Assembly (NCBI RefSeq): GCF_001463705.1
Contig: NZ_BBWH01000002.1
Coordinates: 1-64,000 of the forward strand
DNA length: 64,000 bases
Reading direction: 5' to 3'
From: Aureimonas sp. AU12
Lineage (GTDB): Bacteria; Pseudomonadota; Alphaproteobacteria; Rhizobiales; Rhizobiaceae
Shown: positions 1 through 64,000 of the stretch, one piece after another
Layout of the letters: each line of letters begins with the position of its first letter
Numbering within the stretch: position 1 is the first letter of the stretch
Position numbers and translations under genes: made by a program
The notes under the pieces: generated by a model
Database searches by the model: none
The model's input: the letters and a program-made list of their open reading frames with translations, nothing else
What the model was told of the DNA's origin: nothing

Positions 1-124
1 GTGCCTCCAGCGCGTGACCCATCATCGCTTTGACACCCGCCATATTGGCAAGTTCGGACACGCCGGTGACGGCATGGAAGCCGAGCCAGAGGCTCAAGGC
101 AAAGCTGGTCGGCAGCCGCTGCAT
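1..124 (-). CDS. hypothetical protein, N-terminal fragment
   Basis: A leftward gene enters the window here and only its first 41 codons are visible. It starts at an ATG ending at 124, with a GGAG ribosome-binding match at 132-135, seven bases upstream. The visible part opens with a hydrophobic, helix-like segment (LSLWLGFHAVTGV) after a short basic start, which suggests a membrane or exported protein. No family is recognisable from so few residues. Its start lies only 20 bp from a CtrA-type box, so cell-cycle control is possible. Confidence 0.5.
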   Translation of the reverse strand, partial: MQRLPTSFALSLWLGFHAVTGVSELANMAGVKAMMGHALEA

Positions 125-143
125 GGTCGATCTCCGCGATGTC

Positions 144-158
144 TTAACGTCTCGTTAA
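144..158. promoter_or_regulatory. CtrA-type binding box (TTAA-N7-TTAA)
   Basis: The bases at 144-147 and 155-158 are both TTAA with exactly seven bases between them, and a C follows, matching the full alphaproteobacterial CtrA consensus TTAA-N7-TTAAC. A third TTAACG half-site lies at 211-216. TTAA is rare in this high-GC sequence, which makes the match less likely to be chance. The box lies 20 bp before the start of the leftward partial gene and 170 bp before pyrB. Binding is inferred. Confidence 0.5.
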
Positions 159-264
159 CGTCAACCTCGCCGCTTCGGTTGTATCCCGCAAACGAAAGAC
201 TTCGGTAAGGTTAACGAGCCTGTGGACGGATCGCGCTCCAACGTCCGTTGCCTCGCTCTTTCGT

Positions 265-301
265 GGCCATCCTCACGCGACGAGTGCTTGTGAGGATGGC
301 C
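265..301 (+). promoter_or_regulatory. 12-bp perfect hairpin in the pyrB leader
   Basis: The arms 265-276 and 290-301 are perfectly complementary (12 bp) around a 13-base loop, and the downstream arm runs into GCTTTCTCC. The hairpin ends 26 bases before the pyrB ATG. No rightward gene lies upstream for it to terminate, so an attenuator or other leader element acting on pyrB is the simplest reading. There is no long U-tract, so simple intrinsic termination would be weak. Confidence 0.45.
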
Positions 302-327
302 GCTTTCTCCTATAGGCCGACCTCGAC

Positions 328-1284
328 ATGTCAGCGCCCTCGCCCCACCCGACCGCCGCCCGTCGACACCTCCTCGGCATCGCCGGGCTGTCGCTCCCCG
401 ACATCCATCATCTGATGGACCTTGCCGAGAGCGAGGTCGCCGTGAGCCTCGGGCGCGACAAGAAGAAGGCGGCGCTCAAGGGGCGCACGCAGATCAACCT
501 GTTCTTTGAGGCGTCGACGCGCACGCAGGCCTCCTTCGAGCTGGCCGGCAAGCGTCTGGGCGCCGACGTCATGAACATGTCGGTCGCCAATTCCTCGGTG
601 AAGAAGGGCGAAACGCTCATCGACACCGCGATGACCCTCAACGCCATGCGACCCGACATCCTCGTGGTGCGCCATCATGCCGCCGGCGCCGTAGCGCTCC
701 TGGCGCAGAAGGTCGGCTGCGCAGTGGTCAATGCCGGCGACGGCGCGCACGAGCACCCGACGCAGGCGCTTCTCGACGCGCTGACGATCCGTCGCCACAA
801 GGGCCGCGTCGCGCGCCTCGTCGTGGCGATCTGCGGTGACGTGCTGCACAGCCGCGTCGCCCGCTCCAATATCCTCCTCCTGAACGCGCTCGGCGCCGAC
901 GTTCGCGTCGTCGCGCCCTCGACGCTTCTCCCGGCCGGGATCGAGGAGATGGGCGTGCGGGTCTTCCGCAACATGGAAGAGGGTCTCGCCGGCGCCGATG
1001 TCGTGATGATGCTGCGGCTGCAGCGCGAGCGGATGGAGGGCTCCTTCGTGCCCTCGGTGCGCGAATATTTTCGCTTCTTCGGGCTCGACGCGCAGAAGCT
1101 TGCCCGCGCCCAGCCGGACGCGCTGGTGATGCATCCCGGCCCGATGAATCGCGGCGTCGAGATCGCCTCGGAAATCGCCGATGGCCCGCAGAGCGTCATC
1201 GAGGAACAGGTGGAAATGGGCGTCGCCGTGCGCATGGCCGTGATGGAATGGCTGATCGGCGACCACGCGGAGGCCGGTCGATGA
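328..1284 (+). CDS. pyrB: aspartate carbamoyltransferase catalytic subunit
   Basis: This 318-residue cytoplasmic enzyme joins carbamoyl phosphate to aspartate, the first committed step of pyrimidine synthesis. The carbamoyl-phosphate loop STRT is at residues 63-66, the SVKKGET loop at about 90-96, HPTQ at 143-146, and the C-terminal MHPGPMNRG motif is present. Length is normal for a catalytic chain, and no regulatory pyrI gene follows. The TGA overlaps the ATG of the dihydroorotase-like gene (ATGA), so the two are translationally coupled. In Pseudomonas-type systems such ATCase chains assemble with an inactive dihydroorotase partner, which fits the next gene. A leader hairpin lies just upstream. 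Confidence 0.97.
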
Positions 1285-2597
1285 TCGCAACGCGCCCGCT
1301 CGTCGTCGAAAACGCCCGGATCCTCGACCCCTCCCGCAACCTCGACGCCCGCGGCACGCTCATTGTGGTGGACGGCGTCATCGTCGCGTCCGGGTCCGAT
1401 GCCCTGAACCAGGGACGCCCGGACGGCGCGGACGTGCTCGACGCGCGCGGCCTCCTCGTCATCCCCGGTCTGGTCGACGCCCGCGTCTTCATCGGCGAGC
1501 CCGGCGGCGAACATCGCGAGACGATCCGCTCGGTCGGGCGCGCGGCCGCCGCCGGTGGCGTCACGTCGATCCTGACCATGCCCGACACCGACCCGGTGAT
1601 CGATGACGTGGCGCTGGCGCAGTTCGTCATGCGCACCGCCCGCGAGACCGCCGCGATCAACGTGTTTCCGTCGGCCGCGCTGACGAAGGGCCTCGCCGGG
1701 CGGGAGATGACGGAGATCGGCATCCTGGCGCAGGCCGGCGTCCCCGCCTTCACGGAAGGACGCAAGACGCTCTCGAACAGCGGCATGATCCGGCGGATCA
1801 TGACCTACATCCGCGACTTCGACGCGCTGTTCATGCATGAGACGCAGGACGCCGACCTCACCGGCGCCGGTGTCATGAACGAGGGGCTGCTCGCCTCCTG
1901 GCTCGGCCTGCCCGGCATTCCCCGCGAGGCCGAGGCGATCCCGCTGGAGCGCGACCTGCGTCTCGCCGCCCTCACCCGCTGCCGCTACCACGCGGCCAAG
2001 CTCTCGACCGCGCTGTCGCTTTCGGCGATGCGCCGCGCCAAGGACGAGGGCACGCAGGCCACCGCCGGCGTCTCGATCAACCACCTGTCGCTGAACGAGA
2101 ACGACATCGGCGAGTACCGCACCTTCTTCCGCCTCTCGCCGCCGCTGCGCTCCGAGGACGACCGTCAGGCGATGATCGAGGGTCTGGCGGACGGAACGCT
2201 CGACATCATCGTTTCCTCGCACGACCCGCAGGATGCCGACGGCAAGCGGCGCCCCTTCGCGGAAGCCGAAGTCGGCGCGATCGGCCTCGAGACCCTCCTG
2301 CCCGCGACGCTGCGCCTGCATCACACCGAACGTGTACCGCTGATGCGCCTCATCGAGGCGGTGACGGCGGCACCGGCGAAGCTCCTGAAGCTCGATCGCG
2401 GCACGCTGCAGGTCGGCCGTCCCGCCGACTTCGCGCTCGTCGATCTGGACGCGCCCTATGTCTTCGACAAGTCGCGCATTCATTCGCGCTCGAAGAACAC
2501 CGCCTTCGAGAACGCCCGCTTCCAGGGTGAAGTGCTGCGGACGGTCGTGGCGGGCCGCACCGTCTTCGAAGCGCCGGATGGAAGCGCGGGACGATGA
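1281..2597 (+). CDS. pyrC: dihydroorotase-like protein, probably non-catalytic (PyrC')
   Basis: This 438-residue amidohydrolase-fold protein belongs to the dihydroorotase family and would normally close carbamoyl aspartate to dihydroorotate. The metal-binding HxH after PGLVD is replaced by Arg68 and Phe70, and the later D-H-A-P-H site reads SSHDPQ near residues 312-317, so key zinc ligands are missing. Inactive PyrC' chains of this kind serve as structural partners of aspartate carbamoyltransferase. The start is the ATG at 1281 that overlaps the pyrB stop; in-frame codons upstream lie inside pyrB. A second, active dihydroorotase should be encoded elsewhere. Family assignment is certain; inactivity is inferred from the missing residues. 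Confidence 0.88.
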
Positions 2598-3208
2598 CCG
2601 TATTCGACGGGTTCTTTGCCGATCCCACCCATCTCCTGATCGCACTCGTCGGCGGCTACCTGTGCGGCACGATCGCCTTCGGCCTGATCCTGACGAAGGC
2701 GTTCGGCCTCGGTGACCTGCGCTCCATCGGCTCGGGCAATATCGGCGCTACCAACGTGCTGCGGACCGGCAACAAGAAGGTCGCCGCGCTGACGCTGCTC
2801 GGCGATCTCCTCAAGGCGACCATCCCCATCCTGATCGCCTGGCGCTGGGGCGCGCCGGCGGCTGCGGTCGCGGGCTTCGGCGCCTTCCTCGGCCACCTCT
2901 TCCCGGTCTGGCTCGGGTTCCGGGGCGGCAAGGGCGTCGCCACCTATATCGGCGTGCTCTTGGGCTTCGCACCGATCGGCGTGCTCGTCTTCGCGGCGGT
3001 GTGGCTCGGTATTGCCAAGCTCTCGCGCTACTCCTCGCTTGCGGCCCTGACGGCGACCCTCGTCGTGCCGATCGCCTATATCCTCCTCGGCAATCCGCTC
3101 GCGGCGGCGCTGACGGCACTGCTGACCATCTTCGTCTACATCAAGCATGCCCCCAACATCCGGCGTCTTCGGGCGGGAACGGAAGGGAAGATCGGGGCCA
3201 AGGGTTGA
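2594..3208 (+). CDS. plsY: glycerol-3-phosphate acyltransferase PlsY
   Basis: This 204-residue inner-membrane enzyme transfers acyl groups from acyl-phosphate to glycerol-3-phosphate, the first step of phospholipid synthesis. The family signatures [12 protein letters not shown] and [10 protein letters not shown] are present, along with about five hydrophobic segments. Length is typical. Its ATG overlaps the pyrC stop (ATGA) and its stop overlaps the TTG start of dprA, so it is embedded in a coupled pyrB-pyrC-plsY-dprA operon, an arrangement seen in other Rhizobiales. Confidence 0.97.
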
Positions 3209-4341
3209 TCGCCGCGCCCCCTGCGGAACCGCCTCGGTTCTCCGAGAGCGAGCGTCTTGCGCGGCTTCGCCTCATCCGTAGCGAAAATGTCGGGCCGGTC
3301 ACGTTCGCCTCGCTGATCCGCCGCTTCGGCAGCGCGGAAGCTGCGATCGACGCCCTGCCCGATCTCGCCGCGCGCGGCGGCTCGCGGCGACCGTTGAAGA
3401 TCGCGACACTCAAAGTCGCCGAGGTCGAAATGGCGACGGCGACGCGGCTCGGTGCCCGCTTCGTCACCATCGGCGAGGCCGACTATCCCCAGACGCTGCG
3501 CCTGTCGCAGACGCCGCCGCCGGTGCTGGCGATCATGGGGGACGCCTCGGTGCTGAAGCGACCCGCCGTCGCGATCGTCGGGGCGCGCAACGCGTCGGCG
3601 GCGGGAACGCGGCTGACGCAGATGTTTGCTAGGGAACTCGGCGAAGCCGGTCATGCGGTGGTCTCGGGCCTCGCCCGCGGCATCGACACCGCAGCCCACG
3701 AGGCCAGCCTCCCGACCGGCACGATCGGCGTCTTTGCCGGCGGATTGGACAAGCCCTATCCAGCCGAAAACCGGCCGCTGATGCGCCGGATCGTCGATGG
3801 TGGCGGCTGTCTGGTCACCGAGATGCCCTTCGGCTGGGAGCCACGCGCGGCCGACTTTCCTCGCCGCAACCGCGTCGTCGTTGCTTTGGCGGCCGGTGTT
3901 CTCGTGGTCGAGGCGGCCATGCGGTCGGGCTCGCTGATCAGTGCGAGGCTCGCGGGCGAACTCGGCCGGCTGGTCTTCGCCGTCCCGGGATCGCCCCTCG
4001 ACATCCGCGCTGCCGGAACGAATGCGCTTCTGAAGGACGGCGCGACGCTCGTCACCGAAACTGCCGATATCCTCCAGGCGCTCTCTCCGCTCGACCCGCG
4101 CATGCCCGCCCGGTTGACGGACGACATGCTGCGCGAAGCCGACGACGAGGCGTTCGAGGAACCGAGCCATGCAGGCCGCGACCGGATCCTGCGGGCACTT
4201 GGTGCAGCGCCCACCGCGGTCGACGACATTCTCGCCCATAGCGGTGCCGAGCTGGGTGAATTGCAACTCGTCCTGCTCGAACTCGACCTTGCCGGGCGCC
4301 TCGAACGGCATGCGGGCGGGCGTGTTTCCCTTCTGTCCTGA
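3205..4341 (+). CDS. dprA: DNA-processing protein DprA
   Basis: DprA binds incoming single-stranded DNA and loads RecA during natural transformation. The 378-residue product has an N-terminal helix-hairpin-helix/SAM-like part, a Rossmann-like core with [20 protein letters not shown] and FPRRNR motifs, and a C-terminal winged-helix part (about residues 310-378). The chosen start is a TTG at 3205 overlapping the plsY stop, which gives the normal family length; reading upstream would run through plsY in another frame. It is the last gene of the pyr/pls operon, 121 bp before topA. Many non-competent bacteria keep DprA, so it does not by itself prove competence. Confidence 0.94.
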
Positions 4342-4462
4342 CGGGCATCGGCGCCAGAGCGCCGGGATCAAGCGGGGTTGACCGGCGCGCTCAGGCTGTC
4401 CATGTGAGCGAAGAAGACTTTCGGCACGGCACGACCCGCGCCCTCCCCAGGACTCACGCCTC

Positions 4463-7222
4463 ATGGATCTGGTCATCGTCGAATCGCCCGCAAAAGCGAA
4501 GACGATCAACAAGTATCTCGGCAGCAACTACAAGGTGCTGGCGTCGTTCGGTCACGTGCGCGATCTGCCGGCGAAGGACGGTTCGGTTCGCCCGGACGAC
4601 GACTTCTCGATGGATTGGGAAGTCGACAAGCCGTCCCAGAAGCGACTCAGCGACATCGCGACCGCCCTCAAGACGTCCGACCGCCTGTTCCTGGCGACCG
4701 ATCCGGATCGCGAGGGCGAGGCGATTTCCTGGCACGTGCTGGAAGTGCTGAAGCAGAAGAAGGTGTTGAAAGACAAGCCGGTGAGCCGGGTCGTCTTCAA
4801 CGCCATCACCAAGAAGGCCGTGCTCGACGCGATGGCCAATCCGCGCGAGATCGACGCGCCGCTGGTGGATGCCTATCTTGCTCGCCGGGCCCTCGACTAC
4901 CTCGTGGGCTTCACGCTGTCGCCCGTCCTTTGGCGCAAGCTGCCGGGCGCTCGTTCGGCAGGGCGCGTGCAGTCCGTGTCGTTGCGGCTCGTGTGCGACC
5001 GCGAAGCCGAGATCGAACGCTTCAAGACCGACGAATACTGGCAGATCGCAGCCAAGCTGACGACGCCGCGCGACGAGGAGTTCGTCGCACGCCTGACCTC
5101 GTTCGAGGGCGAGAAGCTGAACCGGCTGTCGATCGGCAACGAGACACGTGCCTTCGAAATCCGCGACATGCTGAACGGCGCCTCGTTCCAGGCGGCGAGC
5201 GTCGAGGCCAAGCCCACGCGCCGCAATCCCGGTGCGCCCTTTACGACGTCCACTCTGCAGCAGGCGGCCTCCGCCAAGCTCGGCTTCAACGCCTCGCGCA
5301 CGATGCAGGTGGCGCAACGGTTGTACGAGGGCATGGACATCGGCGGCGAGACCGTCGGTCTCATCACCTACATGCGAACCGATGGCGTGCAGATGGCGCC
5401 CGAAGCGATCGACGAGGCGCGGATCGCGATCGCCAAGACTTTCGGCGATCGGCACGTGCCGGAGAAGGCGCGCGTCTACACGGCGAAGGCCAAGAATGCG
5501 CAGGAGGCTCACGAGGCCATCCGCCCGACCAGTTTCGATCGTCATCCGAAGGATATGGAGAAGTTCCTCGATCGCGATCAGGCGCGGCTCTACGACCTCG
5601 TCTGGAAGCGCGCAATCGCCAGCCAGATGGCGGCGGCCGAGATCGAGCGGACCACGGCAGAGATCCTGGCCGAGAACGGCGGGCGCCAAGCGACGTTGCG
5701 CGCCACCGGTTCGGTGATCCGCTTCGAGGGGTTCCTCAGCGCCTATCAGGAGCACCGCGACGACTCCAAATCTCCGACCGAGCAGCCGGAGGAAGAAGAC
5801 GAGGCGGCCCGTCTTCCCGAAATCGGCGGACGGGACACGCTGAAGAAGCGCTCGATCGACCCGACGCAGCATTTCACCGAGCCACCGCCTCGCTTCTCGG
5901 AAGCCTCGCTCATCAAGCGGATGGAAGAACTCGGCATCGGCCGCCCCTCCACCTATGCGGCGACGCTGCAGACGCTCGAAGACCGGCAGTACATCGTCCA
6001 GGACAAGCGCAAGCTCTTCCCGGATTCGAAGGGCCGGCTCGTCACCGCCTTCCTGCACAACTTCTTCGAGAAGTATGTCGAGTACGACTTCACGGCTGAT
6101 CTCGAAGGCAAGCTCGACCGCATCTCGGCCGGTGAGCTCGCGTGGAAGGATGTGCTGCGCGACTTCTGGACGGACTTCTCGGCGCAGGTCGACGGCACGA
6201 AGGAACTGCGGGTCACCGACGTTCTCGATGCGCTGAACGAGGAACTGGCGCCGCTCGTCTTCCCCGATCGCGGCGACGGCTCGAACCCGCGCGCCTGCCC
6301 GCGCTGCGGCGAGGGCAAGCTCAGCCTCAAGCTCGGCAAGTTCGGCGCTTTCGTCGGTTGCTCGAACTATCCCGATTGCGGTTTTACCCGGCAGCTCGGC
6401 TCCAACATGCAGGCGGAGGGCGTCGACGGCGAAGGCCTGAACGAGCCGAAGGTGCTTGGCGTCGATCCCGATTCGAGCGAGCCGGTGACGCTGCGCTCGG
6501 GCCGGTTCGGACCCTACGTCCAGCGCGGCGACGGCAAGGAGGCCAAGCGCTCGTCGCTGCCGAAGGGCTGGCTCGTCGCCGACATTGACTTCGAGAAGGC
6601 CGTTCAGCTCCTGTCGCTGCCGCGCGAGGTTGGCCTGCATCCCGAGACGGGCAAGCCGATCCTCGCCGGCCTCGGCCGCTACGGGCCCTTCCTTCAGCAT
6701 GATGGCGCGTACGCCAATCTCGACTCGATCGAGGACGTTCTGACGGTCGGGCTCAACCGCGCCGTCACCGTCATTGCCGAGAAGAAGGAAAAGGGCGGAC
6801 GGGGTGGACGCGGCACGCCCGCGGCGCTTGCGACGCTGGGCGAGCATCCCGATATCGGTGGCCCGATCACGGTTCGCGAGGGCCGTTTCGGACCTTATGT
6901 CAACGCCGGCAAGATCAACGCGACGTTGCCGAAAAGCAAGGATCCGACCTCCGTCACGCTCGAGGAAGCGATTCAGCTCCTGAACGAGCGCGCCGAGAAG
7001 ACGGGCAAGGTGCCGAAGAAGGCCGCGGCGAAGAAGCCGGCGGCGAAGAAGGCGCCCGCCAAGGCCAAGACGGCGAAGGCCGACGACGCCGAGGCTCCGA
7101 CGGAAAAGAAGAAGCCCGCCGCAAGGCGTGCACCCGCCAAGGCGGCGGCGCCCACCGCGCCCGCCCCGAAGGCGGCCCCCAAGACGGAGCTGATCAAGGC
7201 TTCGAAGGTCAAGGCAGACTAG
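4463..7222 (+). CDS. topA: DNA topoisomerase I
   Basis: This type IA topoisomerase relaxes negative supercoils. The 919 residues begin with a TOPRIM domain (VIVESPAKAKTI, and the metal site DPDREGE near residue 83), followed by the toroidal core with catalytic Tyr303 in the ITYMRTDG motif. One four-cysteine zinc finger lies at about 610-645, then several FGPYV/GPFL-type topoisomerase C-terminal repeats, and finally a Lys/Ala/Pro-rich tail resembling a histone tail (from about residue 850). The basic tail is common in alphaproteobacteria. It is followed eight bases later by rnr. Confidence 0.98.
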   Translation: MDLVIVESPAKAKTINKYLGSNYKVLASFGHVRDLPAKDGSVRPDDDFSMDWEVDKPSQKRLSDIATALKTSDRLFLATDPDREGEAISWHVLEVLKQKKVLKDKPVSRVVFNAITKKAVLDAMANPREIDAPLVDAYLARRALDYLVGFTLSPVLWRKLPGARSAGRVQSVSLRLVCDREAEIERFKTDEYWQIAAKLTTPRDEEFVARLTSFEGEKLNRLSIGNETRAFEIRDMLNGASFQAASVEAKPTRRNPGAPFTTSTLQQAASAKLGFNASRTMQVAQRLYEGMDIGGETVGLITYMRTDGVQMAPEAIDEARIAIAKTFGDRHVPEKARVYTAKAKNAQEAHEAIRPTSFDRHPKDMEKFLDRDQARLYDLVWKRAIASQMAAAEIERTTAEILAENGGRQATLRATGSVIRFEGFLSAYQEHRDDSKSPTEQPEEEDEAARLPEIGGRDTLKKRSIDPTQHFTEPPPRFSEASLIKRMEELGIGRPSTYAATLQTLEDRQYIVQDKRKLFPDSKGRLVTAFLHNFFEKYVEYDFTADLEGKLDRISAGELAWKDVLRDFWTDFSAQVDGTKELRVTDVLDALNEELAPLVFPDRGDGSNPRACPRCGEGKLSLKLGKFGAFVGCSNYPDCGFTRQLGSNMQAEGVDGEGLNEPKVLGVDPDSSEPVTLRSGRFGPYVQRGDGKEAKRSSLPKGWLVADIDFEKAVQLLSLPREVGLHPETGKPILAGLGRYGPFLQHDGAYANLDSIEDVLTVGLNRAVTVIAEKKEKGGRGGRGTPAALATLGEHPDIGGPITVREGRFGPYVNAGKINATLPKSKDPTSVTLEEAIQLLNERAEKTGKVPKKAAAKKPAAKKAPAKAKTAKADDAEAPTEKKKPAARRAPAKAAAPTAPAPKAAPKTELIKASKVKAD

Positions 7223-7230
7223 GATCGACG

Positions 7231-9504
7231 ATGGCGAGACGAGCGAAACCGACTGAGGATACTCGCTCGTTGAGCCGGGAGGCGGTCCTCCGCTTCATTT
7301 CGGACAACCCCGATCTCGCGACGAAGCGCGATCTCGCCAAGGCCTTCGGCGTGAAGGGCGAGGCGCGTGTCTTCCTCAAGGACCTCATCGCCGACCTCCA
7401 GGCCGAGGGCGTGATCGAGGGCAGCCGCAAGCGCTTTTCGCAGGCCGGCATTGCGCCCACCGTCTCGGTGCTCGAGATCCGGGATCGCGACGACGAGGGC
7501 GGCCTTCTCGGCGATCCCGTCGGCTGGAACGAAGACGAGCACGGGCCCCGCCCCCGCTTCGCGCTTCGTCAGACCCGCGACGGTCCGGCCGCCGGCATCG
7601 GCGATCGCGTGTTGGCTCAGCTCGACATGCAAGCGCTCGAAGGTCCGGTCGCCAAGGTGATCCGGCTCCTCGATCGCAAGACCTCGCGTGCGCTCGGCGT
7701 GTTCCGCTCCGCACCGGGTGGCGGCGGGCGCATCGAACCGGTGGAACGCCGGCAGCTCGAATACATGATCGGCCCCGGCGACACGCGCGGCGCCAAGGAC
7801 GGCGATCTCGTGGAGGTCGAGCCGTCGTTGCGCTCGCGTGCCGGGCTTCCGATCGGCTCGGTCGCCGAGGTCGTGGGCTCACTCCAGTCCGAGCGCGCAA
7901 TCTCGACCATCGCGCTTCACGCCCATTCGATCCCGCATGTCTTTCCCAAGGCCGTGCTCGACGAGGCGGACCGGGCGGGCGCCGCGACGATGGACGACCG
8001 CGAGGACTGGCGCGATCTACCGCTCGTTACGATCGATCCGCGCGATGCCAAGGACCATGATGACGCCGTGCACGCGCGGCCGGATGAGGACCCCACCAAT
8101 CCCGGCGGCCATATCGTCACCGTGGCGATCGCCGACGTGTCCTGGTACGTGCGCCCCGCCACGAAGCTCGACGCCGAGGCGAAGCTTCGCGGCAACTCGG
8201 TCTACTTCCCCGACCGCGTGGTTCCCATGCTGCCGGAGCGGATCTCCAACGATCTCTGCTCGCTGCGCGAAGGTGTCGACCGCCCGGCGCTAGCCGTGCG
8301 CATGGTCTTCGACGCGCAGGGTGAGAAGCGCCGGCACGAGTTTCACCGCATCATGATGCGCAGTCACGCCAAGCTCGCCTATCAGGACGCGCAGGCCGCC
8401 ATCGACGGCACGCCGAACGAGGTCGATCTGGCGATCGTCGACGGCGTGCTGCGCCCACTTTGGGCCGCCTACGCGACGCTGAAGATGGGCCGCGACACGC
8501 GCCAGCCTCTCGATCTCGACCTGCCCGAGCGCAAGATCGTGCTCGATGCCAGCGGCCGCGTCGATCGGGTGATCGTTCCCCAGCGGCTGGACGCGCACAA
8601 GCTCATCGAAGAGTGCATGATCCAGGCCAATGTCGCGGCGGCCGAAACGCTTGAGAGCAAACGGCAGGCGCTCATCTACCGCGCCCACGATGCGCCCTCG
8701 ATGGCGCGGATGGAATCGCTGCGCGACTTCCTGCGCACGCTCGAACTGCCGCTGGCCAAAAGCGGTGCGCTGCGGCCCTCGCATTTCAACGGCATCCTGC
8801 ATGCCGTGAAGGACACCGAGCACGAAAGCTTGGTCAATGAGGTCGTGCTGCGCTCGCAGAGTCAGGCCGCCTACTCGCCCGAGAACATCGGTCATTTCGG
8901 CCTTAACTTGGTGCGCTACGCGCATTTCACCTCGCCGATCCGGCGCTATGCCGATCTCGTCGTCCACCGCGCGCTTGTCACCGCCCTCGGCTTCGGTCAG
9001 GGCGGTCTCAGCCGCGAGGACGAGGACCAGCTTGAGCAGACGGCGGACGAGATCAGCCGCGCCGAACGCCGCGCCATGGCGGCCGAACGCGACACGGTCG
9101 ATCGGCTGATCGCGCATCATCTGGCCGAACGCATCGGCGACGAGTTCGACGGACGCATTGCCGGCGTCACCAAGTCGGGACTTTTCGTCCAGTTGCCGGC
9201 TTTCGGTGCAGATGGTTTCATCCCCATCTCGACGCTCGGTTCGGATTATTATCATTATGACGAAATCGCGCACTCGCTCGTCGGCGATCGCAGCAAGCGC
9301 GGCTACCGTCTCGGCGACACGGTGTCGGTGAAGCTCGTCGAGGCCATCCCGCTTGCTGGCTCGATGCGCTTCGAGATGCTGACAGAGCCGCGCGAACTGC
9401 CGGCGACCAACGCGTCCTTCCACAAGGCAGGCCGCCGGCCAGCGCGACCCGGCCGGGCACCACGCTTGAAGGCGGCTGGCGCGAAGAACAGGAAAAGACG
9501 ATGA
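7231..9504 (+). CDS. rnr: ribonuclease R
   Basis: RNase R is a processive 3'-to-5' exoribonuclease that degrades structured RNA. The 757-residue product has an N-terminal winged-helix region, cold-shock-like domains, the RNB catalytic domain with Asp269, Asp275, Asp277 and Asp278 in DPRDAKDHDD, a TSPIRRYADL motif, and an S1 RNA-binding domain near the C terminus ending in a basic tail. It lies eight bases after topA, and its stop overlaps the next ATG (ATGA), so it is probably co-transcribed with both. Confidence 0.97.
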   Translation: MARRAKPTEDTRSLSREAVLRFISDNPDLATKRDLAKAFGVKGEARVFLKDLIADLQAEGVIEGSRKRFSQAGIAPTVSVLEIRDRDDEGGLLGDPVGWNEDEHGPRPRFALRQTRDGPAAGIGDRVLAQLDMQALEGPVAKVIRLLDRKTSRALGVFRSAPGGGGRIEPVERRQLEYMIGPGDTRGAKDGDLVEVEPSLRSRAGLPIGSVAEVVGSLQSERAISTIALHAHSIPHVFPKAVLDEADRAGAATMDDREDWRDLPLVTIDPRDAKDHDDAVHARPDEDPTNPGGHIVTVAIADVSWYVRPATKLDAEAKLRGNSVYFPDRVVPMLPERISNDLCSLREGVDRPALAVRMVFDAQGEKRRHEFHRIMMRSHAKLAYQDAQAAIDGTPNEVDLAIVDGVLRPLWAAYATLKMGRDTRQPLDLDLPERKIVLDASGRVDRVIVPQRLDAHKLIEECMIQANVAAAETLESKRQALIYRAHDAPSMARMESLRDFLRTLELPLAKSGALRPSHFNGILHAVKDTEHESLVNEVVLRSQSQAAYSPENIGHFGLNLVRYAHFTSPIRRYADLVVHRALVTALGFGQGGLSREDEDQLEQTADEISRAERRAMAAERDTVDRLIAHHLAERIGDEFDGRIAGVTKSGLFVQLPAFGADGFIPISTLGSDYYHYDEIAHSLVGDRSKRGYRLGDTVSVKLVEAIPLAGSMRFEMLTEPRELPATNASFHKAGRRPARPGRAPRLKAAGAKNRKRR

Positions 9505-9944
9505 CGCAGTCCCGCGCGGCCCCGATCGAGTATGGCGCCGGCCAGGCCGACGAGCCGGCGGCGCCGCGCCGTGATCTCTGGCGCTCGATCGGCCGCGGGC
9601 TGCTGATGCGTTGCCCCCATTGCGGCGAGGGAAAGCTCTTTGCCGGCTTCCTGACCAGCGTCGAAGCCTGCGAGGTCTGCCACGAGCTGATCCATCACCA
9701 CCGGGCCGACGACCTGCCGCCCTACCTCACCGTCTTCATCGTCGGCCATCTCGTCGTCGCCCTGTTCATGGGTGTCGAGGAGGTGACGACGCTGCCGCTC
9801 TGGGCGCATCTGACGATCTGGATCCCGGTCACGCTGGCCCTGTCGCTCGTGCTGCTTCGTCCGCTGAAGGGTGGGACGATCGGTCTTCAGTGGGCGCTGC
9901 GGATGCATGGGTTCGGCGGATCGCCGGATGGCGCCGATCACTGA
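9501..9944 (+). CDS. DUF983 family membrane protein
   Basis: This 147-residue protein has the DUF983 layout: a short N-terminal cytosolic part with a CPHCG...CEVCHE zinc-ribbon-like pair of cysteine motifs (about residues 37-59), then two transmembrane segments (about 74-95 and 103-122). The function of the family is not established. Its ATG overlaps the rnr stop, and topA-rnr-DUF983-Nudix order is a recurring arrangement in Rhizobiales. The zinc-ribbon and membrane segments are seen directly; no enzymatic role can be assigned. Confidence 0.9.
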   Translation: MTQSRAAPIEYGAGQADEPAAPRRDLWRSIGRGLLMRCPHCGEGKLFAGFLTSVEACEVCHELIHHHRADDLPPYLTVFIVGHLVVALFMGVEEVTTLPLWAHLTIWIPVTLALSLVLLRPLKGGTIGLQWALRMHGFGGSPDGADH

Positions 9945-9954
9945 GGGAGCCGCG

Positions 9955-10710
9955 ATGACGCGCTTTCCAACCTTCGCGTCGATCGTTGCGACGGATGGAC
10001 GCCCCGCAGATACCGTAGGGATCCCGCACGTCTGGAGGCAAGATGCGGCATCGCTCGTCGTTTTCGACCGCTCGGGTCCTGAGGTCAGGTTCCTGATGGG
10101 CCTGCGGGGTCACCGTCATGCCTTCATGCCCGATCATCTCGTGTTTCCCGGTGGCCGGGCCGAACGGTCCGACCGCAACTTATCCCCTCGCTTCCCGCTC
10201 GGGGCGGACGTCATGACACGTCTCATGGCTGAGACGCCGGCGATCTTTACACCCGTCCGGGCGGTCGGCCTCGCGCTGGCGGCGATCCGGGAAACCTATG
10301 AGGAGACGGGCGTCTTTCTCGCCAAGCCCGGTTTCTTCTCCGACCTCTCCGAGTCTTGGTGCGAATTCGCCGCGAATTCGATGCGACCGATACCGGAGGT
10401 TCTCGTCCCGATCGCGCGAGCGGTGACGCCCCCTTGGTTTCCCCGACGATTCGACACGCGGTTCTTTCTCGTCGAGCGCTCGCACATGTCCGGGGATGTG
10501 GACTTTGCAGCGAGACCGAGCGACGAATTCGACGAGGTCTGCTGGATTTCGCCGATCGAGGCGGCCGAGCGGTTTCGACTGGCACCGATCACCAGCGCCG
10601 TCCTCGCGCATGCTGAGGCCCGGATCCGCGACGGGACGGAAGCCGATGCATCGCAGCCGATGCCGTTTCTGCGTTGCGTCAGGGGGACGTTTCACCTGTC
10701 CGCCCTCTAG
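9955..10710 (+). CDS. Nudix hydrolase domain protein
   Basis: This 251-residue protein carries a Nudix box core RETYEETG at about residues 111-118, with an upstream VFPGG element separated by a long insertion, as in the NUDT7/NUDT19-like subgroup that hydrolyses CoA-type or other nucleoside diphosphates. The substrate cannot be told from sequence. The start is an ATG at 9955 with GAGGGAG just upstream; earlier in-frame codons overlap the DUF983 gene. It ends the topA operon and is followed by a strong hairpin. Confidence 0.88.
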   Translation: MTRFPTFASIVATDGRPADTVGIPHVWRQDAASLVVFDRSGPEVRFLMGLRGHRHAFMPDHLVFPGGRAERSDRNLSPRFPLGADVMTRLMAETPAIFTPVRAVGLALAAIRETYEETGVFLAKPGFFSDLSESWCEFAANSMRPIPEVLVPIARAVTPPWFPRRFDTRFFLVERSHMSGDVDFAARPSDEFDEVCWISPIEAAERFRLAPITSAVLAHAEARIRDGTEADASQPMPFLRCVRGTFHLSAL

Positions 10711-10717
10711 GCCAGAG

Positions 10718-10753
10718 AAGCGGCCTTGCTCGCAGGAGTGCCAAGGCCGCTTT
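10718..10753 (+). terminator. intrinsic terminator after the Nudix gene
   Basis: The arms 10718-10728 and 10742-10752 pair perfectly over 11 bp (AAGCGGCCTTG) with a 13-base loop, eight bases after the Nudix stop codon. The U-tract is short (TTT within and after the stem). It plausibly ends the topA-rnr-DUF983-Nudix transcript. Confidence 0.65.
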
Positions 10754-10824
10754 CGCTGGCCCCGTGGAGCACGGTCGGCCAAGGCTTTCGCGGCGCCGGA
10801 ACGGCCTGGACCCATGCCGCCCCC

Positions 10825-10852
10825 TTGACTTGGGCGTAGCCATGCGTAGTGT
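10825..10852 (+). promoter_or_regulatory. rpmG: possible sigma-70 promoter for rpmG
   Basis: CTTGACT at 10824-10830 matches the alphaproteobacterial -35 consensus CTTGAC, and TAGTGT at 10847-10852, 16 bp downstream, is a weak -10. It would give a leader of roughly 160 bases before rpmG. The intervening region shows no other gene. The -10 match is poor, so this is tentative. Confidence 0.3.
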
Positions 10853-11016
10853 CCGCGCCAAGAGACGGGTCATCTTTGGTGCGCCCGTCTGGTGTCGTGC
10901 CGGTTGCGGTTCGGGACCGGATCGACCCTAACGATGTCCTGTATGCCCCGCGCGTCGTCCGTCAGGCCACCCGCGTTGCGCAGGATATGATTTCGCCAGA
11001 CGGATGGACGTAAGAC

Positions 11017-11184
11017 ATGGCTAAGGCAACAACGATCAAGATCAAGCTGCTCAGCACCGCTGAGACCGGCTTCTTCTATGTCACCACGAAGAACAGCCGC
11101 ACGATGACCGACAAGATGGTCAAGACGAAGTACGACCCCGTCGCGCGCAAGCACGTCGAGTTCCGCGAAGCCAAGATCAAGTAA
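11017..11184 (+). CDS. rpmG: 50S ribosomal protein L33
   Basis: The 55-codon reading frame begins [13 protein letters not shown] and contains the L33 signature GFFYVTTKN followed by KMVKTKYDP and ends [11 protein letters not shown]. This is a complete small ribosomal protein of the large subunit near the E site. It lacks the zinc-binding cysteine pairs, so it is the zinc-independent (C-minus) form. It is preceded by a TAAG-rich leader and followed after 27 bases by a good terminator, so it is probably transcribed alone. Confidence 0.97.
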
Positions 11185-11211
11185 GGTCAAGGGCCCTCGC
11201 CCGAGTTTCAG

Positions 11212-11233
11212 CGCCGCCTCCGGGCGGCGTTTT
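11212..11233 (+). terminator. intrinsic terminator of rpmG
   Basis: A 7-bp perfect GC stem (CGCCGCC at 11212-11218, GGCGGCG at 11223-11229) with a four-base loop is followed directly by TTTT. It starts 28 bases after the rpmG stop. Confidence 0.85.
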
Positions 11234-11641
11234 CATGTCCGGCGCTGATTTGCGACCCGACGGGTCCAGGAGATCAATCGTGCGTTCAACGCGGGCGCAC
11301 AGACCGCGGGAAGTCCGGGCAAGCCTGTGCGCCTGCCAAGCCGATCCCGGATTGGCAGAGCGAGCGACTGGATTTGTGAGGATGCGGCACGGTCGTTAAG
11401 TGGTCGGCCGGCAATCCGGTCGCGGCGCGAGGACACCGCATATGACCGTCTGCCGACCGACCGCCCCACGGGACCCAGGAGATGCGGCGGACCTGAGCAT
11501 TCCATGGGGAAACCGAAACGAGACTGTTGCCTGTGTCTCGAAGTCTCCGTGATACCAGATTTGCCGAGAATCACCGTCGGCGCAACGCCGAAGGTGAAAA
11601 TCGTCTGGGATCTTTTCAGAAATGGTTAAGCGTGGCGCGGC
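11234..11641. other. 408-bp region without a recognised gene
   Basis: The stretch between the rpmG terminator and the pleD stop has short open frames on both strands, but none has a convincing start, codon pattern or recognisable family. The only structure seen is an imperfect dyad at 11571-11582 and 11585-11596 (11 of 12 positions paired, two-base CA centre), about 45 bases past the pleD stop, which may form the 3' end of the leftward pleD transcript, although no U-tract follows on that strand. Confidence 0.4.
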
Positions 11642-13000
<1,359 letters not shown>

Positions 13001-13007
13001 GGTTGGG

Positions 13008-13379
13008 TCACGCGTCCCCGAGAAACGACTTGATCGTCTCGATGAAACGAACCACCGAGATCGGCTTCGATATATAGGCCTCGCAGCCGCCCTGCCGAAT
13101 CCGTTCTTCGTCGCCCTTCATGGCAAACGCGGTGACGGCGATGACGGGAATCGCCTTCAACTCGCGATCCGCCTTCAGCATCTGGGTGACTTCCAGGCCG
13201 GAAATCTCGGGAAGCTGGATATCCATGAGAATCAGATCCGGCCGCGTTTCCCGCGCCAGGTCCATCGCGGTCAAGCCGCTGCGCGTCTGAACCGTGCGGT
13301 ATCCGTGAGCCTCGATCAGGTCGCGGAAAAGCTTCATGTTCAGTTCGTTGTCTTCAACGATCATGACGGTCTTGGTCAT
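13008..13379 (-). CDS. divK: single-domain response regulator DivK
   Basis: This 123-residue protein is a stand-alone CheY-like receiver with acidic residues Glu9/Asp10, phospho-acceptor Asp53 (ILMDIQLP), a conserved [10 protein letters not shown] switch region and Lys in SKPIS. DivK controls the DivJ/PleC-CckA-CtrA cell-cycle pathway. The start is the [11 protein letters not shown] methionine, which gives the normal family length; the upstream in-frame extension is not receiver-like. It is first in an operon with pleD and divergent from a DUF3572 gene. Confidence 0.96.
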
Positions 13380-13497
13380 ACGCGATATCCCATTGCCAGA
13401 CGCCACGTCGGCCGGTTTCCCGGCGTCCATGACCGAGACTTACCGCAATTTGATTTAAGAAATGAGGAATCCATCCAGTTATGGTTAGGAGGCGGGG

Positions 13498-13809
13498 ATG
13501 ATATCGAACGACGGGCCGAACGACCGGTCCACACCCGATGACAACGCTGCGGCGTTGGCCATCGAAGCGCTGAGCTTCATCGCGGGCGACTCGCTGCTCT
13601 TCAACCGTTTCCTGCGCCTGACGGGCCTCGAGCTCGAGAACCTGCGGCAGGCGGCGGACGACCCCTCGTTCCTTGCTGGCGTGCTCGATTTCATCCTTGG
13701 CGACGAACGCACCCTCGAAGAGTTCGCAGCCCATGCCGGCCTGCCGCCGCAACGCGTCGCGGCAGCGCGCCATGTCCTTGGAACCACCTATTCGGAATCG
13801 TTCTCCTGA
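13498..13809 (+). CDS. DUF3572 family protein
   Basis: This is a 103-residue acidic, helical protein matching the DUF3572 pattern (AALAIEALSFIAGD near the start, then repeated leucine-rich helices such as GLPPQRVAAARHVLG). It has no membrane segment or known catalytic motif. TTAGGAGG at about 13485-13492 supplies a strong ribosome-binding site. Its divergent position next to divK recurs in Rhizobiales, which hints at a cell-cycle or growth role, but none is proven. Its stop shares one base with the next gene's ATG. Confidence 0.88.
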   Translation: MISNDGPNDRSTPDDNAAALAIEALSFIAGDSLLFNRFLRLTGLELENLRQAADDPSFLAGVLDFILGDERTLEEFAAHAGLPPQRVAAARHVLGTTYSESFS

Positions 13810-14477
13810 TGACGTCGCGCACCACGGTCGGCCCCGCCATCGCAGACCTCGACCGGCGCCACGACGCGCTTCTCGTGTTCGACATCGATGAGGTGGTGCT
13901 GCACTTCATCGCACCCTTCTGCGAATTGTTGGCCGAGCATGGCGCCCGGCTGCACTTCGACAGTTTCCGGCTGACCGGCAACGTGCGGTCCCTCTCGACC
14001 GGCGCGGCCCTGACCGGCCACGCGCTCGATGGCATCACGGCGCAGCTCTATGCCGAGCAGGAGCAGCGGCAGACGGCCGTCGACGGCGTCATCGAAGCGC
14101 TCGAGCGTCTCGGCGAGATCGCCGACATCCTGTTCCTGACGGCGATGACCCCGACCTTCTATCCGGAACGACGCCGGCTGCTGGATGGAGCCGGGCTGCG
14201 CTGGCCGATGATCGCCACCGAACGGGCCAAGGGCGCGTTCCTCTTCGACGCGAAAGCACGCTGGACGGGACCGGTCGCGTTCGTCGACGACCTGCCGCCG
14301 AACCTCGAAGGGGTTCGTCGCAGCGCGCCGGACGTGTCTCTCGTCCACCTGATGGCGGATCCGCAGTTTCGCGCGCACCTGCCCCTGCTGCCCTCCTCCA
14401 CGTTCGAGGCCGCGAACTGGTCCCAAGCCGAGACGATCCTGCGGGGCATCGTGGAAGGTGATGTCTCTCGCGGCTAA
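13809..14477 (+). CDS. HAD-like hypothetical protein
   Basis: The 222-residue product opens with VFDIDEVVLHF at about 22-32, which resembles haloacid-dehalogenase motif I (DxD), has a later FLTAMT segment like motif II, and VAFVDDLPPN near 157 like motif IV. It therefore looks like a HAD-fold phosphatase or a degenerate relative. The substrate is unknown. It is translationally coupled to the DUF3572 gene (TGATG), so the two probably work or are regulated together. Confidence 0.75.
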   Translation: MTSRTTVGPAIADLDRRHDALLVFDIDEVVLHFIAPFCELLAEHGARLHFDSFRLTGNVRSLSTGAALTGHALDGITAQLYAEQEQRQTAVDGVIEALERLGEIADILFLTAMTPTFYPERRRLLDGAGLRWPMIATERAKGAFLFDAKARWTGPVAFVDDLPPNLEGVRRSAPDVSLVHLMADPQFRAHLPLLPSSTFEAANWSQAETILRGIVEGDVSRG

Positions 14478-14514
14478 GATCCAAGCAGCCACTCGACGCC
14501 AAGCGGTTCGGTGA

Positions 14515-15300
14515 TCAAGCGCTCGTGGGGCTACGCCGATGCCGGTTCATGAGAGCCACCAGGCCGGCGAGCAGCATGGTGCCAACGATGAGCAGGAAGG
14601 CCGCTGCCGCGATGGCCGGCGAGATGTTCTCGCGGATCGAGGAGAACATCTGTCGTGCGAGCGTCCGCTGATTTGGCCCGGCGACGAAGAGCGTCAGCAC
14701 GACTTCGTCAAGCGAAGTGGCGAAGGCGAAGACCGCCCCGGTGAGAACACCGGGAAACGCCAGCGGCAAGGTGACGCGGCGAAACACCGTGGCGGGCGAT
14801 GCGCCGAGGCTCGCCGCCGCCCGCTCCACGCGGCGGTCGATCCCCTGCAGCGCCGTCGACACGCTGACGACGACGAAAGGCACGCAGAGCACGCTATGGG
14901 CGAGAATGACGCCGCTGTAGCTGCTGGCGAGGCCGAGCCGCACGAGCGCGATCTGCAGGCCGACGCCGAGCACGACGGCCGGCACCACCATCGGCAGGAG
15001 GAACACGGTTCGCACCACGTTGCCGAAGGGCACAAGACCGCTGCGCAGCCCGAGCGCCGCCGTGGTGCCGAGAACGACGGACAGGATGGTGGCGGACAGG
15101 CCGATGATCAGACTGTTGACGATCGAAAGACGCCAGACATCGGCGTTGACGAGTTCCGCAAACCAGCGGGTCGAGACCGAGGGGATGGGATAGTTGAGGA
15201 AGATGCCGGACGTGAAGGCCAGCGGCAGGATCGCGACGAGCGGCAACAGCAAGAATACCACCGCAAGACCGCTGAACAGCACTTGGAAACTGCGCAGCAT
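14515..15300 (-). CDS. ABC transporter permease, PotC-like
   Basis: This 261-residue inner-membrane permease has six hydrophobic segments and the EAA loop (EAAASLGASP-like: ERAAASLGASPATVFRRV near residue 160). It belongs to the spermidine/putrescine/opine importer class and is the last gene of a leftward binding-protein/ATPase/PotB/PotC operon. It starts three bases after the preceding permease gene ends. The substrate is not evident; polyamine-like or cationic compounds are typical. Confidence 0.92.
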   Translation of the reverse strand: MLRSFQVLFSGLAVVFLLLPLVAILPLAFTSGIFLNYPIPSVSTRWFAELVNADVWRLSIVNSLIIGLSATILSVVLGTTAALGLRSGLVPFGNVVRTVFLLPMVVPAVVLGVGLQIALVRLGLASSYSGVILAHSVLCVPFVVVSVSTALQGIDRRVERAAASLGASPATVFRRVTLPLAFPGVLTGAVFAFATSLDEVVLTLFVAGPNQRTLARQMFSSIRENISPAIAAAAFLLIVGTMLLAGLVALMNRHRRSPTSA

Positions 15301-15303
15301 GGC

Positions 15304-16482
15304 TCAGGCTCCCAAGGGCGCGGCGGAGCGCGATAGACGGCCGTAGACGAGATAGAGCACCGTCGTCACCACGAGCAGGATGAGACCGAGGGCCCCGGCC
15401 ATGCCCCAGTTCGCCGTCTGCAGCGAGTAGAAGGCGATGATCGACGAGATCATCTGGTCGTTCGGTCCGCCGACGAGCGCGGGCGTGATGTAGTAGCCGA
15501 TGGCCACCATGAAGACGAGGAGCGAGCCCGACAGGATGCCCGGCATCGCCAGCGGGAGGAGGATGCGCAGGAAGGCGCGCATCGGACTGGCGCCCATCGA
15601 GGCGGCGGCGGGCATCAGGGTCTTCGGGATCGAGTTGATGACGCTGTAGATCGGCAGCACCATGAACGGCAGCAGCACGTGCGTCATCGCGATCACGACG
15701 CCCGTCCGGTTGAAGATCAACGGCACCGGCCGGGTGGTGAGGCCGAGGTCGATCAGCGTCCGGTTGATGAGGCCCTGGTCCTGCAGGAGGATGAACCAGG
15801 CGGCGGTGCGCACGAGAAGCGAAGTCCAGAGCGGCAGCAGCACCGACATCAGGAGCACGTTGCGCTTCCAGCCTGAGGTCGCCGCGAGCAGCATCGCATA
15901 GGGCAGGCCGATGGCGAGACAGCAGACGGTGATGATGCCGGAAATCAGGAAGGTTCGCCCGATGATCAGCCGGTTGGCGGAACTTTCGGGCGGCAGCCGC
16001 GTCACCGCGCCGCCCGCATCGCGCGCTAGATCGACGGCGGCCAGAAGATTGCGGTCGGTGTAGGCCGATGCGCCGCTGGCGATGGCCGTCCAGTAGCGCG
16101 TGTCGGCCCAGCGCGGGTCGAGGGTCGCAAGATCCGGCGGTGTGCCGCCGGCGGCCTCGCGGGCGGCGGTCGCGGTCTTCGGTATCAGCGTGCGGAACCC
16201 CGACACCTCGCTGTTGAGGCGCCGCACCGCAGGGCCGAGCGCCGTCGATTCGGCATCGGCAAGGTCTGCGACGAGCGCGCCCTGGATCTCGGCGTCGGGC
16301 ACACCCGTCCCGTCCCAGTCTCCGATCACCGCGACCGTGCGCGGCAGTGCGGAGACGATCGCCCCGTCGCGCACCGACACGGAGATGACCGTCCAGAGCG
16401 GCCAGAAGAAGAACACGGCGAGAAACAGGAAGAGCGGCGCGATGAGCGCCGCACTGCGCAGCGAGGCCCCGGAGCGGCTCAT
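15304..16482 (-). CDS. ABC transporter permease, PotB-like, with a large periplasmic insertion
   Basis: This is the second permease of the importer. At 392 residues it is about 100 longer than ordinary PotB. After the first membrane segment (about 10-32) there is a hydrophilic stretch of about 120 residues, rich in Ala, Asp and Thr, before the remaining five membrane segments and the EAA loop (AAASMGASPMRAFLRI near 270). The insertion should lie in the periplasm and may contact the binding protein. Its ATG overlaps the stop of the ATPase gene (ATGA). Confidence 0.92.
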   Translation of the reverse strand: MSRSGASLRSAALIAPLFLFLAVFFFWPLWTVISVSVRDGAIVSALPRTVAVIGDWDGTGVPDAEIQGALVADLADAESTALGPAVRRLNSEVSGFRTLIPKTATAAREAAGGTPPDLATLDPRWADTRYWTAIASGASAYTDRNLLAAVDLARDAGGAVTRLPPESSANRLIIGRTFLISGIITVCCLAIGLPYAMLLAATSGWKRNVLLMSVLLPLWTSLLVRTAAWFILLQDQGLINRTLIDLGLTTRPVPLIFNRTGVVIAMTHVLLPFMVLPIYSVINSIPKTLMPAAASMGASPMRAFLRILLPLAMPGILSGSLLVFMVAIGYYITPALVGGPNDQMISSIIAFYSLQTANWGMAGALGLILLVVTTVLYLVYGRLSRSAAPLGA

Positions 16483-17540
16483 GCGGCGAAGACCGTGCAG
16501 TCGGCGGGATCGAACCGCAAATGCGTGCGGCTGCCGACTGCCGGGGGCGCGTTGCGCCGCTCGCAGCGCACGACGAAGCGCAAGGCGCCGCGCGAGAGGT
16601 GCAGGCGAAGATGGTCGCCCTGATAGACGACATCGTCGACGCCGGCTTCGAAGCTGTTGTCGCCGGCCTCGCTCGCCAGCATCAGGCGCTCCGGGCGGAT
16701 CGAGACAACGACGTTACCGGCCACATCGCCCGACGCCGGGCGCGGCGTGCGGATGCGCGCGCCCTCGCCGAAATCGACCACGAGTTCGCGGTGGTCCTGA
16801 GACGCGACCTCGGCCTTGAGCAGATTGGTCTCGCCGATGAACTGCGCGACGAAAGCGTTGGCAGGCTTGTCGTAGACATCGGAGGCCGAGCCGATCTGCG
16901 AGATACGACCCTTGTCGAAGATGGCGACGCGATCCGACATGGTCAGCGCCTCGCCCTGGTCGTGCGTCACGAACACGACGGTGAGACCGAGACGCCGGTG
17001 CAACTCGCGGATCTCGAGCTGCATCTCCTCGCGCAGCTGCTTGTCGAGCGCGCCGAGCGGCTCGTCCATCAGCACGACCTTTGGCTCGAAGACGAGTGCG
17101 CGCGTCAGCGCCACGCGCTGCTGCTGGCCGCCCGAAAGCTGGTCGGGCCGTCGTTCGCCGAGATGGCCGAGACGCACGCGATCGAGCGCCTTTGCAACCC
17201 GCTCGCGGATCTCGGACTTCGCCATGCCGCGCATCTGCAGGGGAAACGCGACGTTCTCGGCGATCGTCATGTGCGGGAACAGGGCGTAATTCTGGAACAC
17301 GACGCCGATGCCGCGCTTGTGCGGCGGCAGGTCCTGGATCCGCTCGCCATCCATCCAGATAGCGCCGGACGAGGCGTCCTCGAAGCCCGCCAGCATCATC
17401 AGGATCGTGGTCTTGCCGGACCCCGAAGGACCGAGCAGCGACACGAACTCCCCCTTCTTCACCTCCAGTTCGAGATTTTCGACGACGAGCGTCTGCCCGA
17501 AGGATTTCGAGACGTCGTGAAAGTGGATGAACGCGTTCAT
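16479..17540 (-). CDS. ABC transporter ATP-binding protein, PotA-like
   Basis: This 353-residue ATPase powers the importer. Walker A GPSGSGKTT is near residue 36, the signature LSGGQQQRVA near 134, Walker B VVLMDEPLGALD near 154, and the switch histidine follows in FVTHDQGEA. A C-terminal TOBE domain (about 270-350) is typical of the CUT1/polyamine class. The ATG at 17540 behind GGGGG was chosen over a TTG nine codons upstream. It sits between the binding-protein gene and two permeases. Confidence 0.95.
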   Translation of the reverse strand: MNAFIHFHDVSKSFGQTLVVENLELEVKKGEFVSLLGPSGSGKTTILMMLAGFEDASSGAIWMDGERIQDLPPHKRGIGVVFQNYALFPHMTIAENVAFPLQMRGMAKSEIRERVAKALDRVRLGHLGERRPDQLSGGQQQRVALTRALVFEPKVVLMDEPLGALDKQLREEMQLEIRELHRRLGLTVVFVTHDQGEALTMSDRVAIFDKGRISQIGSASDVYDKPANAFVAQFIGETNLLKAEVASQDHRELVVDFGEGARIRTPRPASGDVAGNVVVSIRPERLMLASEAGDNSFEAGVDDVVYQGDHLRLHLSRGALRFVVRCERRNAPPAVGSRTHLRFDPADCTVFAA

Positions 17541-17620
17541 CGGCCCCCGGAAGGTTGGCGTCGGCAAAGGAAGATCGGATCGGCCGGACAGTCACGCCGG
17601 CCGATCTCGGAAGCTCTGCG

Positions 17621-18670
17621 TTACTGCGCGACCCAGGCGTTGAAGCGGGTCGTCAGGGCCTCGATGTTGTCGACCCAGAAGTCGGTGTCGAGCGGGATCG
17701 CCACATCGAGATTGGCAGGCGCGGTCGGCAGCTGTGCCGCGACTTCCGGCTTCAGCATGGCGCCGGCTTCCTTGTCCGGCAGGCCGTAGGCGATGTAGTC
17801 GGGCAGCTTGGACTGGTTGGCCGGTAGGCTGGCGAACTGCACGAAGTCGAAGGCCGCGTCCTTATTGGGCGAGCCCTTCAGCACCACCCAGCTATCGACA
17901 GCGTAGATGCTCCCGGGCCAGACGATCTGAAAGTTCTTGCCCTCGGACTTGTTGATGCCCGCAAGGCGGCCGTTATAGGCCGACGTCATCACCACCTCGC
18001 CCGAGGCGAGAAGCTGGATCGGCTGGGCGCCGGCTTCCCACCAGACGAGATCGGACTTGATCGTGTCGAGTTTCTTGAAGGCGCGGTCGACGCCCTCGGG
18101 CGTGGCAAGCACTTCATAGACCGTCTTCGGATCGACACCGTCGGCGATGAGGGCGAATTCGAGCGCGTATTTCGGCCCCTTGCGCAAGGCGCGCTTGCCT
18201 GGAAACTTCGTGGTGTCGAAGAAGTCGGCCCAGCTGGTCGGCGCCGCCTTCAGCTTGTCGGCGTCATAGCCGATGCCCGTGGTCCAGACGATCGCGCCGA
18301 CGCCGCAATCGCTGACGGCGGACGGAATGAACTTGTCCTCGCCGCCGAGCTTCGACCAGTCGACCTTCTCGTAGATGCCATCGGCGCAACCGAGCGCGAG
18401 TTCCTCGGCCTCGACCTGCACGACATCCCAATTGGCCGCGCCCGCCTGCATCTTGGCGGCCAGCACGCCATAGCCGCCGTCCCACGATTCTTCGAGAAGC
18501 GGCTTGCCCGCTTTCTCGGCAAAGGGCTTGAAGTAGATTTCCCGCTGCGCGTCCTGGTAGTTGCCGCCCCAGGAGACGACCGTCAGGTCGCGGGCCGAGG
18601 CCGGAGCCGAGGCCATCAGGGCCGCCAGAAGGGCGCCGCCCATCGTCATTCGCAGTGCATTTGCAGCCAT
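17621..18670 (-). CDS. extracellular solute-binding protein, PotD/PotF-like
   Basis: This 349-residue periplasmic protein begins with a signal peptide (basic MAANALRMTM, hydrophobic core, cleavage near ASA-RDL) and then TVVSWGGNYQDA, a hallmark of the spermidine/putrescine-binding family. It delivers substrate to the PotABC-like proteins encoded downstream. A good GGAGACGAG ribosome-binding site precedes the ATG at 18670. Acidic ligand-cage residues cannot be assigned from sequence alone, so the substrate is open. The XRE-cupin regulator gene lies 137 bp upstream on the same strand. Confidence 0.93.
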   Translation of the reverse strand: MAANALRMTMGGALLAALMASAPASARDLTVVSWGGNYQDAQREIYFKPFAEKAGKPLLEESWDGGYGVLAAKMQAGAANWDVVQVEAEELALGCADGIYEKVDWSKLGGEDKFIPSAVSDCGVGAIVWTTGIGYDADKLKAAPTSWADFFDTTKFPGKRALRKGPKYALEFALIADGVDPKTVYEVLATPEGVDRAFKKLDTIKSDLVWWEAGAQPIQLLASGEVVMTSAYNGRLAGINKSEGKNFQIVWPGSIYAVDSWVVLKGSPNKDAAFDFVQFASLPANQSKLPDYIAYGLPDKEAGAMLKPEVAAQLPTAPANLDVAIPLDTDFWVDNIEALTTRFNAWVAQ

Positions 18671-18807
18671 GATCTCGTCTCCGGATTTGAACGCCTCCAA
18701 AGACAAGCATGAAAGTGAGATGCCTCCAAATGCCGCGTGTGCCTTGCTGAGGAAACTTTCCAACGGCAACGCCTGGCAACGGGCAGCCTGCTCGCTGGAG
18801 GGCAGCT

Positions 18808-19356
18808 TCAGTAGGTCGGCGGCGTGATCGCGCTGATCAGTTCGGCCTGTTCGGTGCCGGCATTGCGAAATCGATGGGGCGTCTCGCTATCGAAATAGTA
18901 GGCGTCCCCGGCGCTCAGGAGACGCGTCTGCGCCCCGACCGTAACCTCGACCGCTCCCTTCGTCACCACGCCCGCCTCCTGCGCCTTGTGGGAGAACGCC
19001 TCGCCGGTGTCGGCACCGGGACTGTAGCTTTCGCACAGGAGCAGCAGATGCCGGTTCGGATGATTGATGCCGACCATCCGATAGGAAATGCCGTCGGCGC
19101 GGCCAATCTCCGCGAGGTCTTCGCGTGCGTAGAACGGCGAATGCGGGAGCTTGTCGCCGAGCTCGGAGAAGAACCCGGTCAGCGTCGAACCCATGGCTTC
19201 GAGGATCGCGCTCAGGGTATCGATCGACGGGCTCATGCGGTCCCGCTCCAGCAGCGAGATGGTGGAATGCGAGATGCCGGACCGCACCGCAAGCTGCCGG
19301 GTGGTCAGCTGTCGCCGTCGGCGCAGCTCGCGGATTTCAGCGCCGATCGCCGGCAT
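18808..19356 (-). CDS. XRE family transcriptional regulator with cupin domain (PuuR-like)
   Basis: This 182-residue regulator has an N-terminal helix-turn-helix (LTTRQLAVRSGISHSTISLL, about 15-34) and a C-terminal cupin fold (about 105-175, GDAYYFDSETPHRF). PuuR of E. coli, of nearly the same length, represses putrescine genes, so a small-molecule-sensing repressor is likely. The ATG at 19356 follows a strong GAGGGAGGG site and is preferred to an upstream in-frame start. It lies between the ABC importer genes and a divergent HisD paralogue and probably controls both. Confidence 0.92.
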   Translation of the reverse strand: MPAIGAEIRELRRRRQLTTRQLAVRSGISHSTISLLERDRMSPSIDTLSAILEAMGSTLTGFFSELGDKLPHSPFYAREDLAEIGRADGISYRMVGINHPNRHLLLLCESYSPGADTGEAFSHKAQEAGVVTKGAVEVTVGAQTRLLSAGDAYYFDSETPHRFRNAGTEQAELISAITPPTY

Positions 19357-19432
19357 GGGCAGCCCTCCCTCATCTTCAACGAACTTCGCGAAGCTGCACA
19401 CGCGACGTGCACTGCATTTTCGCCTCGCTGAG

Positions 19433-19473
19433 TATAGTGAGCGGCGCTTCGATTGCCATTGCGCAAGCGCCGC
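19433..19473 (+). promoter_or_regulatory. promoter-operator candidate for the HisD paralogue
   Basis: TATAGT at 19433-19438 matches the -10 consensus at five of six positions, although no good -35 is seen. Immediately downstream, 19441-19449 and 19465-19473 form a perfect 9-bp inverted repeat (GCGGCGCTT/AAGCGCCGC) with a 15-base centre, which would cover the expected transcription start. That position suits an operator for the divergently encoded XRE-cupin protein. Both parts are inferences from sequence. Confidence 0.35.
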
Positions 19474-19520
19474 CTCTCCAGCAGCCTTGGGAGGACCGGC
19501 TCCGATGAAAGTCCCCTTCC

Positions 19521-20816
19521 ATGTCCCAGCAGACTGATTCCATTCGCTCGCGCATCAAGCAGTTGAAGGCGCCGCGGAGCGACACGGCAACGGGCACGGC
19601 CGTGGAAGCGACCGTCAAGGAGATCCTCGCGGCCGTGCGCGACGAAGGAGACGCCGCGGTGCGGCGCTATTCGCTGGCCTTCGATAAGATCGAGCCGGAC
19701 GCCTTCGAGATCACCGCGGCCGAAAGGGCGGAAGCGGTCGCCGCTCTCGATCCGCAGACGCGTGCGGACACCGAGTTCGCGATCGCCAACGTGCGTGCCT
19801 TCGCCAAGGCGCAGCTTGCGACCATCCTGCCGCTCGAAATCGAGCTGCGGCCCGGCTTGCATCTCGGCCACCGCGTGATCCCGATCCGGCGCGTCGGCGC
19901 CTATGTGCCGGGCGGCCGCTATCCGCTGCTCTCGGCGCCGGTGATGACGATCGTGCCGGCCAAGGTCGCAGGCTGCGCCGAGGTCGTCGCGTGCCTGCCG
20001 CCGAACGCTCATCCGGCGATGATCGCCGGCTGCCATCTTTCCGGGGCCGATCGGATCTTCCGGGTCGGCGGCGCGCAGGCCATCGCCGCCATGGCCTTCG
20101 GCACGGCCACGATCCCCGCCGTCGACAAGATCGTCGGGCCGGGCAATGCCTATGTGAACGAGGCCAAGCGGCAGGTCTTCGGCCCCGTCGGCATCGACCA
20201 GCTCGCCGGCCCCAGCGAGATCTACGTGGTGGCGGACGAGACCGGCCATCCCGAGATCATCGCCACCGACCTCCTGGCGCAGGCCGAGCACGACATCCAC
20301 ACGCGTGTCGGCCTGATCACGACGCACCGCCCGCTGGCGGAAGCGGTGATCGCCGAGGTCGCGCGCCAGCTCGAAACGCTCTCGACGGCAGCGGTCGCCG
20401 GCATCGCCTGGGAGCGGCAGGGCGAGGTCACGGTGGTGGGGAGCGAGGCGGACATGATCGCCTATTCCGACCTCATCGCCGCCGAGCACCTGCAGGTGCA
20501 CACCCGCGCCCCCCGCGCTTTCGCGGAACGGCTGTCGAATTACGGCTCCCTCTTCATCGGACCGATGGCGAGCGTCGTCTATTCCGACAAGTGCTGCGGC
20601 ACCAACCACACGCTGCCGACGATGGGAGCGGGTCGCTACACCGGCGGGCTCTGGGTCGGCTCCTACGTCAAGATCGCGACGCATCAGTGGCTCGACGCCG
20701 CCGGCGTCGCCGCCGTCGGCCCCGCGGCCGAGCGCCAGAGCCGCAGCGAAGGTCTTGAGGGCCATCGCCGGGCCGCGGCACTGCGCATGGAACAGCCGGG
20801 TCTCTTCGGCAGCTGA
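19521..20816 (+). CDS. hisD: histidinol dehydrogenase family protein (HisD paralogue)
   Basis: The 431-residue product is a full-length member of the HisD family of NAD-dependent alcohol/aldehyde dehydrogenases. The zinc and catalytic residues of HisD are kept: Gln254, His257, Glu322, His323, Asp356 and His415. The CCGTNHTLPT segment differs from the AGPNHVLPT usual in biosynthetic HisD and is like the HpsN (sulfopropanediol dehydrogenase) branch. It has no his genes nearby but sits with an XRE-cupin regulator and a polyamine-type importer, so a catabolic role on another alcohol is more likely than histidine synthesis. The gene ends four bases from the convergent phospholyase gene. Confidence 0.85.
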   Translation: MSQQTDSIRSRIKQLKAPRSDTATGTAVEATVKEILAAVRDEGDAAVRRYSLAFDKIEPDAFEITAAERAEAVAALDPQTRADTEFAIANVRAFAKAQLATILPLEIELRPGLHLGHRVIPIRRVGAYVPGGRYPLLSAPVMTIVPAKVAGCAEVVACLPPNAHPAMIAGCHLSGADRIFRVGGAQAIAAMAFGTATIPAVDKIVGPGNAYVNEAKRQVFGPVGIDQLAGPSEIYVVADETGHPEIIATDLLAQAEHDIHTRVGLITTHRPLAEAVIAEVARQLETLSTAAVAGIAWERQGEVTVVGSEADMIAYSDLIAAEHLQVHTRAPRAFAERLSNYGSLFIGPMASVVYSDKCCGTNHTLPTMGAGRYTGGLWVGSYVKIATHQWLDAAGVAAVGPAAERQSRSEGLEGHRRAAALRMEQPGLFGS

Positions 20817-20820
20817 TGCG

Positions 20821-22107
20821 TCAGGCGGGGAGTTTCGCCAGCACCTCGTCGAGTCGTTCGAGGAAGTGGTCGGCATCCGTGGTGCTGAAGGGCAGCGGCG
20901 GTCGGATCTTCAGCCCCTGCCCTTGCGCTCCGCAGAGGCCGACGAGAACGCCCTCGCGGCGCAGGCCGTTGACGACGAGCGAGGCGAGCTTCGGCGCCGC
21001 CGTTCGCGATGGTCGATCGGATACCATCTCGATCCCGGCATAGAGCCCGGCGCCGCGAACGTCGCCGACGCTCTCATGCAGGCTTTTGAGACCCTCAAGG
21101 CCGGCGAGAAGATGCGCGCCCACCCGCCGCGCATTGCCGAGAAGCTCCTCGTCTCGTACGACATCGAGCACCGCGAGGCCGACCGCGGCGGACACGGGAT
21201 TGCCGCCGAACGTGTTGAAGTAGCGCGACCGGCGGCCGAACTCCTCCAGCAGTGCGGGCCGCGCGATCATCGCCGCGATCGGATGCCCGTCGCCCATCGG
21301 CTTGCCGAGCGTCACGAGGTCGGGCACCAGCGCATGGCGCTCGAAGCCCCACATATGCGAGCCCATACGGGCCAGCCCCGCCTGAACCTCGTCGGCGATG
21401 AAGAGGCCTCCGGCCCCGCGCACCGCCTGAACCGCGCCCGTCACGAAACCCGCCGGGTCTACGAACAGCCCGTCGCTGGCGAACACCGTGTCGAAGAGCA
21501 GCGCCGCCGGCTTGATCCCGGCCTCGGCCAGGCTGGCGATCGCCGCCTCGACATCGGCCTGGAACCGCGCGCCGATCTCGGCGGCCGGAACGCGATAGCT
21601 GTCCGGTGCCGGCACCGTGCGCACATGCCGGCCGACGCCGAGGCCGAGCGAAGGCGACATCTCCGCCAGCGCTGCCGTGACGCCATGATAGGCGTTGGCG
21701 GTGACGATGAAGCCTTCGTTGCCCGTCACCGTGCGCGCGACGCGCACCGCGAGATCGTTGGCCTCGCTGCCGGTGCAGGTGAACATGACCTGCGACAGCT
21801 CGGCGGGAAACAGCGCCAGCAGCCGTTCGGCATAGTCGAGCACCGTCTCGTGCAGATAGCGCGTGTGGGTGTTGAGGATCGCCGCCTGCCGGGCCAGCGC
21901 TTCCACCACGCGCGGATGGCAATGACCGACCGAGGGCACGTTGTTGTAGACGTCGAGAATGCGCCGCCCGTTGGCCTCCACCAGCCAGACGCCCTCGCCG
22001 CGAACCGGGTGCAGCGGCTCCTCGTAGAGGACACGGTAGGCGGGACCGAGAAGACGGGCGCGGCGCGCCAGAAGATCGGCGGCATCGGGCAGAGGCGCTA
22101 TGGTCAT
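20821..22107 (-). CDS. class III aminotransferase-fold phospholyase (PHYKPL/ETNPPL-like)
   Basis: This 428-residue PLP enzyme has the class III aminotransferase fold with PLP lysine Lys269 in GKPMGDGHP, TGSEANDLA near 115, and VGHCHPRVV near 50. These segments closely resemble the animal AGXT2L proteins, which are not aminotransferases but lyases acting on 5-phosphohydroxylysine (giving 2-aminoadipate semialdehyde, ammonia and phosphate) or phosphoethanolamine. It is preceded by a kinase gene with an ATGA overlap, so kinase plus phospholyase is the natural reading. The start at 22107 is fixed by that overlap. An ordinary omega-aminotransferase activity is the main alternative. Confidence 0.88.
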   Translation of the reverse strand: MTIAPLPDAADLLARRARLLGPAYRVLYEEPLHPVRGEGVWLVEANGRRILDVYNNVPSVGHCHPRVVEALARQAAILNTHTRYLHETVLDYAERLLALFPAELSQVMFTCTGSEANDLAVRVARTVTGNEGFIVTANAYHGVTAALAEMSPSLGLGVGRHVRTVPAPDSYRVPAAEIGARFQADVEAAIASLAEAGIKPAALLFDTVFASDGLFVDPAGFVTGAVQAVRGAGGLFIADEVQAGLARMGSHMWGFERHALVPDLVTLGKPMGDGHPIAAMIARPALLEEFGRRSRYFNTFGGNPVSAAVGLAVLDVVRDEELLGNARRVGAHLLAGLEGLKSLHESVGDVRGAGLYAGIEMVSDRPSRTAAPKLASLVVNGLRREGVLVGLCGAQGQGLKIRPPLPFSTTDADHFLERLDEVLAKLPA

Positions 22108-23249
22108 CGTGAACCCTCGGATCGCCACCGTGCCAGAACCGCGTCGCGCGCGGCTGCCGGCTTCATGGTCATGAACTTGTCGATCAAAGCCCAGGCGCCG
22201 CTCTGGCTGCGCAGGATGTAGTCGGCATTCTCGGGAAACAGCTGCACCCGCCACTGCGGAATCAGCACCCGCAGGCAAAGCCGCGCCATCGCGAGGTCGG
22301 TCAGATGGAACACCTCGGCTTCCGCGAGCGGCGTCACCGTCTCGAACCCTGCCATCACCTCGCAGAGATCGGCAATCGGATCTCCCGTGGCTTCCAACTG
22401 GTAGCTGGCCGCGACCGCGAGATCGCAGACCATTGGGGCGCGCACCATGTCGCCGAAATCCACGATAGCCGCGATCGCGTCGGGGTCGGCGGGATCGACG
22501 AAGACGTTGCTCCCCGAGAGGTCGTTGTGGATGATCTGCGGCCGCAGGTCACGCACCGCCGGTGCGACCTCACGGGCGAAACGCTCGGTGAACTCACCGA
22601 CGAAATCGCGCCGCGCGGGATCTACGATGCCCACCGCGAAGGGCGCGAGGTCGCCGAGCCGCATCAGGTCCCACAGAAGAACCCTGTCGGCTTGCGGGTC
22701 GCGGTAGGTTTCGAGCGCCTGTCCGAGCCGGGCCACCGAAGCGCCGAGCGCATAGCGCCGTCGCGCTGTGGGCACATGGTGAAGAGCCGGTTCGCCGGGA
22801 ACGAAGGAGACGACGACGCCGTGCTCGCGCTGCCCGTCGATGCCGTCGAACGTGAATTCGTGTGCCCCGCTGCACGTCGCGATCAGCGACGGTACCGCGA
22901 AGGGCAGCGCGGTGCGCTCCAGGTGCGTGAGCACACCGGACTGGAAGGCCCGCGTCGGCGCGTCGTCCGTGCGGTTGTAGATTTTCAGGACGGTCCTGAT
23001 TCCCTCGGCGTCCTCGACCAGAAAGTTTCGGTCGCGCTCGCCGGACAAGGGGTGGACGCTCGCCTCGATCCCGTAGTGCTGCGCCATCAGTTCGGCGGCG
23101 ACGGCGGCATCGACGTCCGGCGGAGCGGTGGAGAGAAGCCGAGCGGCTTGCCGCAATTCCTCAGTCGCAAAGTCCGGCGCCGCGGCGATCACGCGGCACA
23201 TGCCCGTGTCGCCCTCGCGCTCGCCGCCGACTTCCGACAGCGGGTTCAT
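22104..23249 (-). CDS. hydroxylysine-kinase-like phosphotransferase (APH family)
   Basis: This 381-residue protein has the aminoglycoside-phosphotransferase/choline-kinase fold, with the catalytic HNDLSGSN motif and the metal-binding IVDFGDM motif. Downstream segments (AGFETVTPL, FPENADYIL) resemble animal hydroxylysine kinase (HYKK/AGPHD1). It would phosphorylate the hydroxyl of 5-hydroxylysine or a similar amino alcohol with ATP or GTP. It overlaps the CoA-transferase gene before it and the phospholyase gene after it by four bases each, so the four genes form one operon. An antibiotic-resistance role is unlikely in this context. Confidence 0.85.
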   Translation of the reverse strand: MNPLSEVGGEREGDTGMCRVIAAAPDFATEELRQAARLLSTAPPDVDAAVAAELMAQHYGIEASVHPLSGERDRNFLVEDAEGIRTVLKIYNRTDDAPTRAFQSGVLTHLERTALPFAVPSLIATCSGAHEFTFDGIDGQREHGVVVSFVPGEPALHHVPTARRRYALGASVARLGQALETYRDPQADRVLLWDLMRLGDLAPFAVGIVDPARRDFVGEFTERFAREVAPAVRDLRPQIIHNDLSGSNVFVDPADPDAIAAIVDFGDMVRAPMVCDLAVAASYQLEATGDPIADLCEVMAGFETVTPLAEAEVFHLTDLAMARLCLRVLIPQWRVQLFPENADYILRSQSGAWALIDKFMTMKPAAARDAVLARWRSEGSR

Positions 23250-24430
23250 TGCGCCTGCGCCCGGCTCGGCCAGTCCGGCGAGCAGTTCAGCCGAGCTTCG
23301 ATGTCCGCGCCATGCTCGCCCAGACGCGGCGATGGTGCATCGAAATCGAGCGCCGCGTCCGACAGGGTGATCGGCGTCCGCACGCCGGGGATTCCGCCCG
23401 CTTCGATCCGCATCTCCCGGTGCAGGAACTGGGGCTCGGCGAAGACATCGGCGACCGAGTTGATCGGCCCGCCCGGCACGCCCGCCGTCTCCAGCGCGCT
23501 CAGGAGATCGTCGCGAAACCAGATCGACGTCTTCTCCTGCAGCCGTGCGGTCAGCGCCTCGCGGTTGGCGACACGCGCGGCATTCGTCGCGAAAGCCGGA
23601 GCGGCAGCAAGGTCGGCGAGGCCGAGGATCGACGTCAGCCGGGCAAACTGGCCGTCGTTGCCGCAGGCGACGATGACGTGCCCATCGGCCACGGGCAGCG
23701 TCTGATAGGGGGCGATGTTGGGGTGGGCATTGCCGAGCCGCCGCGGCGACGTGCCAGAGACCAGATAGTTCATCGCCTGATTGGCGAGAACGCCGGTCAT
23801 GCAGTCGAACAGTGCCATGTCGACATGCTGGCCGCGGCCGGTGGTCTCGCGCTGCCAGAGCGCGGCCTGGATCGCCACGACACCGTAGAGCCCGGTGAAG
23901 ATGTCGGCGAAGGCGACGCCCACCTTCTGCGGCTCGCCATCGGGATCGCCGGTCAGGTCCATGATCCCGCTCATGCCCTGGATCATGAAATCGTAGCCCG
24001 CCCGATGCGCGGACGGCCCGTCCTGCCCGAAGCCTGTGACGGAGCAGTAGACGAGACGCGGATTGATCGCCTTCAGGCTCTCGTAGTCGAGCCCATAGCG
24101 CTTCAAGCCGCCGACCTTGAAGTTCTCGACGAGAACGTCGGCGGTCGCGGCGAGCCTCAGCACGAGGTCGCGCCCGTCCTGGCTCGCAAAATCCGCGGTG
24201 ATCGATCGCTTACCACGGTTGCAAGCGTGAAAGTACGCCGCCGATCGCTCGTCGCCCCGCTCCACGAAGGGCGGTCCCCATGTGCGGGTGTCGTCCCCTG
24301 CCGGGCTCTCGACCTTGATCACGTCGGCGCCGAGATCGGCCAGCGTCTGGCCCATCCAGGGGCCGGCGAGAATGCGGGCGAGTTCGACGACCTTGAGACC
24401 GCGCAGCGGCGGCGGGCCCTTCGCGTCCAT
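23246..24430 (-). CDS. CaiB/BaiF family CoA transferase, probably succinyl-CoA:glutarate type
   Basis: This 394-residue class III CoA transferase has the family opening GLKVVELARILAGPW, the VKVE-type segment VIKVESPAGDDTR, and the catalytic aspartate in VDMALFD (about 195-201). The gene starts two bases after gcdH ends. In Pseudomonas (GcdG) and in animals (SUGCT) such enzymes make glutaryl-CoA from glutarate, the substrate of GcdH, so the same role is inferred here. Other dicarboxylates are possible. Confidence 0.9.
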   Translation of the reverse strand: MDAKGPPPLRGLKVVELARILAGPWMGQTLADLGADVIKVESPAGDDTRTWGPPFVERGDERSAAYFHACNRGKRSITADFASQDGRDLVLRLAATADVLVENFKVGGLKRYGLDYESLKAINPRLVYCSVTGFGQDGPSAHRAGYDFMIQGMSGIMDLTGDPDGEPQKVGVAFADIFTGLYGVVAIQAALWQRETTGRGQHVDMALFDCMTGVLANQAMNYLVSGTSPRRLGNAHPNIAPYQTLPVADGHVIVACGNDGQFARLTSILGLADLAAAPAFATNAARVANREALTARLQEKTSIWFRDDLLSALETAGVPGGPINSVADVFAEPQFLHREMRIEAGGIPGVRTPITLSDAALDFDAPSPRLGEHGADIEARLNCSPDWPSRAQAQ

Positions 24431-24432
24431 GG

Positions 24433-25620
24433 TCAGAAGAACGCCTGCAGGCCGGTCTGCGCCCGGCCGAGGATCAAGGCGTGGACGTCGTGCGTGCCCT
24501 CGTAGGTGTTCACCGTCTCGAGGTTCTGCGCGTGGCGCATGACGTGATACTCGATCTGGATGCCGTTACCGCCGTGCATGTCGCGCGCCGCCCGCGCCAC
24601 GTCGAGCGCCTTCCCGCAGTTGTTGCGCTTGACGATCGAGATCATCTCCGGCGCCATCCGTCCCTCGTCCATCAGGCGGCCGACCCGCAGGCTGGCTTGA
24701 AGGCCCAGTGCGATCTCTGTCTGCATGTCGGCGAGCTTCTTCTGAAACAGCTGCGTCTGCGCCAGCGGACGGCCGAACTGCTTGCGATCGAGCCCGTACT
24801 GCCGGGCGCGGTGCCAGCAGTCCTCGGCAGCCCCCAGCACGCCCCAGGAAATGCCGTAGCGTGCGCGATTGAGGCAGCCGAACGGCCCTTTAAGGCCGGA
24901 TACGCTTGGCAGCAGCGCGTCCTCGCCGACCTCGACATCCTCCATGACGATCTCGCCGGTGATCGACGCCCGCAACGAGAGCTTGCCGCCGATCTTCGGC
25001 GCCGAAAGTCCCTTCATGCCCTTCTCGAGCACGAAGCCGCGGATCTCGCCGCCATGCGCGGCGGACTTCGCCCAGACGACGAAGACGTCGGCGATCGGCG
25101 CGTTGGAAATCCACGTCTTGGCGCCGTTCAGGCGATAGCCGCCCTCGATCTTCTCGGCGCGTGTCGTCATGCCGCCGGGATCGGATCCGGCATCGGGCTC
25201 GGTCAGGCCGAAGCAGCCGACCAGTTCGCCCGAGACGAGGCCCGGCAGATACTTTTGGCGCTGCGCGTCCGAGCCGTAGGTAAAAATCGGATAGATCACG
25301 AGTGAGGACTGCACCGACATCATCGAGCGGTAGCCGGAATCGATCCGCTCGATCTCGCGCGCCACGAGGCCGTAGGCGACATAGCTCGCGCCCGCCGCGC
25401 CATACTCTTCCGGGAGCGTCAGTCCGAGCAGGCCCGCCTGCCCCATGAGCCGGAACAGGTCGGGATCGGTGCGCTCGTCGAGATAGGCATCGTTGACGCG
25501 CGGCAGCAGTTCGGTCGCGGCGAACGCCGCAGCAGAGTCGCGGATCATCCGCTCGTCTTCGCTCAGCTGGTCTTCGAGAAGGAACGGGTCGCTCCAGTCG
25601 AAGGCGGTTCGCTCGGCCAT
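24433..25620 (-). CDS. gcdH: glutaryl-CoA dehydrogenase
   Basis: This 395-residue flavoprotein oxidises and decarboxylates glutaryl-CoA to crotonyl-CoA in lysine, tryptophan and glutarate breakdown. It has the GCDH-specific [12 protein letters not shown] segment, [20 protein letters not shown], and the catalytic base Glu374 in [17 protein letters not shown], all very close to animal GCDH. The ATG at 25620 follows GAGGAG; upstream in-frame codons are not conserved-looking. It is the first gene of the four-gene operon and is divergent from a LysR regulator. Confidence 0.97.
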
Positions 25621-25715
25621 GGGTCGCTCCTCGTCGCGGGTCTCGTCCGTTGTGCCGCTCACGGCAGATGTCGGCAAGCAACGTTTACGCTGCGATCCAT
25701 TCCCTTTAGGACTGG

Positions 25716-26645
25716 ATGATGCCGCTGACGCCGCGAAAGCTCCTGCCCTCCTCCAGCGCCCTCGCGGCCTTCGACGCGGTGGCGCGCCACCGGAGTTTCT
25801 CGCTCGCGGCAGGCGAACTCTCCCTGACCCAAAGTGCCGTCAGCCGGCAGGTCGCGGCGTTGGAAGACCAGCTCGGCGTGGCATTGTTCGAGCGCACCAG
25901 CCGCTCCGTCGCGTTGACGGACGCCGGCCGCGCCTACGCGGGCGCTGTCGAGCCGGCGCTCGGTCGAATCCGGCAGGCGACGCTGCAACTCCTGACGCAA
26001 CGGCCCGCCAACGTCCTGAACCTCGCGATCCCACCGACCTTCGGCACGCGCTGGCTGATGCCCCGCATTCCCGGTTTCGTCGCCGCCCATCCGACGATCA
26101 CGCTCAACTTCGCGACACGCATCGGTCAGTTCGATTTCGCCAGGGACGGTCTCGATGCCGCGATCCATATCGGACGGCCGGAATGGCCGGGCGCGGAGTG
26201 CCGCTTCCTCATGGGCGAGACGGTCGCCCCGGTCTGCAGCCCCGATTTCCTCGCGCGTCACCGGATATCGAAGGCCGCTGACCTCGTCGGTCTGCCGCTG
26301 TTCCACATGGCGTCGCGGCCCGGCGCCTGGGGGCAATGGTTCGAAGGCGCCGGTCTCGCGGCGGCTGCGGACGGCGGCATGCGCTTCGAGCAGTTCGCGC
26401 TGGTCGCGCAGGCCTGTATCGGCGGCCTCGGCGTCGCTCTGATGCCGCTCTTCCTCATTCGCGCCGAACTCGACAGCGGGCAGCTCGTTCTTGCCGACCC
26501 CCGGGAGGTCGACAGCCCCAGCGCCTACTATCTCGTGGCACCTTCGTTCGCGCAGGCCGGCCCCGCGCTCACCGCGTTCAGCGACTGGATCAGCCGCGAA
26601 GTCGAGGTCGACCGAGCTGGAACCGAAGCCCCAACGCAAGCGTGA
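25716..26645 (+). CDS. LysR family transcriptional regulator (GcvA/GcdR-like)
   Basis: The 309-residue product has an N-terminal winged helix-turn-helix ([20 protein letters not shown], about 27-46) and a LysR substrate-binding domain. It is divergent from gcdH across a 95-bp gap that contains the short dyad TGCCG/CGGCA at 25653-25666, a possible operator. GcdR, a LysR protein, controls gcdH-gcdG in Pseudomonas, so activation of the adjacent operon by glutarate or a related compound is inferred. ATGATG gives two equivalent starts. Confidence 0.92.
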
Positions 26646-26655
26646 CCACCAAACG

Positions 26656-26682
26656 AAAAAGCCCGCTCCTGAGAGCGGGCTT
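26656..26682 (-). terminator. intrinsic terminator between the LysR gene and the Mla-like operon
   Basis: A perfect 10-bp stem (26659-26668 with 26673-26682) closes a CTGA loop. Read leftward it is followed by UUUUU (26656-26660), so it ends the Mla-like operon 33 bases past its last stop. Read rightward it lies 10 bases past the LysR stop and may act in both directions. Confidence 0.85.
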
Positions 26683-26714
26683 CGATCGGCATGACTGACC
26701 GGGTCAAGACCCAA

Positions 26715-27311
26715 TCAGAGAAGGCGGAGTGTCCAGGCGACGATTTCGTCGGCGACCTGACCATAGGCCGTGTCGAGCGCCGCGACATAGGCGGGGTTGC
26801 CAGCCGACGCCACCGGAACCACGGCACGAAAGATGCGCGTGCTGCGCACGACGCCGGTCTTGTCGTTCAGCGCTTTGACGGAAATCTCGACCACGGCGTT
26901 CGCGCCCGGCTCCAGCGCGATCTCGAAGCGGCGGAGCTCCATGACGATCTGGTAGTCGATCGCCAGACCCTGTCCGGGAACCCCGACCGCGCCGACGCGC
27001 CCGGTGTTCTGGAAGGCCTGCAGCGTGCGCAGCTGGATCAGCCGCGGCAGGCGGTCGCTCCACTGGCTGGCGGCCAGCGTCTCGATCGTCTGCGGCGTCG
27101 GCTTGATGACGATCTGCTGGCTGTCGAGAGCCTTCGTTGCCGTCGGCTCGGGGATCAGGATCTGCGCGCGGGTCGCCGCCGCGCGCTGCGTCGCAGGCGG
27201 CGGGGCCGACAGTTCGAACGTCGCCGGCGGCTCCTTCAGCGAAGCGCACGCGCTCAATGCCATGGCCAGACCCGCGATCGCGGTCATTCTCGTTGCAGCG
27301 GTAATCGCCAT
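26715..27311 (-). CDS. ABC-type transport auxiliary lipoprotein (PqiC/DUF330-like)
   Basis: This 198-residue protein has a lipoprotein signal peptide ending in LSAC (about residues 19-22), so it should be anchored in a membrane, probably the outer one. The rest matches the ABC-type transport auxiliary lipoprotein (PqiC-like) pattern, with a central SQWSDRLPRLIQ segment. It follows the MCE gene by 140 bp in a lipid-transport operon and likely receives lipid or anchors the MCE tube at the outer membrane. Confidence 0.88.
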   Translation of the reverse strand: MAITAATRMTAIAGLAMALSACASLKEPPATFELSAPPPATQRAAATRAQILIPEPTATKALDSQQIVIKPTPQTIETLAASQWSDRLPRLIQLRTLQAFQNTGRVGAVGVPGQGLAIDYQIVMELRRFEIALEPGANAVVEISVKALNDKTGVVRSTRIFRAVVPVASAGNPAYVAALDTAYGQVADEIVAWTLRLL

Positions 27312-27451
27312 GATGTCCTCGACTCGAAACTGGACCTGCCACCGATCCCGGTCGGCGGCTGGGAAATCAATAGGCCGACGCGCGTTCGCCGTCGGTTCGG
27401 CCGCCCGGCTGATGCCGAACGGCCTTTCGTCCCTTGCCGGCGCTCCGGCGA

Positions 27452-29119
27452 CTAGCGCCGGGTGCGCCCGTCGAACTGGCGAACCTCGCCGGCGCTTTCG
27501 CCACCGAAGAGAATGCGGCTCGGATTGCTCGACAGGTCGGTGACCGCACCCTCGATCCGCGACACGGCGCGCGTCGTCTCACGAATGAGGTTGCGCACCT
27601 CCTGCAGGCCTTGGCCCGTGAACCCTTGCAGGTTCGCCGAGATCGGGCCGACTGCGGCACGGATCGTTTCCGCGGTCTGCTGGATCGTCGCCAGCGTCTC
27701 GCGGGCCTGCGCCGTCAGGCCACGACCGTCCGGGCTGTTGACGAGGCCGTTGACCGAGGTGATCAGCGTCTGCACCTGCGCCGATGCGGTTCGAAGGTTG
27801 GCGCTCGTGTCTTCTGCGTTGGTGATGATCGCGTTGATGTCTTCGCGGCGATTGCCGATGTCGTTGGCGACGCCGCGAACCGAATCCGCCGCGCTGGCGA
27901 TGTTCGTGGTGGCCGACGAGACGTTGTTGACGGCGCGCGAGATGTCGTCTGCCCGGATGCCGGAGAGAATGTCGTCGACGCGAGCACGCGTTCCGTTGAG
28001 GCCGGTAAGTGCGGTGTCGAGGGTCGCAAGAACCGTATCGGCCCCCGAGACGACCGAGTCGAGCTTGCCGGACTGCGCATTGAGCGCATCGGTGAAGCCG
28101 GTGACATTGCCGATGACGGTGCGCACCTGATCCGGGTTGACCGCCGCCGTGATCTGCCGGACGTCGCCGAGCGTCGTGTCGAGACGGGCAGCCACGCTCG
28201 TCGCCGTCTCCGACAGCGGACCGAGACGGCCGAGGAAGGCCTGGATGCTCGGCGTGCTCGCGGTCACGGCGTCGCCGACCGAAGCGAAGCTGCGGGCCGT
28301 CGTCGTCACCTGCTCGATGGCTGCGACGATGTTGTCGGTCTGGCCACGCACCGACTGCGTCAACGCCGCGACGTTTTCGATCGACTGGTTGATCGCGGTG
28401 ACGTTGAGCGCCGAGACGAAGCGGCTGGCCTCGTCGAGGATCGGCGGCAGGCGTTCGGCCACGTTGTTGGCGCTCACGGAGAGACGACCGAGGCTGGCGA
28501 GGAAGTCGTCGATCTGGTCGGCATTCGCAGCCAAGCTGTCGGTGAAGGTGCGGACGTTGCCCGACGTCTGCGCGACGTTCTCGGCAGTGGTGCGCACCGA
28601 CGGGCCGATCGCCTGTACGATGCTCTCGAACTCGCCGAGAATGTTGTTGGCACGGTCCGCGATGTCACGGGCGGTCGCGAGAATGTCTGTCACGTCGGAC
28701 GGGTTGGCGCGGATCACCGGCGTCGCGCCCTGCTCCAGGGCCGACTGGATGATGTTGCGATCGTTCATGTTGCCGCCGGTCAGCCCGATGAAGCCGATGC
28801 CGGTCAGGCCCTGGAAGCCGATCGTCGCGGTGGTCGAGGTGGTGACCGGCGTCGTGCGGTCGATCTGCGTCGTCGCGATCACGACGCGCGGATTGTTCGG
28901 GTCGATCCTGAGATTCGTCACGGTGCCGACGTTCAGGCCGTTGAACAGCACCTGACTGCCCTGGCTGAGGCCGGAGACCGAGCCCTCGATGCGCACGATC
29001 AGCGCCGTGCGCGCGTCCTTGTCGGAGACATTGGCCGACCAGTAGACGAAGCCGAAGCTCATCGCGAGAACGACGAGCGTGAATACGCCGACGAGGACGT
29101 AGTTGGCTCTGGTTTCCAT
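27452..29119 (-). CDS. MlaD-family MCE protein with long helical tail
   Basis: This 555-residue protein has one N-terminal membrane anchor (about 7-29), a single MCE domain (about 38-120, GLSQGSQVLFNGLNVGTV), then about 400 residues rich in Ala, Thr, Val, Asn and Ser with heptad-like helix repeats. MCE proteins form hexamers that shuttle lipids across the periplasm; the long helical part could form a tube. E. coli MlaD is only about 180 residues. The ATG at 29119 overlaps the ATPase stop (TGATG); a GTG one codon earlier is less likely. Confidence 0.93.
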   Translation of the reverse strand: METRANYVLVGVFTLVVLAMSFGFVYWSANVSDKDARTALIVRIEGSVSGLSQGSQVLFNGLNVGTVTNLRIDPNNPRVVIATTQIDRTTPVTTSTTATIGFQGLTGIGFIGLTGGNMNDRNIIQSALEQGATPVIRANPSDVTDILATARDIADRANNILGEFESIVQAIGPSVRTTAENVAQTSGNVRTFTDSLAANADQIDDFLASLGRLSVSANNVAERLPPILDEASRFVSALNVTAINQSIENVAALTQSVRGQTDNIVAAIEQVTTTARSFASVGDAVTASTPSIQAFLGRLGPLSETATSVAARLDTTLGDVRQITAAVNPDQVRTVIGNVTGFTDALNAQSGKLDSVVSGADTVLATLDTALTGLNGTRARVDDILSGIRADDISRAVNNVSSATTNIASAADSVRGVANDIGNRREDINAIITNAEDTSANLRTASAQVQTLITSVNGLVNSPDGRGLTAQARETLATIQQTAETIRAAVGPISANLQGFTGQGLQEVRNLIRETTRAVSRIEGAVTDLSSNPSRILFGGESAGEVRQFDGRTRR

Positions 29120-29982
29120 CACTTTTCCTCGTCGTAGTATGAATTCTCTTCCCTCGGCACGACCGTACGGGCGCGTTTACCGTGGAAGTACGAGCGGACC
29201 CATGGGTCGTCGCTTTCGAGCATCGTCTCGAGCGGTCCTTCCACGAGGACCTTCTTCTGGCCGAGCACCGCGATGCGGTCGCAGGCCATGAACAGCGAGT
29301 CGAGATCGTGCGTCACCATGTAGACGGTGAGTCCGAGCGTGTCGCGGAGCGTCATGATCAGTTCGTCGAAGTCGGCGGCGCCGATCGGGTCGAGCCCGGA
29401 GGTCGGCTCGTCGAGAAAGACGATGTCGGGATCGAGCGACAGGGCGCGGGCGAGCGCGGCACGCTTGATCATGCCGCCCGACAGCTCGGACGGGAACTTC
29501 TCGGCGGCGTCGGGAGCCAGACCCACGAGGTCGATCTTCAGGCGCGCCAGCTCTTCCATCAGCCCCGGCGAGATGTCGAGATACTCGCGCATGGGAACCT
29601 GGATGTTCTCGAGCACGGTCAGCGAGGAGAACAGCGCGCCCTGCTGGAAGAGAACGCCCCAGCGCTGCTCCACCTTCAAACGCTCCGCGTCGTCGGCCTT
29701 CTCGTAGTCGGTCCCGAAGACCTCGATCGTGCCACCCTGCTTCTGGTTCAGCCCGAGAATGGTGCGCAGAAGCACCGACTTGCCGGTGCCCGATGCGCCG
29801 ACGAAGCCCAGGATCTCGCCTCGGCGCACGTCCATCGACAGGCCTTCGAGAATCGTCTTCGATCCGAAGCGGACGGTGACGTCGGTCGCGCGGATGATCA
29901 CGTCACCCGGCTTCTTGGCCGGCGGCGCGGCGGCGCGGGTATCAGTATCCGATGGCGGCATAAAAAATCGCAAAAATGCCAT
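29119..29982 (-). CDS. ABC transporter ATP-binding protein, MlaF-like
   Basis: This 287-residue ATPase of the Mla-type lipid transporter has Walker A GASGTGKSVLL near residue 57, the signature LSGGMIKRAALARAL near 163, Walker B DIVFLDEPTSGLDP near 185, and VTHDLDS. The GGMxKR signature is typical of MlaF/TTG2A. Its start overlaps the end of the permease gene by 41 bases; an internal ATG at 29961 is an alternative start. No clear ribosome-binding site marks either one, which suggests coupling to translation of the permease. Confidence 0.94.
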   Translation of the reverse strand: MAFLRFFMPPSDTDTRAAAPPAKKPGDVIIRATDVTVRFGSKTILEGLSMDVRRGEILGFVGASGTGKSVLLRTILGLNQKQGGTIEVFGTDYEKADDAERLKVEQRWGVLFQQGALFSSLTVLENIQVPMREYLDISPGLMEELARLKIDLVGLAPDAAEKFPSELSGGMIKRAALARALSLDPDIVFLDEPTSGLDPIGAADFDELIMTLRDTLGLTVYMVTHDLDSLFMACDRIAVLGQKKVLVEGPLETMLESDDPWVRSYFHGKRARTVVPREENSYYDEEK

Positions 29983-31126
29983 CCACGAGGATGACGAGGA
30001 AAATGGATTTGACCACCGAAGCGGTCACGTGCTGGCCGAGGCTCTCGGCGCTGCCGCCGACCTTCATGCCTTCGGACGCCGCGACGACGCCGATGATGAT
30101 CGCCATGAACGGGGCCTTGATGAGGCCGGCGAACACCGTGCCGACGTCGATGGCGCCGCGAAGCCGGGTCAGGAAGGCCTCCGGCGTGATGCCGGAATAC
30201 ATCCACGTGACCGTTATGGCGCCGAGGAGGCCGGTGATGTCGGCGATGAAAGCCAAGAGCGGCAGGACGATCGTCAGCGCCAGGAGACGCGGGAAGACGA
30301 GGACGCCGATCGGATTGAGACCGATCACCTGCAGCGCATCCACCTCCTCGCGCATCTTCATCGAGCCGATCTCGGCCGTGATCGCGCTGCCGGAACGGCC
30401 GGCGATCATGATGGCGGTCAGCAGCACGCCGATCTCACGGATTTGCAGGATGCCGACGAGATCGACGACGAAGATCTCGGCGCCGAAGTTGCGAAGCTGG
30501 AAGGCGCCCTGCTGGGCGATGATCGCGCCGATGAGGAAGCTCATGAGCGAGATGATCGGCACCGCGCGAACGCCCATCCGGTCCATCTGGCTGACGATGG
30601 CGGCGGGGCGAAGCTGGGTCTGCCCGGTCATCCGCCGTCCGGCACCGTAAAGCGCCGAGCCGACGATGTTCAGGCCGACCACGATCTCGCGCCCGACGGC
30701 CACGACGTTCTCGCCGATCGCGGCCACGAAGTCGGTCACGGCCGACGTCGTCTTTTTGGCCGGCGGCGAACGCTTGACGTCGATCGCCTTGCGCACGGCT
30801 TCGAACAGGGTCTGGTCGTTTTCGGCGCCGTCGAAGGAAACCTCGCCGCCCTTTTCGCCGAGGCTGCGGGCGAGGCGCTCGATCAGGTAGGCCCCGGACG
30901 TGTCCATGCGCCCGATGGCGCTGCAGTCGATGGTAACGGTCTTGCCGAGGTCCGCCTTGCGGGTTTCCTCCATCACGTCTTCGACGGAGCCGATCGTGCG
31001 CGCCAGCCAGTCCCCGCTGAAGCGCAACACGACGCCGCCCTTGGCCTTTTCGGCCTCGACGGCAGGCGCTGCCGATTCAGGCTCGCCTTTGCCGGACCGG
31101 TCGTCGGTTTTGGCGATATCCAGCAT
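29942..31126 (-). CDS. MlaE-family permease with N-terminal STAS domain
   Basis: This 394-residue inner-membrane protein combines an N-terminal STAS domain (about 30-115, with VTIDCSAIGRMDTSG) and an MlaE permease domain with its IREIGVLLTAIMIAGRSGSA signature. In E. coli the STAS part is the separate protein MlaB; fusion to the permease is common in alphaproteobacteria. The start at 31126 (MLDIAKTDD) was chosen because the further upstream in-frame part, up to 31225, reads into the promoter region; that longer form cannot be excluded. First gene of the operon. Confidence 0.92.
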   Translation of the reverse strand: MLDIAKTDDRSGKGEPESAAPAVEAEKAKGGVVLRFSGDWLARTIGSVEDVMEETRKADLGKTVTIDCSAIGRMDTSGAYLIERLARSLGEKGGEVSFDGAENDQTLFEAVRKAIDVKRSPPAKKTTSAVTDFVAAIGENVVAVGREIVVGLNIVGSALYGAGRRMTGQTQLRPAAIVSQMDRMGVRAVPIISLMSFLIGAIIAQQGAFQLRNFGAEIFVVDLVGILQIREIGVLLTAIMIAGRSGSAITAEIGSMKMREEVDALQVIGLNPIGVLVFPRLLALTIVLPLLAFIADITGLLGAITVTWMYSGITPEAFLTRLRGAIDVGTVFAGLIKAPFMAIIIGVVAASEGMKVGGSAESLGQHVTASVVKSIFLVILVDGIFAIFYAAIGY

Positions 31127-31280
31127 GCTGTCGAACACGATCCCTGTATGAGATAAGCCGAGCGACACAATGTTAGGCTCGCCCGATGCGACAACTCCCG
31201 TGGGAATCCATCTCGCACCAATCAATTAGCCGCCGACGCAGCCGCCGCAACGACAAGTTAACATCGTACGAAGGATAAAA

Positions 31281-32267
31281 ATGGTGCGTCGCATCTCGGT
31301 CACAGTGGAGCGTTTCCCGCTCGCCGCGCAATTCACGATCGCTCGCGGTTCGAAGACCGAGGCCGCGGTCGTCGTCTGCACCATCGCGCAGGACAATGCG
31401 ATCGGCCGCGGCGAATGCGTCCCCTATGCGCGTTATGGCGAGAGCATCGAAACAGTGACGGCTGCGATCGAGACGATTGCCGGCGAACTGGCCGAGTGGC
31501 TCGATCGCGGGGCGCTGCAGGCCCGCATGCCCGCAGGCGCGGCGCGCAATGCCGTCGACTGTGCACTCTGGGACCTCGAAGCCAAGCTTGCTGGAGTCAA
31601 CGTCGCCGAACTCTTGGCGCTGCCGCCGCTGCGCAGGGTCGAGACCGCCTACACGATCTCGCTCGACACGCCCGACGAGATGGCCGCCGCGACGCGACGA
31701 GCGGTCGGTCGGCGGGTGTTGAAGGTCAAGGTCGGTCGCGGCGCCGACGACGAGGCCCGGATGCGCGCGGTGCGGGCCGCCGCGCCCGATGCCCAGCTCG
31801 TGATCGATGCCAACGAGGGTTGGACGGCCGAGACCATCCGCGCCAACATGCTGGTGGCCGCCTCAATCGGTGCCTTCGTGGTCGAGCAGCCGCTGCCGGC
31901 CGGAGAGGACGCAATCCTCGCCGAGATACCGCATCCCGTGCCGATCTGCGCCGACGAGTCGGTGCATGGCAGCGACGGTCTCGGATCGCTCGTCGGCCGC
32001 TACGACTTCGTAAACCTGAAGCTCGACAAGACGGGCGGCCTCACCGAGGGACTGCGCTTCCTGACCGAAGCGCGGAGCCAGGGCTTCGGGGTGATGGTCG
32101 GATGCATGGTCGGCAGTTCGCTGGCGATGGCGCCGGCACTGCTGCTGGCCCAGGACGCCGAGATCGTCGATCTCGACGGACCGCTGCTGCTGAAGGCGGA
32201 TCGGCCGGACGGCCTCGTCTACGAGGGCTCGTTCGTCGCCCCGCCGACGTCGCGTCTCTGGGGCTGA
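31281..32267 (+). CDS. dgcA: dipeptide epimerase of the enolase superfamily
   Basis: This 328-residue enzyme has an N-terminal capping domain and a TIM barrel with LKVKVG (catalytic Lys pair, about 147-152), IDANEGW (metal Asp, near 177), metal-binding Glu in VVEQPL, and CADES, then the second catalytic Lys in LKLDKTGG. This is the pattern of L-Ala-D/L-Glu epimerases, which recycle murein peptides. The start is an ATG behind AAGGA. Its last 49 bases overlap the convergent MFS gene. The exact dipeptide preference is not readable. Confidence 0.9.
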   Translation: MVRRISVTVERFPLAAQFTIARGSKTEAAVVVCTIAQDNAIGRGECVPYARYGESIETVTAAIETIAGELAEWLDRGALQARMPAGAARNAVDCALWDLEAKLAGVNVAELLALPPLRRVETAYTISLDTPDEMAAATRRAVGRRVLKVKVGRGADDEARMRAVRAAAPDAQLVIDANEGWTAETIRANMLVAASIGAFVVEQPLPAGEDAILAEIPHPVPICADESVHGSDGLGSLVGRYDFVNLKLDKTGGLTEGLRFLTEARSQGFGVMVGCMVGSSLAMAPALLLAQDAEIVDLDGPLLLKADRPDGLVYEGSFVAPPTSRLWG

Positions 32268-33472
32268 GGCGCCAACAGCAGGATGGCGACGCCGACGGCG
32301 GCCATCGCCGCCATGGCGAGGAAGGATTGCGCGCCGAAGGCCGTGTAGAGAAACCCGCCGCCGAAGGTCGCGGAGGCCATCAGCGTCGTCTGAAGGGCAA
32401 AGGCGGTCCCCTGCGCGGCGCCGAGCCGGTGTTCGGCGACCGAGGACCCGATGAGGGTCTGCAGCGCGATATGCGTGCCGGCGAAGGTCAGCGCGTGCGT
32501 CAGCTGCAGCAGAGCGAAGCCCGCGACACCAAGATCTATGGTGAAGAGCACCCAGCGCAGAACGCAGGCGAGACCCGCTACGATGACGAAGCCGCGCACC
32601 CCGAGCCGCTGCATCGGCTTGGCGGCGAAGCGGAACAGCACGACTTCGGCGACGACCCCGATCGCCCAGAAGATGCCGATCTCGGCCGAGGAATAGCCGA
32701 GCTTCGACCATTGCAGCGAGCCGAAGCCGTTGAGCAGCGCATGGCTGGCCTGAACGAGGCCGATCGCAAGCAGCATCGGCAGCATGAGGCGCACGTCGGG
32801 CGCGGGCGCCAGTCTCCGCAACCGACGCTGGAACGAGGCCGTCGGCACCCACGGCTCGTTCGTCGGCGCCAGGGGGACCGGTGTCGCTTGGCGTGGCCGC
32901 CCGAGGCGCGGCACACCGAGCGTCACGACGGCGGCGATCGCGAACGCTGCGACGAGGATCGCGGGGAAGGCCTGCGGCCCGAGGCGCGCGATCGCGAAAC
33001 CGCCGGCAACGTTGGCCGCGATGAAGGCGAGCGATCCCCAGAGACGCGAACGGCCGTAGTCGATGCGAAGGCGCCGCACGCCCGCGAGCGCCACGGCATC
33101 GCTGAGCGGGATGACCGGCGACCAGACCGCAGCCAGCGTCAGCGTCGCCAGCAGGATCGCCAACCAGCCGTCCACCACGAGGAACAGGAGCGCCGCGCCG
33201 AGCGAGGCAAAGGTGACGGCAAGAAGCACGTCGGCGCGCTCGCGCGAGCGATCGGCCAGTTGCAGGACGAGCGGACAGGCGACGACCCGTAGCGCGATCT
33301 GCACGGCGAGGATGAAACCGATCGTGTCGCCGTCGAGCCCTTCGGCCGCCAACCAGACCGGAAAGAACGGGTTGAAGACGCCGAGCGTGAGGAAGGTGCC
33401 GACGAAGACCCATGACATGCGCCGTTCGAAGGCGCGTGTATCGCCTGCGAAGGGACGGAAGAAGGAGGCCAT
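32219..33472 (-). CDS. MFS transporter (MFS_1-like, HcaT-type)
   Basis: This 417-residue inner-membrane protein has about twelve hydrophobic segments. The opening, with GVFNPFFPVWLAAEG and ALRVVACPLVLQLADRS, matches the MFS_1-like group that includes the 3-phenylpropionate transporter HcaT. The substrate is unknown. The ATG at 33472 was chosen; in-frame codons upstream are not membrane-protein-like. Its 3' end overlaps dgcA by 49 bases on the opposite strand. Confidence 0.88.
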   Translation of the reverse strand: MASFFRPFAGDTRAFERRMSWVFVGTFLTLGVFNPFFPVWLAAEGLDGDTIGFILAVQIALRVVACPLVLQLADRSRERADVLLAVTFASLGAALLFLVVDGWLAILLATLTLAAVWSPVIPLSDAVALAGVRRLRIDYGRSRLWGSLAFIAANVAGGFAIARLGPQAFPAILVAAFAIAAVVTLGVPRLGRPRQATPVPLAPTNEPWVPTASFQRRLRRLAPAPDVRLMLPMLLAIGLVQASHALLNGFGSLQWSKLGYSSAEIGIFWAIGVVAEVVLFRFAAKPMQRLGVRGFVIVAGLACVLRWVLFTIDLGVAGFALLQLTHALTFAGTHIALQTLIGSSVAEHRLGAAQGTAFALQTTLMASATFGGGFLYTAFGAQSFLAMAAMAAVGVAILLLAPQPQRRDVGGATNEPS

Positions 33473-33562
33473 GGGGGAGACTCGCACCGGCAGCGGGAGG
33501 TCGCGCCGGCTGCCTAGCAAAGCCGTCCCGATGGCGCAAACGCGCGGAACATTGCCGCTGGG

Positions 33563-34597
33563 CTACTGCGCGGCGACGAGTTCGAAGCTCGCGGCAGGCC
33601 TTGCGGGACGCCTCGAGGCATCGAGGAAGACGTCGGCGCAGGCTTCCCAGGTGTAGTGCCGGGCGCGGCGCAGCGCGTCCTGCGGATCGAGACGCAGGGC
33701 CGCGAGGCAGGCTGCACGCAGATCGTCCGAGATGACGCCCGCCCCCGTTCCCGACAGGACATCGAGCGGTCCCGGCTCCGGAAAGGCGGCAACCGGAAGA
33801 CCGCAGGCCAGCGCCTCGATCAGCACGATGCCGAACGTGTCGGTCTTGGAGGGAAACACGAACACGTCGCCGCTGGAATAGTAGTGCGCCAGCGCCTCGC
33901 CGGTCTTGGCCCCGGCGAAGTGCACCTCGGGATAGCGCCGGATCATTTCCGCCAGTTGCGGCCCGTCGCCGACCACCAGCTTCGAGCCGGGCAGGTCGAG
34001 ATTGAGAAAGGCCTGGAGGTTCTTCTCGGGCGCGACGCGGGACACGGTGAGGAAGACGGGCCGCGGCAGGTCGAGCTGCAACGGTTCGGTGGGTCGGAAC
34101 AGCCGCCGATCCACGCCGCGCGTCCAGGTGACGAGATTGCGGAAGCCCCGGTCGGCGAGATCGCGGCGCATGGTCTCGGTCGGCACGAGGCAGGCGGTCG
34201 CCGGGGCATGGAACCGACGCAGCCAGGCATAGGTCAGGCGTTCGGGCACCGGCGCGCGCTGGCGCAGATACTCGGGAAAGCGCGTGTGGAAGCTCGTCGT
34301 GAACGGCCGGCCTTCGCGCAGGCACAGGCGGCGGACCTGAAGTCCGATCGGCCCTTCCGTCGCGATGTGGATCGCATCGGGATCGAAGTCGCGGACGATG
34401 CCGCCGACAGTGGACAGGCCGACCAGCGCCAGACGGATCTGCGGATAGCTTGGGCACGGCACGGTTCGGAAGGCGTCGGGCGAGACGACGAGCACCTCGG
34501 CGCCGCGCTCGCGAAGCTGGTCGACGAGGCTCGACAGGGTGCGCACGACCCCGTTCACCTGCGGCATCCAGGCGTCGGTGGCGATGAGGATGCGCAT
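33563..34597 (-). CDS. glycosyltransferase family 4, Agt-like diacylglycerol glycosyltransferase
   Basis: This 344-residue GT-B enzyme starts MRILIATDAWMPQVNGV and carries the GT4 E-x7-E pattern in KTDTFGIVLIEALACGLPV near its C terminus, with FTTSFHTRFPEYL in the middle. It overlaps the plcP stop (TGATG). In Sinorhizobium the same gene pair, plcP-agt, makes glycolipids from diacylglycerol under phosphate limitation, so transfer of a sugar to diacylglycerol is inferred. Confidence 0.88.
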   Translation of the reverse strand: MRILIATDAWMPQVNGVVRTLSSLVDQLRERGAEVLVVSPDAFRTVPCPSYPQIRLALVGLSTVGGIVRDFDPDAIHIATEGPIGLQVRRLCLREGRPFTTSFHTRFPEYLRQRAPVPERLTYAWLRRFHAPATACLVPTETMRRDLADRGFRNLVTWTRGVDRRLFRPTEPLQLDLPRPVFLTVSRVAPEKNLQAFLNLDLPGSKLVVGDGPQLAEMIRRYPEVHFAGAKTGEALAHYYSSGDVFVFPSKTDTFGIVLIEALACGLPVAAFPEPGPLDVLSGTGAGVISDDLRAACLAALRLDPQDALRRARHYTWEACADVFLDASRRPARPAASFELVAAQ

Positions 34598-35427
34598 CAG
34601 GCGGCCTCCGCCGCGGCGACGGGCTCGGACGCGACGACCAGCTTCGGCGCCGCGTCGTTCAGCGGCTCGCTCGACGTGGCGCGGGTCCAGCGCAGCAGCT
34701 CGAGCGTGCCGTCGTGACGCTCGGCGATGGCCGAGCAGCTTTCCACCCAGTCGCCGGTGTTGACGTAAAGAAGCCCGGCGCGTTCGGCGATCTCGGCGTG
34801 GTGGATATGCCCGCAGATGACGCCGTCGCATTCGTGCCGCGCGGCCTCGCCGGCGAGCGCCTCCTCGAAGGCGCCGATGAAGCTCACGGCGTTCTTCACC
34901 TTCAGCTTGGCCCAGGACGAGAAGGACCAGTAGCCGAAGCCGAAGCGGCGACGGATGGCGTTGAACACGAGGTTGATGGCGATAGCCGCGTCGTAGGCCC
35001 AGTCGCCGAGATAGGCGATGAGCCGGGCGTTGCGCACCACGACGTCGAACTCGTCGCCATGCATCACGAGGAAGCGCCGTCCATCCGCGGTCTCGTGGAT
35101 GTCGGTGAGCTTGACCTCGATGCCGCCGAAATGGCGGCCGGTGAAGTCGCGAAGGAACTCGTCGTGATTGCCGGGAATGTAGATGATCTCGGTGCCCCTG
35201 CGGGCCTTGCGCAGGAGCTTCTGCACCACGTCGTTGTGCGATTGCGGCCAGTGCCACGAGCGCTTGAGGCGCCAGCCGTCGACGATGTCGCCGACGAGAT
35301 AGATCTTTTCGGCGTCGTGGACGCGCAGGAAGTCGATGAGGAGTTCCGCCTGCGCCGCCTTCGATCCCAAGTGGATATCGGAGAGGAAGAGCGTGCGGAA
35401 ATGCCGGGTCGTGTTCAGCTGGTACAT
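34597..35427 (-). CDS. plcP: PlcP-type metallophosphoesterase (phosphatidylcholine phospholipase C)
   Basis: This 276-residue calcineurin-like phosphoesterase has the metal motifs LSDIHLG (about 14), GDIVDGW (about 45), GNHDEF (about 86) and GHIHH (about 215). It closely follows rhizobial PlcP, an intracellular phospholipase C that turns phosphatidylcholine into diacylglycerol during phosphate starvation; it is often mis-annotated as an LpxH-like UDP-diacylglucosamine hydrolase. The ATG at 35427 follows GGGGAAGG. Upstream, at 35499-35505 on the gene strand, CTGTCGT resembles one half of a Pho box, but no second half is present, so Pho control is only a suggestion. Confidence 0.9.
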   Translation of the reverse strand: MYQLNTTRHFRTLFLSDIHLGSKAAQAELLIDFLRVHDAEKIYLVGDIVDGWRLKRSWHWPQSHNDVVQKLLRKARRGTEIIYIPGNHDEFLRDFTGRHFGGIEVKLTDIHETADGRRFLVMHGDEFDVVVRNARLIAYLGDWAYDAAIAINLVFNAIRRRFGFGYWSFSSWAKLKVKNAVSFIGAFEEALAGEAARHECDGVICGHIHHAEIAERAGLLYVNTGDWVESCSAIAERHDGTLELLRWTRATSSEPLNDAAPKLVVASEPVAAAEAA

Positions 35428-35650
35428 GCTCGCCTTCCCCGCCGATCCATTGCCGTGTGGCACCGGAGGAAATGCCCGAGTCTCATTGCACGCAGATGAC
35501 GACAGGGCGCCTTACGGTCGCGGCAACGCCCGCCGCTCGGGAATTGCCCTCCGCTCGCCTTCGGCCTAGAGACCGAGGGATGAATGCGGGCGCGAGCCGC
35601 GGGCCGACGCCCGCGTACCCGCGAGCCACGACGAACCAGATGGAGAGACC

Positions 35651-37966
35651 ATGCCGGGCGCCGAAGAGACCAAGACACGTCAGGCCGCGGCCGATCTCGA
35701 TGCGCAGGCGCTCTTCTACCACCGCCATCCCAAGCCCGGTAAGCTGGCGATCCAGGCGACGAAGCCGCTCGGCAACCAGCGCGACCTCGCCCTCGCCTAT
35801 TCGCCGGGCGTCGCCGCGCCGTGCCTCGCCATCGCCGGCGATCCCTCGCTCGCCGCCGACTACACGAGCCGCGCCAACCTCGTCGCCGTGATCTCGAACG
35901 GCACGGCGGTACTCGGCCTCGGCAATATCGGCCCGCTCGCCTCGAAGCCGGTGATGGAGGGCAAGGCCGTGCTCTTCAAGAAGTTCGCCGACATCGACGT
36001 CTTCGACATCGAGATCGACGCGCAGGAGATCGACCGAATCGTCGACGTCGTCTCGGCGCTGGAGCCGACCTTCGGCGGCATCAACCTCGAGGACATCAAG
36101 GCGCCCGAGTGCTTCGAGGTCGAGGAGCGGCTGCGGGCGAAGATGGCGATTCCCGTCTTCCACGACGACCAGCACGGGACGGCGATCATCGTCGCGGCAG
36201 CGGTGCGCAACGCGCTGCTGCTCGCTGGCAAGGCGATCGAGGACGTGAAGATCGTCACGTCCGGCGCGGGCGCCGCGGCGCTTGCCTGCCTCAACCTCCT
36301 GGTGTCGCTCGGCGCGAAGGTCGAGAACATCACCTGTACCGACATCGAGGGCGTCGTCTACGAGGGCCGCGAAAAGCGGATGGACCGCTGGATGGCGGTC
36401 TATGCCAAGAAGACGGAGGCGCGCACTCTCGCCGAGGTGATCGACGGCGCCGACATCTTCCTCGGCCTGTCGGCCGGCGGTATCCTGAAGCCCGAACTTC
36501 TGGAAAAGATGGCGCCGCGCCCGCTGATCATGGCGCTGGCCAATCCGACGCCGGAGATCATGCCGGAGCTCGCCCGCGCGGTACGTGCCGACGCGATGAT
36601 CTGCACCGGCCGCTCGGACTTCCCGAACCAGGTCAACAACGTCCTCTGCTTCCCCTACATCTTCCGCGGCGCGCTCGACTGCGGCTCCACTTCGATCAAC
36701 GAGGAGATGAAGATCGCCGCCGTCGACGCCATCGCGGCGCTGGCGCGCGAGGAGGTCTCGGAAGTCGCGGCGAAGGCTTACGGCACCGAGACGCCGGTCT
36801 TCGGCCCCGAATACCTCATCCCCTCGCCCTTCGACCCGCGGCTGATCCTCAAGATCGCCCCGGCCGTCGCCCGCGCGGCAGAAGCTTCGGGCGTCGCGGC
36901 CCGTCCGATCGCCGACTGGGACGCCTATCTCGACCGGCTGAACCGCTTCGTGTTCCGCTCCGGCCTCGTGATGAAGCCGATCTTCGCCATCGCCCGCAAC
37001 TCCGGCAAGCGTGTCATCTTCTCGGACGGTGAGGACGAGCGCGTGCTGCGCGCTGCGCAGGTCATGCTCGAAGAGAAGATCTGCGTTCCCATCCTCGTCG
37101 GTCGCCCGAGCGTGCTGCAGACGCGCCTCGAGCGCTTCGGCCTGCGCATCCGGCCCGGCATCGATTTCGAGGTGGTGAACCCCGAGGACGATCCGCGCTA
37201 CCGTGACTATGTCGACCACTACTTCTCGAAGGTCGGCCGGCGCGGCGTGAACCCCGACACGGCTCGCGCTCTCGTGCGCACCAACACGACCGTGATCGGA
37301 GCCGTATCGGTCTCACGCGGCGATGCGGACGTTCTGATCTGCGGCCTCGGCGGGCGCTTCTCGCGCCATATCCGCGACATCCGCCAGATCATCGGCATGG
37401 CGCCGGGCGTGAAGAAACTCTCGGCGATGAGCCTCCTCATCTCGCAATACGGAACGCTGTTCTTCGCCGACAGCTACGTGCAGGAATCGCCGAGTGCCGA
37501 GAGCATCGCCGAGATCGCGCATCTCGCATCGGTCGAGATCGAGCGTTTCGGCATCAAGCCGCGCGCTGCGCTCCTCTCGCATTCGAACTTCGGCACCGGC
37601 GACACGCCGGACGCGCGCAAGCTGCGCGAGGCGCTGACGCTGGTCCGAGCCCAGACGCCGGGGTTGGAGATCGACGGCGAGATGCACGGCGATGCGGCGC
37701 TGTCGAAGGAACTGCGCCAGCGCGTGATGCCGGACTCGACGCTGACCGGAGACGCCAATCTCCTGATCTTCCCCACGCTCGATGCCGCCAACATCACGAT
37801 GAACGTCGTGAAGGTGACGACGGACGCGCTGCATGTCGGGCCGATCCTCCTCGGCTCCGCCATCCCCGCGCATATCCTCACGCCGTCCGCGACCTCGCGC
37901 GGCGTCGTCAACATGGCCGCGATCGCCGTGGCCGAGGCGGTTCAGGGCGCCGAAAAGCGGGGCTGA
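35651..37966 (+). CDS. maeB: NAD(P)-dependent malic enzyme with phosphotransacetylase-like domain
   Basis: This 771-residue protein decarboxylates malate to pyruvate. The malic-enzyme part (about 1-430) has YSPGVAAPC, the metal site HDDQHGTA, a Rossmann GAGAAA and ALANPTPEI. The C-terminal part (about 440-771) is phosphotransacetylase-like and in MaeB proteins binds acetyl-CoA for allosteric control. Rhizobia carry NAD- and NADP-dependent forms (dme, tme) of this size; which one this is cannot be told from sequence. Its stop codon lies inside a hairpin that terminates the convergent gltX. Confidence 0.94.
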
Positions 37967-37977
37967 CCGGCCCCGCT
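37953..37977 (-). terminator. gltX terminator overlapping the maeB stop codon
   Basis: An 8-bp stem (37956-37963 with 37970-37977) is followed, when read leftward, by a UUUU tract (complement of 37953-37956). It lies 14 bases beyond the gltX stop and spans the last codons and the TGA of maeB. Confidence 0.65.
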
Positions 37978-37990
37978 CGCCGACAAGCGA

Positions 37991-39364
37991 TCAGGGCCGG
38001 CGGGCGAGCGCCCGGTCTCGGCCGATCAGGGCCAGGAGGTCGGCGAGTTCCGGCCCATGGTCGAGACCGGTCAGCGCGAGGCGCAGGGGCATGAACAGCG
38101 CCTTGCCCTTGCGGCCTGTCGCCATCTTCACGCCGTCCGTCCACGCCTTCCACGTCGCGCGGTCATACGGCCCGGGTGGCAGGAGATCGAAAGCGGTCTC
38201 CAGGAACGCGCGGTCCTCGGAATCGAAGGACGGACGCTCGGAAAGATCGCCGAAGACGATGGGCACCCAGTCCGCGGCGTCCCTCACGCGAACGCAGTTC
38301 TTGCGCACCGCCAACCAGAACGCCTCGCCCGGCTCCTCGGGCACGCCCATCGCCGACAGGCGCTCGGCCGCCGCCGCATAGGGCATGGCGTGGACGAGTT
38401 CCGCATTCAGGCGAGCGAGTTCGGCCGGATCGAACTTCGAGCTGGACGCCGAGACGGTGGCGAAATCGACGCGCTCGCCAAGTGCTGCGAGGTCCGGCAT
38501 CGCCTCGATCGCGCCCGCCAACCCGGTCAGCACCGCCAGCGAGGCGAGCGCCATCGGTTCGTAGCCGTCCTCCCGCAGCATCCGCAACGACAGCGCACCG
38601 CTGCGTTTCGACAGGCCCTCGCCGTCGATCGTGGTCAACAGGTTGAAGTGGCCGAAGGCCGGCGGCGCATAGCCGAGCGCCTGAAAAATCGCGATCTGAA
38701 CGCCTGTGTTGGTGATGTGGTCGTCGCCGCGCAGCACGTGGCTGATCGCCATCTCGCCGTCATCGACGACGGAGGGCAGCGTGTAAAGGTAGCTGCCGTC
38801 CTCGCGCACCAGAACGGGATCGGAGAGCGAGGCGAGATCCACGGTCTGGCGACCGCGCACCACGTCGTCCCAATGGATCTCCGTACGCTCCGGGGCAAAC
38901 GGATCGTCCGCGAAGTTCGGCAGGCGGAAGCGCCAGTGCGGGCGGCGCCCCTCGGCCTCGAGGCGGGCAAGATCGTCGGGCGTCAGTCGCAGCGCCTCGC
39001 GGCCGTAGATCGGCGGCAGGCCGCGCATCTTGCGGCGCGCACGGGCTCGCTCCAGCTCGTCGGCGGTTTCGAAACAGGCGTAGAGCAGGCCGGCGTCGCG
39101 CAGCCGCAGGGAAGCCGCGTCGTAGAGCGCAATGCGATCGGACTGCGCCACGACTTCGGCGGGCTCGATCCCGATCCAGCGGAGATCCTCGAGGATCGCC
39201 GTCGCGTATTCAGGCTTCGAACGCTCGCGGTCGGTGTCGTCGTAGCGCAGGACGAAGCGCCCGCCCCGGCTCGTCGCGAACAGCCAGTTGAAGAGCGCCG
39301 GCCGCAGATTGCCGATGTGAAGGTAGCCCGTCGGGGACGGCGCGAAGCGAACGGTGATGGTCAT
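37991..39364 (-). CDS. gltX: glutamyl-tRNA synthetase, GltX2-type
   Basis: This 457-residue class I synthetase charges glutamate. The nucleotide site HIGH reads HIGN (about 17-20) and the second motif KMSKS reads GLSKR (about 245). It lacks obvious cysteine zinc ligands. It is shorter than the GltX1 form, and the combination resembles the second GluRS of Rhizobiales and related bacteria that use GatCAB to make Gln-tRNA. The ATG at 39364 was preferred to a GTG two codons upstream. Specificity for tRNA-Glu or tRNA-Gln needs testing. Confidence 0.94.
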
Positions 39365-39424
39365 GGCCACCGCGATAGACCATGGCGAAGGGCCGGCGCA
39401 ATCGCGGCGCCGGTCGTCGACCGT

Positions 39425-40675
39425 TCAGGAGCCGCGCGCACGGCGGGTCATGGCCGGCGCGATCAGCGCCATGACCGCCACGGCAGCGGCGCAGTAGGCG
39501 GCCATGGCGACGAGTTGGGCGGGATACGACACGCCGCGATCCAGGAGCAGCCCCGTCATGCCCGGCCCGACCGCGCTCGCCAGCACGAAGACCGGAAACA
39601 CCAGCGATCGGATCGCGCCGAGATGCCGCGTGCCGTAGAGCTCCGGCCAGAGCGCGCCGAGAAGCGTCGACGACAGGCCGTTCGACAGGCCGACCAGCAC
39701 CATGAAGCCAAACAGCGCCGCCTCGCTCTCGAACCAGGCGAGCACCAGGCAGCCCATCATCAGCGGAACGAGGAAGAGCGGCAGGATGCGACGCGCCGTG
39801 AAGCGGTCGACGATCCAGCCGCCGAGAAGCGTCGAGGCGACGGTGACGGCCGACATCACCGTGAAGCCGGTGGCGAAGAGCGCCGGCGGCCAGCCGCGCA
39901 ATTCGCCGAGATAGGATTGATGGAAGAGCACCGCGGAGACGATGAAGGGCGCCGCCAGTGTCGCGAGGCAGACGGGGTAGAAGACGGGATCGCGCAGCAC
40001 TTCGTGGAGCGTCCAGTGGCGCAGGGCGGCGTGCCGCGGGTTCGGCGGCTCGGACAGAGGATCACGCTCGCGGCCCGTCAGCGCCGCGATGACCGGCAGC
40101 GCCAGCACGACGAGCAGCGCCGTCGCCACGAGCCAGCTGGTACGCCAGCCGACGAGCCCCACGCCGAGGACGAAGAGCAGCGGCAGGACCGCCTCGCCCG
40201 CCTGATTTCCGAGAGAGACGACGGAGACCGCGCGACCGCGCTGCGCCGAGAACCAGCGGCCGGTCGCCGTGAACGCGGTTTGCAACATCATTCCCTGGCC
40301 GAACAGGCGCAGGAGGTAGAAGGCGAGGACCAGCATCCAGACGGCCGTGGCATGGGCCAGAAGCGCCGTCGCGAGCGCAAGGCAGAGGATGGTGCCGGCC
40401 GCGACCATGCGCGTCGCGAAACGGTCGAGCACGCGCCCGACGATCGGCAGCGTCGCGGCGCTGGCCAGCGTCGCCAGCATGTAGAGAAGGCCGAACGTAC
40501 CGTTCGACAGGCCGAGTTCGCCGCGGATCGCACCGCCCGACAGCGAAATGAAGAACGTCTGGCCGAAGGACGAGAAGAAGCACAGGAGAAAGCCGGCGCC
40601 GAGCCAGCGCAGGTTTTTGGCGAGGAAGAACGCCCAACCCCCTGATCGCGCGCCGACAATCGGATCGAAGGTCAC
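39425..40675 (-). CDS. MFS transporter
   Basis: This 416-residue protein has about twelve hydrophobic segments and MFS-type loops such as GRVLDRFATR after segment two. It resembles monocarboxylate/oxalate-formate-type carriers, but no substrate is evident. It starts with a GTG that overlaps the stop of the small membrane protein gene upstream (GTGA), so the two are coupled and may work together. Confidence 0.87.
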   Translation of the reverse strand: MTFDPIVGARSGGWAFFLAKNLRWLGAGFLLCFFSSFGQTFFISLSGGAIRGELGLSNGTFGLLYMLATLASAATLPIVGRVLDRFATRMVAAGTILCLALATALLAHATAVWMLVLAFYLLRLFGQGMMLQTAFTATGRWFSAQRGRAVSVVSLGNQAGEAVLPLLFVLGVGLVGWRTSWLVATALLVVLALPVIAALTGRERDPLSEPPNPRHAALRHWTLHEVLRDPVFYPVCLATLAAPFIVSAVLFHQSYLGELRGWPPALFATGFTVMSAVTVASTLLGGWIVDRFTARRILPLFLVPLMMGCLVLAWFESEAALFGFMVLVGLSNGLSSTLLGALWPELYGTRHLGAIRSLVFPVFVLASAVGPGMTGLLLDRGVSYPAQLVAMAAYCAAAVAVMALIAPAMTRRARGS

Positions 40676-40986
40676 GCCAGATTGCCCTTGACGAAGAACG
40701 GCCCGAGCACTTCGAGCGTCAGCAGCCAGGCGAAGAGAACGAGCCCGAGCGCCAGGAAGGCCAGGCCGACATAGAGCTGGCGAGCGGCATGGCGGCGGTC
40801 GGGCTCGAATTCGGGACCGAAGGCCAGAACCTGCGTCGCCCGCCAGTAGTCGGCGATGACGAAGCCCCGGGGGCGGCCGACGGTCATCCAGATGCGGCGC
40901 ATGGCGACGAGGTAGCGGACGACGAACAGCGCGCCGACGAGCACGGCGGCGGAGGCGATGTCGGAGATGGCGGGGATTTCGATCAT
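40672..40986 (-). CDS. small membrane protein, unknown function
   Basis: This 104-residue protein has an N-terminal membrane helix (about 11-30), a basic/aromatic cytosolic loop (RRIWMTVGRPRGFVIADYW) and a second helix (about 72-92). No family is recognised. Four-base overlap with the following MFS gene indicates an operon and possibly an accessory role for that carrier. Confidence 0.75.
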   Translation of the reverse strand: MIEIPAISDIASAAVLVGALFVVRYLVAMRRIWMTVGRPRGFVIADYWRATQVLAFGPEFEPDRRHAARQLYVGLAFLALGLVLFAWLLTLEVLGPFFVKGNLA

Positions 40987-41410
40987 GGCGTCAGCTACCC
41001 TTTCCCGAACGGGTTCGCGACCCCCTTCGCAAGCGGGGTGCGATGCTCGGTGGTTGCCGCATGAAACCGCCGTCGGTTCGTGGCAGAGGCGGGTTCCGTT
41101 GACAGCTCGCCGTGATCCGTCGCCAGGCGTCGCGAGCCATCATGGCCGACACGACGCCTGGCGCGTGCGAATCATGCCCGCCATGCTCCATGACGCCGTG
41201 GCCGTTGAAGGCGGCATTGCGTGCGCTCCTGTCGGCCTTCCCTGCATCCCGGGCGCGATGCGTGATGCACCCGCGACCTCAGGGCAACACGGCAGCGTCG
41301 ATCACGCAATTTTCGACGGATGAAGCGTCATTCGGTTTGCAATCTCGGCCGTCAGCCCGACATAGGGGCGCAAGGGAAAGGACCAACCGACGGATCCCTT
41401 CGGAGCGCGC
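40987..41410. other. 424-bp intergenic region with a large dyad
   Basis: The space between the small membrane protein gene (leftward) and dedA (rightward) has no convincing coding frame. It should contain two divergent promoters, but no clear -35/-10 pair was recognised. The notable element is a nested palindrome at 41121-41163, listed separately. Confidence 0.45.
41121..41163. repeat. nested inverted repeat upstream of dedA
   Basis: The arms 41121-41132 and 41152-41163 are perfectly complementary over 12 bp (CGCCAGGCGTCG/CGACGCCTGGCG). Inside them lies a second palindrome, GCCATcATGGC at 41136-41146. The whole 43-bp element could form a stem with an internal loop and a short inner hairpin. 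No U-tract follows on either strand. It may be an operator, an RNA element in the dedA leader or a structured small RNA. Confidence 0.55.
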
Positions 41411-42082
41411 GTGAACGAAATCCTTGCACTGATCGACCGGTTCGGTCTCGGCATCGTGTTCATCGGCACCTTCTTCGAAGGCGAGGTGTTCGCGATCATC
41501 GGTGGCTTCCTGTCGTATCGGGGCGCCTATCCGATCTGGCTGATGACGGGCTTGGCCTTCGTCGGCTCCTTCTGCGGCGACCTCGCGGTCTTCCTTTTCG
41601 CCCGCTACTTCTCGGACAACCGATGGGTGGTCCGCTGGACGAAGAAACCGAAATTCGCGAAGGCTCTTCGCCTCGTCGATCGGTTCCAGGCCTATTTCGT
41701 CATCGTCAACCGATACGTCTACGGCCTGCGCATGCCCGGCCTCGTCGCGCTCGGCCTGTCGTCGATCAGCGTTCCCCGCTTTCTGGTGCTGAACTTCATC
41801 GGCGCGGGCATCTGGGCGAGCATCTTCACCACGATTGGTTTCGTCTTCGGCTACTCCATCTCGTCCGTGTTCCAGCGGCTGGAAATGATGGAGCACAATG
41901 TCATGATCGGCCTCGGCGTCATCGCCGTGGCGCTTGTGGTGTTCTTCGCCTGGCAGCAGGGCGGCTCGGTGATCCGCGACCGCCTCTTCTCCCGTCGTGA
42001 CAACCGCGACGAGAAGGACGCCGAACTCCAGCCCGTCAGATCCCGAGCCCCGGCTCGCTCCGATCAAGGATCATCGGAATGA
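41411..42082 (+). CDS. DedA family membrane protein
   Basis: This 223-residue inner-membrane protein shows the DedA/SNARE-associated pattern: FEGEVFAIIGGFLSYRG near the start, then FVGSFCGDLAVFLFARYF and the VNRYVYGLRMPGLVALG segment with its conserved arginine. Family members are undecaprenyl-phosphate or phospholipid flippases. A GTG at 41411 behind GGAG starts the gene. The last 47 bases overlap the convergent hemerythrin gene and encode a charged tail. Confidence 0.92.
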   Translation: MNEILALIDRFGLGIVFIGTFFEGEVFAIIGGFLSYRGAYPIWLMTGLAFVGSFCGDLAVFLFARYFSDNRWVVRWTKKPKFAKALRLVDRFQAYFVIVNRYVYGLRMPGLVALGLSSISVPRFLVLNFIGAGIWASIFTTIGFVFGYSISSVFQRLEMMEHNVMIGLGVIAVALVVFFAWQQGGSVIRDRLFSRRDNRDEKDAELQPVRSRAPARSDQGSSE

Positions 42083-42638
42083 TGAGGTCTTCCTCGTCCT
42101 CCTGATGCCTCACCAGCCTTCGCAACAGCCTCTCGCTGGCATCGGAATAGGCTTCGGAGGCGCGCCGCGCCGTGTCGCCCGGCTTGCCGCCGGCGAGGTT
42201 CGTTTCCTGCAGGAAGCGACCGGCCGTCTCGGCAACGGCCTGGAGATCCCGATGGATCACCTCGTGATCGCCTTCGAGCAGATCGAAGCCATGCGCGAGC
42301 CGTGCGTCGGCCAGCTGGAACACCGGAAAGTAGTGGGTGTCCTCGATCCGGTGATGCTCGTCGAGCTGCGTCAGGAAGAAATTCAAGCGCGGCACGAACC
42401 AGACACGGAACTGGCCGAGGTCGATAACCTGCTCGCGCTGCTGGCCTAGGGCCTCGTCCAGAGCACCACCGAGTTCACGGAACATATCGTGGCGCTGGAG
42501 CCAGAAGCGCGCCGTCGGTCCGAGATTGCGGTGCCCGGTCCATACATCGCGGGGATAGCGCAGCAGAAGCTCGCGCAGGTCCGCCGGCAATCCGTGGCGG
42601 GTGTCGAGATCGAATGTCGGTTTCACGGCCAGCCCCAC
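42036..42638 (-). CDS. hemerythrin HHE domain protein
   Basis: The 200-residue helical protein carries the hemerythrin-like histidine/glutamate ligands in the segments WTGHR, LDEHHRIEDTHYFP, GDHEVIHRD and RHQEDEEDLIIP, so it probably binds a di-iron centre and senses oxygen, NO or peroxide. The GTG at 42638 begins one base past the U-tract of the upstream terminator, which is odd; a second GTG at 42626 is an alternative start. Its 3' end overlaps dedA by 47 bases. Confidence 0.87.
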   Translation of the reverse strand: MGLAVKPTFDLDTRHGLPADLRELLLRYPRDVWTGHRNLGPTARFWLQRHDMFRELGGALDEALGQQREQVIDLGQFRVWFVPRLNFFLTQLDEHHRIEDTHYFPVFQLADARLAHGFDLLEGDHEVIHRDLQAVAETAGRFLQETNLAGGKPGDTARRASEAYSDASERLLRRLVRHQEDEEDLIIPMILDRSEPGLGI

Positions 42639-42639
42639 G

Positions 42640-42670
42640 AAAAAGGCCGGACCTTCTGAAAGGTCCGGCC
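42640..42670 (-). terminator. intrinsic terminator of the DAHP synthase gene
   Basis: A perfect 11-bp stem (42645-42655 with 42660-42670) closes a CTGA loop and, read leftward, is followed by UUUUU (42640-42644). It begins 28 bases beyond the stop of the class II DAHP synthase gene. Confidence 0.9.
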
Positions 42671-42697
42671 CGCATCACCAACGAAACATCGGAGAGA

Positions 42698-44077
42698 TCA
42701 GAAGCTCGCGACCTGTCGCGGCTGCAGCGTCTCATGCTCCTTCTTGATGCGCTCGGCCACGAGGAACGAGAGCTCCAGCGCCTGATTGGCGTTGAGGCGC
42801 GGGTCGCAATGCGTGTGGTAGCGATCCGACAGGTCCTCGGCGAGGACCGGCCGTGCGCCGCCTGTGCATTCCGTCACGTCCTTGCCGGTCATCTCGATAT
42901 GGATGCCGCCGGCATGTGTCCCTTCCGCGCGATGCACATCGAAGAATCCCTCGACCTCGCCGAGGATTCGGTCGAACGGGCGCGTCTTGTAGTCGTTCAC
43001 CGTGATCGTGTTGCCGTGCATCGGATCGCAGGACCAGACGACCTTGCGCCCTTCCCGCTCCACCGCACGGATCAGACGCGGCAGGTGCTCGGCCACCTTG
43101 TCGTGGCCGAAGCGGGTGATGAGCGTCAGGCGGCCCGCCTCGTTCTGCGGGTTGAGCACGTCGATGAGGCGGATAAGATCGTCGGCCTTCAGCGTCGGGC
43201 CGCACTTGAGGCCGAGCGGGTTCTTGATGCCACGGCAGTACTCGACATGCGCGTTTTCGAGCTGGCGCGTGCGGTCGCCGATCCAGATCATGTGCCCGGA
43301 CGTCGCGTACCATTCGCCGCTCGTCGAATCGACGCGCGTCATCGCCTCCTCGTAGCCGAGAAGCAGAGCCTCGTGGCTGGTGAAGAAATCGGTCTCGCGC
43401 AGCGCCGGATGTGTCTCGGAAGTGATGCCGATGGCGCGCATGAAGTTCATCGTCTCGGAGATGCGATCGGCCAGCTGGCCGTATCGCTCCGCCTGCGGCG
43501 AACCCGACACGAAACCAAGCATCCACTGGTGGACGTTGTCGAGATTGGCGTAGCCGCCCTGTGCAAAGGCGCGCAGGAGGTTCAGCGTCGCCGCCGACTG
43601 GCGGTACGCCATCTCCTGGCGTTCCGGGTTCGGAATGCGCGCGGCCTCATCGAACTCGATGCCGTTGACGATGTCGCCGCGATAGGACGGCAGCGTCACG
43701 TCGCCCTTCGTCTCGAAGGCCGAGGAGCGCGGCTTGGCGAACTGGCCGGCGATGCGACCGACCTTCACCACCGGCGAGGAGGCGCCGAAGGTCAGCACCA
43801 CGGCCATCTGCAGGAAGGCGCGGAAGAAATCGCGGATGTTGTCGGCGCCGTGCTCGGCGAAGCTCTCGGCGCAATCGCCGCCCTGCAGCAGGAAGGAGCG
43901 GCCCTCGGCCACTTCCGCCAGCGCGCGCTTCAGCTTGCGTGCCTCACCTGCAAAAACGAGGGGCGGAAAGGTCGCCAGACGCTTCTCGGTATCGGCAAGC
44001 GCATTCGCGTCGGGATAAGCCGGCACCTGCTCGATCGCCTTCGCACGCCAGCTCGACGGGTTCCAATCCTTCGCCAT
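42698..44077 (-). CDS. aroG: class II 3-deoxy-7-phosphoheptulonate (DAHP) synthase
   Basis: This 459-residue enzyme joins phosphoenolpyruvate and erythrose 4-phosphate, the first step of the shikimate pathway. It is the plant-like class II type, with NPSSWR at the start, [11 protein letters not shown] near 80, [14 protein letters not shown]-type segment and [12 protein letters not shown]. The ATG at 44077 follows GAAGGAG; an upstream in-frame extension is not conserved-looking. A strong terminator follows the gene, so it is probably transcribed alone. Confidence 0.96.
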
Positions 44078-44237
44078 GACAATCTCCTTCACCGAACGTC
44101 TGCCGGCCGTCTCCTCGCGGGTTTTCATGATCCGGGACGGCTTCGCGGCGTTCCCTCATATGGGACGGGCGCTCGGTCGGCGCTTGATGGCACGACGCGG
44201 CCGGTTTGTCACCCGTGAGGGCGCGGCGTCCGCCCGA

Positions 44238-44900
44238 TCAGGCCGGATCGCAAAACCAACCGCCGCGGGCCGCCACGAGCGCGTCGAACAGCTCGGCGTC
44301 TCCGCCCCGCAGGATTACCGACCGCGGATAGAGCGGCGCCTCGCGATCGCGCAGGATCGCCGTCTCGAAGCCTTCGGTCTCCTCGACGAAGCGGCGAACG
44401 CCCGCCTCGCCGTACAGTGAGAGGAACCCCTGCAGCACTGCGTCGAGATAGGACTGCATGATCGTGGCGCCGAGTTCAGCTGCGTCGGGCTCCTCGGGCG
44501 ACGCTTCGTAGATGAAGATCGGCACGTCCGGCACCGGCGCGTTCTCCACGATGGCATGACCCGGCATCACCACGCGGCGCACGTAGGCAGCTTCGCGCTC
44601 GTCCACCGACGGCAGGTGGTCCGCATGGTCGTAGACGACCACGCCCTGCGTCTCGAACCCCTCGTCCGGACGCACCGACAGCAGCGCCATGTTCGGGCTG
44701 GCGCGCCGCATCCAGGCCCGCCGCCAGCCCGTGACGGACGCACGGCGGATGCCGAGGAACCGCGTGCGCAGCGTCAGCCGATTGACGAGCGAGCCGTAGC
44801 CGAAATAGGCGACGACCCGTCCTTCGGCGGCCAGCCGCGCGAGATCGGGATCGTCCTCGTGGATCGCAGCCGGGGCTGGGGCCGGGCAAGCCTCAGTCAT
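44238..44900 (-). CDS. gamma-glutamylcyclotransferase family protein
   Basis: This 220-residue protein has the GGCT-like nucleotide-loop motif YFGYGSLVN (about 31-39), RRAWMRRASP, and a central acidic residue in the VDEREAAY segment (about 100) that matches the family's catalytic glutamate. It likely cyclises gamma-glutamyl groups to 5-oxoproline. The ATG overlaps the end of the glutathione reductase gene by eight bases, so a joint role in glutathione turnover fits. Confidence 0.86.
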   Translation of the reverse strand: MTEACPAPAPAAIHEDDPDLARLAAEGRVVAYFGYGSLVNRLTLRTRFLGIRRASVTGWRRAWMRRASPNMALLSVRPDEGFETQGVVVYDHADHLPSVDEREAAYVRRVVMPGHAIVENAPVPDVPIFIYEASPEEPDAAELGATIMQSYLDAVLQGFLSLYGEAGVRRFVEETEGFETAILRDREAPLYPRSVILRGGDAELFDALVAARGGWFCDPA

Positions 44901-46293
44901 CGATGGTCTTCCCGCCGCGCACGCGATAGGTCGGCTCATACATCGTGACGAGTTCTTCGGCAGCGGTCGGATGCACCGCCATGGTGCGGTCGAAGTCGTC
45001 TTTCGTCAGACGGGCCTTGACGCAGATGCCGAGGACCTGCGCCAGCTCGCCGGCATCCGGCCCCAGCACATGGGCGCCGACGACGACGCGCGTTGCCGCA
45101 TCGACCACGAGCTTCATCAGCATCGTCTCGTCGCGCCCGGTCAGCGTATGGCGCATCGGCTTGAAGCTCGTCCGGTAAACCTCCAACTCCTCGAAGCGCT
45201 TGGCCGCCTCGGTCTCGGTGAGACCGACCGTGCCGATCTCGGGATGCGAAAAGACCGCGGTCGGCACCGTCTCGATGTCCGGCTTCGTCGGGCGGTCAAG
45301 GAACACAGTGTCGACGAAGCACATCGCTTCGTGGATCGCGACGGGGGTCAGCTGCAGCCGGTTGGTGATGTCGCCGATGGCCCAGATGCCGTCCGCGGTG
45401 GTCTTCGAATGGTCGTCGATCCGCACCGCGCCCTTCTCGTCGAGTTCGACGCCCGCCGCCTCGCATCCGAGGTTCAGCGTGTTGGGCAGGCGGCCGACCG
45501 CCAGCATCACCTGATCGGCGTCCAGCGACCCACCGCTTTTGAGCTTCGCGGTGAGCCGCCCGTCAGGCGTCCGCTCGACGCCGGTCAGCGTATCGTTGCA
45601 GAGAATGCGGATGCCGCGCTTTTCCATCGAGGTGTGCAGGGTCTGCCGCAGGTCGTCGTCGAAGCCGCCGAGGATCTCCGTGCCGCGATAGACGAGCGTG
45701 ACCCGCGAGCCGAGGCCGGCGAAGATGTTCGCGAACTCGACCGCGATATAGCCCCCGCCGAGAATGACGATTTCACCGGGTAGCTGCTCCAGATGGAACG
45801 CCTCGTTCGACGTGATGCAGAGCTCGGCCCCCGGCAGGTCCGCAAAGGGATTGGCCCGCCCGCCGGCGGCAATCAGGATGCGCTCGGCCGTCACCACCGT
45901 GTCGGTCTTCAGCAGTCGGACCGCGTGCGGCCCCTCGATCACGGCCCGCGACTCGAAGATCTCGGCTCCCGACCGGTCGAGGTTGCGGCGATAGACGCCT
46001 TCGAGCCGATCGATCTCGCGATCCTTCGCAGCAATCAACTTGGCCCAGTCGAACGAGCGTTCGCCGACCGTCCAACCGTAGCCGGCGGCATCCTCGAAGG
46101 TCTCGGAGAATTGCGACGCGTAGACGAGGAGCTTCTTCGGCACGCAACCCCGAATGACGCAGGTGCCCCCGTAGCGATACTCTTCGGCGATGCCGACCCT
46201 GCGCCCGAGCGCTGCGGTGCGCCGCGCCGCCCGCACGCCGCCGGAGCCGCCGCCGATGACGAAGAGATCGTAGTCGAACGCACGCGTGGCCAA
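44893..46293 (-). CDS. gor: glutathione-disulfide reductase
   Basis: This 466-residue flavoprotein reduces glutathione disulphide with NADPH. It has the FAD site VIGGGSGG, the redox-active pair in GGTCVIRGCVPKK (about 37-49), a second Rossmann GGGYIAVEFA, and the C-terminal VHPTAAEE with the active-site His/Glu. The chosen start is TTG at 46293, eight bases after GGAG; the ATG 17 codons earlier lies within a terminator-like hairpin and adds residues unlike the family. Confidence 0.93.
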   Translation of the reverse strand: MATRAFDYDLFVIGGGSGGVRAARRTAALGRRVGIAEEYRYGGTCVIRGCVPKKLLVYASQFSETFEDAAGYGWTVGERSFDWAKLIAAKDREIDRLEGVYRRNLDRSGAEIFESRAVIEGPHAVRLLKTDTVVTAERILIAAGGRANPFADLPGAELCITSNEAFHLEQLPGEIVILGGGYIAVEFANIFAGLGSRVTLVYRGTEILGGFDDDLRQTLHTSMEKRGIRILCNDTLTGVERTPDGRLTAKLKSGGSLDADQVMLAVGRLPNTLNLGCEAAGVELDEKGAVRIDDHSKTTADGIWAIGDITNRLQLTPVAIHEAMCFVDTVFLDRPTKPDIETVPTAVFSHPEIGTVGLTETEAAKRFEELEVYRTSFKPMRHTLTGRDETMLMKLVVDAATRVVVGAHVLGPDAGELAQVLGICVKARLTKDDFDRTMAVHPTAAEELVTMYEPTYRVRGGKTIDD

Positions 46294-46313
46294 GGTCGCA
46301 TCTCCATCAAGCG

Positions 46314-46340
46314 AAAGGGCGACCCGTAGGCCGCCCTTTT
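46314..46340 (-). terminator. terminator-like hairpin between the DUF2059 and gor genes
   Basis: An 8-bp stem (46314-46321 with 46332-46339) with a 10-base loop lies 29 bases past the DUF2059 stop. The U-tract is short and lies within the stem (CCCUUUC), so termination may be partial and allow read-through to gor. Confidence 0.5.
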
Positions 46341-46368
46341 CCATCTTATAGCGCGAAAACGAAACGCG

Positions 46369-46905
46369 TCACTGGGTCGTGGTCGGTGCCGCGGCGGCTG
46401 CGGCGTTCGGCGCCATCTTGGCCATGGCGTTGATCGCGGAGGCGCGCAGATCGCGCACGATGCCGTTCGACCAGACGTCGGCCGCGGCCATCATCTCGCG
46501 CGACGCGGTCGGTCCCTGCTGGATCAGCTTGCGACCGGCCTCGGACTTGTAGAACTCGGCAATCTCGCGAAGCTCCTGCTCGGTAAAGAGCTTGGCGTAG
46601 ATGCGGGCGATCTCGTTCTCGAGCGCACCGCGGCGCGGCGCGAGCGCGATCGCGCTCTCGTCGACCATGTCGGAGATCTGGCTCTGGAGATCCGGGTTGT
46701 TGACGATCAGCTCGGCCTTGATCTGCGTCGCGGCGTTGAGAAGGATCTGGTCGAACTGCTCGGTCGTATCGATCGAATCGACGGCCTCACGCGCCGCCGC
46801 CAGATGCGACGGGCTGGCGTCCTGGGCCAGGGCAGGCGCGGCCGACAGGCCGGCGACGGCCACGGTAGCCAACATTGCACGACGCAGCATTTCGCTGAGA
46901 GCCAT
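46369..46905 (-). CDS. DUF2059 domain-containing exported protein
   Basis: This 178-residue protein has a signal peptide (MALSEMLRRAML..., cleavage near ALA-QDA) and a helical DUF2059 domain that includes FTEQELREIAEFYKSEAGRK. It should be periplasmic. The function of the family is unknown. The ATG at 46905 follows GGAGAAAG and is preferred to longer starts that would remove the signal peptide from the N terminus. Confidence 0.9.
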   Translation of the reverse strand: MALSEMLRRAMLATVAVAGLSAAPALAQDASPSHLAAAREAVDSIDTTEQFDQILLNAATQIKAELIVNNPDLQSQISDMVDESAIALAPRRGALENEIARIYAKLFTEQELREIAEFYKSEAGRKLIQQGPTASREMMAAADVWSNGIVRDLRASAINAMAKMAPNAAAAAAPTTTQ

Positions 46906-46996
46906 CAAGGGTCTTTCTCCATCCATTTCGATCGACGGGAGGTCGGTGCTTCCCGTGCCAAACTCCGCCCCGGCCCGCAAGCCCCTCCGGCGTCTG

Positions 46997-47692
46997 TCAT
47001 CCGGCGTCCAGCACTTCGATGCCGTCCGTGCCGGCCAGGATCACGGTGCTCGCCAGACCGAGGAACAGGCCGTGCTCGACCACGCCCGGAATCGCATGCA
47101 GGGCTGCCGACAGCGCTTCTGGATCGGGAATGCGGCCAAATGATGCGTCGATGATAAGGTGCCCGCCGTCGGTGATGAAAGGGTCGTCCCCGGTCTTGCG
47201 CAGCCGCAGCTCGCCGGACAGGCCGACAAGTGCGGCGGCCCGCTCGACCGCCAGCAAGGTCGACACGATGCCGAAGCCGTTGACCTCGATCGGCAACGGG
47301 AAGGCTCCGAGCGTCGCCACCTTCTTCGAAGCATCGGCGATCACCAGCATGCGGGCCGAGGCAGCCGCGACGATCTTCTCGCGCAGCAGTGCACCGCCGC
47401 CGCCCTTGATCAATCGGAAGGCGGGATCGACCTCGTCGGTGCCGTCGATCGTCAGGTCCAGTTCCGGCAGATCCTCGAGCGTCGCCAGCGGCACGCCGCA
47501 ATCGCGGCAGAGCGCGGCCGTGCGCTCCGAGGTCGGCACGCCCACGATGCGGAGCCCCCCGGTGATGCGCTCGCCCAGCACCCGCACGAACGCCTCGGCG
47601 GTCGAGCCGGATCCGATGCCGAGGCGCATGCCGCTCTCGACCCGTCCGACGGCCTCCTTGGCCACCCGCTGCTTCAAAGCCTGAGCGTCCAT
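46997..47692 (-). CDS. rpiA: ribose-5-phosphate isomerase A
   Basis: This 231-residue enzyme interconverts ribose 5-phosphate and ribulose 5-phosphate. It has the [12 protein letters not shown] phosphate loop (about 25-36), TIDGTDEVD with the catalytic aspartates (about 80-88), [11 protein letters not shown] (about 94-104, with the catalytic Glu) and ITDGGH. Length is typical. It is divergent from the phosphoglycolate phosphatase gene. Confidence 0.97.
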
Positions 47693-47935
47693 AGCCGTTC
47701 CCCCTTCGGTGACCTCCCGACGCGTCTACCGCATCGGCAGATGAACGCAACCGCCTATCGAGACGCTCCACATCGCCGGCCCGTCTCGTCGATAAGGATT
47801 TCTTGGCGATTGACCCCGCAGACTGTGACTCGAATGCGCCACGGCCGGACAGAAGCGAAGGGCACGGCCTTCGCGCGAGCGGGTTCGCACGCCTTTGCCT
47901 TGACCTCTTCCCTGCCCCAGACAAAGTCCGAAGCC

Positions 47936-48718
47936 ATGAGCGCTGTCCGCCCCCTTCGCAATGTCGCCTCGTCCGCAACCGTCAGGGCGAACCGCGCTCT
48001 GCCGGAGATCGAGACGTTCGCGTCCCGCTCGCCTCTCGTGGTCTTCGACCTCGACGGCACGCTGGTCGACACGGCCCCTGATCTCGCAGCCAGCCTCAAC
48101 CACTGCTGTGATACGGCGGACCTTCCCGTCAGCACGCTCAACGCGGTGCGTGTCGACGCGGGCCGCGGCGCGCAGGCCATGCTCCGGGCCGCTTATGCAC
48201 GAGCGGGCCGCGAACTTTCGGCTGTCGAGTTGGCCGATCAGACGGAGCGTTTCCTCGGCTATTACCGAGCCAACATCGCCGTCCATTCGCAGCTCTATCC
48301 CGGCGCCCTCGAAGCTCTCGACCGTCTGGCCCGATCGGGCGCCCGGCTCGCCGTCTGCACGAACAAGACGGAGGCGCTGGCCGTCCGCCTGCTCGACGCG
48401 TTGCAACTGTCCGATCGGTTCGCCGCCATCTGCGGCGCCGACACGTTCTCCGGTCGCAAGCCTGATCCGGTCCACCTGCTCGGCACGATCGCCCGAGCGG
48501 GCAGCGACCTGCGCTCGACCGTCATGATCGGCGACAGCGCAACCGACATGGACGCCGCACGCCGGGTCGGCATTCCAGCGGTTCTCGTCACCTTCGGCTA
48601 CGACACGGGACCGTCCGTCCGCCAGATCGCCGACGCCGCGATCGAGCGCTACGACGACCTCGACGTCGACCTTCTCTCCCGTCTTTTCGACGATCGCCAC
48701 GAATTTCGTGCGATCTGA
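47936..48718 (+). CDS. gph: phosphoglycolate phosphatase (HAD family)
   Basis: This 260-residue HAD phosphatase has motif I VFDLDGTLVDT (about 36-46), motif II in CTNKTE, motif III Lys in GRKPDP and motif IV GDSATDMDAA. It resembles Gph, which removes 2-phosphoglycolate formed by DNA repair or oxygenation. The N terminus is about 30 residues longer than usual; the ATG at 47936 is the first reasonable start, and a shorter form starting inside this extension is possible. Other HAD substrates cannot be excluded. Confidence 0.85.
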   Translation: MSAVRPLRNVASSATVRANRALPEIETFASRSPLVVFDLDGTLVDTAPDLAASLNHCCDTADLPVSTLNAVRVDAGRGAQAMLRAAYARAGRELSAVELADQTERFLGYYRANIAVHSQLYPGALEALDRLARSGARLAVCTNKTEALAVRLLDALQLSDRFAAICGADTFSGRKPDPVHLLGTIARAGSDLRSTVMIGDSATDMDAARRVGIPAVLVTFGYDTGPSVRQIADAAIERYDDLDVDLLSRLFDDRHEFRAI

Positions 48719-48763
48719 ACGCCGGCTGCCATGCATTTTTCGAAGGCAAGCACGGCCACGCGA

Positions 48764-48792
48764 TTGACGCCGAGAGGGATTCGGCCCTATAG
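48764..48792 (+). promoter_or_regulatory. sigma-70 promoter of tRNA-Val
   Basis: TTGACG at 48764-48769 and CTATAG at 48787-48792 are separated by exactly 17 bp, close to the alphaproteobacterial consensus CTTGAC-N17-CTATAT. The expected start site near 48799 lies about 30 bases upstream of the tRNA. Confidence 0.78.
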
Positions 48793-48829
48793 CACCGTCA
48801 TCCGCCGCTGATCATTCCAGACGGCCAGC

Positions 48830-48904
48830 GGGCGCGTAGCTCAGCGGGAGAGCACCTCGTTCACACCGAGGGGGTCACAGGTTCGATCCCTGTCGCGCCC
48901 ACCA
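48830..48904 (+). tRNA. tRNA-Val (anticodon CAC)
   Basis: The acceptor stem GGGCGCG/CGCGCCC pairs fully. The D-loop AGCTCAGCGGGAGAGC, anticodon stem CCTCG/CGAGG around loop TTCACAC (anticodon CAC) and T-arm GGTTCGATCC are all present. The 3' CCA is encoded. It reads the valine codon GUG. Confidence 0.96.
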
Positions 48905-49174
48905 TTTTCTGATAATCCAAGACGTCGCATACCATCTCTGAAGATGAATCACGGGTCAGCCCTTGAGAGGGTCTGGCCAGTACGCGATCATATCCGTCCG
49001 ATCCAACATGCACGTCATCAGGCGATACGTGACGCCAGCGCTCCCAACATCCTGCACCGACGGGGCGACCGATCCCATGCGTTGACTTGCCTCAGTGGGC
49101 GCGTCAGGTACGGTCGCTGCAAGGCTCGACCAATCAGCACATGGCATTCGACATGCCCAAGCCCATGGATGACG

Positions 49175-49948
49175 ATGCCACGACCGATGCGCTCGATCGC
49201 CTTCCTCGCCAGCGAGACCTTCGAGGCGCAGGAAGCGTTTCACCGGCTGCAGTCACTCTACCCGACGAGCGATGCTGAGACCGCCGACGTTGTGGTCGCG
49301 CTCGGTGGTGACGGCTTCATGCTGCAGGTGCTTCACCGCTTCATGGACACGGGCAAGCCGATCTACGGGATGAACAAGGGAACGATCGGGTTCCTGATGA
49401 ACGATTACCGCGAGGGCGACCTGATCGAGCGCGTGAACCGCGCCGTCGAGAACGAGATCCGGCCCCTCACGATGACGGCGGTGGACGAGGACGGGCTCAG
49501 CCACTCGGCGCTCGCGATCAACGAGGTCGCGCTGTTCCGCCAGTCCTATCAGGCCGCACGCCTCAAAATCTCGATCGACGGGAAGGTGCGTCTCGAAGAG
49601 CTGGTCTGCGACGGCGTTCTCGTCGCGACTCCGACGGGCTCGACGGCCTACAACCTGTCCGCTCAAGGACCGATCATTCCGATCGACGCGCCGCTCCTGG
49701 CCTTGACCCCCGTCAGCGCGTTCCGTCCGCGGCGCTGGCGCGGTGCCCTCCTGTCGAACCGCCAGACGGTGGATATCGAAGTGTTGGAGGCCGACAAGCG
49801 ACCGGTGAACGCAGTCGCCGATCACCGCGAGGTGAAGTCGGTCCGCCATATCCGAATCTGCGAATCGAAGGACCTGCGCAGTCTCGTCCTCTTCGACCCC
49901 GAACATTCCTGGGACGAGCGGATTCTGGCCGAGCAGTTCCGCTACTGA
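49175..49948 (+). CDS. nadK: NAD kinase
   Basis: This approximately 257-residue enzyme phosphorylates NAD to NADP. It has the [10 protein letters not shown] motif (GGDG, about residue 42), [15 protein letters not shown]-like AINEVALFR and the [16 protein letters not shown] segment. The exact start is uncertain: ATGs at 49169, 49175 and 49190 are in frame just before SIAFLAS, and none has a strong ribosome-binding site. Longer starts upstream are not NadK-like. The stop abuts the stop of the convergent DUF2336 gene. Confidence 0.94.
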
Positions 49949-51088
49949 TCAGGCCGCGAGATAGTGCGCGGTGCGGTGGCGTGTCGTCATCCGCTGCGTC
50001 TCGCTGGCGAGACGATGCAGGAGCACGCCGAGTTCCTCGAACTGCGGTCCGTTGTCCGCACGGCGATAGCTGAGCACCACTCGCTCCATCACGGTGGCCG
50101 CGACGTCGGCACGGTCGAGGTCGTCGCTCCATGCCATGTCCCGCCAGACACGCACGGCACTGAGCAAAAGTGGCACGACGGCGAGCGGTAGCCCGGCCGC
50201 CGAGGTCAGGGCCGCAAAGGCGGGTTCGCGTGCCTCGGCCACGATGGCCCGAACGCGCATTGCGGGCACGGCCGACAGGCGCGCCAGCGAGGACGCGAAG
50301 AGATCGATGCGTCCGCTGCACACGGCTCTGACGAGGACCGCGGTGTTCAGCTGGCCGCTGGCGCGCAGATGCTCGACGAAGGGCGCGAGATCCTCCGGCG
50401 TCAGAAGATCGATCAGCGACGCTGTCGCCTGCTCCGCGACATCCTCGCGCAGATGCGCGAGACGCACCGCGCCGGTGGCATTGCGGACAAAGTCCGATCC
50501 GCACAGGGCATCGCCGAGCCGGAGCAGCAGCGCATGGCGCATGGCCGCCGGCAGGTCGTCCCGCTGCAGGAGAGCGTTGCGGATGCGGGGGTGGTCCGCG
50601 AACTCAGCGGCGAGCGTTCGAAGCGTCTCTGACGGGAGATCCCCGTCCGCGTTCCCTGCGAGCTCGAGACAGACCTCGGCGTCGCTGGTGGCGACGAGAG
50701 CCTGTGCCGTTCGTTCGTCGAGGTTTGGGCGACGGGCGATCGCCACGCGGAGCGCCGTGCTCCCTTGGCGCACGAGCGCAACGAGATCGTCCGGCGACAG
50801 GAGCGGCGACTTCTCGGCGACACCGACAGCCACCTCGTCGACATCGTTTGCCAGGGTTCGAACGAGTTGGCGAGACACGAGGTCGGACGCTTCTACGTAG
50901 TCGGCGATCGTCCGGCGAACGCGGGGCGACGGATCGTCGAGAGCGAAGATCAGTGCGGCCTCGGCCTGGCGGATCTCGGTAGGAAGAAACTTGCGGCCCA
51001 CGACGGCATCCGCCAGCAAAGCGACGCCCGAGCAGCGCTCGGCCGTATTGGCCGTCTCGCACCATTTGACGAAGTGTTGAGCAAGCAT
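49949..51088 (-). CDS. DUF2336 domain-containing protein
   Basis: This 379-residue soluble protein is almost entirely alpha-helical with HEAT-like repeats (for example the segment RVRRTIADYVEASDLVSRQL followed by similar units), matching DUF2336, an alphaproteobacterial family of unknown function sometimes linked to signalling. No catalytic motif is visible. The ATG at 51088 is the most plausible start. The gene ends exactly next to the nadK stop. Confidence 0.86.
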   Translation of the reverse strand: MLAQHFVKWCETANTAERCSGVALLADAVVGRKFLPTEIRQAEAALIFALDDPSPRVRRTIADYVEASDLVSRQLVRTLANDVDEVAVGVAEKSPLLSPDDLVALVRQGSTALRVAIARRPNLDERTAQALVATSDAEVCLELAGNADGDLPSETLRTLAAEFADHPRIRNALLQRDDLPAAMRHALLLRLGDALCGSDFVRNATGAVRLAHLREDVAEQATASLIDLLTPEDLAPFVEHLRASGQLNTAVLVRAVCSGRIDLFASSLARLSAVPAMRVRAIVAEAREPAFAALTSAAGLPLAVVPLLLSAVRVWRDMAWSDDLDRADVAATVMERVVLSYRRADNGPQFEELGVLLHRLASETQRMTTRHRTAHYLAA

Positions 51089-51493
51089 GGGCGGCCCCGG
51101 AACCGGCAACGATCTGCCGTCTCCATTCCTGCCATGCAATCCTTTAGGAAGCGTTCACCACGTCTTCGAACGATCCCTTCATCATAGACCGCGAGTGTCG
51201 TCTGTCAGAAGGTCTTCAAGGCGATGGCGAGCCCATGCCGATTGTTGGTCCGGAGCGGCGACCATCGAGCGAGCGGGATCCATCTCCTATCGTTCCAGAG
51301 TTGATCATCGCTCATGCACGGCGCCGCAGCGCTCAGGCTGCCGCCCAACTCGTAGGCATCGACGACGACGGGTTGAACTCCGCGCTGGACCTCGGAGGTG
51401 CCAAGGCTGACGTGGCATCAGCTTCGACCTTCTATCCGTCATCAAGGGCGGTCGGGCCCCGAGGACCCGACCGCCAAGTTCTGTCGGGCCGTC
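51089..51493. other. 405-bp region, no confirmed gene
   Basis: The stretch lies upstream of the DUF2336 gene and downstream of the HU gene. An open frame at 51235-51522 on the plus strand could encode 95 residues with a helix-like middle (PELIIAHARRRSAQAAAQ), but it has only a weak ribosome-binding site and runs through the HU terminator hairpin into the HU gene. I do not treat it as a supported gene. No strong promoter was recognised. Confidence 0.35.
51447..51475 (-). terminator. hairpin after the HU gene
   Basis: A perfect 10-bp GC stem (51447-51456 with 51466-51475) with a nine-base loop lies 18 bases past the HU stop. The following leftward sequence is CUUGAUG, so there is no real U-tract. 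It may terminate weakly or stabilise the HU mRNA 3' end. Confidence 0.5.
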
Positions 51494-51775
51494 TCAGCCC
51501 TTTGTGTTCACGGCGTCCTTGAGGCCCTTGCCGGGCGCGAACTTCGGCACGTTGCGGGCCGGAATATCAACTTCCGCACCAGTGGACGGGTTACGGCCCT
51601 TCGAGGCGGCGCGGTGCGAAACCGAGAAGGTGCCGAAGCCGACGAGGCGAACGTCGTCGCCCTTCGCCATCGCGTCCTGCAGCGCCTCGAACACCGCATC
51701 GACGGCGCTGGTGGCGTCCTGCTTCGACAGGCTCGACTTTTCGGCGACCGCCGAGACCAGCTCGTTCTTGTTCAT
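51494..51775 (-). CDS. HU family DNA-binding protein
   Basis: This 93-residue nucleoid protein begins MNKNELVSAVAEKSSL and has the HU beta-arm signature GRNPSTGAEVDIPA (about 60-73). It binds and bends DNA as a dimer. The ATG at 51775 follows GGAGAG. It lies 164 bp downstream of lon on the same strand, the common lon-hup arrangement, with a terminator in between. Confidence 0.96.
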   Translation of the reverse strand: MNKNELVSAVAEKSSLSKQDATSAVDAVFEALQDAMAKGDDVRLVGFGTFSVSHRAASKGRNPSTGAEVDIPARNVPKFAPGKGLKDAVNTKG

Positions 51776-51890
51776 GCGTTCTCTCCAAACCTGAGGGCGT
51801 CTTGCGACCCGGGGCGTCACGATGATCAAAAGACCGCCGACGTTCAAGGATGAGATGCGCGAAAAGCCGAGAAAACAAGCCTTCCAAACC

Positions 51891-51917
51891 AAAAATGCCG
51901 CCCCGAAGGGCGGCATT
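51891..51917 (-). terminator. intrinsic terminator of lon
   Basis: A perfect 10-bp stem (51894-51903 with 51908-51917) closes a CGAA loop and is followed leftward by UUUUU (51891-51895). It lies 22 bases after the lon stop. Confidence 0.9.
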
Positions 51918-51939
51918 CCCAGATTTTTCGAGGTCGGGA

Positions 51940-54363
51940 TCAGTGTGCGACGGCCGAAGCCTGATCGTCGCCCGAGTCGCGAATCGGAACGACCTCGTCC
52001 GATTCGGTCCACTCGATCGCTTCCGGCATGCGCACGAATGCATGCTGGAGCACCTCGCCCATCCGCGAGACCGGCACGATCTCCAGAGCGTTCTTCACGT
52101 TGTCCGGGATGTCCACCAGATCCTTGGCGTTCTCCTCAGGAATCAGAACCTTCGTCATCCCACCGCGCAGAGCGGCCAGCAACTTCTCCTTCAGACCGCC
52201 GATCGGCAGCACCCTTCCCCGCAACGTGATCTCGCCGGTCATGGCGATATCACGCCGCACGGGTATGCCCGTCATCACCGAGATGATCGCCGTGGCCATC
52301 GCGACACCCGCAGACGGACCATCCTTCGGCGTCGCGCCTTCGGGGACGTGAACGTGGATGTCGCGCTTGTCGAACAGCGGCGGCTTGATGCCGTACTCGA
52401 TAGCGCGGCTCCGCACGTAGGACGCGGCGGCGGAGATCGACTCCTTCATCACGTCCTTGAGGTTGCCCGTCACCGTCATCTTGCCCTTGCCGGGCATCAT
52501 CACGCCTTCGATCGTGAGCAACTCGCCGCCGACCTCGGTCCAAGCCAGACCCGTCACCACGCCGACCTGATCCTCGGCCTCGGCCTCACCGTAACGATAC
52601 TTCGTTACACCGAGATAGTCGGCCAGATTGGCGGCGGTCACCGCCACGGACGTCACTTCGCCCTTGAGGATCTGCGTGACGGCCTTGCGCCCGAGCTTCA
52701 TCAACTCGCGTTCGTAGGACCGCACGCCCGCCTCGCGGGTGTAGCGACGCGCGATCTCGCGCAGCGCATCTTCGGAGACCGAGAACTCCTCGGGACGAAG
52801 GGCGTGATCGCGGATCGTCTTCGGCAGCAGATGCCGCTTCGCGATCTCGATCTTCTCGTCCTCGGTGTAGCCCGCGATCCGTATGATCTCCATCCGGTCC
52901 ATGAGCGGCCCTGGGATGTTCAGCGTGTTCGCGGTGGTCACGAACATGGTCGCCGAGAGATCGTACTCGACCTCAAGATAGTGATCCATGAACGTTGCGT
53001 TCTGCTCGGGATCGAGAACCTCGAGCAGGGCCGACGAGGGATCGCCGCGGAAGTCCTGGCCCATCTTGTCGATCTCGTCGAGCAGGAAGAGCGGGTTGGA
53101 CCGCTTCGCCTTCTTCAACGACTGGATCACCTTGCCCGGCATAGAGCCGATGTAGGTGCGGCGATGCCCGCGGATCTCCGCCTCGTCGCGCACACCGCCG
53201 AGCGCCATACGAACGTACTCACGTCCGGTGGCACGCGCGATCGACTTGGCGAGCGAGGTCTTGCCGACGCCGGGAGGACCGACGAGGCAGAGGATCGGAC
53301 CCTTCAGCTTCGACTGGCGGCTCTGGACGGCGAGATACTCGATGATCCGCTCCTTCACCTTATCGAGGCCGTAATGCTCCTCGTCGAGGATCGCTTCAGC
53401 CTTCTTCAGGTCGATCTTGATCTTCGACGGCTTGCCCCAGGGCAGGCCGAGCAGCCAGTCGAGGTAGTTGCGCACGACGGTGGCCTCGGCCGACATCGGG
53501 CTCATCTGCTTCAGCTTCTTCAGCTCGCCGGCGGCCTTTTCCTTGGCCTCCTTCGACAGCTTCGTCTTGCCGATGCGTTCCTCGATCTCGGCGATTTCGT
53601 CGCGGCCTTCCTCGCCGTCGCCGAGTTCCTTCTGGATCGCCTTCATCTGTTCGTTGAGATAGTACTCGCGCTGCGTCTTCTCCATCTGCCGCTTGACGCG
53701 CGAGCGAATGCGCTTCTCCACCTGGAGCACCGAGATCTCGGCCTCCATGAAGCCCAGCGCACGCTCGAGACGCTCGCGGACGCTGACGATGCCCAGCATC
53801 TCCTGCTTCTCGACGATCTTGATCGCGAGATGCGAGGCGACGGTGTCGGCCAGCTTCGAATAGTCGTCGATCTGCCCTGCGGCGCCCACGACTTCCGGCG
53901 AGATCTTCTTGTTGAGCTTAACGTAGTTCTCAAACTCCGAGATCACCGAACGCGCCAGCGCCTCGACCTCGACGGGGTCGTCTTCCGCATCGGGAACGAC
54001 GACGGCCGAGGCTTCGTGCCATTCGGTGCGCTCGGTGAAAGCCGAGATCCGGGCGCGTGACACGCCCTCGACGAGAACCTTCACGGTTCCGTCGGGAAGC
54101 TTGAGAAGCTGCAGGACGTTGGCGAGCGTCCCGAGGTCGTAGATCGCGTCGGGTGCGGGATCCTCGTCGCCGGCGTTCTTCTGCGTCGCCAGCAGAATCT
54201 GCTTGTCGGCGCCCATGACCTCTTCGAGCGCCTTGATCGACTTCTCGCGGCCGACGAAAAGCGGCACGATCATGTGCGGGAACACAACGATGTCGCGCAG
54301 CGGCAACACCGGATAGGGAGCGGCGGAAGTCTCGGAACCGCCTGCGGATGTCGGGTTCGACAT
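51940..54363 (-). CDS. lon: ATP-dependent protease Lon
   Basis: This 807-residue cytoplasmic protease degrades misfolded and regulatory proteins. It has the N-terminal substrate domain ([13 protein letters not shown]), an AAA+ module with Walker [13 protein letters not shown] and Walker [10 protein letters not shown], and a serine-lysine protease domain with Ser684 (KDGPSAGV) and Lys727. In alphaproteobacteria Lon removes cell-cycle proteins such as CcrM and DnaA. The ATG at 54363 follows GAAAGGA. An RpoH-type promoter lies about 90-115 bases upstream. Confidence 0.98.
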
Positions 54364-54447
54364 GGAAGTCCTTTCTGCGGCCTTGGCCGCCAGAGGCCCT
54401 GTCGCGCCAACCCCGAAGGCATCGACGCGAAGACCTTTTCGCACCTG

Positions 54448-54478
54448 CAATGTGGATCCTCGGGCTGGTCGGTTCAAG
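54448..54478 (-). promoter_or_regulatory. lon: RpoH (heat-shock) type promoter of lon
   Basis: On the lon strand CTTGAA (54478-54473) is followed after 17 bp by CCACATTG (54455-54448), close to the sigma-32 consensus CTTGAA-N-CCCCATNT. The start site would be near 54440, giving a leader of about 75 bases. Confidence 0.6.
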
Positions 54479-54550
54479 CCGCGGTAGCCAAGGGAGTGGC
54501 GCCTGCGATGAACAGTCCGGTCAGCTTCGGGAGCCGCGGCAAAACGAAGA

Positions 54551-54579
54551 AACCCGCCCCGGCAGTCCGGGACGGGCTT
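54551..54579 (-). terminator. intrinsic terminator of clpX
   Basis: A stem of about 10 bp (54553-54562 with 54567-54576, including one G-U pair) with a CAGT loop is followed leftward by GUUUCUUCGUUUU. It lies 35 bases past the clpX stop. Confidence 0.75.
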
Positions 54580-54613
54580 GATGGCAACTCAGTCTCGAAG
54601 GCCGGCAAATGCC

Positions 54614-55882
54614 TCAGGCACTGACGGTCTCCTTCTCGTCCTTGCGCTCGGCGTAGATGTAGAGCGGACGGGCGTTCCCATCGATCACCTCTTCCGAGAT
54701 GACGACTTCCTGCACGCCTTCGAGTGTCGGGAGGTCGAACATCGTATCGAGCAGCATAGACTCCATGATGGAGCGCAGACCACGAGCACCGGTCTTGCGG
54801 TCGATCGCCTTGCGGGCGATCGCCTTCAAGGCGTCCTCGTGGAAGGACAGCTCGACATTCTCCATCTCGAACAGACGCTGATACTGCTTAACCAGTGCGT
54901 TCTTCGGCTCGACGAGGATCTGCACGAGCGCCGGCTCGTCGAGGTCCTCGAGCGTCGCCAGCACGGGCAGACGACCGACGAACTCGGGGATCAGACCGAA
55001 CTTCAGGAGATCCTCGGGCTCGACCTTGCGGAACAGCTCGCCGGTGCGACGATCCTCGGGGCTCTCGACGGTCGCCGCGAAGCCGATCGAGGTCTTGCGA
55101 CCGCGGTCCGAGATGATCTTGTCGAGACCGGCAAAGGCGCCACCGCAGATGAAAAGGATGTTTGCCGTATCCACCTGCAGGAATTCCTGCTGCGGATGCT
55201 TCCGGCCACCCTGCGGCGGCACGGAGGCGACGGTGCCTTCCATGATCTTCAGCAGCGCCTGCTGGACGCCCTCGCCCGAAACGTCGCGGGTGATCGAGGG
55301 ATTGTCCGACTTGCGGCTGATCTTGTCGATCTCGTCGATGTAGACGATGCCACGCTGCGCTCGCTCGACGTTGTAGTCGGCCGACTGCAGCAGCTTGAGG
55401 ATGATGTTCTCAACATCCTCGCCGACGTAGCCCGCCTCGGTCAGCGTCGTCGCGTCCGACATTGTGAAGGGAACGTCGAGGATGCGCGCCAGCGTCTGTG
55501 CCAGCAGCGTCTTGCCGCAACCGGTCGGGCCCATCAGCAGGATGTTGGACTTCGCCAGTTCGACGTCGTTGTTCTTCGACGCGTGCGCCAGCCGCTTGTA
55601 GTGGTTGTGCACCGCGACCGACAGGACCTTCTTTGCGAAGGACTGGCCGATGACGTAATCGTCGAGAACCGCGATGATCTCCTGCGGGGTGGGAACGCCC
55701 TCGCGCGACTTCACCATCGAGGATTTGTTTTCCTCGCGAATGATGTCCATGCAGAGTTCGACGCACTCGTCGCAGATGAAGACCGTCGGGCCAGCGATCA
55801 GCTTGCGGACTTCGTGTTGGCTCTTCCCGCAGAAAGAGCAGTAGAGCGTATTCTTGGAATCGCCGCCGCTCACTTTGCTCAT
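54614..55882 (-). CDS. clpX: ATP-dependent Clp protease ATP-binding subunit ClpX
   Basis: This 422-residue AAA+ unfoldase feeds substrates to ClpP. It has an N-terminal four-cysteine zinc domain (CSFCGKSQ ... CDECVELC, about 15-40), Walker [13 protein letters not shown], Walker [12 protein letters not shown] and the ClpP-binding IGF-like loop region. In alphaproteobacteria ClpXP destroys CtrA. It lies 235 bp after clpP on the same strand and has its own possible promoter, so it may be expressed both with and without clpP. Confidence 0.98.
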
Positions 55883-55990
55883 CGTTCTTCCTTCCGTTCC
55901 GCACCTCGGACTTGGAGGTCCGGAGCCAGGTCGCGAGACCCTTTCATAATCCTATGCTGCAACGCGCACAAAGCAACCGCTGGATCCCAC

Positions 55991-56025
55991 GGCGCAAATC
56001 CGGGAATCATGACGGATTTGCAGCC
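55991..56025. repeat. inverted repeat in the clpP-clpX gap
   Basis: The arms 55994-56002 and 56013-56021 pair perfectly over 9 bp (GCAAATCCG/CGGATTTGC), with a further GGC/GCC pairing at 55991-55993 and 56023-56025. The loop has 10 bases. It lies about 95-125 bases past the clpP stop, has no U-tract, and could be an attenuator, mRNA-stabilising stem or operator for clpX. Confidence 0.45.
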
Positions 56026-56117
56026 GTAGGGTAGCGCTTTCATCCTTGATCGACGCTTAACACCAGCGAACAGCCTGATACGCTAGCTGCCGCAAATGGC
56101 GAGATCATGGAGAACCG

Positions 56118-56750
56118 TCAACCGGCCGCCTTGGCCTCCATCGCCTCGCGCGACGAATAGACCTTGTCGATCAGTCCGAAATCCTTCGCCTCGTCCGACG
56201 TCATGAAGTGGTCACGATCAAGCGTGCGTTCAATGGTCTCGTAGTCCTGACCGGTGTGCTCGACATAGACCTCGTTCAGGCGGCGCTTGAGCTTAATGAT
56301 GTCCTGCGCGTGACGCTCGATATCCGAGGCCTGACCCGAGAAGCCGCCGGATGGCTGGTGGACCATGATGCGGGCGTTCGGCGTTGCGAAGCGCATGTCC
56401 TTGTGACCGGCGCACAGCAGCAGCGAGCCCATCGAGGCCGCCTGCCCCATGCAGACGGTCGAGACCGCCGGCTTGATGAACTGCATCGTGTCGTAGATCG
56501 CCATGCCCGACGTGACGACGCCGCCCGGCGAGTTGATGTAGAGCGAAATTTCCTTTTTCGGGTTCTCGGCCTCGAGGAAGAGGAGCTGGGCGCAAACCAG
56601 CGTCGACATGCCGTCCTCGATCGGGCCGGTGATGAAGATCACCCGCTCCTTCAGCAGACGGGAGAAGATGTCGTAGGCGCGCTCGCCCCGGTTCGTCTGC
56701 TCCACGACCATCGGCACAAGGTTCATCGCGGTCTCAAGAGGGTGCTTCAT
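56118..56750 (-). CDS. clpP: ATP-dependent Clp protease proteolytic subunit
   Basis: This 210-residue serine peptidase forms the ClpP tetradecamer. Catalytic Ser106 lies in QAASMGS and His131 in MVHQPSGG; the catalytic Asp follows in the [11 protein letters not shown] region. A short N-terminal stretch before VPMVVEQT is probably processed. The ATG at 56750 was chosen because upstream in-frame sequence reads through an RpoH-type promoter. It is followed by clpX. Confidence 0.98.
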
Positions 56751-56825
56751 CGTCGTCTCTCGTGGAAGGTGGAAGTCGAATGACGTCCCGAAGTGCCGAA
56801 TCGGGGCGGTATGGCGTGATCCCGT

Positions 56826-56855
56826 AGATAGGACTCCGATAGCGGTCTGTGCAAG
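56826..56855 (-). promoter_or_regulatory. clpP: RpoH (heat-shock) type promoter of clpP
   Basis: On the clpP strand CTTGCA (56855-56850) is followed after 17 bp by CCTATCTACG starting at 56832, which matches the alphaproteobacterial heat-shock -10 pattern CYTATnTnnG completely. The start site near 56816 would leave a leader of about 65 bases. Confidence 0.65.
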
Positions 56856-56955
56856 GAGCGGGCTTGTGGGAGGGTTGCGTCTCGGACGCGGACACATTCC
56901 GTCGCGCCGCACGTCTCGGCAGATCGCAAGCCGTCAGACCGGCAGGCGCGCAACG

Positions 56956-56984
56956 AAAAAGGGCCGATCTCTCGACCGGCCCTT
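56956..56984 (-). terminator. intrinsic terminator of tig
   Basis: An 8-bp perfect stem (56959-56966 with 56977-56984) and 10-base loop are followed leftward by UUUUU (56956-56960). It lies 25 bases after the trigger factor stop. Confidence 0.85.
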
Positions 56985-57009
56985 CCAACGATAATCGAGA
57001 TGCGGCCGA

Positions 57010-58365
57010 TCAGGCGGCCGCGATCTCGTCCTCGTCTTCCTTCATCAGCTCTTCCTTCGTCACCGTCTTGTCGGTGACGTCGACAGTGGCGAGCAGGTGA
57101 TCGACGACCTTCTCTTCGTAGATCGGCGCGCGCAGGCTCTGAACGGCTTCCGGCGTGTTGCGGAAGTAGTCGTAGACCTGCTGCTCCTGGCCCGGATACT
57201 GGCGAACCTGCTCGATCACGGCCTTCTGCAGTTCGTCGTCGGAGACGGTCACGCCGGCCTTCTCGCCGATCTCGGAGAGCACGAGCCCGAGGCGCACCCG
57301 GCGCTCGGCAAGCTTGCGGTACTCCTCGCGCGCCTTCTCCTCCGTCGTCTCTTCATCCTCGAAGGACTTGCCGCTCTGCTGAAGCTCCCGCGTGACCTGC
57401 GTCCAGATGTTGTTGAACTCGGCCTCGACCAGCTTCTTCGGCAGCTCGAAGTCATAGTCGCCGTCGAGCGCGTCGAGCAGCTGACGCTTCACCTTCTGGC
57501 GTGTCGCCTGACCGAACTGGCTTTCGATCTGGCCCCGGACGATCTCGCGCAGGCGGTCGATGGATTCCAGACCCATCTTCTTGGCCAGCTCGTCGTCGAG
57601 GTTCAACTCGTCCGGCTTGGCGACGGCCTTCACGGTGACGTCGAACACCGCCTGCTTTCCGGCCAGGTGCGCCGCACCGTAATCCTCGGGGAAGCTGACC
57701 TCGACCTTCTTGTCCTCGCCGGCTTTCACGCCGACCAGCTGGTCTTCGAAGCCAGGGATGAACTGGCCAGAGCCGATTACGAGGTTCGAGTCCTCGGCGG
57801 TGCCGCCCTGGAAGGCATCGCCATCGATCTTGCCGACGAAGTCCATGGTAATCCGGTCGCCGGTTTCGGCTGCGCCGTCCTTCGGCTCAAAGGTGCGCGC
57901 GTTCTCGGCGATCCGCTTGACCTGATCCTCGACCTCCGTCTCGGCGATCTCGACCACCGGACGCTCGATCTTGATCGCGTCGGTGCCCTTGAGCTCAAAG
58001 GTCGGCAGCGTCTCGTAGGACACGGTGAAGCGGAAGTCGCTCTCGCCGCGCAGGACCTTCTCGGCCTCCGACTCGTCCTCGGTCATCTGGATTTCCGGCT
58101 GCATGGCCGAGCGCTCGTTGCGCTCCGCGATCACGTTGCGCGGGGTCTCGTTCACGATCTGGTTGACGATCTCCGCCATGATCGAGCGGCCATACGTCTT
58201 GCGCATATGGCTCATCGGGATCTTGCCGGGCCGGAAACCCTTGAGCTTGACCTGATCCTTGACCTCGAAGAGGCGAGTCTGCAGCCGTGCCTCAAGGTCC
58301 GAAGCCGGCACGACGACCTCGATCTCGCGCTGGAGGCCCTCGGCCTTGGTTTCCTTAACCTGCAT
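57010..58365 (-). CDS. tig: trigger factor
   Basis: This 451-residue ribosome-associated chaperone folds nascent chains. It has the N-terminal ribosome-binding signature GFRPGKIP (about 44-51), an FKBP-type peptidyl-prolyl isomerase domain (about 150-245, [14 protein letters not shown]) and a long helical C-terminal chaperone domain ending in an acidic tail. The ATG at 58365 follows AAAGGG; upstream in-frame codons run into the tRNA-Leu gene. The tig-clpP-clpX-lon order is common in bacteria. Confidence 0.97.
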
Positions 58366-58440
58366 CGTCAACCCTTTATGGTCTGCGACGGCAGGCGGCT
58401 GAGGCCCGTCGTCGCTCTTTGAATTCGTTTTGGACGGGAC

Positions 58441-58525
58441 TGGTGCGGGTGGAGGGACTCGAACCCCCACGCTTTTAGGCGCTAGAACCTAAATCTAGTG
58501 CGTCTACCAATTCCGCCACACCCGC
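58441..58525 (-). tRNA. tRNA-Leu (anticodon TAG)
   Basis: Read leftward, the sequence starts GCGGGTGTGGCGGAATTGG and has the class II layout with a long variable arm, anticodon loop ATTTAGG (anticodon TAG, reading CUA), T-arm GGTTCGAGTCC and an encoded CCA. The acceptor stem GCGGGTG/CACCCGC pairs fully. Confidence 0.96.
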
Positions 58526-58936
58526 TCGGCACGCCGTGAACGATCCCGTCACGCGGCGCGGGCCTCTATATCACCGGTGCAAACGTCGTCAAAGTTTAAA
58601 AGCCTGCACTGCTGCGCGCACACGGAGGCGACGTGGACATCCGAATTCCCCTGACCACGGAACGGCAACCGAGTGCCATGCACTCAGCGAAGGTGAAGGT
58701 TTCGTCAACGTTCGCGCACAAAATGTTGCATTGCGATACGGCGTGTGTGCGGAAGGCCCGCAAATGAAGGGCCCGAGAACGTTTGCTGCGATGCATCATC
58801 CGCAGGGCTGCCATGCGGTTTCGGTTCTGGCGCATCCATCGGTATGCACTTAGGTTCTGGTCATCGAAGCGGGGCTTCAACTCGGCCCCGAACTTCAAAC
58901 GATTAGATCTTCCTCCGACCTTCAAGGTTTCCGACC
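58526..58936. other. 411-bp intergenic region, divergent promoters
   Basis: This gap separates the leftward tRNA-Leu gene from the rightward DUF1127 gene. The tRNA promoter lies at 58565-58592. The rest should contain the promoter and leader of the DUF1127 gene, but no clear -35/-10 pair was found there and no coding frame is convincing. Confidence 0.45.
58565..58592 (-). promoter_or_regulatory. sigma-70 promoter of tRNA-Leu
   Basis: On the tRNA strand TTGACG (58592-58587) and TATAGA (58570-58565) are separated by 16 bp. The expected start site, near 58558, lies about 30 bases before the tRNA. Confidence 0.65.
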
Positions 58937-59080
58937 ATGAACATCGTTCGCTCCTACAACAACTGGCGCCGCTACCGCGACACGTGCAGCGAGCTGAACC
59001 GCCTGTCGCAGCGCGAACTGTCAGACCTCGGCATCGCCCGCTCCGACATCCGCGTCGTCGCCCGTCAGGCCGTCCGCTAA
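58937..59080 (+). CDS. DUF1127 small arginine-rich protein
   Basis: The 47-codon frame begins [20 protein letters not shown] and continues with [19 protein letters not shown], the hallmark of the DUF1127 (YjiS-like) family. Such small basic proteins are abundant in Rhizobiales and have been linked to RNA turnover and to phosphate and carbon metabolism in Agrobacterium; the role here is unknown. Most of the protein is a single domain with conserved Arg and Leu. A strong hairpin follows. Confidence 0.92.
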
Positions 59081-59171
59081 ACTTTCCTCCCTTCGCATCG
59101 GGTCGTTTCTCCTCCCAAGGGACCCGAGCGGAACAGCGCCTGCGGATTCTCCTCCCGCCGCAGGCCTCCAC

Positions 59172-59211
59172 ACGACACCCGCCGGTCCTCCCCCGGCGGG
59201 TGTCGTCGTTT
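59172..59211 (+). terminator. intrinsic terminator after the DUF1127 gene
   Basis: A perfect 14-bp stem (59172-59185 with 59193-59206) with a seven-base loop is followed by CGTTTC. It lies 92 bases past the DUF1127 stop and 62 bases before trmFO. Confidence 0.75.
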
Positions 59212-59273
59212 CAGGGTGTTCGCACTCGAAGCCCCGCGCTTTCATCCCTGTGAATCGGGTGATAAAAAGCGCG

Positions 59274-60686
59274 ATGACCCAGACACCCATCCATATCGTC
59301 GGCGGCGGGCTCGCCGGTTCTGAAGCTGCCTGGCAGGTTGCCGAGGCCGGCATTCCCGTGATCCTGCACGAGATGCGGGGCGTTCGCCCGACCGACGCGC
59401 ACAAGACGGATTCGCTCGCCGAACTCGTCTGCTCCAACTCATTCCGCTCCGACGACGCGACGAGCAATGCCGTCGGCGTTCTCCACGCCGAAATGCGGCT
59501 CGGCGGTTCGCTCATCATGCGCTGCGCGGACCGCCATCAAGTGCCGGCGGGTGGTGCGCTCGCGGTGGACCGCGACGGTTTCGCCGAAGCTGTTACCGCG
59601 GAAATCGCCCGCCATCCGCTCATCGAGGTTCGCCGTGAGGAGGTGGAAGGCCTGCCGCCCACCGAGTGGGGTTCGACCATCGTCGCAACCGGGCCGCTCA
59701 CGGCTCCCGCTCTCGCCGACGCGATCCGGGCGGAGACGGGCGCCGACGCCCTCGCCTTCTTCGACGCCATCGCCCCGATCGTCCATTTCGAGACGATCGA
59801 CCTCGACAAGGCTTGGTTCCAGTCGCGCTACGATAAGGTCGGGCCCGGCGGCACCGGCAAGGACTATGTGAATTGCCCGCTCGACCGCGAGCAATACGAG
59901 GCTTTCGTCGCGGCACTCGTCGCGGGCGACAAGACCGAGTTCCACGAGTGGGAGGGCACGCCCTATTTCGACGGCTGCCTGCCGATCGAGGTCATGGCCG
60001 AGCGTGGTCCCGAGACGCTTCGTCACGGCCCGATGAAGCCGATGGGCCTGACCAACGCCCACCAGCCGGACATCAAGGCCTACGCGGTCGTCCAGCTGCG
60101 CCAGGACAATGCGCTGGGCACGCTCTACAACATGGTCGGCTTCCAGACGAAGCTGAAATATGCCGAGCAGGTGCGGATCTTCCGCACGATCCCGGGGCTC
60201 GAAAACGCCGAGTTCGCGCGGCTGGGCGGCCTCCATCGCAACACCTATCTGAACTCGCCGACGCTGCTCGATGCCTCGTTGCGCCTTCGCTCGCGCCCGC
60301 AGCTGCGCTTCGCCGGCCAGATCACCGGCTGCGAGGGCTATGTCGAATCGGCGTCGATCGGACTGCTGGCTGGGCGGTTCGCTGCGGCCGAAGCGCTGGG
60401 CGAAGCCTTGGCTCCGCCGCCGCTCACGACCGCCATGGGCTCGCTTCTCGGCCACATCACCGGCGGACACCTCGTGACCGACGAAGAGCCTGGCAAGCGG
60501 TCGTTCCAGCCGATGAACGTCAATTTCGGGCTCTTCCCACCGATCGAGACGCCGCGCGAAGAGGGCAAGCGGCTTCGCGGCAAGGAAAAGACCAACGCCA
60601 AAAAGCAGGCGATGGCGCGCCGGGCTTTGGCAGACTTCAGCGATTGGCTGGCGGGCGATCGTCCGGCTGCGATGGCGGCGGAGTAG
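59274..60686 (+). CDS. trmFO: methylenetetrahydrofolate-tRNA-(uracil-5-)-methyltransferase TrmFO
   Basis: This 470-residue flavoprotein makes m5U54 in the T-loop of tRNA with methylene-folate as carbon donor. It has an N-terminal FAD motif [15 protein letters not shown], the CSNSFRSD segment with the catalytic cysteine region, and the C-terminal [12 protein letters not shown] motif. The ATG at 59274 gives the usual start before IHIVGGG; a GTG at 59250 is possible. Its last 50 bases overlap the convergent DUF4153 gene. Confidence 0.96.
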
Positions 60687-62436
60687 CGTCGGACCACTCG
60701 GCGGACCGCAGGAGCAGCGTCAAGGTCGCGGCCTGCGCCAAGCGCGATACGCCGTCTACGACAAGATGCTCGATGATGACGCGAACGTGGCGTCCGTTGT
60801 GGGAGACCAAATCGCTCAGTCCGGCTGGGCGGTCCACGCTTGCGGGGTTCGGCTCCGCGAGCAGTTCGGCGACCACGGCAGCAAGGTCGAGCCCGTCCAA
60901 GGTCCCGTTCCACGTCATGGCGAGGCGGTTCGCTTCGAGGCGAAGACCGAGCGTCGATGAATCTGGAGGTCCGCCCTCTTCCACTTGGCGACTGATGAAC
61001 CCGCGATCGTAGCTGGCGAGGTCCAACGGCTGCGGCAGCACCCGCCGGAGCACGGTGTCGGTGAGATCAGGCGCGGAACCACGATCGAGGCCAAGCACGG
61101 TCCTGACGCTCGCTACGCTCACGGGCGACGCAGACCACTCCGGTGCGTCAGCCACCCCTGGCGCCAGCAACGGACGGATGCGCGACAGTTCCGCGACGCT
61201 TTCGAGCGCGAACAGCCGTGACTCCAGCCGGCGCCGGTCTGCTTCCGGCAGTGAAGAGATACCATCCGGCAGCTTGCCGAGACGGCCCGAGAACTCCGAA
61301 CGGATCAGGTCCGTCTGGCTTCGCCCGACACTTTCGGCGACACCCCAGGGGCCGAACGTCGAGAGCGCCAGCAACAGCACCGGGACACAGCCGAGAAACC
61401 GGATATCTCCGCGCCATTGCGGGACGAGTTGCGCGGCCATCCCCAGCATCACCGCCAAGCCCCAGAGGCCGAGGTAGTAGCGCTCGACTGTCAGCCCCTC
61501 GGCCGAAATCCGCAGCCACAGTGCGTAGGCGAGAAGCGCCACCGGTGCGAACAGGATCGGCACCCACAGCCGGGCGAACAGGCGAAGCGGCGCCGTCTCG
61601 CCGCGAAACGGATCGACGGCTATCCGCAGGCAGAGGACCAGAAGCGCATAGGTCGCAACGATCCATCCGATCTCACCTCGTGGAAGATCGCCACTGAGCA
61701 CGATCCGGCCGATATAGATGTGAAGAACGAGGGCCGTCGCCAGCACGAGCGGCGCCATCACCCATTCGAACAGCGGGCGAACCGCTCGCACGAGGCGATC
61801 GTCCCCGTCGAAGCCGATCGGCGCGTGATCCGCCGGCGGGATGCGGCCCAAGGCGAAGAGCGGACCCACCAGCGTCAGGGCGATCGTCAGCAGATAGGCG
61901 TCGAGATCGGCCAGGAGATCGGCGCGGAAGAGGTATCGGATCATCTCCAGAAGTGTCACGACGCCGAACAGGAAGACGAGCACGGACAAGAAGGCGAGCG
62001 CAACTCCGACCGCCGTCCAGAGCGTGAAGCTCCAGAAGTCGCGTCCCGACCCACGTCCGGCAAATGGCGCGAGCGGCACGGCGAACAGCGATGCGATGAT
62101 GAGCGCCGGCGCGTAGACCGGGAGCGGCTGAGACCACCAGATCGCACCCCCGATCAGGGCGGCCGATCCGGCACTGGCCGCCAACGACAACCCGCGCCCG
62201 GCACCATATGATTCGAAACAAAGCGCGACGGCCACGGAGATCGCGGCGCCAGCCGAAAGCGAGGCGACGAGCCGTAGGATCTCGTCATAACCGTCGAGTC
62301 GCCCGGCCTGCTCGGCGAGCGAGATCCCGCAGAGACCGAGGACAAGCAGCACCGTGACAGGGAAACGCAGGGCCGCAAGAGAGGCGCCCGCTCCGAGGGA
62401 GCGAAGGTACCGTGTCAGGCGTACGGTGGGCGTCAT
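60637..62436 (-). CDS. DUF4153 domain-containing membrane protein
   Basis: This 599-residue protein has about ten or more hydrophobic segments in its first 370 residues and a hydrophilic C-terminal part of about 220 residues, matching the DUF4153 pattern. Its function is unknown. It lies 22 bases downstream of the squalene-synthase-like gene and is probably the last gene of the secF operon. The 3' end overlaps trmFO by 50 bases. Confidence 0.85.
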
Positions 62437-62458
62437 GCGAACTCCCGGCTTCCGAGCG

Positions 62459-63298
62459 TCACCGTCGCATCAGGCGCCAATACGTCCAAAGGCGCTTGAA
62501 CGGCGACGAAGCAGACGTTTCGCTGCCGGTCTCCAGCGCTGTCAGATAGCGCCGCGACAGGAAGGCGGGAAGACACGCGGGCCGCAGCGATGGCGCAACC
62601 TTCGGCCAAGCGGCCTCCGCCTTCGCCATGTGATCCGCCGCGAACGCGATCATCGCCGCCCGCGCAGGTTCGGCCACCTCCCCCCCCCGCAACCAATCGC
62701 CCGCCTCGACGCCCGTCGCTTCGAGAAGGTCGGCTGGCAGGAAGATCTGGTTGCGGGCGCGGTGCAGGGAGGCAGATCGCAGGACGCCCGTCGCGACCTG
62801 CGCGACGCCTGCGTGGCCCGCCGCGTCCGAGGCGCTCGCGGCGGCAGACCGGTCGAGTACCATGCAGGCGAGCATGATCAGCGCCGACGCCGTCTCCCCG
62901 GCATAGGCCTCGAACTCGGTGCGGCTCGGCATCGGATCGTCGTAGAGATCGAAGATGCGCGCTTCGAGCCAGCGATCAAACGCGGCGATTGGCAGTTCGA
63001 ACCGGCGCACCGTGTCGAGAAGAGCCGCAGCCACCGGGGAACCGCCACCGTCGCCGGCACCCTCCGCGGCCTCCAGCAGATCACGCCACCATTGCAGGCG
63101 GATCTCGCCGGGCAGCGGCTGGCTGACGAGATCGCGAATGCGCCCCGTCTCGATGTTGAAGGCATAGAGCGCGAACAGAGCATCCTGCCGGTCGACGGGG
63201 GCGAAGCCGACCGACACCGCACGGTCGGGATCGCCCTCGCGAACGATCCGCTCGCATTCCGCATAGGCGGCGCGCAGCGCCGTCTCCCCAGTCGTCAT
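62459..63298 (-). CDS. squalene/phytoene synthase family protein, NDUFAF6-like
   Basis: This 279-residue protein has the isoprenoid-synthase fold, but the usual aspartate-rich motifs are altered: the first is DRQDALFALYAFN and the second is not a clear DxxxD. It resembles NDUFAF6, a mitochondrial complex I assembly factor, more than a true squalene synthase. It lies six bases after the Mth938-like gene, whose animal homologue NDUFAF3 also assembles complex I. A role in complex I assembly is inferred; prenyl transfer is the alternative. Confidence 0.85.
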   Translation of the reverse strand: MTTGETALRAAYAECERIVREGDPDRAVSVGFAPVDRQDALFALYAFNIETGRIRDLVSQPLPGEIRLQWWRDLLEAAEGAGDGGGSPVAAALLDTVRRFELPIAAFDRWLEARIFDLYDDPMPSRTEFEAYAGETASALIMLACMVLDRSAAASASDAAGHAGVAQVATGVLRSASLHRARNQIFLPADLLEATGVEAGDWLRGGEVAEPARAAMIAFAADHMAKAEAAWPKVAPSLRPACLPAFLSRRYLTALETGSETSASSPFKRLWTYWRLMRR

Positions 63299-63304
63299 AT
63301 CGGC

Positions 63305-63703
63305 TCAGTCGACCGCGACGAGGGCTGCCGCCACCGGTCGACCTTCGGAGAGCATGATGTTGTAGGTGCGCACGGCAGCGCCGGTCGACATCGGGTCGCA
63401 CGAAATGCCGGCCTTCTTGAGCCGGTCCGCCAACGCAGGCGGGATCCTGCGAATGTCGGCACCCGTGCCGAACAGGAGGAAGCGGATGCCCTCGGCCTCG
63501 TCCAGGACCTTCAACAGGCGCTCGCCCGAGAACGGCGCCTCGACCGTGCCGGTCCAGCCGTAGATACCGGACGGCAGGCAGAGGATCGACCCCCGATGCG
63601 ACATGTCGGCAAAGCGAAACCCGCCGTTGCCGTAGGCATCGACCGGAGCGCGGCGTGGATAATGCGCCTCGCGGATCGCGCCTTCAGCCAGGTCGTCCGC
63701 CAT
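63305..63703 (-). CDS. Mth938-like domain protein (DUF498, NDUFAF3-like)
   Basis: This 132-residue protein matches the Mth938/DUF498 fold: an opening IREAHYPRRAPVDAYGNGGFRF segment broken by loops, then LLFGTGADIRRIPPAL and MSTGAAVRTYNIMLSEGR. The eukaryotic homologue NDUFAF3 assembles mitochondrial complex I. The gene lies two bases after secF and six before the NDUFAF6-like gene, an arrangement also known in other alphaproteobacteria. Role in complex I biogenesis is inferred. Confidence 0.9.
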   Translation of the reverse strand: MADDLAEGAIREAHYPRRAPVDAYGNGGFRFADMSHRGSILCLPSGIYGWTGTVEAPFSGERLLKVLDEAEGIRFLLFGTGADIRRIPPALADRLKKAGISCDPMSTGAAVRTYNIMLSEGRPVAAALVAVD

Positions 63704-63705
63704 GC

Positions 63706-64000
63706 TCAGACCTGGCCGGAGGATGGCGTCGCACCGCCCGCCGAGGATCCCAGCGTCGGCAGCGTCACCTTGAGATCGTCTTTGTCGCCCCCCCGGATGC
63801 TGTCCGGCCGCAGCTTGAAGTAGATGAGCACCGGAGCCGCGATGAAGATCGACGAGTAGACGCCGACCAGGACGCCCGCGAGCATCGGTGCCACGAAGAC
63901 GCGGATGACGTCGCCGCCGAACCCGTAGAGCGCCACGAGTGCCAACACCAGGGTCACGGCGGTCAGAAGCGTCCGCGACAGCGTCTCGTTCAAGGAGAGG
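63706..64000 (-). CDS. secF: protein translocase subunit SecF, C-terminal part
   Basis: The gene is cut by the window edge; the last 97 residues are visible. They include LSLNETLSRTLLTAV, the conserved signature of the SecF C-terminal region, and the last two membrane segments, followed by a short polar tail. SecF works with SecD to complete protein export with proton-motive force. It heads the visible part of the operon with the Mth938-like, NDUFAF6-like and DUF4153 genes. Confidence 0.93.
   Translation of the reverse strand, partial: LSLNETLSRTLLTAVTLVLALVALYGFGGDVIRVFVAPMLAGVLVGVYSSIFIAAPVLIYFKLRPDSIRGGDKDDLKVTLPTLGSSAGGATPSSGQV

What the first reader, a model, noticed from the sequence alone, without database searches (positions are those of the whole stretch)
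20821..25620. Four-gene operon that looks like a bacterial hydroxylysine breakdown pathway
gcdH, a CaiB-type CoA transferase, a kinase resembling animal hydroxylysine kinase (HNDLSGSN, DFGDM, AGFETVTPL, FPENADYIL) and a class III aminotransferase-fold protein resembling the phospholyases PHYKPL/ETNPPL (GKPMGDGHP) are packed head to tail with a 2-bp gap and two ATGA overlaps. In animals the kinase and lyase turn 5-hydroxylysine into 2-aminoadipate semialdehyde, and SUGCT plus GCDH finish the route through glutaryl-CoA. Finding all four in one operon with a divergent LysR gene is strong guilt by association. The steps from aminoadipate semialdehyde to glutarate or glutaryl-CoA are not in the window.
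Basis: partly seen in the sequence, partly recalled or inferred. Interest (0 to 1): 0.8.

Follow-up and report, generated by a model that had tools for sequence, protein, structure and literature searches.

The report
Amino-alcohol breakdown operon ending in glutarate
A soil-type bacterium carries a gene block that probably takes up a hydroxylated amino acid, tags it with phosphate, splits off ammonia and feeds the rest into glutarate breakdown; it uses the same two-step trick that animals use on hydroxylysine, but the substrate here is probably not hydroxylysine itself.

Summary
In detail: lyase, kinase, glutarate CoA-transferase (gcoT/caiB) and gcdH lie head to tail at 20821-25620 with a divergent LysR gene. 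They are one end of a larger block (14515-26645) with an ABC transporter, an XRE-cupin regulator and a HisD-like dehydrogenase. In 9 of 21 genomes of the genus (one is Aureimonas sp. AU20) kinase, gcoT and gcdH are neighbours. The window's kinase-lyase pair is of another lineage than the sisters' pair at the same place (one clade rejected, p-AU 4e-6 and 1.7e-5), so such a pair was put there at least twice: good evidence of a functional link.

The hydroxylysine reading is only partly supported. Genes for the animal-type product (amaB, hglS) sit elsewhere in the genome and in none of 72 kinase-lyase stretches read. The transporter's binding protein resembles GABA-binding proteins and keeps their Arg/Asp anchors. 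I favour an omega-amino, beta-hydroxy acid such as 5-amino-4-hydroxyvalerate, turned into glutarate semialdehyde, glutarate, glutaryl-CoA and crotonyl-CoA. No substrate is shown, and the gcoT-gcdH link was seen in this genus only.

The parts
20821..22107 (-). PLP-dependent class III aminotransferase-fold phospholyase
   Evidence: PF00202 231 bits; best PDB 5g4i phospholyase 383 bits and 6tor ethanolamine-phosphate phospho-lyase 347 bits, next other class III protein 185 bits
22104..23249 (-). APH-fold small-molecule kinase, partner of the lyase
   Evidence: PF01636 95.6 bits; best NCBIfam PRK06148/PRK06149 (kinase-lyase fusions), below cut-off; beside the lyase in 29 of 29 other loci; no PDB sequence match at E<=0.001
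23246..24430 (-). glutarate CoA-transferase (gcoT/caiB type)
   Evidence: NF052585 586 bits, under the cut-off of 750; PDB 4ed9 633 bits; only match in the genome at E<=1e-60
24433..25620 (-). glutaryl-CoA dehydrogenase gcdH
   Evidence: PDB 4w9u 782 bits (labelled acyl-CoA dehydrogenase), 3eom 609 bits and 1sir 552 bits (glutaryl-CoA dehydrogenases)
25716..26645 (+). divergent LysR regulator, in the position of GcdR
   Evidence: PF03466/PF00126; best NCBIfam GcvA-type, 276 bits under the cut-off of 288; 39-41% to the LysR at the same place in 6 sister genomes, which are 73-94% to each other
19521..20816 (+). HisD-family zinc/NAD dehydrogenase, convergent with the lyase (4-bp gap)
   Evidence: PF00815 449 bits; TIGR00069 hisD 439 bits, over the cut-off of 244; best PDB is DHPS dehydrogenase 304 bits, histidinol dehydrogenase 276 bits; a second HisD-family gene is on contig C23 at 42%
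18808..19356 (-). XRE-cupin regulator (PuuR-like), divergent from the hisD-like gene
   Evidence: PF07883 + PF01381; PRK09943 134 bits, under the cut-off of 211
17621..18673 (-). ABC substrate-binding protein of the GABA-binding type
   Evidence: PDB 4eq7/4euo 201 bits, 9d57 190 bits, 6dgv GABA sensor 183 bits; Arg and Asp anchors kept
16479..17540 (-). ABC ATPase, PotA type
   Evidence: TIGR01187 383 bits, over the cut-off of 355.6
15304..16482 (-). ABC permease 1
   Evidence: ORF; 75-79% to five sister loci
14515..15300 (-). ABC permease 2
   Evidence: ORF in the transporter run; named from its sequence and place, not scanned

Best explanation
A catabolic block for an omega-amino acid with a hydroxyl next to the amino carbon (R-CH(OH)-CH2-NH2, R ending in a carboxylate), most likely 5-amino-4-hydroxyvalerate. 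Steps: (1) the GABA-type ABC transporter imports it [inferred from the binding protein]; (2) the kinase phosphorylates the hydroxyl [inferred from family]; (3) the PLP phospholyase eliminates phosphate and ammonia and leaves an aldehyde, here glutarate semialdehyde [reaction type from family, substrate inferred]; (4) an aldehyde dehydrogenase outside the window, for instance the SSADH-type enzyme on contig C4, makes glutarate [inferred]; (5) GcoT makes glutaryl-CoA and (6) GcdH makes crotonyl-CoA [enzyme identity well supported by sequence]; the LysR protein would switch on gcdH when glutarate accumulates, as GcdR does in P. putida [by analogy; this LysR is a divergent one]. The HisD-like enzyme, together with an omega-transaminase found after the same transporter genes in some sister genomes, may run a second route on the same substrate (R-CH(OH)-CHO to R-CH(OH)-COO-), the chemistry of DHPS dehydrogenase [speculative].
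For: Kinase, gcoT and gcdH are neighbours in 9 of 21 genus genomes. The HisD/XRE/SBP/ATPase block lies beside them in 6 of the 9; in the other three HisD-XRE is 6 kb off at the edge of the stretch read (G372), the whole block is 11 kb off (G457), or a partial hisD ends the lyase contig (G458). Swap in place: identity window to genus is kinase 32-35% (7 sister genomes among themselves 63-94%) and lyase 56-59% (78-97%), while gcdH, gcoT, HisD, XRE and transporter are 70-89%; LysR also differs, 39-41% against 73-94%. One clade is rejected for kinase (p-AU 4e-6) and lyase (p-AU 1.7e-5), and both trees put the window pair with the same two relatives (L031, L041). GABA-type binding protein: 201 bits to 4eq7/4euo; the Arg205 equivalent is kept in 26 of 26 SBPs aligned and Asp228 in 25 of 26; pocket residues from PMC12999171, passages. 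An SSADH/ALDH-type gene (30% or more) is in 12 of 63 standalone loci, amaB and hglS in 0 of 63 and 0 of 9 fused. Rahnella has gabT (825 bits, cut-off 725) and gabD (714, cut-off 646) beside transporter-SDR-kinase-lyase. PRK06105-type omega-transaminase in 12 of 63. P. putida gcdR-gcdH-gcoT has the same layout and answers to glutarate (PMC6667623, passages).
Against: No aldehyde dehydrogenase and no omega-transaminase in the block in this genome. The gcoT-gcdH link was seen in one genus only: in the 297 genomes drawn from the order, the window alone has a gcoT match at E<=1e-120 within 20 kb of a kinase (compared by eye). gcoT-type genes (65% or more) are also in 9 genus genomes without the linked pair, so the pair could merely have landed there. 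The SBP differs from the GABA binder at four of eight pocket positions (Thr to Tyr, Phe to Ile, Phe to Trp, Trp to Tyr), so the ligand is probably not plain GABA; the Arg is kept in non-GABA relatives too and agropine-type 6hly has Glu for the Asp, so only the Asp speaks, weakly. Of 13 of 297 order genomes with a close HisD, only 4 (G000, G121, G150, G198) have the kinase within 20 kb. HisD-XRE-transporter stands without the pair in 4 genus loci (L121, L122, L123, L127) and HisD-XRE in four plasmid records. Most of the 63 loci show neither this transporter (41 of 63) nor an ALDH (51 of 63) in the stretch read, and no random neighbourhoods were counted as a control.
Confidence: 0.42

Rival explanations
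1. One reading: 5-hydroxylysine kinase plus 5-phosphohydroxylysine phospholyase making 2-aminoadipate semialdehyde, which then reaches glutaryl-CoA.
Against: amaB and hglS lie on contig C36, not here, and in none of 72 kinase-lyase stretches read; the hglS route bypasses GcdH; ETNPPL falls with fused proteins rather than with the window lyase (moderate support); a CoA-transferase for free glutarate is not needed on that route; the binding protein is GABA-like.
Confidence: 0.2
2. The pair acts on another beta-hydroxy amine (4-amino-3-hydroxybutyrate, 2-hydroxyputrescine, ethanolamine, 1-amino-2-propanol, or a reduced amino ketone), and gcoT-gcdH is a neighbour that handles glutarate from elsewhere.
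For: Bacterial relatives sit in varied contexts: SDR (55% or more) in 10 of 63, GntR in 25 of 63, gabT-gabD in Rahnella; nearest solved relatives are a phospholyase (5g4i) and ethanolamine-phosphate phospho-lyase (6tor); a P. aeruginosa GABA binder, PA4985, also takes ethylenediamine weakly (PMC11113362, passages).
Against: Two unlike kinase-lyase pairs sit against gcoT-gcdH in the same genus, which chance explains poorly.
Confidence: 0.3
3. The block is two unrelated pathways side by side on a metabolic island: a HisD-XRE-ABC module and a glutarate module, with a mobile kinase-lyase pair between them.
For: HisD-XRE-transporter stands alone in 4 genus loci, HisD-XRE on rhizobial plasmids; gcdR-gcdH-gcoT stands alone in P. 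putida and in two genus loci (L126, L128); core-type genes on both sides.
Against: The same type of transporter accompanies kinase-lyase without HisD in 11 of the 22 SBP-bearing loci, and with HisD in four lineages (genus, L035, L047/L050/L051, L092).
Confidence: 0.08

Closest known systems
Animal hydroxylysine kinase (HYKK) with PHYKPL, and ETNPPL (Veiga-da-Cunha 2012: seen only as a reference in PMC8154272; content recalled)
   Same: Kinase and class III aminotransferase-fold ammonia-phospholyase acting in sequence.
   Different: ETNPPL falls with fused bacterial proteins, not with the window lyase; HYKK and PHYKPL could not be compared; operon partners point to free glutarate, not to 2-oxoadipate.
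Bacterial kinase-lyase fusions PRK06148 / PRK06149
   Same: Same two domains, best NCBIfam match for both proteins.
   Different: Here two separate genes; below both cut-offs; fused lyases group with ETNPPL; at the cut-offs none of 9 fused loci has the transporter, HisD or gcoT (one, L065, has a CaiB-family gene at 48%).
P. putida gcdR-gcdH-gcoT
   Same: Divergent LysR, gcdH, then glutarate CoA-transferase (PMC6667623, passages).
   Different: Kinase and lyase added downstream in the same run of genes.
Phospholyase A1RDF1-type (PDB 5g4i; the name A1RDF1 is recalled)
   Same: Nearest solved relative of the lyase, 383 bits.
   Different: Only distantly placed (long branch); its pathway was not studied here.
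GABA-binding protein Atu4243 (4eq7/4euo) and iGABASnFR; P. aeruginosa AgtB and PA4985
   Same: Family, Arg and Asp anchors, Trp and Tyr of the pocket; the two P. aeruginosa proteins are of the same Pfam family by PMC11113362 and were not aligned.
   Different: Four of eight pocket residues changed.

Membership tests
animal-type hydroxylysine breakdown (HYKK-PHYKPL) | kinase of the hydroxylysine kinase subfamily | not testable with these tools
   HYKK sequence not at hand; no PDB match for the kinase
animal-type hydroxylysine breakdown (HYKK-PHYKPL) | lyase in the clade of animal ammonia-phospholyases | tested here: inconclusive
   ETNPPL groups with bacterial fused proteins (89/79, not starred); window + L031 + L041 + ETNPPL as one clade rejected, p-AU 6.5e-6. 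PHYKPL itself was not at hand
animal-type hydroxylysine breakdown (HYKK-PHYKPL) | genes for aminoadipate semialdehyde oxidation linked to the pair | tested here: not met
   amaB and hglS in 0 of 63 standalone and 0 of 9 fused stretches; present elsewhere in the genome
animal-type hydroxylysine breakdown (HYKK-PHYKPL) | activity on 5-hydroxylysine and its phosphate | not testable with these tools
   needs assay
class III fold ammonia-phospholyases | closer to characterised phospholyases than to transaminases | tested here: met
   383 and 347 bits to 5g4i and 6tor against 185 bits for the next; tree with three transaminases as outgroup places it with both (94/93)
gcdR-gcdH-gcoT glutarate cluster | gcdH beside a glutarate CoA-transferase gene, LysR divergent | tested here: met
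   the transferase is under its NCBIfam cut-off
gcdR-gcdH-gcoT glutarate cluster | LysR binding site of the P. putida type between lysR and gcdH | tested here: inconclusive
   no perfect 5-5-5 inverted repeat in the window's intergenic stretch
GABA / 5-aminovalerate binding proteins | Arg and Asp that hold the ligand's two ends | tested here: met
   both kept in the window
GABA / 5-aminovalerate binding proteins | full GABA pocket | tested here: not met
   4 of 8 positions differ
histidinol dehydrogenase (for the HisD-like gene) | over the curated TIGR00069 cut-off | tested here: met
   439 bits against 244; the model is broad, and the best solved relative is DHPS dehydrogenase
PRK06148 kinase-lyase fusion | score over the curated cut-off, one polypeptide | tested here: not met
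   493 and 230 bits against 1128; two genes

The most novel reading that the evidence does not exclude
A bacterial route for 5-amino-4-hydroxyvalerate (and, in relatives such as Rahnella, 4-amino-3-hydroxybutyrate) that I found described nowhere in the searches (listings only): phosphorylation and beta-elimination replace transamination and give the dicarboxylate semialdehyde directly, possibly with a HisD-like dehydrogenase and omega-transaminase as a second branch on the same imported substrate. Such hydroxy-amino acids could come from hydroxylysine, hydroxyproline or 5-aminolevulinate (recalled chemistry).
Probability: 0.35. Interest if true: 0.68.

Novelty: new variant of a known kind. Interest (0 to 1): 0.5.

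Why it matters
Kinase-phospholyase pairs are widespread in this order (61 of 297 genomes carry a kinase match at E<=0.001, the weakest of which look like other APH kinases) and occur on many plasmids (310 records), yet the ten plasmid records read with them name them only phosphotransferase and aminotransferase. This locus suggests the downstream end of one such pair (glutarate), names a testable substrate class, and warns against transferring the animal hydroxylysine label to bacterial genomes. The repeated installation of unlike pairs at one place is a natural test of the link.

Tried and rejected
Close-relative scan of GTDB contigs with the kinase gave no confirmed locus; the genome search was used instead. 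Literature: of 10 searches of the open-access library, nine were on this pathway and one on the GABA-binding protein; the listings showed no bacterial hydroxylysine kinase-phospholyase pathway, but I opened only passages of four papers, and subscription papers, including Veiga-da-Cunha 2012, are not held, so this is weak evidence of absence. One search was too broad to be useful. Considered and rejected: HisD as the histidine-biosynthesis gene of this genome (it does pass the hisD model, but the genome has another HisD-family gene, and this one scores best to DHPS dehydrogenase; not a firm exclusion); gcdH as a generic acyl-CoA dehydrogenase. Lysine 2-monooxygenase (davB/davA), which would link hydroxylysine to 5-amino-4-hydroxyvalerate, was not searched for. 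An inverted repeat of the GcdR kind was looked for and not found. Structure prediction was not run: the relatives were in loci whose use that tool does not list, and a single-sequence model would add little. The 63 standalone loci are not a random sample: the best hits of an order search, hand-picked family and genus loci and ten plasmid loci (one of which, L038, was dropped as the same place as L102); stretches were about 3 to 20 kb (the window 32 kb), so absences are of the stretch read. The first kinase tree fell back to a quick method; the reported test is from a careful 32-row tree with rows that I chose. The clades tested were named after the identities had been seen.
Full report
1. What is there. 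The gcdH product matches solved acyl-CoA/glutaryl-CoA dehydrogenases with 782, 609 and 552 bits (4w9u, 3eom, 1sir). The CaiB product fits best the NCBIfam model for succinate--glutarate CoA-transferase, 586 bits, under its cut-off of 750. The lyase matches two solved phospholyases (383 and 347 bits) about twice as well as the next protein (185 bits). The kinase is of the APH family and has no sequence match in the PDB. Kinase and lyase both find as best NCBIfam models the fusion proteins PRK06148 and PRK06149, far under the cut-offs.

2. The block is larger than the finding. On the far side of the lyase, with a 4-bp gap, lies a convergent hisD-like gene (19521-20816), then an XRE-cupin regulator and a four-gene ABC transporter (14515-18673). 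To the left are core-type genes (pyrB-, pyrC-, topA- and rnr-like by recall from their translations), to the right an Mla-type ABC system (by recall); so the block looks like an island in conserved surroundings.

3. Kinase and lyase belong together. In 297 genomes drawn from the order, 61 have a kinase match at E<=0.001, the weakest probably other APH kinases; in 151 of the family, 40. Of the 30 loci returned for the best places, one is the window and the other 29 all carry the lyase beside the kinase. Some relatives are fused (9 of the 72 loci read at length).

4. The glutarate link. In the order sample 133 of 297 genomes have a CaiB match at E<=1e-120, but only the window has one within 20 kb of a kinase (compared by eye). 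In the own genus, 21 genomes, 11 have the lyase at E<=1e-90, and 9 of these (G000, G372, G445, G450, G453, G454, G455, G457, G458) have kinase, gcoT and gcdH as neighbours (in G458 the lyase is on another short contig). One genome, G454, carries a 488888-base contig equal in length to the Aureimonas sp. AU20 plasmid NZ_CP006368 with the same genes, so the genus includes that strain. gcoT-type genes (65% or more) also occur in 9 genus genomes without the linked pair.

5. A swap in place. In seven of the eight sister loci the kinase points the other way from the lyase (in the eighth they are on different contigs); in the window they overlap on one strand. Median identity window to genus against genus to genus (7 sister genomes, fewer for some genes): gcdH 82/90, gcoT 72/87, hisD-like 81/87, XRE 84/88, SBP 88/91, but kinase 35/71, lyase 58/84, LysR 40/75. 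Holding window and genus kinases in one clade costs 70 log units (p-AU 4e-6, 32-row tree); for lyases 121 units (p-AU 1.7e-5, 34-row tree). Both trees place the window pair with L031 (Haematobacter plasmid) and L041 (G050). So two unlike pairs were set between the same neighbours. The groups were named after seeing identities, so the p-values are somewhat generous. The nearest sister by gcdH (G452, 92%) has lysR, gcdH and a gcoT whose match to the window stops at residue 333, without the pair in the stretch read.

6. What the neighbours say about the substrate. Among 63 standalone loci (not a random sample, no random control), with the identity cut-offs: block-type binding protein in 22, HisD-like in 12, XRE in 12, a PRK06105-type omega-transaminase in 12, SDR in 10, GntR in 25, an SSADH/ALDH-type gene in 12, gcoT in 9; amaB and hglS in none; none of these partners at those cut-offs in the 9 fused loci, though weaker relatives occur there, such as a CaiB-family gene at 48% in L065. 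Not all ALDHs are SSADHs: of the four scanned, Rahnella's passes the SSADH cut-off (714 against 646), L096's fits SSADH models best but under cut-off, and those of L062 and L098 fit betaine-aldehyde models best, under cut-off. The binding protein's best solved relatives are 4eq7/4euo (the Agrobacterium GABA-binding protein Atu4243 by recall; the PDB label says polyamine) and two GABA sensors. Of the eight GABA-contact residues named for iGABASnFR2 (PMC12999171, passages), the window keeps Trp9, Arg205, Asp228 and Tyr264 and changes the other four. P. aeruginosa relatives of the same Pfam family bind GABA and 5-aminovalerate (PMC11113362, passages). This points to an omega-amino acid.

7. HisD. 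A close HisD (E<=1e-150) is in 13 of 297 order genomes; 4 of these (the window, G121, G150, G198) have the kinase within 20 kb. In the genus, HisD-XRE-transporter stands beside the pair in 6 of the 9 linked genomes, farther off or cut by a contig end in 3, and without the pair in 4 loci read. On plasmids of Rhizobium, Sinorhizobium, Mesorhizobium and Nitratireductor HisD-XRE stands without kinase-lyase. The protein passes the broad hisD model (439 bits, cut-off 244) but scores best to DHPS dehydrogenase.

8. What the rest of the genome says. The genome has a separate hglS - FAD oxidase - amaB - LysR run on contig C36 (amaB 815 bits, cut-off 730; hglS family 536 bits; oxidase and LysR named from sequence by recall). 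It offers aminoadipate semialdehyde a way to 2-hydroxyglutarate that does not use GcdH (recalled pathway). An SSADH-type enzyme is on C4 (679 bits, cut-off 646). Two transaminases at 67 and 62% to the genus omega-transaminase are elsewhere.

9. Reading. Three facts are best joined by a C5 substrate: an operon that needs free glutarate, a transporter that looks made for omega-amino acids, and a phospholyase that turns R-CH(OPO3)-CH2-NH2 into R-CH2-CHO. 5-Amino-4-hydroxyvalerate gives glutarate semialdehyde. Rahnella, with gabT, gabD, SBP, two permeases, an SDR, kinase and lyase in one run, would be the C4 case. The HisD-like enzyme keeps the motifs that I recall as the catalytic and zinc residues of histidinol dehydrogenase; DHPS dehydrogenase oxidises R-CH(OH)-CH2OH through the aldehyde to the acid (recalled); with an omega-transaminase the HisD-like enzyme could oxidise the same substrate to a 2-hydroxy acid. 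This last point is speculation.

10. Limits. No enzyme activity is shown. HYKK and PHYKPL were not compared, and the placing of ETNPPL with the fused proteins has moderate support only (89/79). The glutarate link rests on one genus. The pocket of the binding protein is altered. HisD-XRE also stands alone. Neighbour counts have no random control.

Noticed in passing
L134 9-5343 (contig C36 of the window's genome): hglS, an FAD oxidase that looks like pipecolate oxidase, L-piperidine-6-carboxylate dehydrogenase and a LysR gene in one run: a lysine/pipecolate route to 2-hydroxyglutarate.
   Followed up: partly
L120 8037-10569 (G452): Nearest sister by gcdH carries lysR, gcdH and gcoT; DNA homology to the window (87.5%) ends inside gcoT and inside lysR, and no kinase-lyase lies in the stretch.
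   Followed up: partly
L065, L066, L068, L069, L071, L075, L076, L078, L079: Fused kinase-lyase proteins of about 1000 residues with a middle stretch not identified here; their lyase part is the bacterial group nearest to animal ETNPPL in the trees.
   Followed up: partly
L062 and L098: Two different kinase-lyase pairs within one 20-kb stretch, from distant clades.
   Followed up: no
L041 6873-10650: Kinase, lyase and omega-transaminase in one run in the genome that holds the window lyase's closest relative, with a GMC-type oxidoreductase (by recall) divergent from it.
   Followed up: no
L036 4910-10354 (Chelatococcus plasmid): Kinase-lyase beside a histone-deacetylase-like protein and a Zn-dependent hydrolase, upstream of hydroxyectoine genes; a different source of the amine is possible there.
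   Followed up: no
L033 13251-14429 (Azospirillum ramasamyi plasmid): A gcdH relative (69%) about 3 kb from the lyase, outside the genus, without gcoT in the stretch read.
   Followed up: no
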